From Lacinutrix sp. 5H-3-7-4 (GTDB taxonomy: Bacteria; Bacteroidota; Bacteroidia; Flavobacteriales; Flavobacteriaceae): a DNA stretch of 64,000 nucleotides. The notes under the pieces were generated by a model. It was not told the DNA's origin and ran no database searches. It was given only the letters and a program-made list of their open reading frames with translations. Of the stretch, positions 1-64,000 are shown in pieces. The translations under genes were made by a program, and so were the position numbers. Each line of letters starts with the position of its first letter. Within the stretch, counting starts at the first letter, position 1. Where the stretch lies: the NCBI RefSeq assembly GCF_000211855.2, contig NC_015638.1, positions 2,825,001-2,889,000 of the forward strand, read 5' to 3'.

Positions 1-1
1 T

Positions 2-136
2 AAAGAGTTAAAGCAAAAACTAAGCGTTGGCGGAAGTTTTAAAGATGATAAAATTATAATTCAAGGAGATTATCGTGATAAAATCATGACAATTCTTAAA
101 GAAAAAGGCTTCAATGTAAAACGTGTTGGCGGTTAA
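2..136 (+). CDS. SUI1/YciH-type translation factor, C-terminal part
   Basis: An open frame enters from the left edge and gives 44 residues before TAA. The tail carries the SUI1 (eIF1/YciH) pattern: a KQKLSVGGSFKDD segment, then IIQGDYRDKI, then a GFNVKRVGG end. SUI1 proteins bind the small ribosomal subunit and affect start-codon choice; the bacterial role is less clear. The start and N-terminal half lie outside the window. The next gene begins four bases after the stop, so the two are probably co-transcribed. Confidence 0.8.
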   Translation, partial: KELKQKLSVGGSFKDDKIIIQGDYRDKIMTILKEKGFNVKRVGG

Positions 137-140
137 TAAT

Positions 141-1082
141 ATGAGTAAAAAAACACTTCACATTACAAATGGCTCAAGCCTTACAGATTTTCTTATAAAA
201 GAAAAATACGAAGGAAATATTGTAACCTGGCATGAGATGTTATGCGAAGGCCCAACCGAAAAAATAATAGATACCGATTCATTTTTTGAAAACCGAAAAA
301 CCTACCTAGAATCTATTTACGATTTTAAATACGATATTTCTAAAGTAAGAGATGAATTAAAAGTTTTAAATACCGTAAATGAATTTGATGAAATAGTACT
401 TTGGTTTGAGTACGATTTATTTTGTCATATTAATTTAATAGCTGCCATTAGCTTACTAAAGCAAAAGGATATTAGAAAACCTTTAAGTTTAGTTTGTAGT
501 GGTAGAATTGAAAATGAAAAAGAATTAAAAGAATTACCACAATTAACACCAACACAATTAAAAACACATTATAACGAGCGTGTTTCACTTACTATAGATG
601 ATATTGCATTGGCACAAAAAGCTTGGAGAATATACTGTGAAGACGATCATAACTTATTAAAACCGTTAATTGTTAGACCTTCAAATTTTAAATATTTAAG
701 TATTTGTTTAAAAGCACATTTAAAACGTTTTCCGGATACTAGAAGTGGTTTAAGTACATTAGAGTATAATATTTTAAAATTAGCAAAAGAGCATAAAGTT
801 AAATCACGACACCATTTAGTTGGTTATGCACTACATTACCAAGGTTATTATGGTTTTGGAGATATACAAATAAAGCGTTTAGTAAATAATCTTGAAGCTT
901 TTTATACCGAAACCGAAGATAGCCTTACACTAAATAGAAATGGGCATTTAGCCTTAGAACATTTAAAAAACTTTAGAAACGAAATGGATTGTAATTTTGT
1001 TTTTGGAGGTGTTAATAAATGTGAATTTCAATTTAATAAAAAAGAAAATAAACTTATTAAAAATATAATGAATGCCAATTAA
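141..1082 (+). CDS. DUF1835 domain-containing protein
   Basis: A protein of 313 residues that opens with a beta strand and HITNGSS, followed by a WHEMLCEGP motif, the signature of DUF1835; the C-terminal half resembles the domain usually paired with it (DUF3658-like). The family's biochemical function is unknown to me. An upstream GTG at 123 would overlap the SUI1 gene, so I prefer the ATG at 141, which gives the family's usual N-terminus. The 3' end overlaps the next gene by 11 bases in another frame, which suggests translational coupling with the nucleoside phosphorylase. No signal peptide or membrane segment is visible, so it should be cytoplasmic. Confidence 0.75.
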   Translation: MSKKTLHITNGSSLTDFLIKEKYEGNIVTWHEMLCEGPTEKIIDTDSFFENRKTYLESIYDFKYDISKVRDELKVLNTVNEFDEIVLWFEYDLFCHINLIAAISLLKQKDIRKPLSLVCSGRIENEKELKELPQLTPTQLKTHYNERVSLTIDDIALAQKAWRIYCEDDHNLLKPLIVRPSNFKYLSICLKAHLKRFPDTRSGLSTLEYNILKLAKEHKVKSRHHLVGYALHYQGYYGFGDIQIKRLVNNLEAFYTETEDSLTLNRNGHLALEHLKNFRNEMDCNFVFGGVNKCEFQFNKKENKLIKNIMNAN

Positions 1083-1941
1083 AGATTCAGAATTAATATT
1101 AAATCCAGATGGTAGTGTTTATCACTTAAATCTAAAACCTGAACATATATCTAACACCATAATTACAGTTGGTGATCCAGATCGCGTATCAAGTGTAACA
1201 AAACATTTTGATACTATTGAGTTTAAAACACATAAGAGAGAATTTCATACTCAAACAGGAACCTATAAAGGCAAACGCATTACTGTAATTTCTACAGGAA
1301 TTGGTACAGATAATATTGATATTGTATTTAATGAGCTTGATGCTTTAGTTAATATTAATTTAGAAACTAGAGAAGTAAAACAAGAATTAACCGCATTAAA
1401 TATAATACGTATTGGTACTTCTGGCTCAATAAAAGAAGACATTCCTGTAGATGCTTTTTTAATTAGTGAATTAGCAGCAGGTTTTGATAGTTTACTTCAT
1501 TTTTATGATAGCGAATCGTTTCAACACAAAGATATTTCACAAGCATTAATAGAACAAACTAATTGGTTTAAAGCAAAATCAGACCCTTATGTAGTGAGTT
1601 GTGATGATTCTTTATTAAACAAACTAAGTTCAGACAAAACAGTTACTGGTTTTACAGCAACTAACGTAGGTTTTTATGGACCTCAAGGTAGAATTTTACG
1701 ATTAGCACTTCAGGATAATCAATTAAATAATAAATTAGCTAGCTTTAATTTTAATGGTAAATCTATTACCAATTTAGAAATGGAAACTGCTGGTATTTAT
1801 GGTATTTCTAAATTATTAGGCCATAAAGCATTATCTATGAATGCTATTATAGCAAACAGAGCAACTGGTGAATTTAGCGAAAATCCTACAGCAACTGTAG
1901 ACAATTTAATAACTTACACATTAAATAAGTTAGTAGACTAA
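1072..1941 (+). CDS. nucleoside phosphorylase (PNP/UDP phosphorylase family)
   Basis: A 289-residue cytoplasmic enzyme of the purine/uridine phosphorylase family. It would cleave a nucleoside with phosphate to give a free base and (deoxy)ribose-1-phosphate. Visible family motifs are GDPDRV near residue 34, the phosphate-binding IGTSGS near residue 121, and NLEMETAGIYG near residue 240, whose Met-Glu binds the ribose. The length is somewhat above the 250 or so usual for uridine phosphorylase, and the base specificity (uridine or purine) cannot be told from the sequence. The start overlaps the end of the DUF1835 gene by 11 bases, so the two are probably coupled. Confidence 0.85.
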   Translation: MPIKDSELILNPDGSVYHLNLKPEHISNTIITVGDPDRVSSVTKHFDTIEFKTHKREFHTQTGTYKGKRITVISTGIGTDNIDIVFNELDALVNINLETREVKQELTALNIIRIGTSGSIKEDIPVDAFLISELAAGFDSLLHFYDSESFQHKDISQALIEQTNWFKAKSDPYVVSCDDSLLNKLSSDKTVTGFTATNVGFYGPQGRILRLALQDNQLNNKLASFNFNGKSITNLEMETAGIYGISKLLGHKALSMNAIIANRATGEFSENPTATVDNLITYTLNKLVD

Positions 1942-2028
1942 TTTTAATAACACTTAAAAACAAACGCTATTACTACTTTTTAAGGTAAAAGAAAAAAACT
2001 TATTTTTAAATAAGAATAATTTAGAGTA

Positions 2029-2040
2029 CCGTTTTCACGG
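2029..2040 (+). promoter_or_regulatory. small hairpin ahead of a start codon (RCGGAAA family)
   Basis: CCGT, loop TTTC, ACGG forms a 4-bp stem followed by AAA, ending seven bases before the ATG at 2048. The right arm plus flank (ACGGAAA) matches the hairpins at 7854 and 44094, which also sit just before start codons. A role in translation initiation or RNA stability is inference only. Confidence 0.4.
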
Positions 2041-2047
2041 AAACATT

Positions 2048-2902
2048 ATGAAAAAAATAAATATAGGAGGTGTTCCAGAACATTTTAATCTTGCTTGGTA
2101 TTTAGGCTTAAAAAACGGTGAGTTTAAAGACGAAAATATAAACCTACGTTGGAAAGACTATTTTGGCGGCACAGGTGCTATGTGTAAAGGCCTGCGTGAT
2201 GGAGACATAGACATGGCAGTTATTTTAACCGAAGGCATTATAAAAGATATTATCGCCGGTAACAAATCTAAAATTGTACAAGTATTTGTTAAAACACCAC
2301 TTATTTGGGGAATTCATGTAGCACAAAACTCTAATTATAAAACAATTGAAGACATAAAAGGAACCAAAGCAGCAATTAGTCGTTATGGTTCTGGATCTCA
2401 TTTAATGGCTTATATAAATGCCCAAAATAATGGTTGGAATTTAGAAAAAGATTTAGATTTTGAAGTTATTAAAAACTTAGATGGCGCTGTTGAAGGTTTA
2501 ACCGAAGGAAAAGCCGATTATTTTATGTGGGAAAAATTTACCACAAAACCATTAGTAGATAATGGTGTTTTTAGACGTATAGACAACTGTCCGTCGCCAT
2601 GGCCATGTTTTGTTGTTGCTGTACGAGAAGAGTTTTTAGAATCTAATAAAGATGATGTAAAAACCATATTAAATATTGTAAATAATACCACATCAGAATT
2701 TAAAGATATTCCTAGTATAGATCGCATGATAGCAAACCGCTATGAGCAAGAATTAGAAGATGTGCAAGAATGGCTAACCTTAACCGAATGGTCTCAAGAA
2801 AACATATCTAAAGCAACAATAAACAAAGTTCAAGACGAGTTGCTTGCTTTAAATATAATTCCTGAAAAATGGAAATATGAAGATTTAGTAGAAAAACTCT
2901 AG
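2048..2902 (+). CDS. periplasmic-binding-fold protein, NMT1/SsuA type (Ca3427-like), no signal peptide
   Basis: A 284-residue protein with a type 2 periplasmic-binding fold of the NMT1/thiamine-precursor and aliphatic-sulfonate kind: an N-terminal strand with GGVPEHFNLAWYLGL, then a FGGTGAMCKGL ligand-loop region, and a later GSGSHLMAY loop. These families bind small ligands for ABC import or act in pyrimidine synthesis. This one starts directly with MKKINIGG, without signal peptide or lipobox, and no permease or ATPase gene lies beside it. It is therefore probably cytoplasmic and not a classical transport component; it resembles the small Ca3427-like group. The ligand is unknown. The gene stands alone, with 106 bases upstream and a hairpin at the start. 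Confidence 0.65.
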   Translation: MKKINIGGVPEHFNLAWYLGLKNGEFKDENINLRWKDYFGGTGAMCKGLRDGDIDMAVILTEGIIKDIIAGNKSKIVQVFVKTPLIWGIHVAQNSNYKTIEDIKGTKAAISRYGSGSHLMAYINAQNNGWNLEKDLDFEVIKNLDGAVEGLTEGKADYFMWEKFTTKPLVDNGVFRRIDNCPSPWPCFVVAVREEFLESNKDDVKTILNIVNNTTSEFKDIPSIDRMIANRYEQELEDVQEWLTLTEWSQENISKATINKVQDELLALNIIPEKWKYEDLVEKL

Positions 2903-2953
2903 CCAAAAACACGCAACCTTTTTTATTTCTGGCATCTACTAAAAAATAAACTA

Positions 2954-3550
2954 ATGAAAATTACTTCAGTTATTATTTTAGTATCCATTTCGCTTTGTGC
3001 CTCATTATGTTGTTCTGGTGACGATGATTATTTTGCTCCAGAAATACTTATCGAGAATAACGCAATTGTACAAATAGAGAATAATCAAACTGAATTTAAT
3101 GTAAATGAAAACATTACTATAGAAACTTATATTTCTAACGCACAAACGACAATAAATAACCAAAACATAATTTTAAGTGATTTTGATTATGCTGAAGTTG
3201 GCCAATCACGCTATTACTACAATTTAGCCTTGTATAAGTTAAATGGATTTGGTACTGTTTCTCAAATTCCATTAACTACAGATAGTATTACAAACTTTAA
3301 TGGAGAAACTTTAATAAACGGAAATTATATAGAGGTTATAAGTTATTTTGATGGATCAGGATATAAAAATAAGTTTAGTATTACACTTGCAGAATCTGGG
3401 ACATATTATTTAGCAGGATTAAATTTCTTAAATGCTAATACTGGAGAATTTACTATACATGGCGGCATTTATGAGTTTGGGTTTATAAACATAAAATCTA
3501 CCATAAGTAATAGTAATGCAAATGCTGCTTACCAATTTATTGTAAATTAA
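2954..3550 (+). CDS. putative surface lipoprotein, unknown function
   Basis: A 198-residue protein starting with a hydrophobic signal peptide that ends in a Cys pair at residues 19-20 followed by SGDDD. The acidic run after the lipid-bearing cysteine resembles the export signal that sends Bacteroidota lipoproteins to the cell surface. The rest is rich in Asn, Thr, Ile and short beta-strand-like stretches, as in immunoglobulin-like or adhesin-type domains, but I recognise no named family. It lies 51 bases after the binding-protein gene. It is convergent with ung, and the two stop codons overlap (TTAA). Confidence 0.65.
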   Translation: MKITSVIILVSISLCASLCCSGDDDYFAPEILIENNAIVQIENNQTEFNVNENITIETYISNAQTTINNQNIILSDFDYAEVGQSRYYYNLALYKLNGFGTVSQIPLTTDSITNFNGETLINGNYIEVISYFDGSGYKNKFSITLAESGTYYLAGLNFLNANTGEFTIHGGIYEFGFINIKSTISNSNANAAYQFIVN

Positions 3551-4215
3551 GACCATTTAACTTCACACAAGTTTTGTGTTTTTAAAATTGAATTTACCTT
3601 ACTAAAATGTTTATTACCAAACCAATACCCTCGATTAGCACTTAATGGCGAAGGATGTCCAGATGTTAAAATGTGATGTTTACTCTCATCTATTAATTTA
3701 GATTTCTTTTTAGCAAAACCACCCCAAAGAAGGAAAATTACACGCTCTTTTTTATCGCTTATTGTTTTAATAACAGCATCTGTAAAAGTTTCCCAACCTT
3801 GTTTTTGGTGACTTCCGGCTTCGTGAGCGCGCACTGTTAAAGTTGCGTTTAGTAAAAAAACACCTTGTTCTGCCCAACGTTCAAGATTCCCACTTTTTGG
3901 ATATGGTATTTGTAAATCGTTTTCAATTTCTTTAAAAATATTTATTAACGATGGCGGATGTGTAATACCGTTGTTAACACTAAAACATAAACCGTTTGCT
4001 TGATTATAGTTATGGTATGGATCCTGTCCAATTATCACAACTTTTAAATCATTAAAATGACATTTTTCAAAAGCATTAAATATTAAATTTTTAGGAGGAA
4101 AACATTGGTTTTCTTCATATTCAGCTTCAACAAAATTCATTAAACTTTTAAAATAAGGTTTATTTAATTCAGCTTGTAAATAAGGTTGCCAACTGTTGTG
4201 TATTGTAATGTCCAT
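3547..4215 (-). CDS. ung: uracil-DNA glycosylase
   Basis: A 222-residue family 1 uracil-DNA glycosylase, which removes uracil from DNA as the first step of base excision repair. Visible motifs are the catalytic water-activating GQDPYHN near residue 63 and the minor-groove loop HPSPLSANRGYWFG near residue 187. Length and motif spacing match the family, so it looks complete and active. It is divergent from the YfcC carrier gene, and its likely -7 box lies at 4263-4270, about 48 bases before its ATG. Confidence 0.95.
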   Translation of the reverse strand: MDITIHNSWQPYLQAELNKPYFKSLMNFVEAEYEENQCFPPKNLIFNAFEKCHFNDLKVVIIGQDPYHNYNQANGLCFSVNNGITHPPSLINIFKEIENDLQIPYPKSGNLERWAEQGVFLLNATLTVRAHEAGSHQKQGWETFTDAVIKTISDKKERVIFLLWGGFAKKKSKLIDESKHHILTSGHPSPLSANRGYWFGNKHFSKVNSILKTQNLCEVKWS

Positions 4216-4262
4216 TATTAGTTTTGTATTTCAGAATAAAAATAACACTATCTTTATTGCTG

Positions 4263-4270
4263 CAAAAATA
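4263..4270 (-). promoter_or_regulatory. predicted -7 box for ung
   Basis: On the minus strand this reads TATTTTTG, a full match to the Bacteroidota -7 consensus TAnnTTTG, placed about 48 bases ahead of the ung ATG. No clear -33 TTTG is visible at the right distance. It lies only nine bases ahead of the TTG start of the divergent carrier gene. Confidence 0.4.
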
Positions 4271-4278
4271 TATTCCAC

Positions 4279-5772
4279 TTGAAAAATATAAAATTTCCCA
4301 CAGCACAAACAATTCTTTTAATTATAGCAGGACTTGTAACACTTTTAACATGGTTTATACCTGCTGGTAAATATGATACTTTATTATATAATAGTGCCAG
4401 CAATAACTTTACTCAAACAAGTACAACACAAACTTTAAATTTACCAGCTACACAGCAAACTTTAGATGCATTAGCTATAAAAATTCCTTTAGAGAAATTT
4501 ACAAATGGTGATATTTATAAAGCTATAAACATACCAAATACATACAAAAAACTAGAAGCACAACCACAAGGTGTGTTAGAATTTATAAAATCGCCTGTAA
4601 AAGGTATAATTGAAGCTGCAGATATTATTTTTCTAGTTTTAATAATTGGAGGATTAATAGGTATAATTAATAGTACAGGTGCTTTTGATGCTGGTATTTC
4701 ATGGTTAGCAAATAAATTAAAAGGGAACGAATATATTTTAATTATTCTAGTAACAACTCTAGTAGCTGCTGGTGGTACAACCTTTGGCTTTGCCGAAGAA
4801 ACAATTGCCTTCTTCCCTATTTTAATTCCTGTTTTTCTGGCAGCAAAATATGATGCTTTAGTTGGTGTTGCTTGTATTTTTATTGGTTCGTCTATAGGTA
4901 CAATGTGTTCTACTATAAATCCTTTTAGTACAATTATAGCAAGTGACGCAGCAGGAATAAGCTGGACAACAGGTGTTTGGGGAAGAGTTTTTATGTTAGC
5001 AGCTTGTTTAACAATTTGTTTGATATATATAATTCGATATGCAAACCGTGTGAAAAAAGACCCTACAAAATCTATTATATACGATCAAAGAGAACAAATT
5101 GCGGCATTATTTGGTAATACAAATGCTAAAGTTATACATTTTACAACACGATTACGTTTGGCTTTATTTGTGTTTGCAATGTGTTTTGCTATTATGATTT
5201 ATGGCGTTGTTTTCTTAGAATGGTGGTTTGTAGAAATGACAGCAACTTTTCTTGTTGGTGCTATAATTATAGGATTTATTGCCAATATAAAAGAATCTGT
5301 TTTTGTAGATACTTTTGTTAAAGGCGCTGGAGATTTACTAGGTGTAGCTTTAATTATTGGTATTGCACGAGGTATTACCGTAATTATGGCAGATGGTCTA
5401 ATTAGTGATACCATGTTATATTATGCTAGTGATTTAACTACAGGAATGAATAAAGGTTTATTTGCTACTGCTATGACTGGTATTTATGCAGGTCTTTCTT
5501 TTTTTATACCAAGTTCTTCTGGTATGGCAGTACTTACCATGCCTATAATGTCTCCACTAGCAGATACCGTAGGTGTTGGACGCGAAATTGTAGTAAATGC
5601 TTATCAATATGGATTAGGCTTATTCTACTTAATTAACCCAACAGGTCTTATTTTAGCTTCACTAGCAATAGTAAAAGTTGGATTTAATAAATGGCTAAAA
5701 TTTATCATGCCGCTTTTTGTAATTTTAATTGTATTCACTTTAATAGTCATGACGCTTTCAGTATATTTATAG
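4279..5772 (+). CDS. YfcC family integral membrane carrier
   Basis: A 497-residue polytopic inner-membrane protein of the YfcC/DcuC superfamily (C4-dicarboxylate anaerobic carrier type). Typical features are the N-terminal PTAQTILLII and WFIPAGKYD, the FAEETIAFFPI loop in the middle, and FIPSSSGMAVLTMPIM in the last third; about a dozen hydrophobic segments are visible. Family members are thought to move dicarboxylates or amino acids, but the substrate here is unknown. The start is TTG: an in-frame stop at 4243 leaves no upstream ATG. The next gene begins 20 bases after its stop, giving a likely three-gene operon with a flavin monooxygenase and an SDR. Confidence 0.85.
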   Translation: MKNIKFPTAQTILLIIAGLVTLLTWFIPAGKYDTLLYNSASNNFTQTSTTQTLNLPATQQTLDALAIKIPLEKFTNGDIYKAINIPNTYKKLEAQPQGVLEFIKSPVKGIIEAADIIFLVLIIGGLIGIINSTGAFDAGISWLANKLKGNEYILIILVTTLVAAGGTTFGFAEETIAFFPILIPVFLAAKYDALVGVACIFIGSSIGTMCSTINPFSTIIASDAAGISWTTGVWGRVFMLAACLTICLIYIIRYANRVKKDPTKSIIYDQREQIAALFGNTNAKVIHFTTRLRLALFVFAMCFAIMIYGVVFLEWWFVEMTATFLVGAIIIGFIANIKESVFVDTFVKGAGDLLGVALIIGIARGITVIMADGLISDTMLYYASDLTTGMNKGLFATAMTGIYAGLSFFIPSSSGMAVLTMPIMSPLADTVGVGREIVVNAYQYGLGLFYLINPTGLILASLAIVKVGFNKWLKFIMPLFVILIVFTLIVMTLSVYL

Positions 5773-5792
5773 AAGCCAAAAAAAAGCATTAA

Positions 5793-6917
5793 ATGTATAC
5801 AATTATAGGCGCAGGAATTGGAGGATTAACCACTGCGTTAGTTTTCGAAAAACTAAATATAAACTATCGATTATTTGAAAAAGCCAAAGGTCCAAACGCT
5901 TTAGGTGCTGGTATTTGGTTAGCGCCAAATGCATTACAAGTATTAGAATTTGCGGGTGTTTTAGATAATGTTACCCAAGCCGGTAATATTATTAATAGAA
6001 TTACTTTAACTAATGAAAAACTTAATACTTTAGTAGATAGTAGTCAACTACCAGCAAAAGAAAAATATGGTTTTTCTACAGTTGCAATACATCGAGGTAA
6101 ACTACAATCTGTATTAATTAATGCACTCCCAAAAAACAAAATACAATGGAATAAAGCTTTTAAATCTTACACTCAAGATAATAATAATGTAACAGTCACT
6201 TTTAGTGATGGTTCTCAAACAAAAAGTACTTATTTAATTGGTGCAGATGGTATAAACTCTAAAGTAAGAGCACAATTATTTCCAGAATCTACAATTAGGT
6301 TTTCTGGACAAACGTGCTGGCGCGGAGTTATGCAAACAGCTTTACCTGAAGACTATAAAGATCGAGGTATTGAGATTTGGGGAAAAGGTATTAGGTTTGG
6401 TTTATCTCAACTATCTAATAACGAAACCTCGTGGTTTGCTGTGAAAAAAAGTAAGGCTTTTGGTAAAGATGATACCGCTGTTTTAAAAGAAAAACTCCAT
6501 GCATACTATAAAAACTTTCACCCATTAGTTCATAATTTAATAGACAATACAGATTTAGAGCATATTATTAGAAATGATATTACAGATTTAAAACCGCTTA
6601 AAAGCTGGCAGAAGCAAAACGTTTGTCTTCTTGGTGATGCAGCACATGCAACAACTCCAAACATGGGTCAAGGTGGAGCACAAGCCATAGAAGACGCCTA
6701 TTATTTAGGGAAATTAATAGCTAAATCTCCTAATAAAAATAATTTTAAAGCTTTTGAAAAAAAACGCTTTAAAAAAGCAAATGCTATTGTTAATCAATCT
6801 TGGAGAACAGGAAAAATTGCTCATTTTAAAACATTAGCTCCAATAAGAAATATAATTTTTAAAAGCATTCCTAAACCAATTCTTGACAAAACAATGTTTT
6901 CGGTTTACGAATTATAA
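5793..6917 (+). CDS. FAD-dependent aromatic-ring-type monooxygenase (PHBH/UbiH fold)
   Basis: A 374-residue class A flavoprotein monooxygenase. The N-terminal IGAGIGGLT binds the FAD ADP moiety, GADGINSKVR near residue 150 is the DG motif contacting FAD and NAD(P)H, and LLGDAAHATTPNMGQGG near residue 285 is the GD motif binding the flavin ribityl chain. Such enzymes hydroxylate aromatic or heterocyclic substrates with NAD(P)H and oxygen; this substrate cannot be named. It sits 20 bases after the carrier gene and 20 bases before an SDR, so the three may take up and modify one compound. There is no signal peptide; it should be cytoplasmic or membrane-peripheral. Confidence 0.85.
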   Translation: MYTIIGAGIGGLTTALVFEKLNINYRLFEKAKGPNALGAGIWLAPNALQVLEFAGVLDNVTQAGNIINRITLTNEKLNTLVDSSQLPAKEKYGFSTVAIHRGKLQSVLINALPKNKIQWNKAFKSYTQDNNNVTVTFSDGSQTKSTYLIGADGINSKVRAQLFPESTIRFSGQTCWRGVMQTALPEDYKDRGIEIWGKGIRFGLSQLSNNETSWFAVKKSKAFGKDDTAVLKEKLHAYYKNFHPLVHNLIDNTDLEHIIRNDITDLKPLKSWQKQNVCLLGDAAHATTPNMGQGGAQAIEDAYYLGKLIAKSPNKNNFKAFEKKRFKKANAIVNQSWRTGKIAHFKTLAPIRNIIFKSIPKPILDKTMFSVYEL

Positions 6918-6937
6918 TTCAGGATTTAAATCTATAA

Positions 6938-7747
6938 ATGAAAGACCTAAAAAACAAAATAGTATTAATTACTGGTGGCGCTTCTGGAATTGGTAAAATA
7001 ATGGCGCGCTTAATGTTAGAGCGACAATCTAAAGTAATACTTTGGGATATAAACCAAGAAAATATAAATAATACTTTAAAAGAATTTTCAAATTATAAAA
7101 CTATATATGCTTACAAAGTAGATGTTTCTAATATAGAAAACATAAAAGAACAGGCTTTAAAAGTAAAACAAGACATTGGTATTGTAGATGTATTAATAAA
7201 CAATGCGGGAATAGTAGTTGGTAAATTTTTTAACACACAAACATATGCAGATATAACCAAAACTATGAGCATAAATGCTAATGGACCAATGTATGTTACA
7301 GTGGAATTTTTAAGTGATATGATTCATAAAAATACTGGACATATTTGTAACATAGCATCGTCAGGAGGATTAATTTCAAATCCAAAAATGTCGGTTTATG
7401 CTGCAAGTAAATGGGCTGTAATTGGTTGGTCTGATAGTTTAAGGTTAGAAATGCTTCAGCTTAAAAAAAATATAAATATTACTACAATTATGCCTTATTA
7501 CATAAACACAGGAATGTTTAATGGTGTAAAATCTAAAATCCCAATTCTAGAACCAGAAGCAACCGCATTAACCATAATAAAATCAATCGAAAAAAATAAA
7601 AGAATGGTTACTATTCCTGGTTATATTTATAGAGTAACACGTTTGGGTCAGGCATTAATGTCTGTTAATATGTTCGATTGGTTTACTGGTAAAGTTCTTG
7701 GTATTTATAAAACTATGGAGCATTTTGTAGGTCATAAAAAAGCGTAA
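6938..7747 (+). CDS. short-chain dehydrogenase/reductase
   Basis: A 269-residue classical SDR. It has the Rossmann TGGASGIG motif near residue 13, NNAG near residue 90, the catalytic Ser in the IASSGG strand and the YAASK catalytic Tyr/Lys pair near residue 155. Its C-terminal half resembles lipid- or steroid-oxidising SDRs (17-beta-HSD type 11-like), but the substrate is unknown. It is the third gene of the run starting at 4279, with equal 20-base gaps, and probably acts on the same metabolite as the flavin monooxygenase. Confidence 0.85.
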   Translation: MKDLKNKIVLITGGASGIGKIMARLMLERQSKVILWDINQENINNTLKEFSNYKTIYAYKVDVSNIENIKEQALKVKQDIGIVDVLINNAGIVVGKFFNTQTYADITKTMSINANGPMYVTVEFLSDMIHKNTGHICNIASSGGLISNPKMSVYAASKWAVIGWSDSLRLEMLQLKKNINITTIMPYYINTGMFNGVKSKIPILEPEATALTIIKSIEKNKRMVTIPGYIYRVTRLGQALMSVNMFDWFTGKVLGIYKTMEHFVGHKKA

Positions 7748-7815
7748 ATAACAGCCAAAACGTAAGAAAACCAAGGTAACTTCTTAATAAAATTCCATTT
7801 CCCATTCCTATTCCG

Positions 7816-7823
7816 TAACTTTG
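7816..7823 (+). promoter_or_regulatory. predicted -7 box for mutS2
   Basis: TAACTTTG fully matches the Bacteroidota -7 consensus TAnnTTTG, 53 bases before the mutS2 ATG. A transcript from here would carry the hairpin at 7854-7871 in its leader. I see no convincing -33 box. Confidence 0.45.
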
Positions 7824-7853
7824 TTATGCTAAGAAAAAGATATAATTAAAAGT

Positions 7854-7871
7854 TTTCCGTTAACACGGAAA
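7854..7871 (+). promoter_or_regulatory. 7-bp perfect hairpin in the mutS2 leader (RCGGAAA family)
   Basis: TTTCCGT, loop TAAC, ACGGAAA: a perfect 7-bp stem ending five bases before the ATG of mutS2. It shares its right arm with the hairpins at 2029 and 44094. It is too close to the start codon to be a terminator and has no T run; a role in translation or RNA stability is inference. Confidence 0.5.
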
Positions 7872-7876
7872 GTACT

Positions 7877-10045
7877 ATGATAAACATTCATAAAAAAACA
7901 TTACAAGATTTAGAATTCGCGACCGTTTTAGAACAAGTTAGTGAATATTGTGTAACCCATTTAGGAAACCAAAAAGCCTTACAAATAGAACCTTTTAATA
8001 ATAAGGAGGCATTACTAAACGCGTTACAATTAACTAATGAATATGTATCGTCATTTTATAATGATAATCGTATTCCTAACCATGGATTTGATGCCATAAC
8101 AAAAGAACTACAATTACTACGTATAGAAAACACGTATTTAGAAACACATAGTTTAAAAAAAATCGTTTCAATTTCACTTACAGCAAACGATATTGTTAAG
8201 TTTCTAAATAAATTTGAAGACTACTACCCTAACCTAAAGCAATACTCACTTAGTATTGAAGTTACAACTGCAATAATTGAAAAAATTGATAGTGTTGTTG
8301 ACCGTTTTGGAGATGTAAAAGATAATGCTTCTGCTTTGCTGTTTGAGTTACGCCAAAGTATGAATAAGCTAAAAGGTAAAATTAATTCAAGTTTTACATC
8401 GGCTTTAAACCAATATCATAATCTTGAATATTTAGATGATATTAGAGAATCTGTAGTAGAAAATAAACGCGTACTAGCTGTTAAAGCAATGTATAGACGT
8501 AAGGTTAAAGGTGCCATTATGGGTGGCAGTAAAACAGGAAGTATAGTTTATATAGAACCAGAAGCAACACTACAACACACAAGAGAATTAAATAACTTAG
8601 AGTACGAAGAAAGCGAAGAGGTTGTTAGAATTTTAAAAGAAGTCACCAATTTTTTACGTGATTTCTTACCATTAATAGAAGCGTATCAAGTATTTTTAAC
8701 TAACATAGATGTTATTGCAGCTAAAGCTAAATATGCAAAGTCTATGAATGCTATTTTACCAGAAATTAGTAAAGACAGGCATATATATTTACGTGATGCT
8801 TACCATCCATTACTATATTTAACCAACGTAGAAAAAAAGGAGAAAACCTACCCGCAAACCATAGAACTTAATAACGATAAACGCATTATTGTAATTTCTG
8901 GACCAAATGCTGGAGGTAAAAGTATTACCCTTAAAACAGTAGGCTTATTACAGCTTATGTTGCAAAGTGGTATGCTAATTCCTGTGCACGAACGTAGTAA
9001 AGTCACTGTTTTCGATAGAATTTTAACAGATATTGGTGATAACCAATCTATAGAAAACCACTTAAGCACTTACAGTTATAGGTTAAAACAAATGAATTAC
9101 TTTTTAAAAAAAGTAAATAAAAACACATTATTTTTAATAGATGAATTTGGAACAGGTTCTGATCCTGAACTAGGTGGTGCTTTAGCCGAAACTTTTTTAG
9201 AAGAATTTTACGCCAGAAATGCCTTTGGAATTATCACAACACATTACGCCAATTTAAAAATGTTGGCCAATGAAAAAGATGAAATGATAAATGCTAATAT
9301 GATGTTTGATGAACGTACATTAGAACCTATGTACAAATTAGCATTAGGTCAAGCGGGAAGTTCGTTTACATTTGAAGTAGCACAAAAAAACGGCATACCT
9401 TATAGTTTAATTAATCGAGCAAAAAAGAAAATTGAACGCTCTAAAGTAAGGTTTGATGCTACCATAGCAAAACTTCAAAAACAACGTGCAAAGCTTGAAA
9501 AAACCAGTGAATCTTTAAAGGTTAACGAAAGAAAAAAACAATCTGAAGCAGATAAACTTGAAGAAATAAATAATAAAATTCAAAAAAAATTAGAAAGCTA
9601 TCAGGAACTGTATGATAGCAATCAACGTTTAATATACTTAGGACAAAAGGTAAATGATATTTCTGAAAAATTCTTTAAAGATAAAAGGAAAAGAGAATTA
9701 ATGGCCGAGTTGTTTAGATTAGTACAAATTGAAAATTCTAAACGCAAAAAAGTTTCTGCAAAGCAAGCTAAAGCAGAAAAAGCCAAAGAAGCTAAAATAA
9801 AGCAGGAAGCCGAGAAAAAAGTTGAAGTTATACGTAAAAAGAAAAAAGAAGCTAAAAAGAAAGCAGTTGTACAAGAAAAACCAAAACCAGTTTTAAAAGT
9901 TGGAGATCGTGTACGTATGCATGATGGTAGAGCTGTTGGTAGTATAGACACATTAGAAAAAGGTAAAGCGACTGTTAATTATGGTATATTTACTACTAAT
10001 GTAAATGTAGATTTATTAGAATTAGTTGAAGCTGTAAAAAAGTAA
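7877..10045 (+). CDS. mutS2: MutS2-type DNA repair ATPase lacking the Smr domain
   Basis: A 722-residue MutS2 family ATPase. The order is an N-terminal core with clamp helices, the ATPase (Walker A GPNAGGKS near residue 342, Walker B LFLIDEFGTGSDP near 418, THYANL switch), a long Lys/Glu-rich coiled coil (about 515-670), then a small KOW-like end domain starting KVGDRVRMHDG. Full-length MutS2 is near 780 residues and ends in an Smr nuclease domain; here the protein stops where Smr would begin. MutS2 proteins act on branched DNA and, in Bacillus, on collided ribosomes. Without Smr, cleavage by this subunit is doubtful. The stop overlaps the next ATG by one base (TAATG). Confidence 0.9.
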   Translation: MINIHKKTLQDLEFATVLEQVSEYCVTHLGNQKALQIEPFNNKEALLNALQLTNEYVSSFYNDNRIPNHGFDAITKELQLLRIENTYLETHSLKKIVSISLTANDIVKFLNKFEDYYPNLKQYSLSIEVTTAIIEKIDSVVDRFGDVKDNASALLFELRQSMNKLKGKINSSFTSALNQYHNLEYLDDIRESVVENKRVLAVKAMYRRKVKGAIMGGSKTGSIVYIEPEATLQHTRELNNLEYEESEEVVRILKEVTNFLRDFLPLIEAYQVFLTNIDVIAAKAKYAKSMNAILPEISKDRHIYLRDAYHPLLYLTNVEKKEKTYPQTIELNNDKRIIVISGPNAGGKSITLKTVGLLQLMLQSGMLIPVHERSKVTVFDRILTDIGDNQSIENHLSTYSYRLKQMNYFLKKVNKNTLFLIDEFGTGSDPELGGALAETFLEEFYARNAFGIITTHYANLKMLANEKDEMINANMMFDERTLEPMYKLALGQAGSSFTFEVAQKNGIPYSLINRAKKKIERSKVRFDATIAKLQKQRAKLEKTSESLKVNERKKQSEADKLEEINNKIQKKLESYQELYDSNQRLIYLGQKVNDISEKFFKDKRKRELMAELFRLVQIENSKRKKVSAKQAKAEKAKEAKIKQEAEKKVEVIRKKKKEAKKKAVVQEKPKPVLKVGDRVRMHDGRAVGSIDTLEKGKATVNYGIFTTNVNVDLLELVEAVKK

Positions 10046-10485
10046 TGATAAATCAATTACCTAAACATAAAAAATTAATATTATTTGATGGTATTTGTAA
10101 CCTTTGCAATAGCTCTGTTCAATATGTAATTAAAAATGATAAAACAAATAAATTCATGTTTGCAGCTTTACAAAGTGATGTAGGCAAACAAATTATTAAA
10201 CATTTTAAAGTTGACCCATTAAATACAGATTCAATACTACTTTACTCTCCAAAAAAAAATACAATAAAAGTTAAATCTACAGCTGCGTTATGTATTACTA
10301 AAGACTTAGGTTTCCCTACTAATTTAATGGCTATATTTTTAATTGTACCAGCATTTATTAGGCATTGGGTTTATGATTATGTTGCAAAAAATCGCTACAA
10401 ATGGTTTGGAAAAAAAGAATCCTGCTGGTTACCTACGCCAGAGTTAAAATCTAAGTTTATTGGCGAAGTTAAAAATGAGGCATAA
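10045..10485 (+). CDS. DCC family thiol-disulfide oxidoreductase-like protein (DUF393)
   Basis: A 146-residue protein of the DCC family, named for its DxxCxxC motif, visible as DGICNLC near residues 11-17. The family is predicted to have a thioredoxin-like fold and redox activity, but its substrate is not established. A hydrophobic stretch (NLMAIFLIVPAFIRHWV) near residues 90-110 could be membrane-associated. The gene is translationally coupled to mutS2 by a one-base overlap. Confidence 0.8.
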   Translation: MINQLPKHKKLILFDGICNLCNSSVQYVIKNDKTNKFMFAALQSDVGKQIIKHFKVDPLNTDSILLYSPKKNTIKVKSTAALCITKDLGFPTNLMAIFLIVPAFIRHWVYDYVAKNRYKWFGKKESCWLPTPELKSKFIGEVKNEA

Positions 10486-10510
10486 AAAAAGCCTGAAAAT
10501 AATTTCAGAC
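10484..10510 (-). terminator. predicted terminator of the small secreted-protein gene
   Basis: On the minus strand a CTGAAA/TTTCAG stem with a four-base loop (10493-10508, weakly extended to 10491-10510) is followed by seven T. It ends the leftward transcript from 10807 and overlaps the stop codon of the rightward DCC gene. Confidence 0.6.
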
Positions 10511-10552
10511 TCTACTCCTAATACATTTATTTAGATTGGCATCTAATTAATA

Positions 10553-10807
10553 TTAGCACATTTTAGGTTTTTGCTTTGATGAAGCAATTAACTTTAATAG
10601 TGATGTTTTATTATAATTTTCAATATCTATTTCTTCCATAGTTTTAATGCCTTTTACACTTATAACTACAGTATTTTCTTCAACTTGAGTAGCTGCTTGG
10701 CTCTCAACTTTTATTTCAGTTGTATTTTCTTTATTGTTTACCTTATTATCTTGAGCAGAAGCAAAAGAAACGAAAAGTACTAAAAGTAATGTTGTTAAAA
10801 ATTTCAT
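10553..10807 (-). CDS. small secreted or periplasmic protein ending in cysteine
   Basis: An 84-residue protein with a clear signal peptide (MKFLTTLLLVLFVSFASAQ) cleaved after SAQ or ASA. The mature part is about 65 residues, charged and polar, with no aromatic core until ENYNKTSLLKLI. Its only cysteine is the very last residue (KPKMC). An alternative start four codons upstream is possible, but the chosen ATG gives the standard signal peptide. It is flanked by a predicted promoter (10862-10891) and terminator, so it is a stand-alone transcript. Function unknown; I recognise no family. Confidence 0.65.
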   Translation of the reverse strand: MKFLTTLLLVLFVSFASAQDNKVNNKENTTEIKVESQAATQVEENTVVISVKGIKTMEEIDIENYNKTSLLKLIASSKQKPKMC

Positions 10808-10861
10808 AGTTTGGAGCATTAATTCTGTTTAACACTGTAAAGATATATTGCATGTCTTCTA

Positions 10862-10891
10862 CAATAATAAATTTCTCGTTAAAAAGCCAAA
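10862..10891 (-). promoter_or_regulatory. predicted promoter for the small secreted protein
   Basis: Read on the minus strand: TTTG (10891-10888), an 18-base spacer, then TATTATTG (10869-10862), seven of eight matches to TAnnTTTG. It starts about 55 bases ahead of the ATG at 10807. The spacing fits known Bacteroidota -33/-7 promoters. Confidence 0.35.
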
Positions 10892-10917
10892 CTATTTGAT
10901 TTGCGAGATATAAATAC

Positions 10918-10958
10918 AAAAAAAACCGATTAAATACACTCTTTTTAAGAGGTGTATT
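10918..10958 (-). terminator. predicted terminator of the egt gene run
   Basis: On the minus strand AATACAC (10958-10952) pairs with GTGTATT (10939-10933), with a bulged inner CTCTT/AAGAG extension, and is followed after a short gap by a run of eight T (10925-10918). It lies 87 bases past the racemase-like gene and would end the leftward egt transcript. Confidence 0.5.
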
Positions 10959-11044
10959 ATAAAAACAAGTCGCATTTTTTATAAAAATCTTATAATCAAG
11001 ATGTAAGAGTTTATAAAATGTAAAAATAATTTTAGAAATAATAT

Positions 11045-11701
11045 TTAAACAGTTAATACTGCTTCTTCACATTGCATTCTTGCTAAATCTATTATGTTTA
11101 TTGTATGGTTGGTATTAATAACAGATAACTCACTACAGGCAATAATAACCAAGTACTCTTCACTATATTCTTTTAATAGTTGATTATACTTATTAATGTC
11201 TTGTAAAGTTTCTGTACCGTTATAAACCGCTTGTCGTAACACATCTAAAAAACTAACTTCATCTTTATTTAAACCTATAATTTGAATATTAGAAAACTGT
11301 AACGCCTTACCTATACTTGAATTAGCTTTTGTATGTCGTGTACCAAACACAACACATTTATTTATAACACTATTTCTTGTTTTTTTTTCTAAAAGCTTTA
11401 TTGGATGTATAATATTTAGTTTAAAATCTAATGTATCTAAAATATTGTGTAATGTAATATTAGGAACCAATAAATTGATTTTAGAGCTATTGTAGTTCTC
11501 TAAAGTATTTTTTAGTATGGGTGCAATAATATCATGACCATTAGGTAAATATGGGTTTATTGTATTGAAGTTTATTTGTTTTAAAATAAACGGACAAGTT
11601 GAATAAGACCTATATTTTTTAAAATATAAATCGTGTAGTGTTTTTTGATAAAATAAAGTACTTTTTACTCCTAAACCAAGTATAACTAATTTGTTTTGCA
11701 T
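11045..11701 (-). CDS. Asp/Glu racemase superfamily protein with a single catalytic cysteine
   Basis: A 218-residue protein. The pattern is that of the aspartate/glutamate racemase family: an N-terminal strand with GLGVKST, LLVPNITLHNIL in the middle, FGTRHT at the start of the second half and IIACSELS near the end. Racemases need two cysteines, one in a P-C-N-T-x-H motif and one in G-C-T-E-L. Here the first is replaced by Asn (N81 in PNITLH) while the second remains (C189). That arrangement recalls arylmalonate decarboxylase, a family member with one catalytic Cys, so ordinary racemisation is unlikely. A GTG two codons upstream abuts the egtD stop; I take the ATG. Its role in ergothioneine metabolism is open. 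Confidence 0.6.
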   Translation of the reverse strand: MQNKLVILGLGVKSTLFYQKTLHDLYFKKYRSYSTCPFILKQINFNTINPYLPNGHDIIAPILKNTLENYNSSKINLLVPNITLHNILDTLDFKLNIIHPIKLLEKKTRNSVINKCVVFGTRHTKANSSIGKALQFSNIQIIGLNKDEVSFLDVLRQAVYNGTETLQDINKYNQLLKEYSEEYLVIIACSELSVINTNHTINIIDLARMQCEEAVLTV

Positions 11702-11707
11702 ATACAC

Positions 11708-12655
11708 TTATACTCTTTCTAAAATATAGCTGTTAAAGTAGTTTTTAGAATCGCTAATTTTAGAAATTTGCTTCAGTTTAGTATTATTTAAAAAAGAATT
11801 TAATATCTCATCGTTATATTTTCTTGAAATTTCAGTAAGAATTTTTTCTCCTTTTTGAAACTTAAAAATAATATTATCACCATTAAAGGTTACTTCTTGA
11901 TCTTCTTTACTTACTAAATAGCTTTTTGCAATTCCTGTTTCTTCGTTGTATTCTGGGCTATGATCAAAGTTTTCAATTTCAAAATCTGCTTCTAGCTCAT
12001 TATTAATTCTGTTTAATAAATTAAGATTAAAAGCTTTGGTAACACCTTGACTGTCATTATATGCAGGTAAAACAACATCTTTAGGTTTTATAGTATCTAA
12101 ACCCATAATGACCTTATCGCCTACTTGTAAAGCATTGCTTAATTTTATTAAAAAATCTTGAGCTTCATGATCTTGTAAATTGCCAAGATTTGAGCCTAAA
12201 AACATTATTACCTTTGGTGTTGTATTAGTTTTAATATCGTTTAAAACACCAAAATAATTACCTTGAATAGTTTCTATATTTAATTTTGAAAACTCTTTGT
12301 GTATAGATTGTTCTAAATCGTCTAAAGCGTTTTGAGAAATGTCTATTGGTAAGTATTTAAAGTTATAATCTTCGTCAAGTAAAACTTTTAAAAAGGCTTT
12401 TGTTTTTTTACCGTCACCAGCTCCAAGCTCTATTAAATCGAATGGCTGATCTTTATTAATTTCTAATTTAGAAATTATGTTTTTTGATTTTGTGCTAAAT
12501 ATTTCAAATTCTGCTCGTGTTAAATAATACTCTGGTAAATGCATTATTTTCACAAAAAGGGCATCGCCAATGGCGTCGTAAAAATATTTTGAAGGTAAAG
12601 TTTTTGGCGAATTTTTCAATCCGTTTTCTATATCTAATCTAAATTGTGATTTCAT
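11708..12655 (-). CDS. egtD: L-histidine N-alpha-methyltransferase EgtD
   Basis: A 315-residue SAM-dependent methyltransferase that converts L-histidine to hercynine, the first step of ergothioneine synthesis. Family marks are the substrate-side EYYLTRAE at residues 42-49, the SAM-binding LIELGAGDGKKT near 74-85, and FLGSNLGNL. Length matches mycobacterial EgtD (about 320). It lies one base downstream of egtB and directly abuts the racemase-like gene, so all three are one transcript. No signal peptide; cytoplasmic. Confidence 0.93.
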   Translation of the reverse strand: MKSQFRLDIENGLKNSPKTLPSKYFYDAIGDALFVKIMHLPEYYLTRAEFEIFSTKSKNIISKLEINKDQPFDLIELGAGDGKKTKAFLKVLLDEDYNFKYLPIDISQNALDDLEQSIHKEFSKLNIETIQGNYFGVLNDIKTNTTPKVIMFLGSNLGNLQDHEAQDFLIKLSNALQVGDKVIMGLDTIKPKDVVLPAYNDSQGVTKAFNLNLLNRINNELEADFEIENFDHSPEYNEETGIAKSYLVSKEDQEVTFNGDNIIFKFQKGEKILTEISRKYNDEILNSFLNNTKLKQISKISDSKNYFNSYILERV

Positions 12656-12656
12656 T

Positions 12657-13811
12657 TTATTTGGCTAGTCGTATTCCTGTAAATTGCCATTGTGTTTCTG
12701 GCGAAAAAAAGTTTCTATAAGTATATCTACTATGGTTTGGTGAAGTTGCAACACTACAACCACGTAATACCATTGTGTTAATCATGAATTTGCCATTATA
12801 TTCTCCAACAGCTCCTGGTTCTTGTTTGTAATTTGGATATGGTAAATATGCAGAGTTTGTCCATTCCCAAGTGTTTCCCCAATTTAATTTTGAAGCAGCA
12901 ATTTCCCATTCAAATTCTGTTGGCAAACGTTTATTAACAAAGTTTGCATAGGCATTGGCTTCGTAATATGATAAATGTGTTACTGGCGCTTTAAGATTTA
13001 TTTTTTTTAATCCAGCTAGTGTGTAGACAAACCATTCGTTATCTATACTATACCAGTATAATGGTGCTTTTAAATTATTATTATTAATCCATGCCCAACC
13101 ATCGTCTAACCAATATTTTGGGCTATCATAGCCTTTTGAGGTTATAAAATTTATATAATCTTCGTTTGTTACTAATTTATTTGAAATTGTATAGGGTTCT
13201 AAAAAAACACGATGTTTACATGTTTCATTATCATAACAAAATCCATTACTATCATGACCAATGGTGTAGATACCTTCTTCTATTTTTATAAACTCTTGCT
13301 TTTGTTCTTCTACTATATTGTTTGCAAAAGCTTCTTTGTATAATTTTGGATTTATTGGGTTTTTAGATAATGTATATTTTATATCTGTTATTAATAATTC
13401 TTGATGTTGTTGTTCGTGGTTGATACCTAAAACTAGCAGATTAGTAATATCGCTATCATTTGGAAAATACTTTAATAGCAATGTAATATGCTTATCTACA
13501 TAAACTCTATATTTATAAATTGTTTCTACGCTTGGTCTTGTAATTAAACCGCGTTCACCTCTATTAATTCGCTTACCTAAGCTATTGTAATAGCTGTTAA
13601 ATAAAAAACCGTATTCTTCATCAAAAACTTTATAATCTTTAAAATAAGGTTTTAAAATCATTTCTTCAAAAAACCAAGTTGTGTGTGCCAAATGCCATTT
13701 TGGTGGGCTTGCAAAAGCTACAGATTGTGGTGTATAATCTTCAATCTCTAAAGGTTCACAAAGTGTTTTTGTATACTGTCTTGTAGTGTTATATTTTACA
13801 AGTATATTCAT
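12657..13811 (-). CDS. egtB: ergothioneine biosynthesis sulfoxide synthase EgtB
   Basis: A 384-residue non-haem iron enzyme joining hercynine to cysteine or gamma-glutamylcysteine as a sulfoxide. The N-terminal DinB_2-like domain carries KWHLAHTTWFFE (His 40/43) and NHEQQHQE (His 132/136), which fit the three-His iron site. The C-terminal formylglycine-enzyme-type domain has LPTEFEWEIAA and the terminal YRNFFSP and WQFTGIRLA typical of EgtB. A start 13 codons upstream would overlap the DUF1622 gene, so I choose the ATG at 13811, two bases after that gene's stop. Whether the thiol donor is cysteine or a glutamyl peptide is not readable. No egtA, egtC or egtE homologue lies in this window. Confidence 0.93.
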   Translation of the reverse strand: MNILVKYNTTRQYTKTLCEPLEIEDYTPQSVAFASPPKWHLAHTTWFFEEMILKPYFKDYKVFDEEYGFLFNSYYNSLGKRINRGERGLITRPSVETIYKYRVYVDKHITLLLKYFPNDSDITNLLVLGINHEQQHQELLITDIKYTLSKNPINPKLYKEAFANNIVEEQKQEFIKIEEGIYTIGHDSNGFCYDNETCKHRVFLEPYTISNKLVTNEDYINFITSKGYDSPKYWLDDGWAWINNNNLKAPLYWYSIDNEWFVYTLAGLKKINLKAPVTHLSYYEANAYANFVNKRLPTEFEWEIAASKLNWGNTWEWTNSAYLPYPNYKQEPGAVGEYNGKFMINTMVLRGCSVATSPNHSRYTYRNFFSPETQWQFTGIRLAK

Positions 13812-13813
13812 TT

Positions 13814-14164
13814 TTACTTTTGTAGTTGGTTGCTGGATTTGTTTTGCCAAGGAAATTTTCCTTCAATTTCTACTTGTATTGATAGGCTTAAAACGGTTCT
13901 AATTAATACTATTAATCCAAGTATTAGTGTTGATTTTAATGTTGGTTCTGTTATTACTGTTGCTACAATATCTGCAGCAATTAAAATTTCTAATCCTAAG
14001 AGAATAAACTTACCCAGATTTTTACGTAACTCTATATAACAATGCGCTCTTTTTTTTAAAGAAGATATTGTATAATTAATTAAAGAATATATTAAACCTA
14101 TTAATATTATAGCAATGCCTATAGCTTCTATTATTCTTGCAATTATTTCAATATAATGTTTCAT
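13814..14164 (-). CDS. DUF1622 family membrane protein
   Basis: A 116-residue inner-membrane protein with three hydrophobic segments: near residues 8-30, after a cytoplasmic loop (KKRAHCYIELRKNLGK) at about 50-70, and at about 78-95. LGLEILIAADIVATVI is the DUF1622 hallmark. Function unknown; the family is small and widespread. It sits 23 bases after the flavodoxin-like gene and two bases before egtB, so it is tightly embedded in the egt operon, which suggests shared expression but not necessarily shared function. Confidence 0.75.
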   Translation of the reverse strand: MKHYIEIIARIIEAIGIAIILIGLIYSLINYTISSLKKRAHCYIELRKNLGKFILLGLEILIAADIVATVITEPTLKSTLILGLIVLIRTVLSLSIQVEIEGKFPWQNKSSNQLQK

Positions 14165-14187
14165 TAATTAAATATAACTGTAATTAA

Positions 14188-14913
14188 TTATCTATACTCT
14201 GGGTTTTCAAAAGACCAATGTGTACCACTATCCCAATCTTCTCTTGAATTGCCATAATTATTATAGCCATTATTATCTTTTAGCATTTTTGCTAAATGCA
14301 ATAAATTATATGTCATAAAGGTAGTATTTCTATTTGTAAAACCTGAATTAAACCCTTTTGGAGGATTCAATTTTTCTCCTTTCCATTTGGTATCTCCGTA
14401 ACTTGGTCCTGGTCCAACTTCACCAATCCAGCCAGAATCTGCCTGTGGCGGAATAGAATAACCTACGTGCTGCAAAGCATATAAAATACCCATTGCACAA
14501 TGTTTTACACCATCTTCATTACCTGTTATCATGCTACCACCAACTTTTCCATAAAATATATATTGACCTTTAGAATTGGTTAAACCGCTCATGGCATAAA
14601 GCCTCTCTATAAGTTTTTGTGCTTCAGATGATTTTTCACCCAACCATATTGGTGTACCAATTATAAGTACATCTGCATTCATCACTTTTTTATAAATTTC
14701 AGGCCAATCGTCTTTTTCCCAACCATGCTCTGTCATGTCTGGATAGACACCAGAAGCAACATCTTTATCTATAAACCTAATGCTTTCAAAAGCTACATTT
14801 TCTTTTTTTAAAATGTCTTGAGAGACTTTCATTAAAGTTTCTGTATGGCTAACGTTTGGTGATTTTTTTAAAGTACAATTAATATAAAGTACAGTTAGGT
14901 TTGAGAAATTCAT
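14188..14913 (-). CDS. flavodoxin-fold NAD(P)H-dependent FMN reductase-like protein
   Basis: A 241-residue flavodoxin-fold protein of the NADPH-dependent FMN reductase kind. It starts with a strand (NLTVLYINCTLKKSPNVSHT) forming the FMN phosphate loop, has GTPIWLGEKSS near residue 87 as the second FMN loop and GSMITGNEDGVKH near residue 125. Such proteins reduce quinones, flavins or metal centres. First gene of the tightly packed segment that ends with egtB, egtD and the racemase-like gene; a supply of electrons to EgtB or to a thiol enzyme is conceivable but unproven. The 83 bases upstream could hold a promoter; I see only a seven-of-eight match. Confidence 0.75.
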   Translation of the reverse strand: MNFSNLTVLYINCTLKKSPNVSHTETLMKVSQDILKKENVAFESIRFIDKDVASGVYPDMTEHGWEKDDWPEIYKKVMNADVLIIGTPIWLGEKSSEAQKLIERLYAMSGLTNSKGQYIFYGKVGGSMITGNEDGVKHCAMGILYALQHVGYSIPPQADSGWIGEVGPGPSYGDTKWKGEKLNPPKGFNSGFTNRNTTFMTYNLLHLAKMLKDNNGYNNYGNSREDWDSGTHWSFENPEYR

Positions 14914-14996
14914 ATTTTTTGGTTTTGGTTTATTATTATAGTCGGTTTGTCTTATAAAACTTAACGCTTAATATAAAAGTTTGCTTTCTTTGGTTA

Positions 14997-16037
14997 TTAT
15001 AATGTTGCTAATCTACTATTGTCTAAATAACCTGAATACATATCTCTAAAATATACTTTTTTTTCTATGGCTTTAATTACTGGAGTACAAAAATCTGCAT
15101 CATACATATCTCCTGTAACATTTAAACCACCAGGACTAAATACATTTATCTCCATTAATTTATCTCCAACAATATCAATACCTACTAAAAACATACCATC
15201 TTGCACTAATTTTGGTTTTACAATTTCTGCTAGTTTTTTTATTTTTTCTGTCATTTTTACTGTTTCAGGTCTTCCACCAGCATGAATATTACTTCTTATA
15301 TCTTTTGAGTTATTTACGCGTTGCATCATTGCATATTTACCATCGACTTCTAGTGGTTCTCCATTCATTAAAAACAACCTTGTATCGCCTTTACTTGCTT
15401 CTGTTAAATATTCTTGTGCAATTACATAGCCATCTCTAGCTATAGCATCTATGGTTTGATTTAAGTTGTGTTCATTTTTTTTATCCATCATAAACACATT
15501 TGTACCACCAGAACCTTGTAAGGGTTTTAAAATCATTTTTTGTTTTTGTGTTTTAAAGAATGCTTTAATCTCGCCATGGTCTCTAGAAATTATTGTTTTT
15601 GGTCTTAAAATTTCTGGAAAGTGCTGGAAATACATTTTGTTAACTGCTCCTGCTAAACTTGCTGGGTGATTTAAAACTATTACGCCATTACGCATTGCTA
15701 TTTCTCCAAATATAAATGCTGCATTTTGTGCCCAATCGCGTTCATTAATCTCATCGGCTGGATTGTTTCTTAAAAATAAAACGTCTAAATCTTGAGAGGT
15801 AATACGGGTAAATTCTTCTTTTTGAACTGCTTTAAAGTAAGTTTCCTGAGAATTAAAGTTTTTATCTTTAATTGTTTTACAACGCACAGATAAATGACCT
15901 TTTGATGCATAAGACAATTCACCTACTCCAATAAAATAAACATCGTGACCACGTTTATAAGCAGCGTATCCTAATCCTGGTGTAGTATAGAACGGTTTTT
16001 CTGTATTATGATCATTAATTATAAAAGCAAGTTTCAT
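14997..16037 (-). CDS. ATP-grasp ligase, glutathione-synthetase-like (paralogue B)
   Basis: A 346-residue ATP-grasp enzyme with the layout of bacterial glutathione synthetase GshB: an N-terminal domain (MKLAFIINDHNTE), the glycine-rich ATP loop ILKPLQGSGGTNVF near residue 170, GDTRLFLMNGEP near 225, and the Mg-binding end MEINVFSPGGLNVT near 305. GshB joins gamma-glutamylcysteine and glycine. No gshA is nearby, and a paralogue with the same core lies at 20006-21073, so the substrates may differ from those of GshB. It lies between the QEGLA gene (100 bases) and the flavodoxin-like gene (83 bases), all on the same strand. Confidence 0.8.
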   Translation of the reverse strand: MKLAFIINDHNTEKPFYTTPGLGYAAYKRGHDVYFIGVGELSYASKGHLSVRCKTIKDKNFNSQETYFKAVQKEEFTRITSQDLDVLFLRNNPADEINERDWAQNAAFIFGEIAMRNGVIVLNHPASLAGAVNKMYFQHFPEILRPKTIISRDHGEIKAFFKTQKQKMILKPLQGSGGTNVFMMDKKNEHNLNQTIDAIARDGYVIAQEYLTEASKGDTRLFLMNGEPLEVDGKYAMMQRVNNSKDIRSNIHAGGRPETVKMTEKIKKLAEIVKPKLVQDGMFLVGIDIVGDKLMEINVFSPGGLNVTGDMYDADFCTPVIKAIEKKVYFRDMYSGYLDNSRLATL

Positions 16038-16137
16038 GTATTTTAGTTTTAATTATCTCTAAAATACCATATACTTTTAAAAATGGTTAGTGCTTTAACA
16101 ATGTGTTAGGACTCATTTAAGAATAAAATAAGATTAG

Positions 16138-17979
16138 TTATTTAACCAAATCTATTATAGCAATACCTTCACGCAATTTTTTTAACCTCTTTTTTACACT
16201 TTTTCTTTCTAATAATCGTGGTAATTCTGGTTTTAAAAGTACGTTTCTATCTAATAATTCTTCTATTAAATTAATGTGATTTGTATTAAACTTTCCTGTA
16301 TAGAGCGTTTCTAGGTTTCCGCCAGATTTTAAATATTTTAATAAATCTATAATTCCTGCTAAGTATACTGCGTCTTTTGTTAAACCACCACCACGATATA
16401 CTCGCATAGTTATGTAATATGATATACGATCTGAGAAATTATATCTTTTCTTTAAAAGTTTAAAAGTTTCTATAAAGTCTGACCCATTAACCATAGCATT
16501 TACAGCAATAACACGACCTGCTAATAATCGTAATCTATTTACGGTTAATCCTCCAACAAGATATTCTGCAAGTACAGCTAAACCTTCTTGAAGCTGATCG
16601 TAACCTTCAAAACCTTCATACATTTGTTTTAAAGGCTGTCTTTTACCGTTACAATAGGTTAAAATATGCGTAGCAATCTCGTGTTGTATTAAAGCATCAC
16701 ATCTATTAGCATCTAACGAAATTTGATCGTTTATTAATAGTTTTGTTTTAGAAACCATTATGCCCGCAACATCATTTCTAATTTCTAATGATAAATTAAG
16801 GTTTGGAAATTTAGAATTATAATAGTCTAATTCTTCTTGTGCATATTTTGCAAACTCATTACAGTTATATCTTTTCTCGCTTTTAAGTTCTTCTCTTTCA
16901 GGATATGCTTTAAGTATTTTTTTTGCTTCTTTTAAAACACTTTTTTTAATTACACCATATAAACTTTCTCCAACAAATCTAAAATTTTTAGTCCCACGTT
17001 CTTCTAGCATTGTTAACTGCTTTTCAATTTCTAAACGCTTACCTCTTAATATAAAAGCAATGGTTGGATCTTCAATTTTATCCATTGGTATATTATAAAG
17101 CTTTCGCTTTTCTAATTCTGGATCTAAAGCTATTAGTCTGTACTTAAAATTAGGTGGTTTTCTGTATTTTTTCTTTTTAAATACTTCCCACTCTTCATTA
17201 CTGTTAACTGGTGTTGTACGTAATAAAAAGGACATGCCTGAACTAATTTCGGCTAACTCACTATCAGACTGTATTGTTATATTATCTATATGTGTTTTAC
17301 CTAACATAAGATAGTTTTTAAAATCGTCTGTTGTTTGAATTCTTATAAACTCGAAAACTGCTTTTTTTATGGTTTCGGAAAAAACGGTATAGTATTCTCT
17401 AAAAAATAATGAGTACAGCTCGTTTGTCTCGTCGTTTTTATACAATGTTGGTGTTGAAATACCAAAAACTAATGTTCCTGTTTTTTTAGAACTTTCTATA
17501 TTTATTATGGGTTGTAAATGTACTGGCTGTCTTTTATCTGTATTAGATATTTTTGCTGAAACATTTGGGTAGATTTGATTAAGCTCGTTAAATCCCATTT
17601 TTAATGCATTTGCTGTTGCTGGAGCTTTATCTTCTGGACATGCTATATTAAATGTTGTGCTATTATTATCTTGATTTGGCCAACATTCTATTATTAAAAA
17701 ACTATTAAATTTTTTAGATCCTGCTTCTCTTACTTTTTCGATTATTGTACTTATATCTATAGACTCATCTATTAATAAATACGATGCTTGCGTTTTTATA
17801 AGCCTAGAAAAATAGACATCAAGTTTTTTAAATCTATAAACACATATGTAAGGTAGTAATTTGTCTATATGTAATAAACCATTGTTTGGCAACTTAAGGT
17901 TTATGGCTTTATTGGCTTCAATATCACTAAAAATACTATCAAGTTTTGTAGCATCTATAGTATCTTCTAATTTTATCAT
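16138..17979 (-). CDS. QEGLA motif protein (DUF1704), predicted zinc metallopeptidase
   Basis: A 613-residue protein of the 'flavohemoglobin expression-modulating QEGLA motif' family (DUF1704). The C-terminal domain has HEIATH at residues 433-438 and QEGLA at 464-468, giving an HExxxH site with a downstream Glu as a likely third metal ligand, followed by YRGGGLTKDAVY. DUF1704 is also the catalytic domain of the eukaryotic tubulin carboxypeptidase MATCAP, so a carboxypeptidase-type activity is a fair inference. The first 300 residues are an N-terminal domain I cannot name. Its start abuts the stop of the N-formylglutamate amidohydrolase-like gene. No signal peptide; the substrate is unknown. 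Confidence 0.85.
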   Translation of the reverse strand: MIKLEDTIDATKLDSIFSDIEANKAINLKLPNNGLLHIDKLLPYICVYRFKKLDVYFSRLIKTQASYLLIDESIDISTIIEKVREAGSKKFNSFLIIECWPNQDNNSTTFNIACPEDKAPATANALKMGFNELNQIYPNVSAKISNTDKRQPVHLQPIINIESSKKTGTLVFGISTPTLYKNDETNELYSLFFREYYTVFSETIKKAVFEFIRIQTTDDFKNYLMLGKTHIDNITIQSDSELAEISSGMSFLLRTTPVNSNEEWEVFKKKKYRKPPNFKYRLIALDPELEKRKLYNIPMDKIEDPTIAFILRGKRLEIEKQLTMLEERGTKNFRFVGESLYGVIKKSVLKEAKKILKAYPEREELKSEKRYNCNEFAKYAQEELDYYNSKFPNLNLSLEIRNDVAGIMVSKTKLLINDQISLDANRCDALIQHEIATHILTYCNGKRQPLKQMYEGFEGYDQLQEGLAVLAEYLVGGLTVNRLRLLAGRVIAVNAMVNGSDFIETFKLLKKRYNFSDRISYYITMRVYRGGGLTKDAVYLAGIIDLLKYLKSGGNLETLYTGKFNTNHINLIEELLDRNVLLKPELPRLLERKSVKKRLKKLREGIAIIDLVK

Positions 17980-18810
17980 TTATTTTGAAAATGTTTTGTA
18001 GAAAATTTCAGCGTTAATTTTAATTTTTAATTGCAATTGTTTCTCTACGGCTTTTACCACTTCTGGAAACATAATATAGTTATATTCATCACAATAAATT
18101 TTAGCTATTTCTGTTGCTAATACAAGTGTATTGCTGAAATTTTGTGTAATATACTTTAAAAAATAACCGTTACCTCTAAAGGTATCGTTAATTTTTGAAG
18201 TGTTTTTTATATTGTTTGGAAGTTGTATTTGCGATAAGCTTTTACTCCAATTTTCTATATGTTTTTTAAAACGTAGGTTATCTACATTATCTATTCCTAA
18301 ATTCCATGTTGGCACTTCTCTATCCCATCGTTTCCAATTATAGCTATGCATATCGTAAACAACGCAGGTGCTAAACTCTTTTTCTATTTTAGTAATTAAC
18401 GCATGTACAACTTTATAAAAATTATGGTGTTTATTAAGGGATTTTTCTATTTGTGATATTGGTAATGGTGTTTTCCATAATTGTTTTCCCCAAGCGTCTT
18501 TATAAATAGCAGATTCAGGATCACGATTTAAATCGTATTCAAAACGAGAATCCATACCAGCTATAATTATAGGTTGGTCACCCAACATGTTTTTTGTTTC
18601 TGGGTCTTCTTCATACCAACGTTCATATTCTGTATGCAAACAATTATTCCATAATTCTTTTCTAAACTGATGGCCATCGTGAACTGCAGCGCAAACATAA
18701 GGCACATAACTTTCAATTTTTAAAGTGAAAGAATAATCAATCGATACTGCACTAAAAGTTTCTTTAGCTTCTATTTTATCTATGATTTCGTTTACCGACA
18801 GTTTTTGCAT
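17980..18810 (-). CDS. N-formylglutamate amidohydrolase family protein
   Basis: A 276-residue protein of the HutG-type N-formylglutamate deformylase family, zinc-dependent hydrolases that release formate from N-formylglutamate. Visible are DGHQFR near residue 45, the conserved GMDSRFEYDLNRD near 85 and VVYDMHSYNWKR near 150, which hold likely metal-binding His, Asp and Arg residues. In histidine degradation this enzyme sits with hutH, hutU and hutI; none is here. Instead it is wedged between the TerB-like gene (eight bases) and the QEGLA gene (no gap), so it more likely cleaves a related amide made or used by the neighbouring ligases. Confidence 0.8.
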   Translation of the reverse strand: MQKLSVNEIIDKIEAKETFSAVSIDYSFTLKIESYVPYVCAAVHDGHQFRKELWNNCLHTEYERWYEEDPETKNMLGDQPIIIAGMDSRFEYDLNRDPESAIYKDAWGKQLWKTPLPISQIEKSLNKHHNFYKVVHALITKIEKEFSTCVVYDMHSYNWKRWDREVPTWNLGIDNVDNLRFKKHIENWSKSLSQIQLPNNIKNTSKINDTFRGNGYFLKYITQNFSNTLVLATEIAKIYCDEYNYIMFPEVVKAVEKQLQLKIKINAEIFYKTFSK

Positions 18811-18818
18811 TTAGAATG

Positions 18819-19154
18819 TTATTTTTTTAAAATTTTACGCAAATACATAAAGGTGGTTTCTTCCATTTCATCTGCTTCACCATCTGCATAGAGCATAAGT
18901 TTAATATCTGAGAATAACTCAGAAAAATCATCTTTAAAGTAATCGTGTGTTTTTACACTTTCTATTATTTTTTGAAGGCACTGATAGTCGTTATCATTAT
19001 CAAACTCCTCATGTACATTAGCAAAGGTTTCCCTATCGACTTTAGACAATATAAATTTTTTTTCGTCGCTGGTTTCATGTAAATCGGAATTTGCTATATA
19101 TAATAATATATAAGCAACGAGTTCTTTTTTACTCCATTTACTAGGTTTATCCAT
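18819..19154 (-). CDS. small TerB-like acidic helical protein
   Basis: A 111-residue all-helical, strongly acidic protein. The pattern KKELVAYILLYIANSDLHETSDEKKFI, broken by helices, and a second half ending LMLYADGEADEMEETTFMYL repeat the acidic metal-loop style of the TerB/DjlA-N fold (AD-x-E turns near residues 30 and 90). TerB-like domains bind metal or act as adaptors; no activity is known here. The ATG at 19154 follows the sulfurtransferase stop by two bases; an upstream start inside that gene is unlikely. It is part of the five-gene packed run. Confidence 0.55.
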   Translation of the reverse strand: MDKPSKWSKKELVAYILLYIANSDLHETSDEKKFILSKVDRETFANVHEEFDNDNDYQCLQKIIESVKTHDYFKDDFSELFSDIKLMLYADGEADEMEETTFMYLRKILKK

Positions 19155-19156
19155 AA

Positions 19157-19987
19157 TTATGCTATTGTTAAAGTTCCATATTCTGTCCACGAACCATCGT
19201 AAACACTATTTTTGTAACCTACAATGGTTGCTGCAAAAGCAAGCACTGCCGCAGTTATACCACTACCACAAGTAAATACTAAATGTTGATGTGGTTTTGC
19301 TATACCTTTAAATATTTGTTTTAAATCTTCTTTTGTTTTAAAAGTATTATTATCTAATACCTGGTTAAAAGGTAAGTTTGAAGATGATGGAATTGTACCG
19401 CTTCTTAAACCTTTTCTAGGTTCTGCTACTGTACAATTAAAACGATCGCTAGAACGTGCGTCTATTATTTTAAAATTTTCGTCTTTAGAAATTGCTTCTA
19501 ATGAATCAAAATACACAACACTTTCTGGATTGTAGTTTGCTTTAAAGTTTCCTTTTCTAAAATTATATTTTTTATTTTTTTCTTCGGTTTTAAAATTCAT
19601 TTTTTTCCATTGTGGAAATCCACCATTTAGAACAGCTACATTTTTAAAACCAAATGTTTTTAATAACCACCAAGCTCTAGCACTAGAATATACACCGTGA
19701 TAATCATAAACAACTATAACCGAGTCTGAATTTACACCTAAATCCTGTAACGCAGCTTCAAATTGTAAAGCAGAAGGAATAGTATTTGGAAAAGGTGCAT
19801 TAACGTTACTAAACTGCTTTTTAATATTAAAAAACTGAGTTTTTGGTATTTGTGAATGTGATAGTTGTGAAACGTCTCCAATAACTTTAGAGATAGTAGC
19901 ATCGAAAACAAATAAATTTTCGGCTTGCAAATGTTTATTTAACCACTCTGCAGATACTAGATTTTCTATTTTAGTAATTTTAGACAT
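19157..19987 (-). CDS. rhodanese-type sulfurtransferase (thiosulfate/3-mercaptopyruvate)
   Basis: A 276-residue two-domain rhodanese. The N-terminal inactive domain runs to about residue 140; the C-terminal domain ends with the active loop HLVFTCGSGITAAV. CGSGIT(A) after the catalytic Cys is the 3-mercaptopyruvate sulfurtransferase (SseA) type rather than CRKGVT of thiosulfate rhodaneses. It would move sulfane sulfur from 3-mercaptopyruvate to a thiol acceptor or cyanide. It is the second gene of the packed run, 18 bases after an ATP-grasp gene, which puts sulfur transfer next to a thiol- or peptide-forming ligase. No signal peptide. Confidence 0.85.
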   Translation of the reverse strand: MSKITKIENLVSAEWLNKHLQAENLFVFDATISKVIGDVSQLSHSQIPKTQFFNIKKQFSNVNAPFPNTIPSALQFEAALQDLGVNSDSVIVVYDYHGVYSSARAWWLLKTFGFKNVAVLNGGFPQWKKMNFKTEEKNKKYNFRKGNFKANYNPESVVYFDSLEAISKDENFKIIDARSSDRFNCTVAEPRKGLRSGTIPSSSNLPFNQVLDNNTFKTKEDLKQIFKGIAKPHQHLVFTCGSGITAAVLAFAATIVGYKNSVYDGSWTEYGTLTIA

Positions 19988-20005
19988 TTATATTTTATTA
20001 ATTTA

Positions 20006-21073
20006 TCAGGCTTCTTCTACAGCTTTTCTTAAACGCGATAAACGGTTAAAAGCCTGCACATTATCCATAACCTTACTCTCAAGAAAATCTACAACTTTCT
20101 CTTCTATTTTATATTTATTTTTATAAACCTTATTAATATAGGTTATGCCGCCAGGTGACATAACATTAACTTCTACTAATTTACCTCCAATAACATCTAA
20201 ACCAACAAAATATAAGCCATCTTTAACTAGCTTTGGTCCTATTTGCTTGCACAATGCTTTTTCTGTTTTTGTTAACGAATGCTTTTGTACACTTCCGCCA
20301 GCCGACACATTAGATCTATGATCTTCTGTACCTGGAACACGTTTCATGGCACCAACAGGTTCTCCATTAAGCATCAATATTCTTACATCACCTTGGTCTG
20401 CGCCTTCTATATAATCCTGAAGTATAACATAATTTGAAGAGCCATCACTTTTGTTTATGTAAAAGTCTAAAAGTGAATTTATATTACTCATGGCAGATTT
20501 TTCAATTAAAATAACTCCAGAACCTCCAAAACCGTTTAAAGGTTTTAGTATCATTTTATCTGCTTTAGATTCTTTTATTTGTTGTACCAAATATTTCTTG
20601 TTTTTAGAAACATGTGTGTTTGGTATTATATTACTGTGTGCATCGCCAAAAGCTGCTGTATAAAGTTTATTGTTTGCTTCTCGCATACCTTGCAAAGAGT
20701 TTACTATAAAAACATCATCTTTAACAGAGTCTAAGAAATTAAGCATTATTGGATCTAATGGCGGATTTGCTCTAAAAAATATAGCATCAAATCCTGCTAA
20801 TGGTAACATTTCTTCTCTTAATACTGCTTTATTATAAAAGCCTTTTAAGCTCGACGGTACTTTATCCATGCGTCCAACAACAGTACAAAAAGCATTTGTA
20901 ACACTATTTCTAATAGTTAAGTTTGCTGGAGTACACAAGGCAACACCGTGACCTCGTTTTACACATTCTTTAATTAATGCTAAGCTTGTATCGTTTTCTG
21001 GATCAATTTCTTCCCAAGGATACATTAAAAAGCAAACATTCATAAATTTATAGTTTTGGTTATTAGTTTCCAT
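20006..21073 (-). CDS. ATP-grasp ligase, glutathione-synthetase-like (paralogue A)
   Basis: A 355-residue ATP-grasp protein. It has the core motifs of the second ligase at 14997: ILKPLNGFGGSGVI near residue 175, QDYIEGADQGDVRILMLNGE near 220-240, HRSNVSAGG near 258 and VEVNVMSPGGITYI near 310. The two are clear paralogues but differ throughout the N-terminal domain, as expected for different acceptor substrates. GshB is the nearest known family. First gene of the packed five-gene run (sulfurtransferase, TerB-like, N-formylglutamate amidohydrolase family, QEGLA). An internal ATG ten codons on is an alternative start. Upstream, a strong hairpin isolates it from the symporter transcript. Confidence 0.8.
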   Translation of the reverse strand: METNNQNYKFMNVCFLMYPWEEIDPENDTSLALIKECVKRGHGVALCTPANLTIRNSVTNAFCTVVGRMDKVPSSLKGFYNKAVLREEMLPLAGFDAIFFRANPPLDPIMLNFLDSVKDDVFIVNSLQGMREANNKLYTAAFGDAHSNIIPNTHVSKNKKYLVQQIKESKADKMILKPLNGFGGSGVILIEKSAMSNINSLLDFYINKSDGSSNYVILQDYIEGADQGDVRILMLNGEPVGAMKRVPGTEDHRSNVSAGGSVQKHSLTKTEKALCKQIGPKLVKDGLYFVGLDVIGGKLVEVNVMSPGGITYINKVYKNKYKIEEKVVDFLESKVMDNVQAFNRLSRLRKAVEEA

Positions 21074-21110
21074 AAATTTATTAATAATATTTGGTTATAC
21101 AATATTTACA

Positions 21111-21156
21111 AAAAGCTAAAAGCATATTTAGAGTTTTAAATATGCTTTTAGCTTTT
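21111..21156 (-). terminator. 20-bp perfect inverted repeat, terminator of the symporter gene
   Basis: A perfect 20-bp stem (21111-21130 with 21137-21156) around a six-base loop, with A/T tracts at both ends. It lies 57 bases past the symporter stop and just upstream of the ATP-grasp run, so it should end leftward transcripts; being symmetric it could work both ways. A smaller 7-bp hairpin (21155-21178) overlaps its right end. Confidence 0.8.
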
Positions 21157-21212
21157 CTAACAATCTATTTAGTTAGAAAAATTAAATTTATAACTAAAGA
21201 TTTAAAAATTAT

Positions 21213-22538
21213 TTATTTTACTGCATCGTAATTATCATCCCATTCTTTAGCCTTAGGATTGTCATGTAATTTACCTAAAGACTTAGCAACAAGCATAGAT
21301 ACTGTAGCATCTCCAGTAACATTTACAACAGTTCTACACATATCCAATGGTCTGTCTACAGCGAATATTAAAGCCAAACCAATTGGTAATAATTCTGCAG
21401 GAAAACCAATAGACTCTAAAACAATTACTAACATTACCATACCGGCACTAGGTACAGCAGCACTACCAATAGAAGCCAATAAAGCAGTTGCTATAATAAC
21501 TATTTGATTTGTAAATGTTAAGCCTTCTGGCCAAATTACTTGCATAATAAAAACCGCAGCAATACCTTGGTATAAGCTTGTTCCATCCATATTTACAGTA
21601 GCTCCAACTGGTAAAACAAAACCAGCAACTTCTTTATCTACACCTAAATGCTCTTCTACACGCTCCATAGTTACAGGTAATGTTGCAGCACTAGAACTTG
21701 TAGAAAACGCCAATAATTGCGCTGGAGATAATTTATTTAAAAACCATAATGGTGATTTTTTTGTGTATACTTTTACTAAAATTAAGTAAAAACCAATCAT
21801 TAAAGCTAAACCAAATACTACACACAAAGCATAGCTTAAAAGTTTTAAAAGAATCTCTGTATCATCAAAAGCTATAATAACATTTGCCATTAATGCAAAA
21901 ACTGCATACGGTGCAAAAAGCATGATTAAATCTACCATTTTCATAACTACTTCGTTTAAAGAGTCGAAGAAATCTACGAGTGGTTTTGCCTTTTTTTCTG
22001 AAATTAATAATAAACAAATTCCCACAAAAAGAGCAAAAAAGATAACCTGAAGCATTTTAGCTTCACCTAATGCGGTAAAAATATTACTAGGAAAAATATC
22101 TACTAATGCTTGTAAAGGTCCAGCATCGTTTTGAGCAGAAGCTTTCATAAGTTTATCTGAAACACCTGCATCATTTTCATATTTCATTTTTATTTTCTCA
22201 ATAGTATCCTGCGGCATTCCTGCTCCAGGTTTTATAGTATTTACAATAGTTAAACCTATAACAATAGCGACTACAGTTGTACCAACATATATTAGTATGG
22301 TACGCAAGCCCATTTTTTTTATTTTAGAAATGTCTTTTAAATCTGAAATTCCCTTTATTAACGATGCTAAAATTAAAGGTACTGCAATTAGCTTTAAAAG
22401 GTTAATAAAGATTTTTCCAAAAGGAGCAATCCAATCGGAAACAAAATGTCTTCCGCCATCAACAGAATTCATTATGAATCCAAAGATGATACCTAAAATC
22501 ATTCCGATTATTATTTTCCAATGTAATGCTAATTTCAT
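21213..22538 (-). CDS. dicarboxylate/amino acid:cation symporter (DAACS family)
   Basis: A 441-residue inner-membrane symporter of the GltP/DctA family, taking up glutamate/aspartate or C4-dicarboxylates with H+ or Na+. Signatures are the Ser-rich re-entrant loop STSSSAATLP near residue 282, the NMDGTSLYQG cation site near 318 and the second re-entrant loop SIGSAAVPSAGMV near 360. Eight or so hydrophobic segments and the length agree with the family. The substrate cannot be fixed from sequence. The gene is monocistronic, with aroC 103 bases upstream on the same strand and a strong terminator after it. Confidence 0.9.
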   Translation of the reverse strand: MKLALHWKIIIGMILGIIFGFIMNSVDGGRHFVSDWIAPFGKIFINLLKLIAVPLILASLIKGISDLKDISKIKKMGLRTILIYVGTTVVAIVIGLTIVNTIKPGAGMPQDTIEKIKMKYENDAGVSDKLMKASAQNDAGPLQALVDIFPSNIFTALGEAKMLQVIFFALFVGICLLLISEKKAKPLVDFFDSLNEVVMKMVDLIMLFAPYAVFALMANVIIAFDDTEILLKLLSYALCVVFGLALMIGFYLILVKVYTKKSPLWFLNKLSPAQLLAFSTSSSAATLPVTMERVEEHLGVDKEVAGFVLPVGATVNMDGTSLYQGIAAVFIMQVIWPEGLTFTNQIVIIATALLASIGSAAVPSAGMVMLVIVLESIGFPAELLPIGLALIFAVDRPLDMCRTVVNVTGDATVSMLVAKSLGKLHDNPKAKEWDDNYDAVK

Positions 22539-22641
22539 ATTATAATTGTTTTATTTTCAGTTTTTCACAAAATGTAATATACTGCAAAAAATGAAAATTT
22601 AGTTGTTAGTATTTGTATTCTATTTTTTCTAGAGAATTGCG

Positions 22642-23700
22642 TTAGTACATTTTATTCAGCAAATAAAAATCTGCTAAAACTAAAGCTGCCATTGCTTCTA
22701 CAATTGGTACTGCTCTAGGAACGACACAAGGATCATGGCGACCTTTACCTTGCATTTCTATAATATTGCCATCTTTATCTATAGTATTTTGATTTTGCAT
22801 AATTGTAGCAACCGGTTTAAATGCGACACGAAAATAAATATCCATACCATTACTTATACCGCCTTGAATACCACCAGAAAGGTTTGTTTTTGTAGTACCG
22901 TCTTGATTGTATAAATCATTATGTTCGCTACCTTTCATCTTAGCACCACAAAATCCACTACCATATTCAAAACCTTTAACTGCATTTATAGAAAGCATTG
23001 CTTTACCTAAATCTGCATGAAGTTTATCGAATACAGGCTCGCCTAAACCTACAGGAACATTTTTAATTACACAAGTAATTGTGCCTCCAATTGTGTCTCC
23101 TTGCTTTCTAATTTCTTTTACACGAGCTATCATTTTTTCTGCTGAAGCTTCGTCTGGGCAACGTATAGCATTCGTTTCAATTTTAGAGAAATCTAAATCT
23201 TGGTATGGTTTATCTATAAAAATATCTCCTACTGAAGATGTAAAAGCGTTTATTTGAATATTTTGAAGCACTTGCTTTGCAATGGCTCCTGCAACTACTC
23301 TACTTGCCGTTTCTCTTGCCGAACTTCTTCCACCACCACGATAATCGCGATGCCCATACTTTTTATCGTAAACATAATCTGCATGACTTGGCCTGTAAGA
23401 ATCTTTTATGTGCGAATAATCTTTAGATTTTTGGTTAGCATTTTCAATTACAAAACCAATAGGTGTTCCTGTAGTTTTGCCTTCAAAAATACCTGATAAA
23501 AATTTTACTTCATCTGGCTCTTTACGCTGTGTTACTATTGCAGATTGTCCAGGTTTACGCCTATTCATTTCATTTTGAATAGCATCTAAATCTAAAGTTA
23601 TATTTGGCGGACAGCCATCTATAATGCCGCCTAAAGCAACACCATGAGATTCTCCAAAAGTTGTAAGTTTAAATAATTGCCCAAAGCTATTTCCTGCCAT
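22642..23700 (-). CDS. aroC: chorismate synthase
   Basis: A 352-residue chorismate synthase, turning 5-enolpyruvylshikimate-3-phosphate into chorismate with reduced FMN, the last common step to aromatic amino acids. Signature stretches are [10 protein letters not shown] near residue 13, RRKPGQ near 47, [19 protein letters not shown] near 120-140 and [17 protein letters not shown] near 320. Complete length. A possible -7 box (TATATTTT) with TTTG 16 bases upstream lies within the 205-base divergent gap before the LpxH-like gene. Confidence 0.97.
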
Positions 23701-23905
23701 AAAGTTCTAATTTGTGCTAAAATATATTTAAAATAACAGAAACAAAAATTGTATTATAAATTATTACTGCTTATGCCTTGTTAATATGTAATTTACATAA
23801 TTGTAATTAATTTTACATACAGTTAACGTATTACTATTCTTTATATAAACTCTAAATAATATTCCATTAATATTAAGTTTTAATCTTTGTTTAAAATCTA
23901 TTAGT

Positions 23906-24757
23906 TTGGAAATTAAAAGAAAAGTAGAAGTTGTCGTTATCTCTGATGTTCACTTAGGTACCTACGGTTGTCATGCAAAACAACTACTTACCTACTTAGA
24001 AAGCATCAACCCTAAAACACTAATTTTAAATGGTGATATTGTAGATATATGGCAATTTAGTAAACGTTATTTTCCTAAATCTCATTTAAGAGTTATAAAA
24101 AAAATAATGGATTTTGCTGCAAATGGTGTTGAAGTAATTTACATTACTGGAAACCATGACGAAATGCTTAGAAAATTTACAGATACTAAAATTGGTAACA
24201 TTTCTATAGTAAATAAAAAAGTATTGAATTTAGATGGAAAAAAAGCGTGGTTTTTTCATGGTGATGTATTTGATGCTTCAATACAAAATGCTAAATGGAT
24301 TGCTAAATTAGGCGGTTACGGTTATGATTTTTTGATACTTATAAACAGATTAGTAAACTGGTTTTTAGTAAAAATGGGAAAAGAAAGATATTCACTTTCT
24401 AAAAAAATAAAAAACAGTGTTAAAAGAGCAGTTAAATATATTAGTGATTTTGAAAATGTAGCTACAGATTTAGCTATTGAAAATGGCTATGACTATGTAG
24501 TTTGTGGTCACATACACCAACCTAAAATGGTTATTAAAAAAAATAAATACGGAGAAACCACGTATTTGAATTCTGGTGATTGGATAGAAAATTTCACAGC
24601 ACTAGAATACCAGTTTAAACGCTGGAAATTATATAGCTATAAAGACGATAAACGTGCTCCTTTTTTTGCAGATAGTGATTTAAAAGAAATGGATTTTAAA
24701 GACCTTGTTGCGGCAATAACTATTATTGATCCAAAAGAAATAAAAAAATCAAGCTAG
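23906..24757 (+). CDS. UDP-2,3-diacylglucosamine diphosphatase-like metallophosphoesterase
   Basis: A 283-residue calcineurin-type phosphoesterase with the five metal motifs in order: DVHLGT near residue 14, NGDIVDIW near 45, GNHDE near 89, HGDVFDA near 124 and CGHIHQPK near 202. It resembles the LpxH group that hydrolyses UDP-2,3-diacylglucosamine in lipid A synthesis, but it is longer than E. coli LpxH (240), so the assignment is by family only. The start is TTG: an in-frame stop at 23846 leaves no ATG. It is convergent with the big dehydrogenase, overlapping it by nine bases at the 3' ends. Confidence 0.8.
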   Translation: MEIKRKVEVVVISDVHLGTYGCHAKQLLTYLESINPKTLILNGDIVDIWQFSKRYFPKSHLRVIKKIMDFAANGVEVIYITGNHDEMLRKFTDTKIGNISIVNKKVLNLDGKKAWFFHGDVFDASIQNAKWIAKLGGYGYDFLILINRLVNWFLVKMGKERYSLSKKIKNSVKRAVKYISDFENVATDLAIENGYDYVVCGHIHQPKMVIKKNKYGETTYLNSGDWIENFTALEYQFKRWKLYSYKDDKRAPFFADSDLKEMDFKDLVAAITIIDPKEIKKSS

Positions 24758-27661
24758 AGCTCGTTTTAATATTGTAATTGGATGTAATGCTTCACGTTGG
24801 GTTCCATCTTTTATTTGATGCCTACAACTTGTACCATTGGCAGATATTAAAGTGTTTGCCTCTGCTTTTTTAACTGCTGGAAATAAGGTTTGATTTCCTA
24901 TTTGCATACTAACTTTATAATTTTCTTTTTCATAACCAAAACTTCCAGCCATACCACAACAACCGCTTGGTATTAAGGTAACTTTATAATTAGCTGGTAA
25001 ATTAAGGACATTAAAACTATGAATTTGATTACTCATTGCTTTTTGGTGGCAATGTCCATGAAACTTAATTGTTTTAGCCTCTTGCGTAAATTGAGATGCA
25101 TTAATATTACCTATTGCTATTTCGTTGCTAATAAACTCTTCAATTAAATAACTATGTGTTGCTATTTTTTTAGCAGATTCGTTATCATCTGCCAACTTTA
25201 AATACTCATCTCTAAATGTTAAAATAGCTGAAGGTTCAATGCCAATTAATGGTGTTTCATTTGTAATTAAATCTTTAAATAAAGCCACATTTTTATTAGC
25301 TACTTTTTTTGCTTCTTTTAAAAATCCTTTTGATATAAATGCACGACCAGATTCTTGATTTTTTATGACCTTTACCTGATAGTTTAATGCCTGTAAAAGC
25401 TGAATTGCGTCTACTCCAATTGTTGTATCTAAATGGTTTGTAAATTCATCATTAAACAAATAAATAGTTTTAATGCATTTATTGTTAATGTTTTGATTTT
25501 TAATGCTTTTAAATTCGTTGTCTAAACTTTTACTTGATATGCTTGGCAAACTTCTTTCTTTCGCAATACCTAAGATTTTTTTTACTATTGAGGATGTAAA
25601 TTGGTTTGAAAATATAAAGTTTGATGTCTTAGGTAGTATAGCTGCATAAGCGTTTAACTTATTATTATATGCAAAGATTTTTTTTGCTAAACTACTTCCG
25701 TTTTCCTTTTTATATTGGTATTCAAATTCGGCTTTTAAAGTAGCTACATCAACACTACTTGGGCATTCGGTTTTACAAGCTTTACAACTTAAACACAAAC
25801 TAAAAACATCTTTTAATTCTTTATGATTAAACTTGTTGTTTTTTTCAGAATGCGTTAAATATTCTCTTAATGCATTTGCTCGTGCACGCGTAGAATCTTT
25901 TTCGTTTTTAGTAGCTCTATAGCTTGGACACATTGTACCACCAAAACGTTCTGTTTTTCTACAGTCTCCAGAGCCATTACATTTTTCTGCTTCTCGTAAA
26001 ATACCTTGAGAACTAGAGAAATCTAATAGTGTTTTTACTTCTGGTTCTTTTCTGTCAACTTCATATCTCAAGTTCTTATCCATTGCAAATGGCTCTACAA
26101 TTTTACCTGGATTAAAGATATTATTTGGATCGAAAGTATTTTTAATGCGCTTTAAAAGCTCATAATTTTTATCACCAATCATTAAATTTATAAACTCTGC
26201 ACGCACAATACCATCACCGTGTTCTCCACTAAAAGAGCCATTATACTTCTTTACTAAATGTGCTACATCTGTTGTTATTTTTCTAAATAAAATAACATCT
26301 TCTTCTTTTTTTAAATTTAAAATGGGTCTTAAATGAATTTCTCCTGCACCAGCATGAGCATAGTAAACAGCATCTTGATTGTAACCATCCATTAACTTGG
26401 TGAAATCTGCAATAAAATTAGCTAAATCTGGTAATGCAACAGCAGTATCTTCTATGCAAGCAACCGCTTTTTTATCGCCAATAATATTAGCAAGTAAACC
26501 TAAGCCAGCTTTTCTAAGTTCAACAGCTTTATTAATTTCATTATTAACCAAACTAACATTAGCATAACTTAAGCCACTATTCTCTATTGTGTTTATTAAA
26601 TCTTGTGCTTGCTTATTTGCTTCTTCTTTACCGTTAGCTTTAATTTCACACATTAATACAGCTTCAGGATCTCCTTTAATAAATTGCCTATTTTCTGCTT
26701 GGGTTTTATTATTTTTAGTACAATCTAAAATGGTTTTGTCCATCATCTCACAAGTAAACAAGCTATGTTGCATAACTGGTTGTACTGCATTTAGACAACT
26801 TGAAATTGATTTAAAATGAGCAACAACCATAATACTTTCTTTAGGAGGTAAAGTATCTAGTTTTAAAGTAATTTCTGTTGTAAAAGCTAAAGTACCTTCA
26901 CTTCCTGTTAGTAACTTACTTAAATTAAAGTTTTCTTGAGTGTTTAAAAGTTCGTCTACTGCATAACCTGTATTTCTTCTATGAATTTCTTGTTTAGGAA
27001 ATTCTTTAATTATTTCATTTCTATTTTCTTCAGAAGTAATTTCTTCTATTATTGATTTATAAATAGAGCCTTCTAATGTGTTTAAATCTATTTTTTTAAT
27101 AAGCGCCTCTCTCGATATTTCTTTAAACTCTACCTCACTACCATCACTTAACAATGTTTTTAATGCAATTACTTTATCTCTAGTAACACCATATTTGATT
27201 GATGTTGTTCCTGATGAGTTATTACCAACCATACCACCAATCATGCAACGGTTAGATGTTGATGTATTAGGACCAAAAAACAAACCAAATGGTTTTAAAT
27301 ATGCATTCAATTCGTCTCTAACAACTCCTGGTTGTACAGTTACAGTTTTATTAGTTTTATCTAAACTTAAAATTTTTGTAAAATGTTTAGATATATCTAC
27401 TACTATTCCTGGACCAACACATTGTCCTGCTAATGAAGTTCCTGCAGCTCTAGGTATTAAAGATATATTATTAGCATTTGCAAAATGAATTAACATTTGT
27501 AAATCTGTAACAGTTTTAGGTACTGCTACAGCTAACGGAAGCATACGGTAAACTGATGCATCTGTAGCATATAGGCGTTTAATTAATTCATTATTATAAA
27601 ATTCGCCAGTTAATGAATCACTTAAATCTTGTAATTTAAAAGTAGAAATGGTTTTGCTCAT
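24749..27661 (-). CDS. FAD-linked oxidase fused to Fe-S domains (D-lactate / D-2-hydroxyglutarate dehydrogenase type)
   Basis: A 970-residue fusion of a GlcD-like flavoprotein and a GlcF-like iron-sulfur protein, as in YdiJ. It has the FAD-binding PCMH region (PRAAGTSLAGQ near residue 60, GNNSSGT near 145), the FAD-oxidase C domain ending GEHGDGIVR near 465, a ferredoxin-type CLSCKACKTECP near 620 and a C-terminal CCG region (HGHCHQKAM, SGCCGMAGSFG). Such enzymes oxidise D-2-hydroxyacids and pass electrons to the quinone pool; the exact hydroxyacid is unknown. I choose the ATG at 27661 over an upstream TTG ten codons earlier because it gives the standard N-terminus. Confidence 0.88.
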   Translation of the reverse strand: MSKTISTFKLQDLSDSLTGEFYNNELIKRLYATDASVYRMLPLAVAVPKTVTDLQMLIHFANANNISLIPRAAGTSLAGQCVGPGIVVDISKHFTKILSLDKTNKTVTVQPGVVRDELNAYLKPFGLFFGPNTSTSNRCMIGGMVGNNSSGTTSIKYGVTRDKVIALKTLLSDGSEVEFKEISREALIKKIDLNTLEGSIYKSIIEEITSEENRNEIIKEFPKQEIHRRNTGYAVDELLNTQENFNLSKLLTGSEGTLAFTTEITLKLDTLPPKESIMVVAHFKSISSCLNAVQPVMQHSLFTCEMMDKTILDCTKNNKTQAENRQFIKGDPEAVLMCEIKANGKEEANKQAQDLINTIENSGLSYANVSLVNNEINKAVELRKAGLGLLANIIGDKKAVACIEDTAVALPDLANFIADFTKLMDGYNQDAVYYAHAGAGEIHLRPILNLKKEEDVILFRKITTDVAHLVKKYNGSFSGEHGDGIVRAEFINLMIGDKNYELLKRIKNTFDPNNIFNPGKIVEPFAMDKNLRYEVDRKEPEVKTLLDFSSSQGILREAEKCNGSGDCRKTERFGGTMCPSYRATKNEKDSTRARANALREYLTHSEKNNKFNHKELKDVFSLCLSCKACKTECPSSVDVATLKAEFEYQYKKENGSSLAKKIFAYNNKLNAYAAILPKTSNFIFSNQFTSSIVKKILGIAKERSLPSISSKSLDNEFKSIKNQNINNKCIKTIYLFNDEFTNHLDTTIGVDAIQLLQALNYQVKVIKNQESGRAFISKGFLKEAKKVANKNVALFKDLITNETPLIGIEPSAILTFRDEYLKLADDNESAKKIATHSYLIEEFISNEIAIGNINASQFTQEAKTIKFHGHCHQKAMSNQIHSFNVLNLPANYKVTLIPSGCCGMAGSFGYEKENYKVSMQIGNQTLFPAVKKAEANTLISANGTSCRHQIKDGTQREALHPITILKRALA

Positions 27662-27742
27662 AATTTTTTCAAATTTAAGATATCTTAACAATTATTAACC
27701 TAATTTTAGCTTTATACTTTTAATATGCATCTATCTTAATAT

Positions 27743-27750
27743 TATTTTTG
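27743..27750 (+). promoter_or_regulatory. predicted -7 box for the outer-membrane barrel gene
   Basis: TATTTTTG matches TAnnTTTG fully, 22 bases ahead of the ATG at 27773. No obvious -33 TTTG is visible. Confidence 0.4.
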
Positions 27751-27772
27751 AGTACTTTAAAAATGAAAAATT

Positions 27773-28264
27773 ATGAAAAAAATATTTTTAGTATTGCTTA
27801 TTGCAGTTGGATATACTGCTGGAGCTCAAGAAATTTCTAAAAACGCTATTGGTCTTAGATTAGGAGATGATGATGGTTTTGGAGCAGAAGTTACTTACCA
27901 ACGTGCTATACAAGATAATAATAGGCTTGAATTTGACTTAGGTGTACGATCTGGTAAAAACTACGATGGTTTTAAATTAGCTGGATTATACCAATGGGTA
28001 TGGAACATTGATGGTGGTTTTAACTGGTATGCTGGTGCTGGTGGTGGAATTGGTGCTTATGATTATGATAATGATTTTTATAGAGATGAATTTAGAAACG
28101 ATTATAATGAGACTTTCGCTTTTGTAGCAGGTGATGTAGGTATAGAATATAATTTTGACATCCCTTTATTATTATCACTTGATGTAAGACCAGAGATTGC
28201 TTTTGGCGATATTAGAGACGATTTACATTTTGATCTCGCACTAAGTGTTAGATATCAATTTTAA
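27773..28264 (+). CDS. small outer-membrane beta-barrel protein
   Basis: A 163-residue protein with signal peptide MKKIFLVLLIAVGYTAGAQ. The mature part of about 144 residues shows alternating hydrophobic/polar strands typical of an eight-stranded barrel (GLRLGDDDGFGAEVTYQRA, LEFDLGVRS, WYAGAGGGIGAY, VGIEYNF, LDVRPEIAFGD) and ends LSVRYQF, with a terminal aromatic residue as BAM substrates have. Function unknown; OmpX/OmpW-like size. Single gene with its own predicted -7 box and a terminator two bases after the stop. Confidence 0.8.
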   Translation: MKKIFLVLLIAVGYTAGAQEISKNAIGLRLGDDDGFGAEVTYQRAIQDNNRLEFDLGVRSGKNYDGFKLAGLYQWVWNIDGGFNWYAGAGGGIGAYDYDNDFYRDEFRNDYNETFAFVAGDVGIEYNFDIPLLLSLDVRPEIAFGDIRDDLHFDLALSVRYQF

Positions 28265-28265
28265 T

Positions 28266-28300
28266 AAAAAAAGCTATTTCAAATGAAATAGCTTTTTTTT
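28266..28300. terminator. bidirectional terminator between the barrel gene and bshA
   Basis: GCTATTTC pairs with GAAATAGC around the loop AAAT, flanked by seven A on the left and eight T on the right, so the stem extends to 15 bp. It serves the rightward barrel gene and the leftward bshA transcript; the bshA stop codon lies in its right edge. Confidence 0.9.
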
Positions 28301-29444
28301 ATAGTTTTTGTGTTAACAAACATGTTTTTAAAGTATCCTCGTATAACGCTTCATACTGAGGTACAATATTATCTATAGTGAATTTTGCTGCTTGAGTTTT
28401 CGCATTAATTTTAAAAGTAGCTAACTTAATATCATCTTCAAGAATTTTAACGGCATTACTGCTCATAGCATCTACATCTCCAACATTACTTAAATACCCA
28501 GAAAACCCATCTAAATTAACTTCAGGAATTCCTCCAGTATTACTCGAAATAACAGGAACACCAGAAGCCATAGCTTCTAACGCTGATAAACCAAAACTTT
28601 CAGTTTTACTTGGCAATAAAAACAAATCGCTAAAACATAGTATACGGTCTATTTCATTACTATTACCAAAAAACACCACTTTGTCTGTTAAACCTAATTC
28701 TCTACATAATCTTTCAGCTGGTTCACGTTCTGGTCCTTCTCCAACCATCATTAATTTTGCTGGAACTTGTTTTTGAATTTTATTAAAGATTTTTATAACA
28801 TCAGGAATGCGTTTTACTTCTCTAAAATTACTAATATGAGTAACAATTTTTTCTTCTTTAGTTGCCATCATATCACGTTGGCAATCTGTGAAATTTGTTT
28901 TAAATTTTTTAGTATCTATAAAGTTAGTGATTACATTAATATCCTTTTTTATATCAAAAAGCCTTAGAGTATCTTCTTTTAGACTTTGTGATACTGCTGT
29001 AACCGCATCAGATTTATTAATACTAAATGTAACTGCTGGTTTGTAAAACGGGTGATTACCAACAAGAGTTATATCTGTACCATGTAATGTTGTAACTATT
29101 GGCACATAAATATCTTCCTCACGTAACATTTTTTGTGCCATATAAGCTGCGTAAGCATGAGGTATAGCATAATGCACATGTAATAATTCTATTTTGTGTA
29201 ACTTAACCATGTCTACAAGCTTACTTGATAAAGCAAGTTCATAAGGTTGATAATGAAATAAAGGATATTCTGGTACATTAACCTCGTGGTAGTGTACATT
29301 ATTACCCAATAACTCTAACCTAACTGGTTGGTTATAGGTTATAAAATGAATGTTATGACCACGTTTAGACAACTCTAAACCTAACTCTGTTGCTACAACT
29401 CCACTTCCTCCAAAAGTTGGATAGCATACTATGCCTATTCTCAT
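28299..29444 (-). CDS. bshA: N-acetyl-alpha-D-glucosaminyl L-malate synthase BshA
   Basis: A 381-residue GT4 glycosyltransferase that joins UDP-GlcNAc and L-malate, the first step of bacillithiol synthesis. The N-terminus MRIGIVCYPTFGGSGVVATEL, here broken at 20 residues as MRIGIVCYPTFGGSGVVATE, is the BshA signature; the GT4 E-x7-E motif appears as TESFGLSALEAMASG near residue 285. Full length for the family. The deacetylase bshB and ligase bshC are not in the window, as is common because bsh genes are scattered. It indicates that this organism makes bacillithiol in addition to ergothioneine. Confidence 0.92.
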   Translation of the reverse strand: MRIGIVCYPTFGGSGVVATELGLELSKRGHNIHFITYNQPVRLELLGNNVHYHEVNVPEYPLFHYQPYELALSSKLVDMVKLHKIELLHVHYAIPHAYAAYMAQKMLREEDIYVPIVTTLHGTDITLVGNHPFYKPAVTFSINKSDAVTAVSQSLKEDTLRLFDIKKDINVITNFIDTKKFKTNFTDCQRDMMATKEEKIVTHISNFREVKRIPDVIKIFNKIQKQVPAKLMMVGEGPEREPAERLCRELGLTDKVVFFGNSNEIDRILCFSDLFLLPSKTESFGLSALEAMASGVPVISSNTGGIPEVNLDGFSGYLSNVGDVDAMSSNAVKILEDDIKLATFKINAKTQAAKFTIDNIVPQYEALYEDTLKTCLLTQKL

Positions 29445-29534
29445 AATTTTTAATTAACGTGCCTTACTTAAAGTAGACATGTGTTGGTTTTTTATTGGTA
29501 GTAATAACTATTAATACTTTACAGTAATTACGTA

Positions 29535-32498
29535 TTATTTTATAATTGCATTATATATAGCTTCTTGAATATTGGTTCTAATATTCTCACGAAGTAACAT
29601 ATTTTTTCCTTTAGATGTTGGGTATGTTCTATTTGCCATAAAAACATATACTAACTCTTCATCTGGGTCTGCCCATGTGTAGGTACCTGTAAATCCTGAA
29701 TGACCAAAACTAGCCATTGAAACACAGCCACAGGTTGGTCCTGATTCTCCTAATTGAGGCTTATCGAAACCTATACCTCTTCGTACACTTTTGTGACAAT
29801 AATGGCAGGTGTTAAACTTATCTATAGTTTCTGGTTTTAAATAGCGTACACCACCATAATATCCTTTTTGCAGAAACATTTGCATTATTTTGGCAATATC
29901 ATTGGCGTTACTAAAAACTCCTGCATGACCACCAACTCCATCTTGCATGGCTGCACCCATATCATGAACGTAACCTTGTACTTTTTGAAAACGAAAATAA
30001 TCATCTTCTTCAGACGGAACAATTTTTGTGTTACTAACTGTTTTGTAAGGATTATAAATTGTGTGGTTTGCACCTAAAGATTTATAAAAATGTTCTTGTG
30101 TTAACTCATCTAAAGGCTTGTTGTAATGACTTTCTATGTATTGTTTTAAAATATAATATGGTAAATCGCTATAGCGGTAACGTAAACGTGACAGTAATTC
30201 TGTTTCTTCAATTATTTTAGGAATAGAATCTTTATAATCTTTTCTCATCCACATATTATTAGCCACTTTAATACTGAATTTATCAGATTTTGTTTTACGG
30301 TAATATTTCGTTTGTGGTTTTTTTGTAACAGAATCCAAAGTTTTATAATAAAAAGGAATCCAAGGTTTTAACTGCGCATAATGTGATAGCATTTTTTTTA
30401 TAGTAACGTCCTTTTTATTTGTGCCTTTGTAATTAGGAAGGATTTCTGAAAGTTTCGTATTTAAACTTACAACTTCTTGTTCTTCTAATTCCATTAGTAA
30501 TGGCAATGTGGCTACAATTTTTGTTAATGAAGCAATATCATAAATATCATCATCTTTTACTTTTGGCGCATCTTTACTATAGGTATGGTGACCAAAATTT
30601 TTGTTGTAAATAACTTTTCCTTTTTTTGCAACAACAATTTGTATTCCTGGTGTCATTCCTGCTTTTACTGCATGATTTGCGATAGAATCTATTTTTTCTA
30701 ATTTATAAGAACTCATGCCAACACGTTCTGGAAAACTATAACCTAAACGCTCTAAAGAATTAGTTTGCACACCTTGCCCAACACTAAAATAAGGACCAGA
30801 AGACACTGGTAAAGTACCTTGTGCTGCTAAAGCACCAAAAATAATTTCGGCAGATGTTTCTTGCGCTATTTTACTGTTTTGATAACTAACTATAACACTT
30901 TCAATGTTTGTAATAGATTTTATATCTAATAACGCATATGGTTTAGCAAAAACATCTAAAATAACATTATTTGTTCTCGCTATTTCATAAAGCCATGTCA
31001 ACTCTTTATCGCTAAACTTATAGCTTTTCCATGGGTTTTTATTCGATTTATGAAACCCTATAATTACGGTATTATAATTTTGAAGTTTTTTAATTAATTC
31101 ATCTAAATGCGTTGCGGAAACTTCATGTACTTCACCATATTTTTTAAGAGCATTATAAAATGGCTCTCCATCTGCATCACCCATTTTTACATAAGCTATT
31201 TTTTTGGTATCTAAATTACGAAGCGGCAATAACTGTACAGAATCATGAGCTATAGTAATGGCTTGTTCCATTAGTTTTTCATAAAGCATATCATCTTGTA
31301 AGCGGTTTAAATCGTTTACAATATTATACAATCCAATAGGCTCATAATTATTTAAACCAACTTTATATTTAGCCTGCAATACTTTTTTTACAGAATGTGA
31401 TAAACGTTCCTCTGTAAATAATCCTTTTTCAAAAGCTTTAAAAAGTTTATTAATTCCTGCTTCGACGTTTTCAGACATTAGCATTACATCATTTCCTGCT
31501 AAAAAAGCCGCTAAATCTATATTACCTACAGTATTTTTAGCATTATTTGCTTCACCATCTAAACCATCAAATTTAAAATTTGCAGCACCTTTCATTGTTA
31601 AAGCATCTGTAAATATTAAACCTTTAAAACCTAAACGTTGTTTAAGAATGTTGGTTACAATATTTTTTGAAATAGATGATGGATAACCTGGTCTTGGTTC
31701 TAAACTAGGAATGTTTAAATGAGCAACCATGACACTAGACAATCCTTCTTTTATAAGTTTTTTATATGGATATAATTCTACTGAATCTATACGTTTTTCA
31801 TCAAAAGAAACGGTTGGCAACGTTAAATGCGAATCGTCTTCTGTATCACCATGTCCTGGAAAATGTTTTGCATTAGCTAATACTCCTGCGCTTTGCATGC
31901 CTTTCATAAAAGCCGCTGCTTTATTTGTTACATTATCTCTATCCTCACCAAACGAACGGTTACCAATTATTGGATTATTTGGGTTTGTATTAATATCTAC
32001 TACAGGAGCAAAATTAAAATGAACACCTAAGCGTTTACAATGCTCTCCTAATTGCCTTCCTGTTTGCTCAATTAAATAATTATCTTTTATTGCACCAAGC
32101 GTCATATTCCATGGAAAAGAATATGTAGAATCTAAACGCATACTCAATCCCCATTCTGCATCCATACCTATTAATAAAGGTACGTGAGATGCTGCTTGTA
32201 ATTCGTTATTTAATTTAGCTTGGCGCACTGGTCCACCTTTAGAATAAATAATACCACCAATTTTTTGTTCTTTTATAAGCTTAACAACTTTTGCTTTTTC
32301 GGCAGCAGATTGACTTGAAAATACTTGCACCATATATAATTGTGCAATTTTCTCTTTTGTGCTTAATGTGTTATACAAACTATCTACCCATTTGGTTTGA
32401 GCCATTACATCTTTTGCCTGTAAAGGGTTTTGAGTTTCTTGTGCAGAAATGGTTATAGTAAATAATATAGAGAGGAAAAAATAAAGTGTTTTGCGCAT
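29535..32498 (-). CDS. GH3 beta-N-acetylglucosaminidase fused to a serine hydrolase (beta-lactamase fold)
   Basis: A 987-residue exported protein; the signal peptide ends TISAQ near residue 20. Residues about 35-375 form a glycoside hydrolase 3 domain of NagZ type with the His-containing acid/base loop KHFPGHGDTEDDSH at 211-224 and nucleophile Asp298 in IFTDALTMKG. A GH3 C-terminal-like region follows (about 410-570). From about 600 a class C beta-lactamase-type domain carries SLTK at 657-660, a Tyr motif YSDL and a late HSGFTG. The NagZ part should release N-acetylglucosamine from wall fragments; the serine hydrolase part may cut a peptide or ester. Last in a leftward pair towards bshA. Confidence 0.88.
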   Translation of the reverse strand: MRKTLYFFLSILFTITISAQETQNPLQAKDVMAQTKWVDSLYNTLSTKEKIAQLYMVQVFSSQSAAEKAKVVKLIKEQKIGGIIYSKGGPVRQAKLNNELQAASHVPLLIGMDAEWGLSMRLDSTYSFPWNMTLGAIKDNYLIEQTGRQLGEHCKRLGVHFNFAPVVDINTNPNNPIIGNRSFGEDRDNVTNKAAAFMKGMQSAGVLANAKHFPGHGDTEDDSHLTLPTVSFDEKRIDSVELYPYKKLIKEGLSSVMVAHLNIPSLEPRPGYPSSISKNIVTNILKQRLGFKGLIFTDALTMKGAANFKFDGLDGEANNAKNTVGNIDLAAFLAGNDVMLMSENVEAGINKLFKAFEKGLFTEERLSHSVKKVLQAKYKVGLNNYEPIGLYNIVNDLNRLQDDMLYEKLMEQAITIAHDSVQLLPLRNLDTKKIAYVKMGDADGEPFYNALKKYGEVHEVSATHLDELIKKLQNYNTVIIGFHKSNKNPWKSYKFSDKELTWLYEIARTNNVILDVFAKPYALLDIKSITNIESVIVSYQNSKIAQETSAEIIFGALAAQGTLPVSSGPYFSVGQGVQTNSLERLGYSFPERVGMSSYKLEKIDSIANHAVKAGMTPGIQIVVAKKGKVIYNKNFGHHTYSKDAPKVKDDDIYDIASLTKIVATLPLLMELEEQEVVSLNTKLSEILPNYKGTNKKDVTIKKMLSHYAQLKPWIPFYYKTLDSVTKKPQTKYYRKTKSDKFSIKVANNMWMRKDYKDSIPKIIEETELLSRLRYRYSDLPYYILKQYIESHYNKPLDELTQEHFYKSLGANHTIYNPYKTVSNTKIVPSEEDDYFRFQKVQGYVHDMGAAMQDGVGGHAGVFSNANDIAKIMQMFLQKGYYGGVRYLKPETIDKFNTCHYCHKSVRRGIGFDKPQLGESGPTCGCVSMASFGHSGFTGTYTWADPDEELVYVFMANRTYPTSKGKNMLLRENIRTNIQEAIYNAIIK

Positions 32499-32626
32499 GT
32501 AAATTTTTCTTTTTGAATCGTTACTTAGATAACAACTAAAAACTATGCCAAATTAGTATAATTACTATACTTATTAAAGTCTTTAAGATAGATTTATGAA
32601 GAAATAATGAACAATTAAAATAATGT

Positions 32627-33850
32627 TTATTCTAATAAATCTATATGTCTATCGTGGTAGCCTAAAAGGTATAAAACGCCATCTAAACCAATACTTGAAA
32701 TAGAACTTTGGGCATTGTCTTTTACCTTTGGTTTAGCATGGAAAGCAATACCTAATCCTGCTAAATTTAACATAGCCAAATCGTTAGCTCCATCACCAAT
32801 AGCTATGGTTTGACTAATATTTAAGCCTTCTTTTTTTGCAATTTCTTTTAGGTATTCGGCTTTTTTATTTCCATCTACAATTTCACCAAGATGATTACCG
32901 GTTAATTCTCCATTTTTAATTTCTAATTGGTTAGCATAAACGTAATCTATACCTAATTCTTTTTGAAGATATTCACCAAAATATGTAAAACCTCCAGAAA
33001 GTATTGCTGTTTTAAAACCGTAACTTTTTAAAGTATTTATTAATCGTCTTGCGCCTTTTGTAATTGGTAAGTTAACAGCAACATTTTGTAAAACGTCTTC
33101 TTTTAACCCTTTTAAAAGTTTCATACGTTTTGTAAAGCTTTCGTTAAAATCTATTTCACCTTGCATTGCAGACTCTGTAATAGCTTTAACTTTTTCACCT
33201 ACTCCAGCAAGTTCTGCTAATTCATCTATAACTTCGGTTTGAATAAGTGTAGAATCCATATCAAAACATACTAAACGTCTGTTTCTACGGTAAATATTAT
33301 CTTCCTGAAAAGCAATATCAACGTCTAATTCTTTTGATGCTTGCATGAATTTTTCGGTAAGTTCTTCCTTATTGTCTATTTTTCCTCTTATAGATAATTC
33401 TATTGAAGCTCTAGGATAATCGTTAGTTTTAACTAAAGAAGTTCTTCCGGTTAGTCGTTTTATAGCATCTATATTTAGGTTTTTATCTGAAATTATGTTT
33501 GTAACCTTAGACATTTGCTTAGCCGTAAGTCTTTCGCCTAAAATGGTAACGATATAGCGATCTTTACCTTGTAAGGTTACCCAATTTTCATAGTTTTCTA
33601 ATGTAATTGGAGTAAATTTTGCCTGTATTCCTAATTCGTAAGATTTAAATAACAAATCTTTTAATACAGGTGAGGCACTTTCTCCAGATTCTATTTCAAA
33701 TAAAATACCTAAAGATAAAGTATCGTGAATATTTGCTTGACCAATATCTAAAACTTTGGCTCCATATTGTGCTAAAACAGCTGTTAAACTTGAGGTTAAT
33801 CCTGGTTTATCTTGTCCTGAAATATTTAATAAAAAAATCTCATTAGTCAT
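32627..33850 (-). CDS. serB: phosphoserine phosphatase with N-terminal ACT domains
   Basis: A 407-residue SerB, hydrolysing phosphoserine to serine. Residues 1 to about 170 form two ACT-type regulatory domains (LNISGQDKPGLTSSLTAVL at the start). The HAD catalytic part carries the nucleophile motif FDMDSTL near residue 197, ILSGGFT near 282, and GDGANDLAML near 350. The long ACT-containing form is typical of Bacteroidota and mycobacteria and may be regulated by serine. It is 41 bases downstream of a conserved unknown gene on the same strand. Confidence 0.93.
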   Translation of the reverse strand: MTNEIFLLNISGQDKPGLTSSLTAVLAQYGAKVLDIGQANIHDTLSLGILFEIESGESASPVLKDLLFKSYELGIQAKFTPITLENYENWVTLQGKDRYIVTILGERLTAKQMSKVTNIISDKNLNIDAIKRLTGRTSLVKTNDYPRASIELSIRGKIDNKEELTEKFMQASKELDVDIAFQEDNIYRRNRRLVCFDMDSTLIQTEVIDELAELAGVGEKVKAITESAMQGEIDFNESFTKRMKLLKGLKEDVLQNVAVNLPITKGARRLINTLKSYGFKTAILSGGFTYFGEYLQKELGIDYVYANQLEIKNGELTGNHLGEIVDGNKKAEYLKEIAKKEGLNISQTIAIGDGANDLAMLNLAGLGIAFHAKPKVKDNAQSSISSIGLDGVLYLLGYHDRHIDLLE

Positions 33851-33891
33851 AGCGTATGGCTTAGTTTATAGTATGGGTTTTATGTGTTTTT

Positions 33892-34377
33892 TTAATTTAA
33901 GAAACGGTTATGCCAGCTATCGCTAGCAGGAACTTCCCAGTTTTCGTTTAGTTCTGCAATATTGGTAACTAAATTATTAAAAACAATAGTGTTTTTAGAA
34001 ACGGCTTTATCTTTTGCCATTTTTCTAAAATCTGTTAAAGATTTATAAGCAACATATTCTCCTTGTTTGTAAGACACGTTCATTTTATCCATTAAATCTA
34101 CATTGTAATCTTTTTCTAATTGTTGAATAAAATGTACAGATGCATCAATACTACAACCTGTTGCAGACTGCGAATCTTGATTAACAGCTATAATTATAAA
34201 ACGCTTATATCTTATTTCGTAACCAGCTTGTAAACCAGCACCATGAGCAGTCCAATTTGCTATAAAAGTATCTAATTTCGCTTTAATTTCTTCTAATTCT
34301 GTAACAGAAAAAGAACGATTTGCTTGATATATCCAGACTCTTGACTCTTTTGGTAGTGTATTAAATTCTACTAACAT
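33892..34377 (-). CDS. conserved Bacteroidota protein, often mis-named 'ABC transporter ATPase'
   Basis: A 161-residue protein. Homologues in flavobacteria carry the label 'ABC transporter ATPase', but no Walker A, signature or Walker B motif is present and the length is far below an ABC ATPase. What is visible is SRVWIYQANRSFS near the start, a helix with FIANWTAHGAGLQAGYEI, and SATGCSIDASVHFIQ near residue 80, which suggest a conserved polar pocket. No signal peptide. Function unknown. It lies between serB and the PH-domain pair on the same strand. Confidence 0.6.
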   Translation of the reverse strand: MLVEFNTLPKESRVWIYQANRSFSVTELEEIKAKLDTFIANWTAHGAGLQAGYEIRYKRFIIIAVNQDSQSATGCSIDASVHFIQQLEKDYNVDLMDKMNVSYKQGEYVAYKSLTDFRKMAKDKAVSKNTIVFNNLVTNIAELNENWEVPASDSWHNRFLN

Positions 34378-34408
34378 AATTTTATTATTGAATTACAAAA
34401 ATAATAGA

Positions 34409-35920
34409 TTACATCCAATCTCTATCTTCAGATTCTACTTTATATAATAAGAAATTTTTAATGTCTCTTGCTATATTTAATTCTATATGTGGTATTGTAA
34501 TTGCTTTTGATGCAGAATACACTTTTACCGTTGCTAATTTGCGCTTTTTTTGAAATATGGTTTGCTTTATTTTTACTGCTTGTACCTTATGTGTTTCTAA
34601 GAAACTAGTATGTGTTTCTATTAGCTTCCCTGTACCTACAACTATATAATTATTGTCTATACTATAGTATGCTTTTTTATAAGCGTATAAAGTGTTGGCT
34701 GCAAATAATATTACCAAAGGAATATTTATTAAAAACACTAATGGTGGAGCAAAAATTATAGGGATATTGATTAATAGTAATAGAAATATATTAACCATTA
34801 CTTCTTTTAAAATAAAATAACGATTGGGTTTATATTTTTGTATAGATGTGTATACGCCAGAATAAAACTCATTAATTAACTCATTAATTTGAGTTTTATT
34901 TAAACCTATAATATTGAATTTTAATTGTTGCTTTTTATTAACCATTGCCTGCGTAAATGAAAGTTTATAAAGCCCAAGTGCTTTTTTAAACTTGTTTGTA
35001 GAAATGGTTGTGTTTTGGATTCTTGAAGAAACTAAACCTAAGTTTATTTTATTAAATAATCCTTTAGATATTTCTAATCCATCTTTTTTACGATAGACTG
35101 TTAAATTGAAGTTTTGTACTACTGTTTTTATAAGAGAAAATAAAAAAGATGTAATTAATAATAGAATTAATAATGTAACATTAAACATTATTAATCCTAA
35201 AAGTGCTTGTTCATCTAACTCAAAGTATTCATTAAATCTTGAGGTGACTTTAAATTGCTTTATAAATTCTTTAAAATCGTTATACAGACCAAAAATAAAA
35301 GCTAAAACAAAGACTAAACTTTTTAAATGATTCTCGCTTATACCTTCTAAAAGTAATTTTTTAAAAGAGGCTTTATAGTATACATTGGTTGTTTCAACGC
35401 TGTTTTTTATATCTTCTGTCTTTTCTAAATTATCCTCTACTTTAGAACTAGATAATAACTGTTTTTTTAAAGCTTCAGCTTTTGGTTTAGATAATGCTTT
35501 TATTTCAATTTCAGTTTTATCATCTCCTGCAGTTTCTATAGATAAGGAAACTACATTTATAAGTTGCTGAATTACATTTTGCTTGATGTAAACGTTTTGA
35601 ATTTTAGATTTGGATATCGAGGTTTCTTCTTTATTAATTATACCTTGTTTTAATATAAAGTAGTCTTTATTAATATAAAACTTAAAGTTTAGGTATTTTA
35701 ATATAGCAAATATGATAAAGTATAAAATAAATGCTGCTACAGAAAGTATTACTTTATAGTTGTAAATATCTAAAGCTTCACCACTTTGAAAATATTTTAA
35801 AAAAAAGGCAGCAATAACAATTATTAAACCTTTAATTACTTTATAAACGCTAACTCCAAAAATTACAATAATGCCTTTTGCAGATTGTCGAGAAGGTATA
35901 TTAAAGTTATTCTCGCTCAT
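34409..35920 (-). CDS. PH domain-containing membrane protein (YdbT-like)
   Basis: A 503-residue membrane protein with repeated bacterial PH (bPH_2, former DUF304) modules: strands after hydrophobic pairs near residues 20-75, 210-270 and 355-410, with INKDYFILKQGIINKEE and KIQNVYIKQNVIQQL as the first PH unit and related units later (GLEISKGLFNKINLGLVSS, NNYIVVGTGKLIETH). Same layout as Bacillus YdbT. Function unknown; the family sits in the inner membrane and has been tied to bacteriocin resistance in Bacillus. Its start overlaps the end of the smaller PH gene by 14 bases. Confidence 0.75.
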   Translation of the reverse strand: MSENNFNIPSRQSAKGIIVIFGVSVYKVIKGLIIVIAAFFLKYFQSGEALDIYNYKVILSVAAFILYFIIFAILKYLNFKFYINKDYFILKQGIINKEETSISKSKIQNVYIKQNVIQQLINVVSLSIETAGDDKTEIEIKALSKPKAEALKKQLLSSSKVEDNLEKTEDIKNSVETTNVYYKASFKKLLLEGISENHLKSLVFVLAFIFGLYNDFKEFIKQFKVTSRFNEYFELDEQALLGLIMFNVTLLILLLITSFLFSLIKTVVQNFNLTVYRKKDGLEISKGLFNKINLGLVSSRIQNTTISTNKFKKALGLYKLSFTQAMVNKKQQLKFNIIGLNKTQINELINEFYSGVYTSIQKYKPNRYFILKEVMVNIFLLLLINIPIIFAPPLVFLINIPLVILFAANTLYAYKKAYYSIDNNYIVVGTGKLIETHTSFLETHKVQAVKIKQTIFQKKRKLATVKVYSASKAITIPHIELNIARDIKNFLLYKVESEDRDWM

Positions 35921-36422
35921 TTAAAATATTGGTTAAAAAAGCATATTGAGAATCGGCTACTTCTCTTGGTAAGCCTTTTATAGATAAATCTCCACCAGAT
36001 TCTCCTGCAGAGAAAATTTTTAATGTAGATAAGCCAAATTTTCTAGCTAAAAAAGATCTTGAAATTTCTAAATGTTGTATACGATTAAATGGTAATGTTG
36101 TTGTAGAATTATTTAAATAGCCATGAGAATAGGTAATGTCTTTTTCTCTTAAAGCATACTTACGTTTTTTAAAACCTAATTTATATAAAATAAGTTGTGC
36201 TAAAAAAACAATTAAAACTCCAGCTAATAGGTACCAAAATACAGTATGAAAACCTTCTTTTTTAGTAAAATACTTTACAGCACTTAAAACTGCTATTATA
36301 ATACCATATAGTATTACAAGGTTTATTACTATTATGGTAAAATATTTTTTTGCTATAGGCTTTAACTCTAATGCTTCAACTTTTGGTAAAGTTTCTATAT
36401 CTATTTGACTGTTTGAAAACAA
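35907..36422 (-). CDS. PH domain-containing membrane protein (YdbS-like)
   Basis: A 171-residue protein: two hydrophobic helices (about 28-50 and 62-82) followed by a bacterial PH domain with LREKDITYSHGYLNNSTTT and FNRIQHLEISRSFLARKFGL, the conserved part of the YdbS family. It pairs with the 503-residue YdbT-like protein encoded directly downstream with a 14-base overlap. The start is TTG, four bases after the upstream stop; no ATG is available in frame. Role unknown. Confidence 0.75.
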   Translation of the reverse strand: MFSNSQIDIETLPKVEALELKPIAKKYFTIIVINLVILYGIIIAVLSAVKYFTKKEGFHTVFWYLLAGVLIVFLAQLILYKLGFKKRKYALREKDITYSHGYLNNSTTTLPFNRIQHLEISRSFLARKFGLSTLKIFSAGESGGDLSIKGLPREVADSQYAFLTNILNERE

Positions 36423-36426
36423 ATGA

Positions 36427-36621
36427 TTATTTTTTATTGTTATTCATAAAATAAAATCCAGATACAAGTCCTTGAAATAATCCAAAAGCTACAAAATGAA
36501 AAAGGAATTTAAGAATATTAAATTCTTCATGATTATAATGATCTAAAGCCCACATAAATATGGCAAAAAACAAACCAGATATAAAACCAAATAATATTCT
36601 AGTAATTGTTTTCTTACTCAT
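36427..36621 (-). CDS. small two-helix membrane protein, unknown
   Basis: A 64-residue protein with two hydrophobic helices (ITRILFGFISGLFFAIFMWAL and a second near residues 37-57) separated by a charged loop HYNHEEFN. I recognise no family. It is 20 bases after the Fe-S protein gene and four before the YdbS-like gene, so it is co-transcribed with both. Confidence 0.6.
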   Translation of the reverse strand: MSKKTITRILFGFISGLFFAIFMWALDHYNHEEFNILKFLFHFVAFGLFQGLVSGFYFMNNNKK

Positions 36622-36641
36622 TTACTTATGTGAATTTTGAC

Positions 36642-37433
36642 TTATAAACCTTGTGCTTGAGCAATTAACTCTGCAACATCTAACACTTGAATTTCGTTTT
36701 CTTTTTCTTTAACTTTTACGCCATCTGACATCATTGTCATACAATAAGGACAACCAGTTGCTATAATATTGGGATTTGTTTTTAAAGCATCTTCTGTACG
36801 TAACTCATTAACATCTTTGTCTCCTTTTTCTGGTTCTTTAAACATTTGAGCTCCACCAGCACCACAACATAATGCTGTAGACTTGCTTCTTTTCATTTCA
36901 ATTAATGTTGCATTTAGAGTATTCAATACATCTCTAGGTGCTTCGTATTCTGAATTTGCTCTACCTAAATAACATGGGTCATGAAATGTAATACGCTTAT
37001 TATTAAAAGTGTTTGAGCTAATTTTAATTTTACCTGTATTTATAAGTTCTTTTATAAATTGAGTATGGTGTACAACCTCATAGTTACCACCTAAACCTGG
37101 ATATTCGTTTTTTAAGCAATTAAATGAATGAGGATCGCAGGTAACAATACGTTTAACTTCGTAAGCGTTAAGTAATTCGATATTCATAAACGCCTGCATT
37201 TGAAACAAAAATTCGTTTCCAGCGCGTTTTGCTACATCTCCTGTAGAGCTTTCTTCGGTTCCTAAAACAGCAAAATTCACTTCAGCTTTATTTAATATTT
37301 TAACAAATGCTTTTGTTATTTTTTTTGCTCTATCGTCGTAACTTCCAGCAGAACCTACCCAGAATAAGATATCTGGTGTTTTACCTTCTGCCATCATTTC
37401 TGCCATTGTAGGCACTATTAGTTGCTCGCTCAT
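36642..37433 (-). CDS. CCG-domain (Fe-S)-binding protein, HdrB/GlpC-like
   Basis: A 263-residue cytoplasmic protein with two cysteine-rich CCG regions, as in heterodisulfide reductase HdrB and the Fe-S subunit of glycolate and glycerol-3-phosphate dehydrogenases. The first is CDPHSFN with HDPCYLGR, the second CCGAGGAQMF near residue 188 and TGCPYCMTMM near 225. It should bind an unusual [4Fe-4S] cluster for electron transfer or disulfide chemistry. Its partner is the membrane Fe-S protein at 37786-39099; a 112-residue secreted protein gene separates them by short gaps. Confidence 0.85.
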   Translation of the reverse strand: MSEQLIVPTMAEMMAEGKTPDILFWVGSAGSYDDRAKKITKAFVKILNKAEVNFAVLGTEESSTGDVAKRAGNEFLFQMQAFMNIELLNAYEVKRIVTCDPHSFNCLKNEYPGLGGNYEVVHHTQFIKELINTGKIKISSNTFNNKRITFHDPCYLGRANSEYEAPRDVLNTLNATLIEMKRSKSTALCCGAGGAQMFKEPEKGDKDVNELRTEDALKTNPNIIATGCPYCMTMMSDGVKVKEKENEIQVLDVAELIAQAQGL

Positions 37434-37454
37434 GTTAATTGGTTATATGAGGTT

Positions 37455-37793
37455 TTACTTATTGTCTTTCAGTTTTGCAAAATCTTTTTTAGCAATTCGT
37501 ATATAAATTGCTAATCTTTTTTTGCCTTGTTTTAATTTATTTTCTGGCAAATACTTTTCGGCATCTGCTCTATACAATGCTTCTTGACCTATACTTTCCA
37601 GTTGTTTTTCGTTACAATAATCGCAAAACACTTTTTTTAACCAAATGCTATCTGCCTTGCTATTGTTATAAATAATTTCTGTATAAGCTTTTATTTGAAG
37701 TGAATCTTTTTTGTAGGATTGACTAAACATTACATTTGAAACACATAACATTATAAATATAATTATATGGTATTTCAAGGTTTGTTTATTCAT
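37455..37793 (-). CDS. small exported protein, unknown
   Basis: A 112-residue protein with a signal-peptide-like N-terminus (hydrophobic IIIFIMLCVSNVMFSQ) followed by a charged helical part. It contains FCDYCNEKQ near residue 58, a CxxC pair that could be redox-active or metal-binding, and ends with Lys-rich helices. No family recognised. It overlaps the end of the membrane Fe-S protein gene by eight bases and lies 21 bases before the HdrB-like gene, so it is translated with this redox pair. Confidence 0.6.
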   Translation of the reverse strand: MNKQTLKYHIIIFIMLCVSNVMFSQSYKKDSLQIKAYTEIIYNNSKADSIWLKKVFCDYCNEKQLESIGQEALYRADAEKYLPENKLKQGKKRLAIYIRIAKKDFAKLKDNK

Positions 37794-39099
37794 CTTTCCA
37801 GTTTAATCTATCCATTTGGTTATATGGCCAAGGTGCTCCATTGTTTTCAACATTAGTCATCATGTTGTTTAACTCCATTGGTGCAGCACTTTCTTCCATA
37901 ACTAAGTAACGACGCATCTCCATAATAATATTTAATGGGTCTATACTAATTGGACAAGCTTCTACACAGGCATTACAACTTGTACATGCCCATAATTCTT
38001 CTTTTGTAATATAATCATTAAGTAGTTGTTTACCATCGTCTACAAAAACACCTTTGTTAGTGTCTATATTTTTACCAACTTCTTCTAGACGATCTCTGGT
38101 ATCCATCATTATTTTTCTTGGCGATAATTTTTTACCTGTTAGGTTTGCAGGACACTCGCTGGTACAACGTCCGCACTCTGTACAAGTATATGCATTAAGT
38201 AGGTTTAACCAACTTAAATCTTGCACATCACTAGCACCAAATTTTGCTGGTACTTCTTCCTCTTCGGTTTCTGCTGGCGCAGCAAATGGATCTGCATCTG
38301 GATCCATCATTAATTTTACTTCTTTTGTTACGGCATCATTATTATCAAATTGACCTTTTGGTGTTAATTTACCATAATATGTATTTGGAAACGCTAATAA
38401 TATATGTAAGTGTTTAGAGAAATACAGGTAGTTTAAGAATACTAATATTCCTAAAATATGTAACCACCAAGCGCTACGTTCTATAATATGTAATGTACCT
38501 TCTGATGCTCCACTAAATAATGGCGCAATAAACTGGCTCACTATATTTCCAGATGCTATATTTTGAAATGTAGTATCTGTTGCATTCATGACTAAAAACA
38601 ATGCCATTAAAACCATTTCAAAATAAAGTATAAAATTACCATCGTTTTTTGGCCAGCCTTTCATTTCGGCACTCATAAAACGTCGTAATTTTATAATATT
38701 TCTACGAACCCAAAATACAACAACTGTTATAAATACTAATGCTGCAAGAATTTCAAAGCTTCCTATTAAAAAACCATAAACAGATTCTGGCAAAATACTT
38801 AAGCCTATTCTATGTGTTCCAAAAAGGCCATCGATTATTATTTCTAAAACTTCGATATTAATAATTACAAAACCAACATATACAATAACGTGCAAAAATC
38901 CTGCTATAGGTCTTTTTACCATTTTGCTTTGTCCTAAAGCTATCATTGCCATGTTTTTCCAACGTTGAGATTTATTGTCGCTAACGTCTTTGGGTTGGCC
39001 TAATTTAATGTTTCTAATTAGTTTTTGTACATTTTTTGCAAAGTAGCCAATGCCTAAAATTAATGCTATGGCAAAAATAATGTTTGGTAAGTAGTTCAT
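37786..39099 (-). CDS. membrane-anchored 4Fe-4S electron-transfer protein, HdrC/NarI-like fusion
   Basis: A 437-residue protein. The first 240 residues hold about five to six hydrophobic segments in the style of a NarI/DsrM quinone-side cytochrome-b-like anchor. The C-terminal part carries two ferredoxin motifs, CTECGRCTSECP near residue 300 and CTSCNACVEACP near 365, as in HdrC. Together with the HdrB-like protein it probably forms a membrane redox complex exchanging electrons between the quinone pool and a cytoplasmic partner. The partner substrate is not identifiable. It lies 14 bases downstream of the MCE protein gene. Confidence 0.85.
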   Translation of the reverse strand: MNYLPNIIFAIALILGIGYFAKNVQKLIRNIKLGQPKDVSDNKSQRWKNMAMIALGQSKMVKRPIAGFLHVIVYVGFVIINIEVLEIIIDGLFGTHRIGLSILPESVYGFLIGSFEILAALVFITVVVFWVRRNIIKLRRFMSAEMKGWPKNDGNFILYFEMVLMALFLVMNATDTTFQNIASGNIVSQFIAPLFSGASEGTLHIIERSAWWLHILGILVFLNYLYFSKHLHILLAFPNTYYGKLTPKGQFDNNDAVTKEVKLMMDPDADPFAAPAETEEEEVPAKFGASDVQDLSWLNLLNAYTCTECGRCTSECPANLTGKKLSPRKIMMDTRDRLEEVGKNIDTNKGVFVDDGKQLLNDYITKEELWACTSCNACVEACPISIDPLNIIMEMRRYLVMEESAAPMELNNMMTNVENNGAPWPYNQMDRLNWKDE

Positions 39100-39113
39100 T
39101 TATATTAGTTAGT

Positions 39114-40052
39114 TTATTCTCTTTCGTCTTCAGGTTCTACGTATGGTTTGCTCTTTTTTCCAAATACAGATATGTTTACATAACGTTTTGGGTTAAGTTT
39201 AAAATCTTGTAATAGTTCTTTTAATTGGTAAGATGCTACTTCAAGATTATTGTATAATTTATCATCTTTTAATAATTTACCCATAGAACCTTCACCTTTA
39301 TTTAAATCGGCAATAAGTCCATCTACACCAGCTAAAGTGTTGTCAAGATTTTTTACAGTTTGGTCTATATTAACATCTTTTAAATTATTTGACAAAATAG
39401 CTAAATCTTGACTTACTGTATTAAAATTTGTCAATACCTCGTTTAAATTCTTTTCGTTTGAAGCAATTACACCATTAAATGATTTTGATAGTGTTTGAAA
39501 AGATCTTAAGGTATTGTTAAGTTCTGAAAGTGCATTTCTAAGTCCTTTTTCTGAGTCGTCTTGAACTAGATCGTTTAAACTTAAAAGTAGAGAATCTGCT
39601 GCTTTTAAAGTACCATCAAGTTCATTACTTAATCCAGAAAAGTTACTTGTTAAGCTTGAAATTAAGCCGACTTCTACTTCACTTTCTATATAATCTCCAG
39701 ATTTTGCTAATTCTTTAGAATCACCTGGAATAATAGCAATACCATTGCCTCCCATTAAACCTAATTCGTACAACCTAATTTTACTATCTTTTGAAAATTT
39801 TAATTGTTCGTCTACCTGAAAAGCCACTCTTGTTTTTCCTGTTTCGAAGTCGTATTTAATATCTGAAATTCGTCCAACATTATTACCTTTTATAGTAACT
39901 GGAGATGAAGAAGTAAGTCCATTATATTCAAAAGTTGTATAAAACGAATTATCACCTTCTAAAAGATTTTCACCTTTTAGATAATTAAATCCAAAAACGA
40001 ATAATGCTATTCCTGCAATAACTAATATGGCTGTTTTTACTTCTCTTGACAT
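39114..40052 (-). CDS. MlaD/MCE domain lipid-transport protein
   Basis: A 312-residue protein with an N-terminal membrane anchor (TAILVIAGIALFVFGF), an MCE domain (SPVTIKGNNVGRISDI near residue 55, GGNGIAIIPGD near 105) and a long helical tail with heptad-like leucines (about 130-290). MCE proteins form hexameric rings that carry phospholipids between membranes. No mlaE or mlaF gene is adjacent, but such genes can be elsewhere. It sits 56 bases downstream of the amidase gene in the same direction. Confidence 0.85.
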   Translation of the reverse strand: MSREVKTAILVIAGIALFVFGFNYLKGENLLEGDNSFYTTFEYNGLTSSSPVTIKGNNVGRISDIKYDFETGKTRVAFQVDEQLKFSKDSKIRLYELGLMGGNGIAIIPGDSKELAKSGDYIESEVEVGLISSLTSNFSGLSNELDGTLKAADSLLLSLNDLVQDDSEKGLRNALSELNNTLRSFQTLSKSFNGVIASNEKNLNEVLTNFNTVSQDLAILSNNLKDVNIDQTVKNLDNTLAGVDGLIADLNKGEGSMGKLLKDDKLYNNLEVASYQLKELLQDFKLNPKRYVNISVFGKKSKPYVEPEDERE

Positions 40053-40108
40053 GTATAGGTTGTTATTTGAGTCGAAAACAAAAATAGGATATTTTTATAA
40101 AGAACAGG

Positions 40109-41227
40109 CTATTTTGCGCCCTCATTTAGTGCTTTTTCCAAACTTATTCGTTTTCCATCTTTATAAGCTACAATATATGCGCTATTAAATCCTTTTTTAC
40201 GAGCTTCTTTTTGAAGCAGTTGAATTTTATTAATATCTGACGAATATCCATAAAAATATTTGTACAATTTATCTTCTTTTTCTCTCGAGACAGGATTTAA
40301 TCCTTTAAAATTGTATGGTTTAGGCTCTAATTTTTTAGAACTAGCAGCTATTTGCACTTTAAAGACAGTGTTATTTATAATTTTTTCTTCAGTAGAAATG
40401 TCTTCTTCCTCTATTGTTTCTAAAGGCATATCTACAACACTAATGTTTAAATCTAAATTGTTTTTATACTTTAAAATTGCATTTTCAATAGAAGTTGCAA
40501 TATTACTTTGACCTTTACTAGAATTTAAATAAGCGCCTTCACTTTTATTTGTTACAAAACCTGTTTCGATTAAAACACTAGGCATATATGTGTTATGCAT
40601 TACCCATAAACTAGCTTGTTTCACACCTCGACTTTTTCTTTTAGACTTATCTCTAAAATTATTTTCTACAAGTCTAGCTAGCATAATACTTTGGTCTGTA
40701 TATTCTTCTTGCATTAAACTTAAACCTATAAAAGATTCGGGAGAATCTGGATCAAAACCTGCATAATGTTCTTCGTGGTTGTCCTCTAAGAATATTACTT
40801 CGTTTTCTTTTTTAGCTATTTCAAGATTTCTTTTTGTATTGGCAACACCTAAAACAAAAGTTTCTGTACCATAGGCTTGAGAATTATGTGCATTACAGTG
40901 AATAGAAACAAATAAATCTGCATCTGCTCTATTCGCAATTGCAGCACGTTCTCTTAATTCTAAAAACACATCGGTTTTTCTTGTATAAATAACTTTTATG
41001 TCTTTATTTTTTTCTAAAGCTGCTCCAACTTTTTTAACAATTTTAAGAGCAATATCACTTTCTCTATAACCGTATTGAGAGTGTTTTCCAGGATCTTTTC
41101 CACCATGTCCAGCATCTAACACAACAACAAATTTTCCTTTATTTGATTGAGCATCAACAGTTGAGAATACAGAAACTGTTAATACTATTATAAAAAATAC
41201 GAAAACTGTTTTTAGTTGCGTTTGCAT
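40109..41227 (-). CDS. N-acetylmuramoyl-L-alanine amidase with SPOR-like tail
   Basis: A 372-residue exported amidase cleaving the bond between muramic acid and the stem peptide. The signal peptide is TVFVFFIIVLTVSVFSTVDAQ (residues about 7-27, here quoted with a gap after VFST), then VVLDAGHGGKDPG near 34, SIHCNAH near 110 and VLIETGFVTN near 215 supply the zinc ligands and catalytic Glu. The last 90 residues (starting FKVQIAASS) resemble a SPOR peptidoglycan-binding domain. I place the start at the ATG at 41227, which gives a proper signal peptide; an ATG five codons upstream (41242) is possible, and longer frames run into the divergent lptD promoter. Confidence 0.88.
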   Translation of the reverse strand: MQTQLKTVFVFFIIVLTVSVFSTVDAQSNKGKFVVVLDAGHGGKDPGKHSQYGYRESDIALKIVKKVGAALEKNKDIKVIYTRKTDVFLELRERAAIANRADADLFVSIHCNAHNSQAYGTETFVLGVANTKRNLEIAKKENEVIFLEDNHEEHYAGFDPDSPESFIGLSLMQEEYTDQSIMLARLVENNFRDKSKRKSRGVKQASLWVMHNTYMPSVLIETGFVTNKSEGAYLNSSKGQSNIATSIENAILKYKNNLDLNISVVDMPLETIEEEDISTEEKIINNTVFKVQIAASSKKLEPKPYNFKGLNPVSREKEDKLYKYFYGYSSDINKIQLLQKEARKKGFNSAYIVAYKDGKRISLEKALNEGAK

Positions 41228-41308
41228 TATATTGTAACTCATTTTTAAAGCTTTTACTGTGGTTTTATAAATTTTTGAGAATAATAAATTAATCATAAAA
41301 AATATATG

Positions 41309-41316
41309 TAATTTTG
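41309..41316 (+). promoter_or_regulatory. predicted -7 box for lptD
   Basis: TAATTTTG matches TAnnTTTG fully. A transcript would start near 41322, downstream of a possible TTG start at 41314, so the box argues for the start at 41365. It lies in the 137-base gap to the divergent amidase gene. Confidence 0.45.
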
Positions 41317-41364
41317 GGATTTCAAAAACCGAGCCATAGTTTAGCAAAAATACATTTAAAAGCA

Positions 41365-44088
41365 TTGCATACAAATACAAAATACATACTTTTTGCCTTA
41401 AGTTTTACAGTGTTTATCAACACTTTTTGCTTTGCTCAAGACACGCCAAATAAAAGTTTAAGCATTCCTGCAGATAAAAAAGAAGCTCCTGTAGAAGTTT
41501 CTATAGACACTTTTTTAACAAAAGATGTAAATAAACCTATTGCTAATAAAAAAGAAAACGATTCTACACTTAACGATAGTATAACTCCAAAAAAAGCAAA
41601 ACTTCTTGAAGCCATAGTATCTTATAAAGCAAAAGATTATACGCTTTTTAATAGAAAAGAGCAAAAGATGTACTTGTATAATGAAGCTCAAGTTTTGTAT
41701 CAAGATATGGAATTAACGGCTGGTAATATTGTAATAGATTATAGTACAAATAAAGTTTACGCAGGTCGATTAAAAGATTCTGCAGGGAATTACACACAGC
41801 GTCCTGTTTTTAAGCAAGGTACTAATGTTGTAGAGCCAGATTCTATTATATTTAACACCAAAACACAACGTGCTTTAATATTTAATTCTAGAACCGAACA
41901 AAACGGAATGAATATTTTAGCAGAACGCTCTAAAAAAGAAAATGACTCTGTTTATTTTTTAGGTAATACGCGTTTTACTACTGCCGAAGATTTAGATGAC
42001 CCTGAGTACTATTTTTTAACTAACAAATTAAAATTAGTACCAGATAAAAAAATTGTTGTTGGTGGTACACAAATGTTTATTTACGATGTACCTACACCTA
42101 TTTTTATTCCATTTGGTTTCTTTCCATTAACCTCAAAACAAACCTCAGGTGTTATTATACCTAGTTTTGGAGAACAAAACGATCGTGGTTACTTTTTACA
42201 AAATGGTGGTTATTATTTTGCAATTAGCGATTATGTAGATTTAGCTGTATTAGGAGATTATTATACCAATGGTAGTTATGGTTTACGTTTTGAGTCTAAA
42301 TACAAAACACGCTATAAATATAGTGGTAATGTAGGTTTTAGGTACGAAAACTTAATAAATAGTGAACGTGGTTTTCCAGATTATTCTAAAAGTACTATTT
42401 ATAATTTACGTTGGTCTCACCAACAGGACACAAAAGCAAACCCTAACTCTAGATTTTCTGCATCTGTAAACTTAGGTAGTAGTAATTACTATCAACAATC
42501 TGTAAACCAGGTTAACACAGCAAGTTTTTTAAATAACACGTTGGCATCTTCTATATCTTATGCAAAAACCTTTCAAGGTGAGCCACAAGTAAATTTAAGC
42601 TTAACTGCAACACACTCGCAAAATACACAAACCGAACAAATTAACATGACTTTACCAACACTACAAGCCAGTGTTAGTAGAGTGTATCCTTTTGCTCCTA
42701 AAATTGGTTCTAAAAAAGGAATTATTCAAAATATTAATTTACAATATAATGTTCGTGCAGAAAATAGTATTCAAACAACAGATTCTTTATTTTTTAAAAG
42801 TGAAATGTTTGATGACGCTCTTATTGGTATGCGACACACAATTCCTGTAGCTACTAACTTTAAAATTTTTAAACATTTTAGTGTAAGTGCTTCTGCTAAT
42901 TATGATGAAACATGGACTTTAAATACAATTAATCGTTTTTATGATCCAGAAGAAGAGCTAGTAGTAACCGAAGATTTAAATGGTTTTGATTCTTATAGAA
43001 CATATAATTTTGGTACTAGTATTGGTACTACAATTTATGGTCTCTTTAATTTTGATAAAAATGAAGAAGGAAAAAAAATACAAGCCATTAGACATGTTAT
43101 GCGTCCATCTATAAGTTATAATATAAATCCTGCCTTCGATAAATATTATGACACCTACGAAGTTACAGATATAGATGGAAACCCTATAGAAGAAGTAGAA
43201 TTCTCTAGATTTGATGAAAGTTTATATGGTTCTCCAAATAAAACATTTTCAAGTTCTATAGGTTTATCTTTATCAAATAATTTTGAAGCTAAAGTGCGTG
43301 ATAGAGATAGTACTAAAACCGAACCTAAAAAAATTGTTTTACTTAACAATTTAAATTTCTCTACATCTTATAATGTTGCTGGAGATTCTTTAAAATGGAG
43401 TCCTGTGAGAATGTCTGGTGGCACACAATTATTTAACAATAAAATGAATGTTAACTTTGGTGCCACTCTAGATCCTTATGCTTTAGATAATAATAACAGA
43501 CGAATTGACACTTACAATATTAACAATGGCGGAAGCTTATTTAGACTTACCAGCGCAAACCTAACACTTAGTTACAGTTTAAGTAGTGATGGTGGCGAAA
43601 GAGAAAGCAATACCAGCCAAAGTAGTAGAAACGAAACCTTACAAAGTGGTGGTCGTGATGATGATTTATTTGGTCGTTCTCAAGATTTTGCCGACCAACG
43701 TTTTAATAAAGATGATGAAGATAAAGAAGAGACACCAAGTGAACTATATAATTACAAAATACCATGGAGTTTACGTTTAGCCTATGCTGTAAACTACGGT
43801 AATGCTACAAGACAAAACGAGATTACATCTAACTCTTTAATGTTTTCTGGAGATTTAGAAATTGCACCTAGATGGACTATTGGTGCTTCATCTGGATACG
43901 ATTTTAAAAACAAAGGTTTCTCTTATACACAGCTGCGTTTTGAAAGAGATTTATTAAGCTGGAGAATGAATTTTAGTTGGATTCCTTTTAGCACAAGAAG
44001 TTCTTGGAATTTCTTTATAGGTATTAAATCTAACTTGTTAAAAGATTTAAAATACGAAAAACGTCGTCAACCAGACCAACAATTATAA
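41365..44088 (+). CDS. lptD: LPS-assembly outer-membrane protein LptD (OstA-like)
   Basis: A 907-residue outer-membrane protein that inserts lipopolysaccharide in the outer leaflet. After a signal peptide ending FCFAQ, residues about 60-230 form an OstA/LptA-like jellyroll (YNEAQVLYQDMELTAGNIVI, AGRLKDSAG), then a large barrel with a FGFFPLTSKQTSGVIIPSFG signature near 250 and strand repeats to the C-terminus. The start is taken as TTG at 41365 because the upstream TTG at 41314 falls in the predicted -7 box and the shorter form begins directly with a normal signal peptide. An Asp/Arg-rich low-complexity insert lies near residues 760-800. Confidence 0.85.
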   Translation: MHTNTKYILFALSFTVFINTFCFAQDTPNKSLSIPADKKEAPVEVSIDTFLTKDVNKPIANKKENDSTLNDSITPKKAKLLEAIVSYKAKDYTLFNRKEQKMYLYNEAQVLYQDMELTAGNIVIDYSTNKVYAGRLKDSAGNYTQRPVFKQGTNVVEPDSIIFNTKTQRALIFNSRTEQNGMNILAERSKKENDSVYFLGNTRFTTAEDLDDPEYYFLTNKLKLVPDKKIVVGGTQMFIYDVPTPIFIPFGFFPLTSKQTSGVIIPSFGEQNDRGYFLQNGGYYFAISDYVDLAVLGDYYTNGSYGLRFESKYKTRYKYSGNVGFRYENLINSERGFPDYSKSTIYNLRWSHQQDTKANPNSRFSASVNLGSSNYYQQSVNQVNTASFLNNTLASSISYAKTFQGEPQVNLSLTATHSQNTQTEQINMTLPTLQASVSRVYPFAPKIGSKKGIIQNINLQYNVRAENSIQTTDSLFFKSEMFDDALIGMRHTIPVATNFKIFKHFSVSASANYDETWTLNTINRFYDPEEELVVTEDLNGFDSYRTYNFGTSIGTTIYGLFNFDKNEEGKKIQAIRHVMRPSISYNINPAFDKYYDTYEVTDIDGNPIEEVEFSRFDESLYGSPNKTFSSSIGLSLSNNFEAKVRDRDSTKTEPKKIVLLNNLNFSTSYNVAGDSLKWSPVRMSGGTQLFNNKMNVNFGATLDPYALDNNNRRIDTYNINNGGSLFRLTSANLTLSYSLSSDGGERESNTSQSSRNETLQSGGRDDDLFGRSQDFADQRFNKDDEDKEETPSELYNYKIPWSLRLAYAVNYGNATRQNEITSNSLMFSGDLEIAPRWTIGASSGYDFKNKGFSYTQLRFERDLLSWRMNFSWIPFSTRSSWNFFIGIKSNLLKDLKYEKRRQPDQQL

Positions 44089-44093
44089 TTACG

Positions 44094-44111
44094 TTTTCGC
44101 TTTCGCGGAAA
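44094..44111 (+). promoter_or_regulatory. 7-bp hairpin upstream of ridA (RCGGAAA family)
   Basis: TTTTCGC, loop TTTC, GCGGAAA forms a 7-bp stem with one G-T wobble in the 43-base gap between lptD and ridA. It shares loop or right arm with the elements at 2029 and 7854. No T run follows, so it is not a typical terminator. Confidence 0.45.
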
Positions 44112-44131
44112 TATTAAAACATTATTTCCTT

Positions 44132-44512
44132 ATGAAAAAAATTATTACTACAACCAAAGCTCCTGCTCCAATTGGACCATATAATCAAGCTGTTTTAAGC
44201 GGAAACACACTTTATACATCTGGACAAATTGCATTGCATCCAGAAACAGGTGAACTTGTTATAGATGATATTGTAACAGAAACAAAACAAGTTATGGAAA
44301 ATATGAAAGCTGTTTTAGAAGCTGCAGACATGACTTTTGAAAACGTAGTTAAAACTTCTATTTTTATAAGCGACATGAATAACTTTGCCGAAATAAATGC
44401 AGTCTACACTCTTTATTTTAACGATGAAACTGCACCTGCAAGAGAAACTGTAGAAGTAGCTAACTTACCTAAATTTGTTAATGTAGAAATAAGTATGATA
44501 GCTATTAAATAA
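44132..44512 (+). CDS. ridA: RidA family enamine/imine deaminase
   Basis: A 126-residue RidA (YjgF/YER057c/UK114) protein that hydrolyses reactive 2-aminoacrylate-type enamines made by PLP enzymes. Signature parts are APAPIGPYNQAV near residue 10, LYTSGQIAL near 30 and the arginine in APARETVEVANLPK near 100-113, whose Arg binds the substrate carboxylate. Full length; forms trimers in other species. It follows lptD by 43 bases with a hairpin in between, and is convergent with the carotenoid-type oxidoreductase. Confidence 0.93.
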   Translation: MKKIITTTKAPAPIGPYNQAVLSGNTLYTSGQIALHPETGELVIDDIVTETKQVMENMKAVLEAADMTFENVVKTSIFISDMNNFAEINAVYTLYFNDETAPARETVEVANLPKFVNVEISMIAIK

Positions 44513-44525
44513 ATTTTAACTTAAA

Positions 44526-46214
44526 TTATATTTTACTAGCTCTGGCTTGACGCATTTTAATTTTTTTCTTCATCCATTCAGGATAATTAGTACTATCTTC
44601 AGCTTCAAAAACTCTTAAATTTTGTGTGTCACAAGGTTTAATTAAATCGTCTTGACGGCAACCTAATATTGCAGCTGCAGTTTGTACACCAGAGTAACTT
44701 GCTCCACCAACACCATGAGATGCAATACTTGCCCCACACAAATATAAATGCTCTATTTCAGACTTTGCTTTATAAGCAAAAGGACCAATATGTTTTAAAC
44801 TCTTTTCTGTACCATAAACACTGCCTTTTGTAGCGTTTATATAGTATTCATTAGTAAGTGGTGTGCCTAATTCTTTATGCACTATACTATTTGTTATTCC
44901 CGGTACAGCTTTTTCAACTGTAATAAGAAATTTAGCTATAAGTTTTTCTTTAAACTCTAAATATGCTGCAGAACGTTTTGAATCTTCATTTTCAAACGTT
45001 TTAAAAGCCTCATAATTTATATAAGTAATAACTTCTAAAGTATGGTGTTTACCATTAAAACTTATAGGGTCTTTTAATGTAGTACAACTTATAAACATTG
45101 CAGGAAACTCTTTATCTTCTAATAAATTGATTTTTTGCATGTCTTTATCAAGTTCATCTAAATCTTTATTAGGAATTAGCCAAATATTTCCAGAGTCTAA
45201 ACCTGCTTTTTTAACATCCATTTCAACCGTTAAAAACAACATTAAAGAGGTGCATGAATATTTTGTTTTGTTTAATTTCTTTTTAAGCTTATTACTTAAA
45301 TTTTCTGGTTTTATTAGTTTTTGATATGTTATACCTGGATCTGCATTAGATATAATGTGTTTTGCAAAAACTTGATCACCATTTTCTAACTTTACACCTA
45401 TGGCAGTGTTATTTTTTTTTGATTTTTCTATAATTATTTCTTTTACAGATGTACTTGTTTTAATCTGCCCATTTTTTGCTTTTATAGCATTAGTCATTGC
45501 TTTTACTATCGCGCCGCCGCCGCCCATAGGATAAAAACCTCCTTTATGATAATGATACATAATTGCAGCATGCAATACAAAACTAGCTTTTGCAGGAGCT
45601 AAGCCATGATCTCCAAATTGAATGCATAAAATGCGCTGCAACAAAGGGTCTTTAATATACCAACTTAAAACACGCTTTAGGCTAAATGGTGAATATTTAC
45701 CCATATGTTTTGTTCTAAAAGGAATGGTAATTTGCTGCCATAATCCTCTTATTTTGGGTATTAAACTAAGTTGGTAGCCAATATTTGTAATAAGCTTTAA
45801 ATACTTAATTATGTTTTTCTTTTCCTTAGGGAAACGTGCTATTAGTTTTTTTTGAAACGCATTAAAATCTGCCGGATAATCAAAACGCTCTTCTCCTATC
45901 CAGCAATGCTCAAAAGCACTTGGGTTTTGACGGTAAAAAACGATATCATTTGCAATACCTAAACCTTCATAAAGTTCTGTTGTAGACAAACCATCTCCAA
46001 CTAAACCAACATAATGAACTCCTGGTGTAAACCTATTTCCATTTAGATAAAAACTATGACACCAACCACCAGGAACATCGTGTTGCTCTAATACTAAAAC
46101 ATTTTGTCCTGCACGTGATAAACAAATAGCTGCTGCTAAACCTCCTACTCCAGACCCAATAATTATAGTATCGAAAGTTTTATTATTTAAACTCTTATTT
46201 TTATTATCTAACAT
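44526..46214 (-). CDS. phytoene desaturase / carotenoid isomerase-type FAD oxidoreductase
   Basis: A 562-residue flavoprotein of the CrtI/CRTISO/retinol saturase superfamily. The N-terminal IIGSGVGGLAAAICLSRAG with EQHDVPGGWCHSF binds FAD; the C-terminal GASIASHGVGGASYSGVQTA closes the FAD site. These enzymes desaturate, isomerise or saturate polyenes. It is longer than CrtI (about 490) and no other crt gene is near, so a carotenoid or other lipid substrate is not decided. An extra C-terminal tail of about 50 charged residues follows the FAD motif. Confidence 0.82.
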   Translation of the reverse strand: MLDNKNKSLNNKTFDTIIIGSGVGGLAAAICLSRAGQNVLVLEQHDVPGGWCHSFYLNGNRFTPGVHYVGLVGDGLSTTELYEGLGIANDIVFYRQNPSAFEHCWIGEERFDYPADFNAFQKKLIARFPKEKKNIIKYLKLITNIGYQLSLIPKIRGLWQQITIPFRTKHMGKYSPFSLKRVLSWYIKDPLLQRILCIQFGDHGLAPAKASFVLHAAIMYHYHKGGFYPMGGGGAIVKAMTNAIKAKNGQIKTSTSVKEIIIEKSKKNNTAIGVKLENGDQVFAKHIISNADPGITYQKLIKPENLSNKLKKKLNKTKYSCTSLMLFLTVEMDVKKAGLDSGNIWLIPNKDLDELDKDMQKINLLEDKEFPAMFISCTTLKDPISFNGKHHTLEVITYINYEAFKTFENEDSKRSAAYLEFKEKLIAKFLITVEKAVPGITNSIVHKELGTPLTNEYYINATKGSVYGTEKSLKHIGPFAYKAKSEIEHLYLCGASIASHGVGGASYSGVQTAAAILGCRQDDLIKPCDTQNLRVFEAEDSTNYPEWMKKKIKMRQARASKI

Positions 46215-46262
46215 TTAATTATAGTTATAAAAACTAAAGATAAAAGAATTTATAACTTGGGA

Positions 46263-46874
46263 TTATACATTAGCAAAATAGCTTGCAATACCACTTAAAA
46301 TACTTTGTACTGCATAAGAAGCCAGTATTAAGCCCATAATTTTACTTATTACAGTAATACCATAACTTCCTATTCTGGCCTGTAAATGGCTTGCCATTAA
46401 GAGAATTAAACATGTAATACCTATTACAATTAATACTAGTATTGTTGTAAGGGTTTGTTGCTCTATTGAATATAAGTGGTTATCTGTTAAAAGTACAACT
46501 GCCATAATTGCTCCTGGAGATGCTATTGATGGTATTGCTATTGGAAACGTAGTAACGTGTTTGTAGTCTGTGATTTTATTTTTTTCGTCTTCGGGTTTAC
46601 CATCACCAAAAATCATGGTTAGTGCAAATAAAAATAAAATTACACCACCAGAAATTTGAAAAGCATCTAGTGAAACCGACATGCCTTCTAATATTAACTG
46701 ACCAATTACTATAAAAAATAATAGTATAAAAAAAGCAATTATTGATGCTCTAATTGCTATTTTCTTTTTGTGAGCTAAATCAAATTCTTTTGTAGCTTCA
46801 AGATACACAGGTACCGAGCCTATGGGATCAATTACAGCAAAAATAAAAAAAATTTTAGTTAATATTTCTACCAT
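46263..46874 (-). CDS. MarC family integral membrane protein
   Basis: A 203-residue inner-membrane protein with about six hydrophobic helices; FFIFAVIDPIGSVPVYLEAT at the start and SGGVILFLFALTMIFG and FPIAIPSIASPGAIMAVVLL are the MarC family pattern. Function is not established in any species. It directly follows (no gap) the DUF3124 lipoprotein gene. Confidence 0.85.
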   Translation of the reverse strand: MVEILTKIFFIFAVIDPIGSVPVYLEATKEFDLAHKKKIAIRASIIAFFILLFFIVIGQLILEGMSVSLDAFQISGGVILFLFALTMIFGDGKPEDEKNKITDYKHVTTFPIAIPSIASPGAIMAVVLLTDNHLYSIEQQTLTTILVLIVIGITCLILLMASHLQARIGSYGITVISKIMGLILASYAVQSILSGIASYFANV

Positions 46875-47384
46875 TTACTGTATGCGTTTTGCCTGTGTAA
46901 TAAATGATAAACCTTGTTTTCCCATTGTAGAAGTCATTACAGCTTCAAATAAAGGTTCTGGTGAATTTTTTGGTGTTTTCCACTCGAAAATAAAGTTAGA
47001 TCCTGTTCCTCCAGAAGTATCTATTTCATCTATAATAATTTCGGTAGTTTCCATAGGTAATAAATATATTGGCTCATCAAAATATGTTCTTACTTTTACA
47101 CCATGAGTATCAAAATATTTTGCTTTTAATATATATACGGTATCTACATCGCTCGTATTTCTTAAACTTACCATAGCTGTTAGATTATGCCTTTTGTGCT
47201 CTGACATGCTGTAAATTTGAGAGTATATTGATAAATAAGATTTACCATATTCTAATGAATCCTGAGCCGAAATATTTGCTGTACGTTTAGACCAATTTTC
47301 TGGACTTATAGAGCTAATTTCACGCTCTTCAACACAACTAGAAAGTGATAATATTAACGATAAAATAAGGATGTTTAATTTCAT
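46875..47384 (-). CDS. DUF3124 domain lipoprotein
   Basis: A 169-residue lipoprotein: a signal peptide with lipobox LSLSSC (Cys17), then a DUF3124 domain with YSQIYSMSEHKRHNLTAMVSLRN and VYILKAKYFDTHGVKVRTY. Function unknown. The acidic VEEREIS after the Cys could act as a surface-export signal. The MarC gene begins directly after its stop. Confidence 0.75.
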   Translation of the reverse strand: MKLNILILSLILSLSSCVEEREISSISPENWSKRTANISAQDSLEYGKSYLSIYSQIYSMSEHKRHNLTAMVSLRNTSDVDTVYILKAKYFDTHGVKVRTYFDEPIYLLPMETTEIIIDEIDTSGGTGSNFIFEWKTPKNSPEPLFEAVMTSTMGKQGLSFITQAKRIQ

Positions 47385-47482
47385 GTTACAAATTTCTTAT
47401 TTAAAATCTAAATCTATTTTTTGTTTAGAATTTCTAAATTACAAAACTTGAACAATAAAAATACTACAAGAGTAATTAATTA

Positions 47483-48346
47483 TTATTTTAATGCTTCTGT
47501 ATGAAATGTTACTAAGCCTTCAATAGGACGGCGTTCAAAATTACCTACTTTATAATTAAATTCTTTTGCAACTATTTCAATTTCGTCTTTACAGAAAAAA
47601 GCTATAGAGCCCGCAAAGTGTACAGGTACTGTTTTTAATTCTTCTTTAAATTGCATTATCATGTTTTTTGAAAACACACGTATGCCTTCTTTTATTAGCT
47701 CTTGTATGTATTTAGAATCTTTATTCAAAATCATGAATTCTGCAAATGTTGCCAAATAAGCATTTGGATTTGGTTGCTTGTATAGATTACGTTTTATAAA
47801 ATCTGAATCTACATTGTATTTATCTGCAAAAGCTACTTTTAAAGTTTCTGGCATGTGATTAAAATAATAATCTCGTAGTAATTGTTTTCCAAAGTAGTTT
47901 CCAGAGGCATCATCCATTATTGTATACCCCAAAGAATCTACTTTTTGATGAAGTTTTTCACCATCATAATAACTGCAGTTAGATCCTGTTCCCATAATAC
48001 AAACTACAGCTGCTTCATCCTTTGATGAGATTGTAGAATATACTGCTGCCATTGTATCTTCGTTTACGGCAACGTCTGCATTAAAAAATAATTCTTCTAA
48101 AACACCTTTTAACATTAACCTTGGTTTCTCTGTACCACAACCTGCTCCATAAAAAAAGACATGTCTTACTTTTTCTCTGTTTTTTTTAAGTTTTTTAGAT
48201 TTTTTAATAATCTTACGTAACTTTTTTTCTTCAAGAATGGCTGGGTTTAAACCTTTTGTTCTAATTTTCTCGAACAATTGATTGCCTTTATCATCTACTG
48301 CAATCCAATCGCATTTTGTAGAACCACTGTCAACTATTAATATCAT
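47483..48346 (-). CDS. BadF/BadG/BcrA/BcrD-type ATPase, N-acetylglucosamine kinase-like
   Basis: A 287-residue ASKHA-fold kinase. It has a phosphate-1 loop IVDSGSTKCDW at the start, a phosphate-2 CIMGTGSNCSYY near residue 118, MDDASGNYFGKQLL near 147 and VHFAGSIAFFC near 245. The family includes eukaryotic-type N-acetylglucosamine kinases, and flavobacterial members are usually annotated so. With the NagZ-type fusion and amidase in this window a role in recycling wall sugars is plausible. Single gene, 98 bases upstream of the DUF3124 gene. Confidence 0.78.
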   Translation of the reverse strand: MILIVDSGSTKCDWIAVDDKGNQLFEKIRTKGLNPAILEEKKLRKIIKKSKKLKKNREKVRHVFFYGAGCGTEKPRLMLKGVLEELFFNADVAVNEDTMAAVYSTISSKDEAAVVCIMGTGSNCSYYDGEKLHQKVDSLGYTIMDDASGNYFGKQLLRDYYFNHMPETLKVAFADKYNVDSDFIKRNLYKQPNPNAYLATFAEFMILNKDSKYIQELIKEGIRVFSKNMIMQFKEELKTVPVHFAGSIAFFCKDEIEIVAKEFNYKVGNFERRPIEGLVTFHTEALK

Positions 48347-48370
48347 GTTTTAACGTTATTATGTATTATT

Positions 48371-48428
48371 AAAAATAAAAAAGCACAGTGATAGTCTCTA
48401 TTAAAAGAGACAAATAATACTGTGCTTT
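48371..48428 (-). terminator. terminator of the pfkA-gapA transcript
   Basis: A 10-bp stem AAAGCACAGT (48380-48389) with ACTGTGCTTT (48419-48428) encloses an inner hairpin GTCTC/GAGAC (48394-48398 with 48407-48411). On the minus strand it is followed by a T-rich run (48380-48371). It lies 20 bases past the gapA stop. Confidence 0.85.
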
Positions 48429-48448
48429 AGTATATAACAATTATAAGC

Positions 48449-49462
<1,014 letters not shown>

Positions 49463-49472
49463 TTATTTACGA

Positions 49473-50459
49473 TTATGTAGTCATAATATCTGACACTCTA
49501 ATCAATTCTTTATTTATTTTAGATTTTCCTTTTACTGCTTTTTCTAATGGTGTTAACACAATTTTATCACTAGATAAACCAACCATATAATTAGATTCGC
49601 CTTCCATTAAACTTTCTACTGCTTTAACTCCCATTCTACTTGCTAACACACGATCAAAACATGATGGTGCGCCACCACGTTGCATGTGGCCAAGTACAGA
49701 TACTCTAACTTCATATTCTGTCATGTTTTCTTCAACATAATCTCTAAGTTCGAATACATTTTTACCTATTTTATCACCTTCGGCAACAACTACAATACTT
49801 GAAGATTTACCAGATTTTTTACTTCTACGAAGTGACTCTAATAATCTATCTAAACCTAGGTCTTCTTCTGGAATTAAAATTTCTTCAGCTCCAGCTCCTA
49901 TTCCAACATTTAATGCAATATGTCCAACATCACGTCCCATAACTTCTACAAAAAACAAGCGGTTATGTGAACTTGCTGTGTCTCTAATTTTATCTATAGA
50001 TTCTACTACTGTATTTAGTGCTGTATCGTAACCTAATGTATGTGAAGTACCATAAATATCATTATCTATAGTGCCTGGAATTCCTATTACTGGAAAATTG
50101 TACTCTTGATTAAATATTAAAGCTCCTGTAAAAGTACCATCTCCACCAATTACTACTAGAGCATCTACTCCATTTTCTTTTAATGCTTTATACGCTTTTT
50201 TTCTACCTTCTGGAGTTCTAAATTCTGTAGATCTTGCAGATTTTAAAACGGTTCCTCCTTTATTAATAATACCTTTCACACTTCGTGCGGTAAGCTCTTC
50301 AAAATCACCTTCTATCATGCCTTCGTATCCTCTATAAATACCTACACATTCTATACTATGAAATGCACAAGTTCTGGCTACAGATCTAATTGCGGCATTC
50401 ATTCCTGGAGAGTCACCACCAGAGGTCATTACACCTATTTTTTTTATTGTTTGAGACAT
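49473..50459 (-). CDS. pfkA: 6-phosphofructokinase (ATP-type)
   Basis: A 328-residue phosphofructokinase making fructose-1,6-bisphosphate. Motifs are MTSGGDSPGMNAAIR near residue 11, VIGGDGTFTGA near 105, PGTIDNDI near 130 with catalytic Asp, and VEVMGRDVGHIA near 172. The Gly in GGDGT after the ATP site favours ATP over pyrophosphate as donor. First gene of the pfkA-gapA pair, with 180 bases upstream to tamB. Confidence 0.96.
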   Translation of the reverse strand: MSQTIKKIGVMTSGGDSPGMNAAIRSVARTCAFHSIECVGIYRGYEGMIEGDFEELTARSVKGIINKGGTVLKSARSTEFRTPEGRKKAYKALKENGVDALVVIGGDGTFTGALIFNQEYNFPVIGIPGTIDNDIYGTSHTLGYDTALNTVVESIDKIRDTASSHNRLFFVEVMGRDVGHIALNVGIGAGAEEILIPEEDLGLDRLLESLRRSKKSGKSSSIVVVAEGDKIGKNVFELRDYVEENMTEYEVRVSVLGHMQRGGAPSCFDRVLASRMGVKAVESLMEGESNYMVGLSSDKIVLTPLEKAVKGKSKINKELIRVSDIMTT

Positions 50460-50579
50460 TAATTTTTTTAGTTTTTTAGGAAATAATTATAGTAAATCTA
50501 AGAAAGTAAAATCACTTAAGACTATGCTTTTGCCAAAAATTAACACGTAAACCACACTATAACGTTTTAGTAGGCTTGA

Positions 50580-50602
50580 ATTTTATTAGTTTTTAATAAA
50601 AT
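50580..50602 (-). terminator. weak AT-only hairpin after tamB
   Basis: ATTTTATTA, loop GTTTT, TAATAAAAT: a 9-bp stem of A/T pairs only, 38 bases past the tamB stop. No T run follows on the minus strand, so terminator function is doubtful. Confidence 0.25.
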
Positions 50603-50639
50603 AATTGAGAATATATAAATGAATTAAAATAGAATGGAA

Positions 50640-53600
50640 TTATTCCTTTTTAAAACCAACGTTATCGTCTGAAAACTTAGAGTCTTCTTTTTCTTCTTGT
50701 ACAGGAATTTCTTCTACTGCTGAAGGTTCTTTTTCTTTACCAAAAATTTTACGTAGTAATTCTCCAAATGTATCAAAATCTACAGAGTATGCGATACCTA
50801 ATCCTTGAGTATAACCTATTTCTTCGGCAAAATTTCTAATACTGTTTTCTCTATTAAATACCGTTGCTGTTAGTGTTCCTTCTTCATTTAAAAGAAAATC
50901 TATTTGTACATCTCCAGCAATTACAGACTCTGATGCTCCACCACCTACTGGTACTCCAACTTTACCATTAATTAATACGCGGTCTGTAATTTTAGTTTGT
51001 AATGTTACACCTAACCTATCATCGGTTTCGTAATCTAAACGACTTTGTCCTGCTTCGTAATTTAAACCTATATTTATTTTACTATCACTATCTGTAAAGA
51101 AACCATTTATTAAACCGTTTAATCTTTCGGTTAAGGTTCCTGTTAGATTTATATCTCTAAACTGCCTATTAAATGCTCCTGTTGCTAACAGGTATAATGC
51201 TTGGTTATCTCTATCTTCTTTTGAAGCTATTCTATAATTAATTTCAGATTTAAGCGTAGAACTTACATTTGGAAATTCGAAATTAAAATCTGGCTCTGGT
51301 TTTTCAAGATTACCTGTTAAGTTTATTTCTAACTCTACTGGTATGGTTTGAGATATTGGAGTGTCTAATAAAGGTGATGGATTTGTACGTGTTCTATATA
51401 TAGCTTGAATATCTATTTGTGCTTTTAATGGACTACCATCCCAACGCAATACACTTTCGTATGGTGTTACATAAAATTCTTTTTCTACTACTCCACCATA
51501 AAGAAAATTATAAACGCCTTCCCAAACAACAAAATCTCCATACATATTAAATTTACCATTTGTATTTATATTAAATAGTAAACCTCCAATACCACGACCT
51601 TTTATTGTACTTCCAGATTCGCGATCCATAACGATTTCTATTAGTGCATCTTCTGTAACATCTAAATCGAAGTCTAATTCTAAACCTGAAATATCATTTA
51701 TAACAACTTCCTTTCCTTCTTTTTTTGCTTGTTTTTCTTCTGGTGTTAAAAAATGAATAAATGAATTATCACCAAAAGATTCTACATCGTTTAATGGGAT
51801 ATAAAATTCTGTTCCTGACTCTGTTGTTGCAATAGCGTTTATTCTTAATGCTTCGGTTGGTCCTTCAATCTCTGCGCTACCACTTATAAATCCTGTTCCA
51901 TAGTAAAGTGATTCTTCAGAGTATTTTGTATCTAACACTAATAATCTATCGGTTTCGATACCTAAACCTAATCTCCAATTGCTAAAGTTTGTATGGCTTA
52001 TTGTTCCATCTAAAACACCTTTAGTTTTATATTTAACATCTGTTATATTTACTTTATTAAACTTAAATTGTTGATCTCTTAGAGTTACAGAAGCTTGATT
52101 TTGAAAATCGAAATCTACATTAAGGTATGGTACTTTTAAACCGCCATTATCTACTAATAATTCTCCCTCAAAACGTGGTTGATTTAGGTTACCTACAACT
52201 TTAGCTTGTCCTGTAACATCACCTCGAACACGACTTAAAATAGGCTCTAAAAGCGGAGACAGAATATCAAGTTTAAATTTATTAAATACTAAATCTACAT
52301 TTATAGATGAGTTTTCACCAGCTACACTAACATCTCCTATAGCTTGAAAACTTTTTGTTTTATCACCTTTTATATTTGCATTAATTTTATAATTAGAAAG
52401 GTCTTCATTTCCTGTAATATTAGCATCAAAGGACCCAAAATTTTGTTTGTTTACAACTAAGTTATCTATAGTTAATGTAGAGTTTGGTACATATGCACCA
52501 TTTTGTTGTTGTATATGTAGTTTACCGTTTACATTACCTGCTAAAGATAAACTGTCTATACTTGGTGTTATTTTACTTAAGTCTACATCCTTAAAATTTA
52601 ATTTTAAGTTTTTATAAGTACTATCTTTAACGTAACCTGCAAGGTTTATTTCTTCGTTTTGATGACTCATTACAATTTTTTTAATATCGATATTTTTAAA
52701 TCCATTATCGAATATTATTTTATTGTATTTATCTCCTTTTTCGTTTACAACCCAAGTATTGTCTTTAAATTTAACTTTGCTTTTTTTGAAACCAAAAACA
52801 GATTGATTTTCTTGGTTATTGGTATGGTAAAAACTTAAATCGTATTCATCATTATTACGTTTACCACCTTTAAACTCTGAACGCATATAAAGCGTATCAT
52901 TTAAAGTTACGTTTATAAGGTTAAACTTTGAAGCATTATAAAAGCCTGTATTTATACTGTCTATTTCTACATAGGTATTAAATAATGGGTTTTTATTATC
53001 TACTTGTAATTCTATGTCTTTAACGAAATAGTCTAAAAGTTCTATTCTTGGCGATTTAAAAGTAAGTTTAAACTCTTTTTCATCGGTTTCTACTCTTCCT
53101 TTTATATAGGTGTTTTTTCCAAGTTTTAAATCTGGATAAAATACTTCTACAATTTTATTATAAATTTTAAAGTTGAAGTTTATGTATTGGTCTGTTTCTA
53201 TTGTATTTGGCGCTTGATTGGTGTAAATACTTTTAATAGAGTTTTCAAATAAAGAAGCAACATCTTCAAATTTAAAATCACCGCTCATTTCTCCTTCTAT
53301 TATATCTGGAGAATTTACTGTTATTAAATGCTCATTATCATTAAAGGAAGATGTTATTGCAAAATCTTCAAAATAATAATCTTCGTTTTCGTTTTTATAA
53401 TTGGTTTTGTTAAATGAAATACTACCAAAGGCATCGTTTATTGTGGTGCCTTTCATTTTCATATCTACAATACCTTTAAATTTAGAGATTTCGTCTCGCG
53501 TATAAAAGTTTAATATTTTAAAATCTGCATATTCTACATTTGCTACAAAATCAAAACTGTTTATTGTTTTAGATAAGTCTGCAAGACCATTAAATTCTAA

Positions 53601-55034
53601 TTTTAAATTTTTATCGTTTACAATAAGTTTTCCGTTAAATACGCTTTGTTTGTATTGCCCATCTACAATAATATCTTGGTATTTATAATTATTATAATCT
53701 ATAGAATATACGTCGCCTGTAAGGTTAGAGCTTAAGTTTTCTTTTTTAAAACCAACACCATCAACATCTAAATTAGAAGATATTTTTCCCAAGTTTGGAT
53801 CTTCAAGAAAAACGCCCATATCAAACTCATCAAAAATTACATTACCATTATATTTTGCAGTATCAATATTAGATACATTTTTTATACTAAGTTTAGATTT
53901 TACAAAACCTAAATTTGTATCTATGTTTAAATCTGCATTTATATTATTGGGTGTAATATCTGTAATACCATTTATAGTAAAGTTTCCTAATTTATTAAAA
54001 ATAGAAGGTATTGTTGCTCCTAAAACATTTGGCAAAAGGCTTTTTAAATCTCTGTAATTAGATGATAAATTATTAAACTCACCGTGCATAGCAAAGTCAT
54101 TTTCTGCACTATTTAAAAGGTTTTTAAACTTTATATCACCATAAATTTTGGTATTATTACTTGTTGTAAGTTTTAAATTGGTAAGGTTTAAATTGTTTAA
54201 AGTACCCGAAACTTCTGTATCGAATTTTGCGTGTTCATTTGCGCCAAATTCATTATAAAAAGTATTTAACTCGTTTAAAGCTACATCTGCATTTTTAAAA
54301 TTAGCTGTTACTAAAACTTTGTTTTCAAAGTCTGAAAAATCTTCTCTATTATATGAAAATTTTAAATCTCCTTTAAGTACTGAATTTTTAGTTTTTATAT
54401 CTAAATCATCAAAAGTCATTTGAGTTAAAGTATACCCAAAATTAGTTGATAGATTTTCCATCTCTAAACCACGACTATCTTTAAATGATAAAGTATTTAT
54501 TCGTGCGCTAACATCACTCCCGTTTATTAAAAAATTGGTGGCATTAATATTTAATTTAGAAAATTCAAGAATTTTTGGTGTTTGTTTATTTTCATCAATA
54601 AATTTAAATAGGCCATTATAAATAGAAACATCACTTGAAGATAATAGAAAACTGCTTTTATCTTTTCTTGGGTTGTCATCATCAAAACGCGCTACAAAAA
54701 CATCTAAATTAGTTTCGGTAGCATCTTTATACGTTTTAATATTAAAAATTAAATCTTCTAAATCTATATCACCAAAATTAAGTTTTCCGTCGTATAAATT
54801 TTTAAAATTTAATATTGAAGTGTTTAATTCTGAAGCACTTATAAGTGTGTCTTTTTTGTAATCACGAATTAGTATTTCTTTTAACTCTACATCACCATTA
54901 AATTGAAGACCAACTTTACCAACTGTTATATTAGTATTAAAATCGTTATTTAATCGCTTAGTAACATAACCTCCAAGCTTTGTTTGTATAGCGGGAATAG
55001 ACAATAACAACACCAATATGATGAAGATTAGCAA
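50640..55034 (-). CDS. tamB: TamB-like translocation and assembly module protein (DUF490)
   Basis: A giant protein of 1464 residues: an N-terminal membrane anchor, then a very long run of repeated amphipathic beta strands forming the AsmA/TamB beta-taco groove, and a C-terminal DUF490/TamB domain (about 1130-1420) with ATTESGTEFYIPLND and IYRTRTNPSPLLDTP. TamB bridges the membranes and carries phospholipids or helps barrel assembly. The frame stays open upstream to 55079, and the segment there encodes KKILKILGKLI right before the hydrophobic anchor, as expected for the true N-terminus, but its first codon is ATC, not a normal start; the listed TTG is the first conventional start. Confidence 0.88.
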   Translation of the reverse strand: MLIFIILVLLLSIPAIQTKLGGYVTKRLNNDFNTNITVGKVGLQFNGDVELKEILIRDYKKDTLISASELNTSILNFKNLYDGKLNFGDIDLEDLIFNIKTYKDATETNLDVFVARFDDDNPRKDKSSFLLSSSDVSIYNGLFKFIDENKQTPKILEFSKLNINATNFLINGSDVSARINTLSFKDSRGLEMENLSTNFGYTLTQMTFDDLDIKTKNSVLKGDLKFSYNREDFSDFENKVLVTANFKNADVALNELNTFYNEFGANEHAKFDTEVSGTLNNLNLTNLKLTTSNNTKIYGDIKFKNLLNSAENDFAMHGEFNNLSSNYRDLKSLLPNVLGATIPSIFNKLGNFTINGITDITPNNINADLNIDTNLGFVKSKLSIKNVSNIDTAKYNGNVIFDEFDMGVFLEDPNLGKISSNLDVDGVGFKKENLSSNLTGDVYSIDYNNYKYQDIIVDGQYKQSVFNGKLIVNDKNLKLEFNGLADLSKTINSFDFVANVEYADFKILNFYTRDEISKFKGIVDMKMKGTTINDAFGSISFNKTNYKNENEDYYFEDFAITSSFNDNEHLITVNSPDIIEGEMSGDFKFEDVASLFENSIKSIYTNQAPNTIETDQYINFNFKIYNKIVEVFYPDLKLGKNTYIKGRVETDEKEFKLTFKSPRIELLDYFVKDIELQVDNKNPLFNTYVEIDSINTGFYNASKFNLINVTLNDTLYMRSEFKGGKRNNDEYDLSFYHTNNQENQSVFGFKKSKVKFKDNTWVVNEKGDKYNKIIFDNGFKNIDIKKIVMSHQNEEINLAGYVKDSTYKNLKLNFKDVDLSKITPSIDSLSLAGNVNGKLHIQQQNGAYVPNSTLTIDNLVVNKQNFGSFDANITGNEDLSNYKINANIKGDKTKSFQAIGDVSVAGENSSINVDLVFNKFKLDILSPLLEPILSRVRGDVTGQAKVVGNLNQPRFEGELLVDNGGLKVPYLNVDFDFQNQASVTLRDQQFKFNKVNITDVKYKTKGVLDGTISHTNFSNWRLGLGIETDRLLVLDTKYSEESLYYGTGFISGSAEIEGPTEALRINAIATTESGTEFYIPLNDVESFGDNSFIHFLTPEEKQAKKEGKEVVINDISGLELDFDLDVTEDALIEIVMDRESGSTIKGRGIGGLLFNINTNGKFNMYGDFVVWEGVYNFLYGGVVEKEFYVTPYESVLRWDGSPLKAQIDIQAIYRTRTNPSPLLDTPISQTIPVELEINLTGNLEKPEPDFNFEFPNVSSTLKSEINYRIASKEDRDNQALYLLATGAFNRQFRDINLTGTLTERLNGLINGFFTDSDSKINIGLNYEAGQSRLDYETDDRLGVTLQTKITDRVLINGKVGVPVGGGASESVIAGDVQIDFLLNEEGTLTATVFNRENSIRNFAEEIGYTQGLGIAYSVDFDTFGELLRKIFGKEKEPSAVEEIPVQEEKEDSKFSDDNVGFKKE

Positions 55035-55102
55035 TAAAATTGCTATTAATTTGCCTAATATTTTGAGTATTTTTTTGATGCTATAATTAAGTTATAAAAA
55101 AC

Positions 55103-55110
55103 TACCTTTG
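55103..55110 (+). promoter_or_regulatory. predicted -7 box for tsaD
   Basis: TACCTTTG is a full match to TAnnTTTG, 51 bases ahead of the tsaD ATG. A TTTG lies 25 bases upstream (55074-55077), somewhat beyond the usual spacing. Confidence 0.45.
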
Positions 55111-55127
55111 TATTTTAAAATTTAGTT

Positions 55128-55135
55128 CAAAATTA
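55128..55135 (-). promoter_or_regulatory. predicted -7 box for tamB
   Basis: On the minus strand TAATTTTG fully matches TAnnTTTG. Transcripts from here and from the tsaD box would start within a few bases of each other (about 55121 and 55117) and cross, a face-to-face layout. Confidence 0.35.
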
Positions 55136-55161
55136 ACAATAATAATGCCGATTATACGCTA

Positions 55162-56184
55162 ATGGCAAAACAAAATATTTATATACTAGGTATAGAGTCG
55201 TCTTGCGATGATACATCTGCCGCTGTTATATGTAATAACGTTGTTTTAAGCAATGTTGTTGCCAACCAAAAAATACATGAAGAATATGGTGGTGTTGTAC
55301 CAGAATTAGCTTCTAGAGCGCACCAACAAAATATTGTTCCTGTAGTACATCAAGCCTTAAAACAAGCAAATATAACTAAGCACGAATTAAGTGCTATTGC
55401 ATTTACAAGTGGTCCTGGATTAATGGGTTCTTTATTAGTAGGTACATCGTTCGCAAAATCTTTTGCTTTTGGTTTAAACATTCCAATTATAGATGTAAAC
55501 CATATGCAAGCGCATATTCTTGCTCATTTTATAAAAGAAGAAAATTTTAAACAACCAGAATTTCCGTTTTTAGGTTTAACCATTTCTGGCGGTCATACAC
55601 AAATTGTTCGTGTAGACGATTATTTTAAAATGAATGTTATTGGCGAGACTATTGATGATGCTGTTGGAGAAGCTTTTGATAAAAGCGGAAAAATTTTAGG
55701 TTTAGGTTATCCTGCTGGCCCAGAAATAGATAGGCGTGCAAAATTAGGAAACCCAAAAGCTTTTAAATTTACAAAACCAAAAGTTGATGGTTTAAACTTT
55801 AGTTTCTCTGGATTTAAAACTGCTGTTTTATATTTTATTCAAAAAGAAGTAAAAAAGAATCCTAATTTTATTGAAAATAATCTTAATGATATTTGTGCTT
55901 CAATACAATACACAATTATTGGAATTTTAATAGACAAACTAAAACTTGCAAGTAAAGAAACAGGTATAAAACACATTGCTATTGGTGGTGGCGTATCGGC
56001 AAATTCTGGTATTAGAAATGCACTTAAAAGTGGTGAACAAAAATTTGGTTGGACTACGTATGTTCCTAAATTTGAATACACAACAGATAATGCTGGAATG
56101 ATTGCTATTGTTGGTTATTTAAAGTATTTAAAAAGTGATTTTGCAACACAAGATGTAATGGCATCTCCAAGATTAAAAATATAA
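55162..56184 (+). CDS. tsaD: tRNA N6-adenosine threonylcarbamoyltransferase TsaD
   Basis: A 340-residue TsaD (Kae1/YgjD) which, with TsaB and TsaE, attaches the threonylcarbamoyl group to A37 of ANN-decoding tRNAs. Motifs are ILGIESSCDDTSAAV at the start, the iron-binding HMQAHILAHF near residue 114, LTISGGHTQIV near 140 and GGGVSANSG near 280. Full length and complete. It is divergent from tamB with a 127-base gap from the TTG of tamB and has a good predicted -7 box. Confidence 0.96.
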   Translation: MAKQNIYILGIESSCDDTSAAVICNNVVLSNVVANQKIHEEYGGVVPELASRAHQQNIVPVVHQALKQANITKHELSAIAFTSGPGLMGSLLVGTSFAKSFAFGLNIPIIDVNHMQAHILAHFIKEENFKQPEFPFLGLTISGGHTQIVRVDDYFKMNVIGETIDDAVGEAFDKSGKILGLGYPAGPEIDRRAKLGNPKAFKFTKPKVDGLNFSFSGFKTAVLYFIQKEVKKNPNFIENNLNDICASIQYTIIGILIDKLKLASKETGIKHIAIGGGVSANSGIRNALKSGEQKFGWTTYVPKFEYTTDNAGMIAIVGYLKYLKSDFATQDVMASPRLKI

Positions 56185-56236
56185 TTTTTTTTGAATTTTT
56201 AAAGCTTTAAAATTAAGCAAAACCTCTATATATTAA

Positions 56237-56851
56237 ATGCATAACGAAACCATAATTTTTATTTTAAACTTATTTCTTTATGGTTTTTGTTTTACAGCTA
56301 TAGCTAGTTATATTTTAGCTGCTTTTAAAATTAATAATTTACGTAGTTGGAACACTTCATTTTACTATTATATAATTAAAACAATACGTATAATTGCATT
56401 ATTATACTTTAAATACTACCTAAGCTATTTAATATCATTTTACCTATCTACAGACCAGGTTTTATTTACAATTAGAGCAACAGGACCTTATTGGTTTTCC
56501 TATTGGTTTATGTTGTTAAGGCCATTATTATTTTGCTTATTAATTCAACTGTTTTGGTTTAAAAGTTTTCAAATAAAAAATATAAAAAGTTTTCTTTTAA
56601 TTCTATCAATTTTACTGTTAATAATAGCTTCTGGCGAAAATTTAGAACGTTTTGTAATTTTAACAATAACAATACATCGTGACTACATACCAGATACTTT
56701 AATTACTAATTATTTTACACATCAAGGCTTTAACTTAAACCTATATTTACTTTTTATTCTTGTATTTATAATAGAACGCCTATTAATTTTCACTGCATTA
56801 ACACTATTAATTAGAAGTGTATCACTAAGAATCAAGATAAAAACAAGCTAA
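56237..56851 (+). CDS. polytopic membrane protein, unknown
   Basis: A 204-residue, strongly hydrophobic protein with five or six predicted helices (around residues 7-28, 45-70, 85-110, 113-135 and 165-195) and few charged residues, ending in a short basic tail SLRIKIKTS. No family recognised. It follows tsaD by 52 bases on the same strand and may be co-transcribed. Confidence 0.6.
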   Translation: MHNETIIFILNLFLYGFCFTAIASYILAAFKINNLRSWNTSFYYYIIKTIRIIALLYFKYYLSYLISFYLSTDQVLFTIRATGPYWFSYWFMLLRPLLFCLLIQLFWFKSFQIKNIKSFLLILSILLLIIASGENLERFVILTITIHRDYIPDTLITNYFTHQGFNLNLYLLFILVFIIERLLIFTALTLLIRSVSLRIKIKTS

Positions 56852-56875
56852 AAAATTAAAAAAATATAGCTTGTT
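56842..56875 (+). terminator. possible hairpin at the end of the membrane-protein gene
   Basis: AACAAGCTA (56842-56850) pairs with TAGCTTGTT (56867-56875) around an A-rich 16-base loop, overlapping the stop codon. No T run follows on the plus strand, so it may be a weak terminator or an mRNA-end stabiliser. Confidence 0.3.
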
Positions 56876-56965
56876 GAAATTAGTGTTAATAACCTTATAG
56901 ATTATTTTAAATAAGAACTTTATTTTTTGTTTTTTTGTATTGAAAAGCCAACAAATATTCAATAA

Positions 56966-57601
56966 ATGAAGAATTTACTACTACTCTTATTTTTAAGTTT
57001 AACAATTTTAACAAACGCTCAAACTGCCATAAAAAAAGAGTTAAAATCTATTGAAACCGAAGAACAAGCAGAAGCTTATTTAGAAACTAAAAAATCTAAA
57101 AAAAATAAGATTTTAGTATTTAATGAAGAAAAACACCAATCTAAACTCGCAAAAGAGCTTATAGAAATGCCTGTTGGTTTTACTAAAAATGAAAGAACCC
57201 AGTTTAAAAAAACACACTATAAAGTAATTAAAAAAGAAAAAGTACCGCATTATAGAATTAGCTATATATTTTTTGATGGTAATAAAATGGATGCTAGCAA
57301 AATTTACGACTTAAGAAAAACAATCATGGTAGAACATGGTAAAGGTGTGCCTTTTGAAGATTTAGCAAACAAATATTCTATGGCTAAAAACACACGAAAA
57401 GGTGCCGATTCTGGTTGGGTAAAAGATGGAGACATGCCAATAGAAATAGAAAATGAGGCTTTTAATTTAAAACACCAAGTAAACGATATTTACGATGTAA
57501 AAACCGAAAAAGACAACGGCTATTATATCATTAAAAAAACGTATCGCATTAAAGAAATTAGAGAAGTAAGTGTTTTAAAAGTTTTAGAAACAATAGACTA
57601 A
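56966..57601 (+). CDS. exported PpiC-type (parvulin) peptidyl-prolyl isomerase
   Basis: A 211-residue protein with signal peptide LLLLLFLSLTILTNAQ and a C-terminal parvulin-type PPIase domain. In this domain FEDLANKYSM, GADSGWVKDGDMP and NGYYIIKK match the rotamase pattern of SurA/PrsA. It should help fold periplasmic or outer-membrane proteins. The N-terminal charged 90 residues have no clear match. The stop overlaps the rsmE start by one base (TAATG), so the two are translationally coupled. Confidence 0.82.
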   Translation: MKNLLLLLFLSLTILTNAQTAIKKELKSIETEEQAEAYLETKKSKKNKILVFNEEKHQSKLAKELIEMPVGFTKNERTQFKKTHYKVIKKEKVPHYRISYIFFDGNKMDASKIYDLRKTIMVEHGKGVPFEDLANKYSMAKNTRKGADSGWVKDGDMPIEIENEAFNLKHQVNDIYDVKTEKDNGYYIIKKTYRIKEIREVSVLKVLETID

Positions 57602-58305
57602 TGCAACTATTCTACAGTCCAGACATCTCGAAAAACCAAGACCAATTTACTTTCTCTAAAGAGGAAAGCAGACATATTGTTAAGGTTCTTAGAAAAAGAG
57701 ATGGAGACATATTACATATTACAAATGGAAAAGGTGACGTCTTTACAGCAGTAATACTTATTGCTGCAATAAAAAGTTGTACTGTAGAAATTAAAGAAGT
57801 AGTTACACAAAACCCTTTAAATTATAACTTGCATTTAGCTGTTGCACCAACAAAAATGAATGACCGCTACGAGTGGTTTTTAGAAAAAGCTACAGAAATT
57901 GGTATAAGTAGCATCACGCCTATTATTTGCGACCATAGTGAGCGAAAAGTAATAAAAGAAGACAGATTTGAAAAAATATTGCAATCTGCAATGAAACAAT
58001 CACTAAGCGCTTATTTACCAAAATTAAATCCTGCAATAGCATTTAAAGAATTTTTAAAGCAAGATTTTAACAGTGCATTATATATTGCGCATTGCGAAGA
58101 AACCAATAAAAAATCCTTAAAAAAGGTATTACAAACCAATACAGATATTACTATTTTAATTGGACCAGAAGGTGATTTTAGTACAAAAGAAATAGAATTA
58201 GCACTTGCCAATAATTATATACCTGTTACATTGGGAGAAACACGTTTAAGAACAGAAACCGCGGCAATTGTTGCTTGCCATTCTGTTGCATTTGTAAACG
58301 AATAA
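57601..58305 (+). CDS. rsmE: 16S rRNA (uracil1498-N3)-methyltransferase
   Basis: A 234-residue SPOUT-fold enzyme methylating U1498 of 16S rRNA. It has the N-terminal PUA-like part (SRHIVKVLRKRDGD near 25), KMNDRYEWFLEKATEIGIS near 80-100, and the knot IGPEGDFSTKEIELA near 178 with GETRLRTETA near 205, which binds SAM. Complete. It is coupled to the PpiC gene by a one-base overlap. Confidence 0.94.
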   Translation: MQLFYSPDISKNQDQFTFSKEESRHIVKVLRKRDGDILHITNGKGDVFTAVILIAAIKSCTVEIKEVVTQNPLNYNLHLAVAPTKMNDRYEWFLEKATEIGISSITPIICDHSERKVIKEDRFEKILQSAMKQSLSAYLPKLNPAIAFKEFLKQDFNSALYIAHCEETNKKSLKKVLQTNTDITILIGPEGDFSTKEIELALANNYIPVTLGETRLRTETAAIVACHSVAFVNE

Positions 58306-58449
58306 TTACATATTTATAATATTACAAAAGCATCAATTAATATTTAGATTATAAAGTTTTATAAAAAATTATAATTCTAGCTTAATATGTAAAGTAATAA
58401 ATTAGATCTAAAATGTATTTTGCATAACAATTATAATTATTTTTGAAAT

Positions 58450-59118
58450 ATGATCTACAGTCCAAAAACGTTTATATCATTAGTTATAATTGCTTTGTTT
58501 ACCTCATTTTTCTCTGTAAAAAGTGACGCTCAAGATTTAGCAATTTTAAAATACAAAGGTGGTGGCGATTGGTATTCAAATCCTACAGCTTTACCAAACC
58601 TTATTAAATTTTGTAATGAAAATATAGAAACAGAAATAAACACTAAACCAGAAACAGTAGAAGCTGGAAGTACAGATATTTTTCAATATCCTTTATTACA
58701 CATGACAGGACATGGTAATGTTTTTTTTAATGAGGAAGAAGCACAAAACTTAAAGCTATATCTTGAAAGCGGCGGTTTTTTACATATAGATGATAACTAC
58801 GGTATGAAAGATTATGTAGTCAAAGAATTAAAAAAAGTGTTTCCAAATCAAGAATTAAAAGAATTACCAAAAAGTCACGAAATATTTAATACAGCTTTTA
58901 AATTTGCTCAAGGATTACCAAAAATTCATGAACACGATGGAAAGAGACCACAAGCTTTAGTGTTATTTTATAAATCACGATTAGTTGTATTATTAACATT
59001 AGAAAGTGATTTAGGTGATGGTTGGGAAGACCAAGAGGTACATAACGATCCAGAAGATGTAAGACTAAAAGCCCTACAAATGGGAGCTAATATTGTTAAA
59101 TACGCTTTTGAAAATTAA
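58450..59118 (+). CDS. DUF4159 domain-containing exported protein
   Basis: A 222-residue protein: signal peptide about residues 1-27 (ending SDAQ), then a DUF4159 domain, a glutamine-amidotransferase-like fold, with LKYKGGGDWYSNPT near 33, YPLLHMTGHGNVFF near 75 and GGFLHIDDNYG near 105. Function unknown. In many bacteria DUF4159 sits in MoxR/BatA operons; here it is alone in a 144-base gap after rsmE. A perfect TATTTTTG lies only four bases before the ATG (58438-58445); if real, the message would be leaderless. Confidence 0.78.
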   Translation: MIYSPKTFISLVIIALFTSFFSVKSDAQDLAILKYKGGGDWYSNPTALPNLIKFCNENIETEINTKPETVEAGSTDIFQYPLLHMTGHGNVFFNEEEAQNLKLYLESGGFLHIDDNYGMKDYVVKELKKVFPNQELKELPKSHEIFNTAFKFAQGLPKIHEHDGKRPQALVLFYKSRLVVLLTLESDLGDGWEDQEVHNDPEDVRLKALQMGANIVKYAFEN

Positions 59119-59124
59119 AAATCT

Positions 59125-59292
59125 ATGAATACTATTTTGGATATAGTTTCTTCGGTTTTTGATTTCTTTTTTCAATTTTCTCTAAAAGACAAAAACAATA
59201 AAAAACTTCCTAAATCACTTTTAATAATAATTATATTTTTAACTATTATCATCCCGATATCAATTATAATATACATTGAATCACAAGTGTAA
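59125..59292 (+). CDS. 55-residue single-pass membrane protein
   Basis: A short frame with ATG six bases after the DUF4159 stop. It encodes an N-terminal amphipathic part (MNTILDIVSSVFDFFFQ), a basic patch (KDKNNKKLPK) and one hydrophobic helix near residues 32-51. The tight spacing and the composition typical of membrane proteins argue that it is real. No family recognised. Confidence 0.5.
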   Translation: MNTILDIVSSVFDFFFQFSLKDKNNKKLPKSLLIIIIFLTIIIPISIIIYIESQV

Positions 59293-59315
59293 TAATACTA
59301 ATTCAATATAAAAAT

Positions 59316-59816
59316 TTGCAACTCACTCATTACAATACCACTTTTAAAAAACAACAATTTTCTATCACTATTATTTGTGAGAACGTTACAAATGCTCCAA
59401 ATATTGGGAGTTTATTTCGTACTGCAGATGCTTTTGGTGTAGAAAAAATTATTTTTTGTGGCAGCAAAATTCCTTTAGGAAGAAAAATGACAAAAACCTC
59501 GAGAACTACAGAAAAATTTATAAAATACCAAGAAAGAGAAACTGTTGAAGAAGTAATTATAGAACTAAAAAAAAGTAATTATTCTATTTTAGCTTTAGAA
59601 ATTACAGATAATAGTAAACCAATACACACTTTTAATGTACCTACAAAAAAGCCTATTGCAATAGTAATTGGTGATGAAAATTTTGGCATATCTAATACTG
59701 CTTTAAAACAAACCGATGCCATTATACACATAGATATGTTTGGGCAAAACAGTAGTATGAATGTAGTACAAGCAACCACAGTTGCACTATATGAAATTAC
59801 AAAACAATTACGTTAA
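59316..59816 (+). CDS. SpoU (TrmH) family RNA methyltransferase
   Basis: A 166-residue SPOUT methyltransferase. Motif 1 is NVTNAPNIGSLFRTADAFGV near residue 25, motif 2 IVIGDENFGISN near 115 and motif 3 IDMFGQNSSMNVVQATTVA near 138. It lacks the N-terminal substrate domain of RlmB and has the size of TrmL or a minimal TrmH, so 2'-O-methylation of a tRNA ribose is likely. The target is not identifiable. Start is TTG. It lies 23 bases after the 55-residue membrane protein. Confidence 0.88.
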   Translation: MQLTHYNTTFKKQQFSITIICENVTNAPNIGSLFRTADAFGVEKIIFCGSKIPLGRKMTKTSRTTEKFIKYQERETVEEVIIELKKSNYSILALEITDNSKPIHTFNVPTKKPIAIVIGDENFGISNTALKQTDAIIHIDMFGQNSSMNVVQATTVALYEITKQLR

Positions 59817-59885
59817 AAAATACGATTTCTAAAGTTTTACATTAAAAACTAATTGTTTAGCTTTACTAACTAAAACTAATAAATT

Positions 59886-60977
59886 TTGACATCTAAAATT
59901 ATATCAAACGGTATTTTAAGGGCATTTGCCATTATTGTAGGCATTGTTATATTGCTTTGGTTTCTATACACTATACAATCTGTAATTGCATATTTAGCAA
60001 TAGCAGGTGTAATTTCTCTAATAGGAAGACCTTTAGTTATTTTTTTAAAACGAAAATTAAAATTTAATGATACGGTTGCAGTAATAACCACGATGTTTCT
60101 ATTTATTTTAGTTATCGCTGCTATAATTGGTATGTTTATTCCGTTAGCTATAGAGCAAGGTCAAAATTTATCGCTTTTAAATATAGACCAATTACAAACT
60201 AATATAGAAAACCTATACCAGGAGTTTATTCAGCATTTTAATTTAAATAAAACAGATGTAGAAGAATCTATTAAAGATTCAAAAGTGTTTTCAAAATTAA
60301 ATTTTGGTTTTATACCAAACTTCTTAAACGCTGTAGTAACAGGTTTTGGAAGCTTTAGTATTGGTTTATTTTCGGTGTTATTTATTTCATTTTTCTTTTT
60401 AAAAGACAGTAATTTATTTGGCTCTTCAATATTAACAATATTTCCAAAAGCTCAAGAATCTCGTATTAAAAAATCATTTATAACAATTAGAGATTTATTA
60501 TCAAGATACTTTGGAGGTTTATTATTACAGTTACTTATTTTGTTTACAATTTACTCTATTGTCCTCCTTATTTTTGGTATAGAAAATGCCGTAATTATAG
60601 CTTCACTTTGTGCTCTTTTAAATATTATACCTTACGTTGGACCAATAATTAGTGGTGTTTTAATAATATTACTTACCATGTCTAGCAACTTAGGCCAAAG
60701 TTTTAGTGATGTTATTCTACCTAAAACCATGTATGTCATGATTGGGTTTATTGTGGCACAATTAGTAGATAATTTCTTTTCACAACCTTTTATATTTTCT
60801 AAAAGTGTAAAGTCTCATCCTTTAGAAATTTTTATAGTAATTATTATTGTTGGCTTGTTATTTGGCATAGTAGGTTTAATAATTGCAGTGCCATTATATA
60901 CAGCTTTAAAAGTAATTGCAAAAGAATTTCTTTCGGAATACAGAATCGTAAAAAGATTAACCAAAGGATTAGAATAA
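59886..60977 (+). CDS. AI-2E family transporter
   Basis: A 363-residue membrane protein of the AI-2E (PerM/YdiK) family. It has two N-terminal helices, a cytoplasmic/periplasmic helical stretch (about 90-145), then five to six helices; FLKDSN near 163, ISRYFGG-like SRYFGGLLLQL near 205 and LLNIIPYVGPIISG near 245 are the family pattern. Members were first linked to autoinducer-2 export; others act as Na+/H+ antiporters, so the substrate is not certain. TTG start, 69 bases after the methyltransferase gene. Confidence 0.85.
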   Translation: MTSKIISNGILRAFAIIVGIVILLWFLYTIQSVIAYLAIAGVISLIGRPLVIFLKRKLKFNDTVAVITTMFLFILVIAAIIGMFIPLAIEQGQNLSLLNIDQLQTNIENLYQEFIQHFNLNKTDVEESIKDSKVFSKLNFGFIPNFLNAVVTGFGSFSIGLFSVLFISFFFLKDSNLFGSSILTIFPKAQESRIKKSFITIRDLLSRYFGGLLLQLLILFTIYSIVLLIFGIENAVIIASLCALLNIIPYVGPIISGVLIILLTMSSNLGQSFSDVILPKTMYVMIGFIVAQLVDNFFSQPFIFSKSVKSHPLEIFIVIIIVGLLFGIVGLIIAVPLYTALKVIAKEFLSEYRIVKRLTKGLE

Positions 60978-60987
60978 AACTATACTT

Positions 60988-62169
60988 TTGAATTCCAATA
61001 TTTTAAACAAAGACGTACAAGAATACATCGCTAATAATATTAATTCTAATATTACCGAATTAATATTAAAAGGTATAAGCTTTCCAAATATTGAAACATC
61101 TCAATTAATAGAACAAATTGAAGCTAAAAAACGTTCTCAAAAAAAGCTACCTACTTGGTTTTCTACTAAAAACATATACTATCCCAATAAATTAAATATA
61201 GAGCAAACCTCTTCTGAGATTACTGCAAAATATAAAGCAAGTTTAGTTTCAGGAGAATCAATAATAGATTTAACAGGAGGTTTTGGTGTAGATTGTTATT
61301 ATTTTTCCAAGCAAATAAACCATGTAACACATTGTGATATAAATATAGAATTATCGAAAATTGTCAAACATAATTCTAATAAATTACAAATAAAAAACAT
61401 GACTTGTTACCCTAAAAATGGGTTAGATGTTTTAACCGAAGAACAAACAAACTACGATTGGATATATGTAGATCCTTCAAGACGTGATGATATAAAAGGC
61501 AAAGTTTTTTTGCTAAAAGATTGCTTACCAAATATTCCAAAACATTTAGATTTATTATTTAAAAAATCTAAAAATGTGATGATTAAAACATCTCCTCTAA
61601 TAGATATTACGTCTGGAATTAATGAATTATCACAGGTTAAAGAAATTTATTGTGTTGCAGTAAACAATGAAGTAAAAGAATTGCTTTGGATTTTAGATCG
61701 TGAGTTTAATGGTGAAATTAAAATTAAAACAACAAACATTACAAAACAAAACAAGCAGGTTTTTAATTTTAGCTTAACTGAAGAAATACAAGCTAATGCT
61801 CAACTTAGCGAGCCACTAACTTATTTATACGAACCTAATGCTACCATTTTAAAAGCAGGTGCTTTTAATGTTATTGCTAATAAATTAAATCTCTACAAAC
61901 TACATAAACATTCACATTTATATACTTCTGAAAAAATAGTAGATTTTCCTGGAAGACAATTTAAAATTGAAACCGTAGTAGAGTATAATAAAAAGAAATT
62001 TAAAAAAGCTTTTAAAGAAACTAAAGCAAATGTAACTACAAGAAATTTTCCTGAGCCTGTGCAATTAATTCGAAAAAAATTATTACTTAAAGATGGTGGA
62101 GATAAATATTTATTTTTCACAACTAATACTTTAAATAAAAAAATAGTGATTATTTGCACTAAAGCCTAA
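60988..62169 (+). CDS. class I SAM-dependent methyltransferase with THUMP-like domain (PG1098-like)
   Basis: A 393-residue protein. A middle Rossmann methyltransferase domain has LVSGESIIDLTGGFGVDCYY near residue 88-107, THCDINIELSKIV near 113 and YVDPSRRDDIKGKVFLL near 160, a DPxR-type catalytic motif like that of RNA or DNA base methyltransferases. A C-terminal domain (FPGRQFKIETVVEYNKKKFK near 315) resembles THUMP-like domains. N-terminal 80 residues are helical. Likely an RNA methyltransferase of unknown target. TTG start, ten bases after the AI-2E transporter stop; convergent with pdeM by a four-base overlap. Confidence 0.75.
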   Translation: MNSNILNKDVQEYIANNINSNITELILKGISFPNIETSQLIEQIEAKKRSQKKLPTWFSTKNIYYPNKLNIEQTSSEITAKYKASLVSGESIIDLTGGFGVDCYYFSKQINHVTHCDINIELSKIVKHNSNKLQIKNMTCYPKNGLDVLTEEQTNYDWIYVDPSRRDDIKGKVFLLKDCLPNIPKHLDLLFKKSKNVMIKTSPLIDITSGINELSQVKEIYCVAVNNEVKELLWILDREFNGEIKIKTTNITKQNKQVFNFSLTEEIQANAQLSEPLTYLYEPNATILKAGAFNVIANKLNLYKLHKHSHLYTSEKIVDFPGRQFKIETVVEYNKKKFKKAFKETKANVTTRNFPEPVQLIRKKLLLKDGGDKYLFFTTNTLNKKIVIICTKA

Positions 62170-62816
62170 ACCTTATAAATACCACCATCTGTAAAAGCGT
62201 AATTAACACATTCTTTAGGACAGTTTTTTGTATTCAAACCTGTAAATAAACTAAACGCAGGCAATATAAGTTGGTTACTACTAACTTGATAACAAGGTAG
62301 TTTTATAAATTGTTTAGCTTTACCTTTAATAATAACACCAGGATGTGTGTGGCCAGAAATTATAAATTCATTTGCATTACTTTTCACATTATCATGTACA
62401 AAAGATGTTTTTTTAATACTCTTTTTAGGTCTGTGAATAGTAATGTTTAAATCCTTATATAAAGCTAGAAAAAGTCTATCGTGATTTCCAATAATAAGCT
62501 CGAAATTTATATTAGGAAACTGTTGTAGCCAAATTTTAAAATGTGCTACATCGGTATTAAACTCTGCATGAAAAAGATCACCTACAATTAGTACTGTTTT
62601 AGGTTTAAAAAACGTTATTAAAGCTTTTAAACGCTCCAAATCTTTAATTAAAACATTATCAGGAATTGGAATGCCATGTTTTCTAAAATGAGCAGATTTA
62701 CCTACGTGCAAATCTGAAAGCACAAGTGCGCCTTCACTTTCCCAATACAAAGCACGTTGATTGGTAAGTGTAAATGTTTCTTGATTACAAATTATGTTTT
62801 TTGTTACAATGTGCAA
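62166..62816 (-). CDS. pdeM: ligase-associated DNA damage response endonuclease PdeM
   Basis: A 216-residue metallophosphoesterase. Motifs in order are LSDLHVGKSAHFRKHGI near residue 34, IVGDLFHAE near 77, IGNHDRL near 110 and SGHTHPGVI near 155. PdeM is part of a four-gene module with an ATP-dependent DNA ligase, an exonuclease and a helicase, of undefined DNA-repair role. It begins one base after the stop of the helicase gene, which confirms the module; the other two genes would lie further out on the right. Confidence 0.88.
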   Translation of the reverse strand: MHIVTKNIICNQETFTLTNQRALYWESEGALVLSDLHVGKSAHFRKHGIPIPDNVLIKDLERLKALITFFKPKTVLIVGDLFHAEFNTDVAHFKIWLQQFPNINFELIIGNHDRLFLALYKDLNITIHRPKKSIKKTSFVHDNVKSNANEFIISGHTHPGVIIKGKAKQFIKLPCYQVSSNQLILPAFSLFTGLNTKNCPKECVNYAFTDGGIYKV

Positions 62817-62817
62817 C

Positions 62818-64000
62818 TTAATCTAATTTAAAAACTTGCTGTTGAATGCGAGCAATACGTTTTCCTATAGCTTCGTTACTAATTGTACTTCGAAGTCTAT
62901 CTACTTTTATAGGAAAACTCAAAGGTGTAAAAGATTTTGCTCTTTTAATAATAATCTTACTATTTTCTATTCTTTTAAATGCTGCCTGCATGCGTACTTC
63001 TTCTAATTGCTGATTAAAAACTTCGGTATAAGCTTGTTTTAAAAGTAAATTATCTGGTTCGTTTTCATCGAGAACTCTAAAAATTAAACCCGAACTTGAT
63101 TGCAAACTCTTATTATTTTTACGTGTTCCTGGTTGCGATTGTACAACCAATCCTGCAATTACAGCAATATCTCTAAATTTTCTAGAAGCCATTTCTGCTG
63201 CATTTATACTGGCTGTGACATCTTCCATTAAATTTTCTTTAGACAAAATATTTTTTATATTACTTTCATCTAAAGGAATGGCTTGGTCGCTTAATAGCTC
63301 AAAACCATAATCATTCATTGCTATTGTAAAGGTTAACGGCATTATTTTTCCTAATCTATAAGCTACTAATGCAGCAATTACCTCGTGTACCAAGCGACCT
63401 TCAAAAGGATACATAAATAAATGAAAACCATCTTTGGTTTCTATTAATTCTACTAAAAACTCATTTGCCTTTGGAATGTGAGATGTTGTTTCTTGTCTAG
63501 ACAATAAAGGATGTAAAAATTTAAGTTCTTTTTCTCTAGAACCTGGTTTTAACGCATCATTAAGTTTTAATCTTAAAAAATGACTTAAATATGAGGTTAA
63601 TGGTAAACGTCCACCCATCCAACTTGGTGTTATGGCTTTTTTAGATTTGCTTCTTTTAACCAAGACACTCATATCCTTTACCTGTATCATTTCTAAAACA
63701 CGACCTCCAAGAATAAAACTCATTCCTGGTTTTAATTTTGAAATAAAATACTCTTCTATCATACCAATATATCCGCCAGAAATAAATTTAACCATTAGCA
63801 TGGCATCGCTAACAATTACACCAATATTCATTCTATGCAACATAGAAATTCTTCGGCTTTTTACTTTATATAAGCCATCTTCATCTAAAATTACTTTATG
63901 AAATTCTTCATAAGCTTTTAAAGTATTACCACCTTGAGTTATAAACTGAATAGCCCAATTAAAATCGGCTTTAGTCATATAATGAAATGCATGAACTTTA
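62818..64000 (-). CDS. ligase-associated DEXH-box helicase (Lhr-like), C-terminal part
   Basis: The frame runs off the right edge; about 394 residues are visible and the reading frame stays open upstream of the ATG at 63978, which is therefore internal (VHAFHYMTK leads into it). Visible parts are MLHRMNIGVIVSD, FILGGRVLEMI and PSWMGGRLPLTSYLS with GRLVHEVIAALVAYRLG, typical of the C-terminal region of the ligase-associated Lhr-like helicase. The helicase motifs I-VI lie outside the window. Co-transcribed with pdeM. Confidence 0.85.
   Translation of the reverse strand, partial: KVHAFHYMTKADFNWAIQFITQGGNTLKAYEEFHKVILDEDGLYKVKSRRISMLHRMNIGVIVSDAMLMVKFISGGYIGMIEEYFISKLKPGMSFILGGRVLEMIQVKDMSVLVKRSKSKKAITPSWMGGRLPLTSYLSHFLRLKLNDALKPGSREKELKFLHPLLSRQETTSHIPKANEFLVELIETKDGFHLFMYPFEGRLVHEVIAALVAYRLGKIMPLTFTIAMNDYGFELLSDQAIPLDESNIKNILSKENLMEDVTASINAAEMASRKFRDIAVIAGLVVQSQPGTRKNNKSLQSSSGLIFRVLDENEPDNLLLKQAYTEVFNQQLEEVRMQAAFKRIENSKIIIKRAKSFTPLSFPIKVDRLRSTISNEAIGKRIARIQQQVFKLD

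Follow-up and report, generated by a model that had tools for sequence, protein, structure and literature searches.

Operons that join ATP-grasp ligases to peptidases were reportedly described by Iyer et al. in 2009. In the RimK/RimB system, which according to excerpts of PMC12239564 carries out ribosomal-protein glutamylation, an ATP-grasp ligase is likewise paired with a dedicated peptidase, as in other operons of this kind. The locus analyzed here shares this pairing, but its ligase lies on the GshB branch and its peptidases, of the MATCAP and M14-clan types, are unrelated to those of RimK/RimB.

Each enzyme has described counterparts. The metallopeptidase resembles the human MATCAP/TMCP tubulin carboxypeptidases (KIAA0895L, KIAA0895) in its predicted fold (model pLDDT 92.7; Z 24.6 over 289 residues at 3.0 A against human MATCAP, 7z5g) and in its HExxxH plus glutamate metal ligands, but it is bacterial and 20% identical in the structural alignment, its gene shares an operon with those of a ligase and an N-formylglutamate amidohydrolase-like (FGase) enzyme, and it bears an extra, apparently decayed FGase-like domain. 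The ligases are homologous to E. coli GshB (1gsa) over most of their length, with the ATP-grasp residues aligned, but they score below the TIGR01380 cut-off, lack a gshA partner of the types searched and are linked to peptidases. The FGase shares PF05013 and its predicted fold (model pLDDT 95.1; matched to 2q7s, Z 24.6, and 2odf, Z 22.0) with solved N-formylglutamate amidohydrolases, but it is 14-17% identical to them, lies beside a ligase and a peptidase, and at 25 of 100 loci has an AspA-type enzyme in its place. Finally, the stand-alone "QEGLA" proteins of Gammaproteobacteria belong to the same PF08014 peptidase family but form a separate branch (18 rows, support 100), with neither an FGase nor a strong same-strand ligase beside them.

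A conserved core among bystander genes

An ORF check of the window (the whole 64,000-nt stretch of DNA analyzed) recovered six ORFs, from ligase A to ligase B in Table 1, all on the minus strand; the coordinates and spacing agree with the original prediction of six co-directional, tightly packed genes. In transcription order, they are separated by 18 bases, a 34-base overlap, and 8, 0 and 100 bases. The overlap, between the rhodanese and small-protein genes, becomes a spacing of about 2 bases if the small protein starts at the ATG near 19154, which fits the lengths of its relatives (111, 111 and 109 amino acids in L023, L025 and L034; 123 in L031). A Pfam/NCBIfam scan of 10 proteins at the locus found no hut family. 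This six-gene set is a mixture of a conserved core module, comprising a GshB-like ATP-grasp ligase, an FGase-like M14-clan enzyme and a MATCAP zinc peptidase, and of bystander genes.

Table 1 Predicted features of the locus and its upstream neighbor
Feature	Coordinates	Strand	Basis
Sodium:dicarboxylate-type symporter (SDF family), neighbor and site marker, outside module	21213..22538	-	PF00375
Ligase A, GshB-like ATP-grasp, core module, second ligase of hybrid arrangement	20006..21073	-	NF009110 455.9 bits
SseA/3-mercaptopyruvate-sulfurtransferase-type rhodanese, passenger, resident of symporter site	19157..19987	-	PF00581 85.0
Small acidic protein, passenger, start probably near 19154 (111 aa)	18819..19190	-	no family
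FGase-type (N-formylglutamate amidohydrolase-like) M14-clan metallohydrolase	17980..18810	-	PF05013 45.9 bits, cut-off 28.9
MATCAP/QEGLA protein, whole ORF	16138..17979	-	PF08014 337.8 bits, cut-off 27
MATCAP-protein N-terminal domain, residues 1-216	17332..17979	-	FGase-like predicted fold, no Pfam family
MATCAP metallopeptidase domain, residues about 252-613	16138..17226	-	PF08014 and predicted fold
HEIATH (HExxxH) zinc motif, residues 433-438	16666..16683	-	aligned to human MATCAP HEIGTH
Third ligand E465 in QEG	16585-16587	-	aligned to EEG of human MATCAP
Ligase B, GshB-like ATP-grasp, type following long-form MATCAP elsewhere	14997..16037	-	NF009110 427.7 bits

Across 100 MATCAP loci, a ligase was adjacent and on the same strand in 98 (contig-end fragments counted), and an M14-clan partner was present in 88, either an FGase (63) or an AspA-type enzyme (25) and never both. 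Neither partner was found in the remaining 12; of 10 such loci on genome contigs, four have less than 4 kb on one side. Among the 59 of 80 genome-contig loci with 4 kb on both sides, all 59 have the ligase, 37 an FGase, 16 an AspA-type enzyme and 6 neither. The 80 named loci are the best matches to the window MATCAP protein and are thus biased to its subtype. When start codons are set by length, the median gap is 3 bases between FGase and MATCAP (57 pairs) and 5 bases between MATCAP and ligase (85 pairs). MATCAP is present in 16 genomes of a Bacteroidota set of 296; 15 of these carry a strong ligase match (396 bits or more), which lies within 2.2 kb, versus 0 of the 280 others (Fisher p 2.6e-24, relatedness of the genomes ignored); the exception, G475, has MATCAP and no strong ligase match. 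The module spans many phyla and is also carried by rhizobial plasmids. FGase and MATCAP are fused into a single protein in L026, L036, L177, L178/L185, L179 and L180; the ligase lies next to the fusion in L180, a Photobacterium, and is not adjacent in L178/L185 (a 12,996-base contig) or in L179 (Vibrio sp. HDW18, 6 kb on each side). L030 provides an internal control: this MATCAP copy, with no ligase or FGase nearby, has also lost its metal ligands (HEIGVN, QAGLA).

By contrast, the rhodanese and the small protein were found near MATCAP in only 8 and 6 of the 100 loci. Because of this rarity, and since both are retained in the module-less sister genome G011, we place them outside the module. 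The outer flanks of G011 are 96-98% identical to this locus and the module is cleanly absent, with ligase A missing on one side, FGase-MATCAP-ligase B missing on the other, and the rhodanese and small protein retained in between. The rhodanese is kept at the same site, with FGase, MATCAP and ligase absent there, in four genomes of the genus (G011, G006, G001 and G004), three of which (G011, G006 and G004) also keep the small protein; G004 has an AspA-type module at another site. The rhodanese scores 210.4 bits against NF008557, under the cut-off of 250. The small protein has no Pfam/NCBIfam family at E 0.001, with a weak TerB hint (E 0.12) in one of five homologues. The symporter is matched at E 1e-150 in 13/13 genomes of the genus, three at only 63% identity, whereas MATCAP is present in only 5/13; in 17 of the 100 loci it lies no more than 6 kb from MATCAP, in the same orientation. 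EgtB and EgtD, 1.1 kb downstream of the cluster, are retained in G011, and a same-strand EgtB within 9 kb of MATCAP was found in 0/100 loci, as far as the locus sequences extend.

Co-occurrence of all six families, the check proposed with the original prediction, therefore fails for the six and holds strongly for the core three, whose linkage and co-inheritance bear out the grouping of the ligases and two hydrolases into one unit. The prediction had overlooked the AspA-type partner, the second FGase-like domain in the MATCAP protein and the spread over phyla and rhizobial plasmids.

Predicted enzymes of the core

Both ligases exceed the cut-off (408) of the GshB-like subfamily PRK12458 (NF009110) and fall below that of the GshB equivalog TIGR01380 (233.9 for A and 200.8 for B, cut-off 299.05); against NF003573 (cut-off 272), ligase A is above with 281.3 and ligase B below with 211.6. 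They match E. coli GshB at E 1.3e-38 (A) and 8.8e-36 (B), and RimK-type chains more weakly (E 6e-5 to 3e-8). The D, E and N of the "GLDIIG..L.E.NV" stretch of ligase A align with those of 1gsa, which we take to have a metal/ATP role in GshB. A genome-wide search for two gshA types, PF04107 (GCS2) and PF04262, returned 0 of either in this genome (G000). PF04262 was absent from all 60 relatives, G000 included, while GCS2 genes are present in 13/60, G000 not among them, and in 5 of the 18 relatives that carry MATCAP.

The FGase gene is the sole PF05013 match of the genome. Profile, predicted fold and conserved catalytic-type residues place its product in this family: in the alignment, H44, D93, N95, R96, D153, H155 and E234 are invariant in 43/43 proteins and H47 is conserved in 40/43, and particular residues among these probably bind metal. 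The FGase, AstE and AspA families free glutamate or aspartate from N-acyl forms. On the MATCAP tree, the AspA-type partner has one origin (25 rows, one change, support 100), and FGase and AspA-type hydrolases have a DLNR motif in common. As the AspA partner arose once, by displacement, the two hydrolases appear to fill the same place. In L182, a cluster of another type (FGase-GCS2-RLAN/RimK) likewise brings an FGase together with an ATP-grasp ligase.

In the MATCAP protein, H433, E434, H438 and E465 are invariant in 59/59 aligned long-form proteins, and after human MATCAP, the next best other fold entry is DUF885 (3iuk, Z 17.1). The protein may have carboxypeptidase activity on protein tails. 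It scores 320.9 bits against the QEGLA equivalog TIGR02421, below the cut-off of 338.65, which three of four other module members exceed (L036 351.3, L063 345.5, L119 344.0; L025 fails with 310.5). Over residues 31-216, the predicted fold resembles that of FGase 2q7s (Z 13.2, 173 residues, 3.1 A), and hhalign of the N-terminal domain against the FGase profile gave E 2.5e-6 (probability 88.8), with 12 controls at E 0.086 or worse. No Pfam family is common to even 2 of 46 members in this region, which is apparently a decayed, previously unannotated FGase-like domain.

Candidate functions of the module

The genes are linked and co-inherited, the folds are those predicted above and the metal motifs are intact. 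We tentatively favor, at somewhat short of an even chance, a three-enzyme add-and-trim module acting at the C-terminus of a small peptide. At the expense of ATP, the GshB-like ligase would couple an amino acid to a carboxylate on a short peptide that probably contains glutamate; MATCAP and the FGase (or the AspA-type enzyme in its place) would each cleave a C-terminal amide and free an amino acid. A single substrate, presumably small, would be common to all three enzymes. The decayed FGase domain would probably dock the working FGase or bind substrate, and since this genome has a second ligase, two residues may be added one after the other. Against such a module, a ligase and two hydrolases side by side would run a futile cycle, unless they are regulated or attack different bonds. 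The ligase-less fusions, the 12/100 loci with neither an FGase nor an AspA-type enzyme, G475, and GCS2 in 5/18 MATCAP-bearing relatives also count against it. GCS2 products could feed a GshB. To our knowledge, the characterized MATCAP relatives act on protein tails, not on small peptides.

The add-and-trim module may serve in adaptation to salinity change. In Photobacterium damselae grown at 1% vs 3% NaCl, RNA-seq values in the excerpted part of PMC10308900 give a 38.4-fold increase for the GshB gene A0J47_RS17020 and a 27.5-fold increase for the QEGLA gene with the neighboring tag, A0J47_RS17025; L180, where ligase and fusion are neighbors, is another Photobacterium.

A protein C-terminal tagging cycle, in which the ligase adds, for example, glutamate or tyrosine to a protein tail and MATCAP and the M14-clan enzyme remove it, is rather unlikely. 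It has a parallel in tubulin tyrosine ligase, MATCAP/TMCP and CCP enzymes acting on tubulin, and it accords with the match to human MATCAP with all metal ligands; TMCPs, in excerpts of PMC10499314, act as carboxypeptidases on tubulin tails and also deglutamylate. The FGase model also resembles CCP5 (Z 10.4; structure titled "in complex with Glu-P-peptide 1"), but this score is level with many M14 enzymes, a Z near 10 to this fold being common to dozens of chains. Similarly, the ligases match RimK, which glutamylates ribosomal protein S6, but are far nearer to GshB, and no conserved acceptor protein was seen in the module. A fuller form of this reading is unlikely: a bacterial tubulin-tail-like cycle with a GshB-branch writer and with MATCAP and M14-clan erasers (FGase or AspA-type), in which the decayed FGase domain would serve as a docking scaffold and which would be a candidate source, in bacteria, of eukaryotic MATCAP.

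We also consider it unlikely that the genes form a salvage or catabolic unit, whose hydrolases would break down peptides and acyl-amino acids that are damaged or taken up from outside, and whose ligase would recycle the product, with no dedicated signal or tag. The family role of FGase, AstE and AspA and the symporter upstream in 17/100 loci suggest such a unit, but the symporter is far more widespread in the genus than MATCAP, and the most constant partner, in 98/100 loci, is an ATP-costly ligase.

The thiol pathway originally proposed, with ligases making a glutathione-like thiol and the sulfurtransferase giving sulfur, is very improbable. Passing NF009110, a subfamily named "glutathione synthetase", and, for ligase A, NF003573 would suit it, as would the nearby EgtB and EgtD and the GCS2 genes of 13/60 relatives. 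However, G000 has no GCS2 and PF04262 is missing from all 60 relatives, G000 included, so that classical glutathione synthesis, which the prediction had itself discounted, is indeed unlikely; the scarcity of the rhodanese near MATCAP and its persistence in four module-less sites argue against a sulfur donor and a thiol product, as do the 0/100 EgtB count and the EgtB-EgtD pair of G011. Chance adjacency of unrelated housekeeping genes, which only the bystander status of the rhodanese, small protein and symporter would suit, has a negligible probability and is excluded for the core genes by the ligase-MATCAP co-occurrence, the fusions and the many phyla.

Module genes are currently annotated as "glutathione synthetase", "N-formylglutamate amidohydrolase" and "flavohemoglobin expression-modulating", names that point readers to three separate pathways; in the available part of PMC10308900, the 38-fold induced ligase is treated as a glutathione synthetase. 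Seen as one module across many phyla and rhizobial plasmids, the genes pose one question open to experiment, for which lowered salinity is a condition already at hand. If the module tags proteins, it could reveal the origin of the eukaryotic tubulin-trimming enzyme.

Cluster organization and linkage of the core enzymes

The six reading frames lie where the original prediction placed them, all on the minus strand, and Pfam and NCBIfam scans confirmed the family assignments. In transcription order, from ligase A to ligase B, the gaps measure 18, about 2, 8, 0 and 100 bases, the second becoming a 34-base overlap when the longest reading frame is taken. The MATCAP protein is 613 residues long, with its PF08014 match (Pfam) at residues 266-604.

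Coordinates of the cluster genes, listed in transcription order, and of the other features discussed
Feature	Sequence	Coordinates	Strand
Ligase A (GshB-like ATP-grasp)	window	20006-21073	-
Rhodanese	window	19157-19987	-
Small protein	window	18819-19190	-
FGase-like enzyme (PF05013)	window	17980-18810	-
MATCAP/QEGLA peptidase (PF08014)	window	16138-17979	-
Ligase B (GshB-like ATP-grasp)	window	14997-16037	-
EgtB and EgtD pair	window	11708-13850	
Rhodanese-small-protein DNA compared	window	18819-20005	
Its counterpart in sister genome G011	L186	2781-3968	
FGase, GCS2 and RLAN/RimK ligase cluster (G002)	L182	3894-7245	
Broken MATCAP copy (G019)	L030	8907-10058	
maoP/DUF413 gene (Vibrio sp. HDW18)	L179	5539-5898	

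Across genomes, MATCAP and the ligase occur together. Of 60 relatives, 18 carry MATCAP, and a ligase scoring at least 200 bits with NF009110 was present in these 18 and in none of the 42 others, where the best score was 98 bits; G027, among the 18, is represented by a contig-end fragment. In 296 evenly sampled Bacteroidota genomes, MATCAP was present in 16 and a ligase of at least 396 bits in 15, all among those 16; the distance from MATCAP to its nearest ligase ranged from 36 to 2156 bases. The one MATCAP genome of this sample without such a ligase is G475, and two MATCAP-free genomes have ligase matches that score lower (194 and 215 bits). As in the window, MATCAP is flanked by two ligases in genomes G393 and G408.

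The neighborhoods of 100 loci were searched with profiles in six frames, on the same strand and within 4 kb. Twenty came from relatives and 80 from named genomes; the latter are the best 80 of 581 and therefore biased to the window's subtype. By record name, these best 80 span Bacteroidota, Balneolota, Calditrichota, Acidobacteriota, Planctomycetota, Gemmatimonadota, Poribacteria, Verrucomicrobiota, Kiritimatiellota, Campylobacterota, Myxococcota and Pseudomonadota. A ligase stood near MATCAP in 98 of the 100 loci, fragments counted. As a further partner, 63 loci have FGase and 25 an aspartoacylase-type (AspA-type) enzyme, 12 have neither of these and none has both. With starts picked by length, the median spacing was 3 bases between FGase and MATCAP (57 pairs) and 5 bases between MATCAP and ligase (85 pairs). 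The order FGase, MATCAP, ligase is also plasmid-borne in Shinella, Mesorhizobium and Sinorhizobium meliloti, in the last on pSymB. Tandem extra ligase matches lie 3' of MATCAP in L085, L095, L100, L113, L114 and L116, the last with three.

Neighboring genes and the sister genome

The original prediction had the sulfurtransferase, here the rhodanese, supply sulfur to a peptide/thiol pathway. Of the same 100 loci (best 80 of 581 plus 20 from relatives), 8 have the rhodanese close to MATCAP and 6 have the small protein there. The sister genome G011 keeps the symporter, the rhodanese, the small protein, the FMN reductase, EgtB and EgtD, while ligase A is missing on one side of the rhodanese-small-protein pair and FGase, MATCAP and ligase B on the other; a search of 15 kb at E 0.05 found no remnant of these genes. 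The rhodanese is also kept at that site in relatives G006, G001 and G004. Because it is rarely near MATCAP and stays in these four genomes, the sulfur step is left without support. We rejected as parts of the module both the rhodanese and the small protein, given their locus counts and their module-free retention in G011, as well as the symporter, EgtB and EgtD, which are all kept there without the module. The small protein belongs to no family; of five homologues, one gave a hint of TerB, at an E-value (0.12) that does not amount to evidence.

The outer flanks of the window and G011 are 96-98% identical and the part from FMN reductase to EgtD 90-96%. Since the rhodanese-small-protein DNA is only 79.7% identical, against 90-98% in its flanks, recombination may have swapped the entire block, and the absence in G011 would fit gain or loss alike.

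EgtB (TIGR03440, 515 bits, cut-off 360) and EgtD (286.2, just below 290.9) lie 1.1 kb downstream of the cluster, with the FMN reductase and a DUF1622 gene in between, and likely serve ergothioneine-type synthesis. In the sequence covered, none of the 100 loci (best 80 of 581 plus 20 from relatives) has a same-strand EgtB up to 9 kb away from MATCAP.

Domains and phylogeny of the peptidase and its partners

The predicted MATCAP model (59 sequences, pLDDT 92.7) matches human MATCAP over residues 252-612 (Z 24.6), DUF885 coming next (Z 17.1), and the HExxxH motif and glutamate ligands are identical in 59 of 59 sequences. A single-sequence search of the PDB was empty; a profile search did give a match. 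The N-terminal domain (residues 1-216) has no Pfam family and no meaningful PDB sequence match (best E 0.19), and the answer came only from profile-profile and fold comparison. Residues 31-216 match the FGase 2q7s (Z 13.2, top among the matches listed for that part). In hhalign the domain matched the FGase family profile at E 2.5e-6 (probability 88.8), with 12 controls (AspA, GshB, two reversed and eight column-shuffled profiles) at E 0.086 or worse, and the MATCAP-domain profile at E 0.00027, over 19 columns where both profiles meet. Its profile also matched the FGase part of fused proteins, at 36 to 48 bits. As no histidine is conserved at 90% (best columns 36/46 and 35/46, at positions 37 and 222 of the window's MATCAP protein), we infer that this domain is a decayed FGase domain.

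In the separate FGase, by comparison, H44, D93, N95, R96, D153, H155 and E234 are kept in 43 of 43 sequences. A sequence search of the PDB gave no credible match; the predicted model matched FGase (Z 24.6), then M14 carboxypeptidases, AstE (1yw4, Z 11.1) and CCP5 (Z 10.4). With hhalign, no link to the AspA-type profile emerged from the FGase profile (E 0.078) or from that of the N-domain (E 0.093), so their kinship with that enzyme is seen in the M14 fold only. Ligases A and B align with E. coli GshB over most of their length. No gshA of the two types searched was found in the window's genome; among the 60 relatives, PF04262 has no match and GCS2 occurs in 13, five of them MATCAP-bearing. A different cluster, comprising FGase, GCS2 and an RLAN/RimK ATP-grasp ligase, occurs in G002, where alone the families were scanned; by coordinates only, matches of these types cluster at one site in G003, G004, G006, G009, G012, G019 and G026.

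FGase and MATCAP are fused into a single protein in L026, L036, L177, L178/L185, L179 and L180. In L179, from Vibrio sp. HDW18, a maoP/DUF413 gene lies immediately 5' of the fusion. A phylogeny of 124 MATCAP domains was built with a quick method, rooted at the midpoint and given SH-aLRT support values, with long branches flagged. It split a module clade of 106 rows from a gammaproteobacterial stand-alone clade of 18 rows with support 100, and placed the AspA-type partner as one change inside the module clade (25 rows, support 100). A ligase above 150 bits is near MATCAP in 101 of the 106 module-clade rows. Of the five exceptions, L074 and L094 lie at contig ends and L067 has a whole ligase on the opposite strand; the remaining two are L178 and L030. 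This last copy, next to the same symporter and with neither ligase nor FGase near, has broken metal motifs, HEIGVN and QAGLA against HEIGVH and QEGLA in its relatives, the outcome expected if the peptidase were useless without its partners.

Gammaproteobacterial MATCAP matches were found in 35 of 229 genomes, and neighborhoods cover 20 of these 35 (among the 15 others, G060 is the genome of L119). FGase and same-strand ligase (E 1e-3) were absent from 18 of the 20 stretches, L166 and L167 having weak opposite-strand ligase-profile matches of 96 and 79 bits; in the other two FGase and MATCAP are fused, with a ligase nearby in L177 and none in L178. The stand-alone PF08014 clade corresponds to L159-L176, where neither FGase nor a strong ligase on the same strand lies beside the peptidase gene.

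Published records and proposed chemistry

No description of the operon was found in the openly licensed literature, searched by family names, MATCAP with bacteria and amidoligase citations, largely at listing level, and the papers found for MATCAP with bacteria dealt with tubulin or cilia; the work of Iyer et al. from 2009 on ATP-grasp amidoligases may have predicted it. In the portion of PMC3091676 consulted, the Vibrio vulnificus clade-2-specific list includes VV2_1203 (COG3930) together with VV2_1204 (glutathione synthetase), and a second COG3930 gene, VV1_0515. For Photobacterium damselae RM-71 at 1% NaCl relative to 3%, the consulted portion of PMC10308900 reports a 38.4-fold increase for A0J47_RS17020, 'Glutathione synthase GshB', and a 27.5-fold increase for A0J47_RS17025, 'QEGLA', among 1,808 changed genes in all. 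The adjacent tags and the names suggest that these two genes are the same ligase-MATCAP pair. Photobacterium sp. DA100 (L180) carries a ligase and an FGase-MATCAP fusion with overlapping frames.

GshB-type ligases join a peptide carboxylate to an amino acid, forming an amide, and FGase, AstE and AspA deacylate acyl-glutamate or acyl-aspartate. MATCAP is a carboxypeptidase, according to the part of PMC10499314 consulted and to what is known of the family. Given these family activities, all three enzymes would act on an amide ending in a free amino-acid carboxylate, which one would make and two would break. Since tubulin tails are the target of eukaryotic MATCAP and M14-clan relatives, a bolder alternative would be a cycle on a protein tail in the manner of tubulin. 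Two of the three enzymes come from small-molecule families, and our first choice of substrate for the module is therefore a small peptide.
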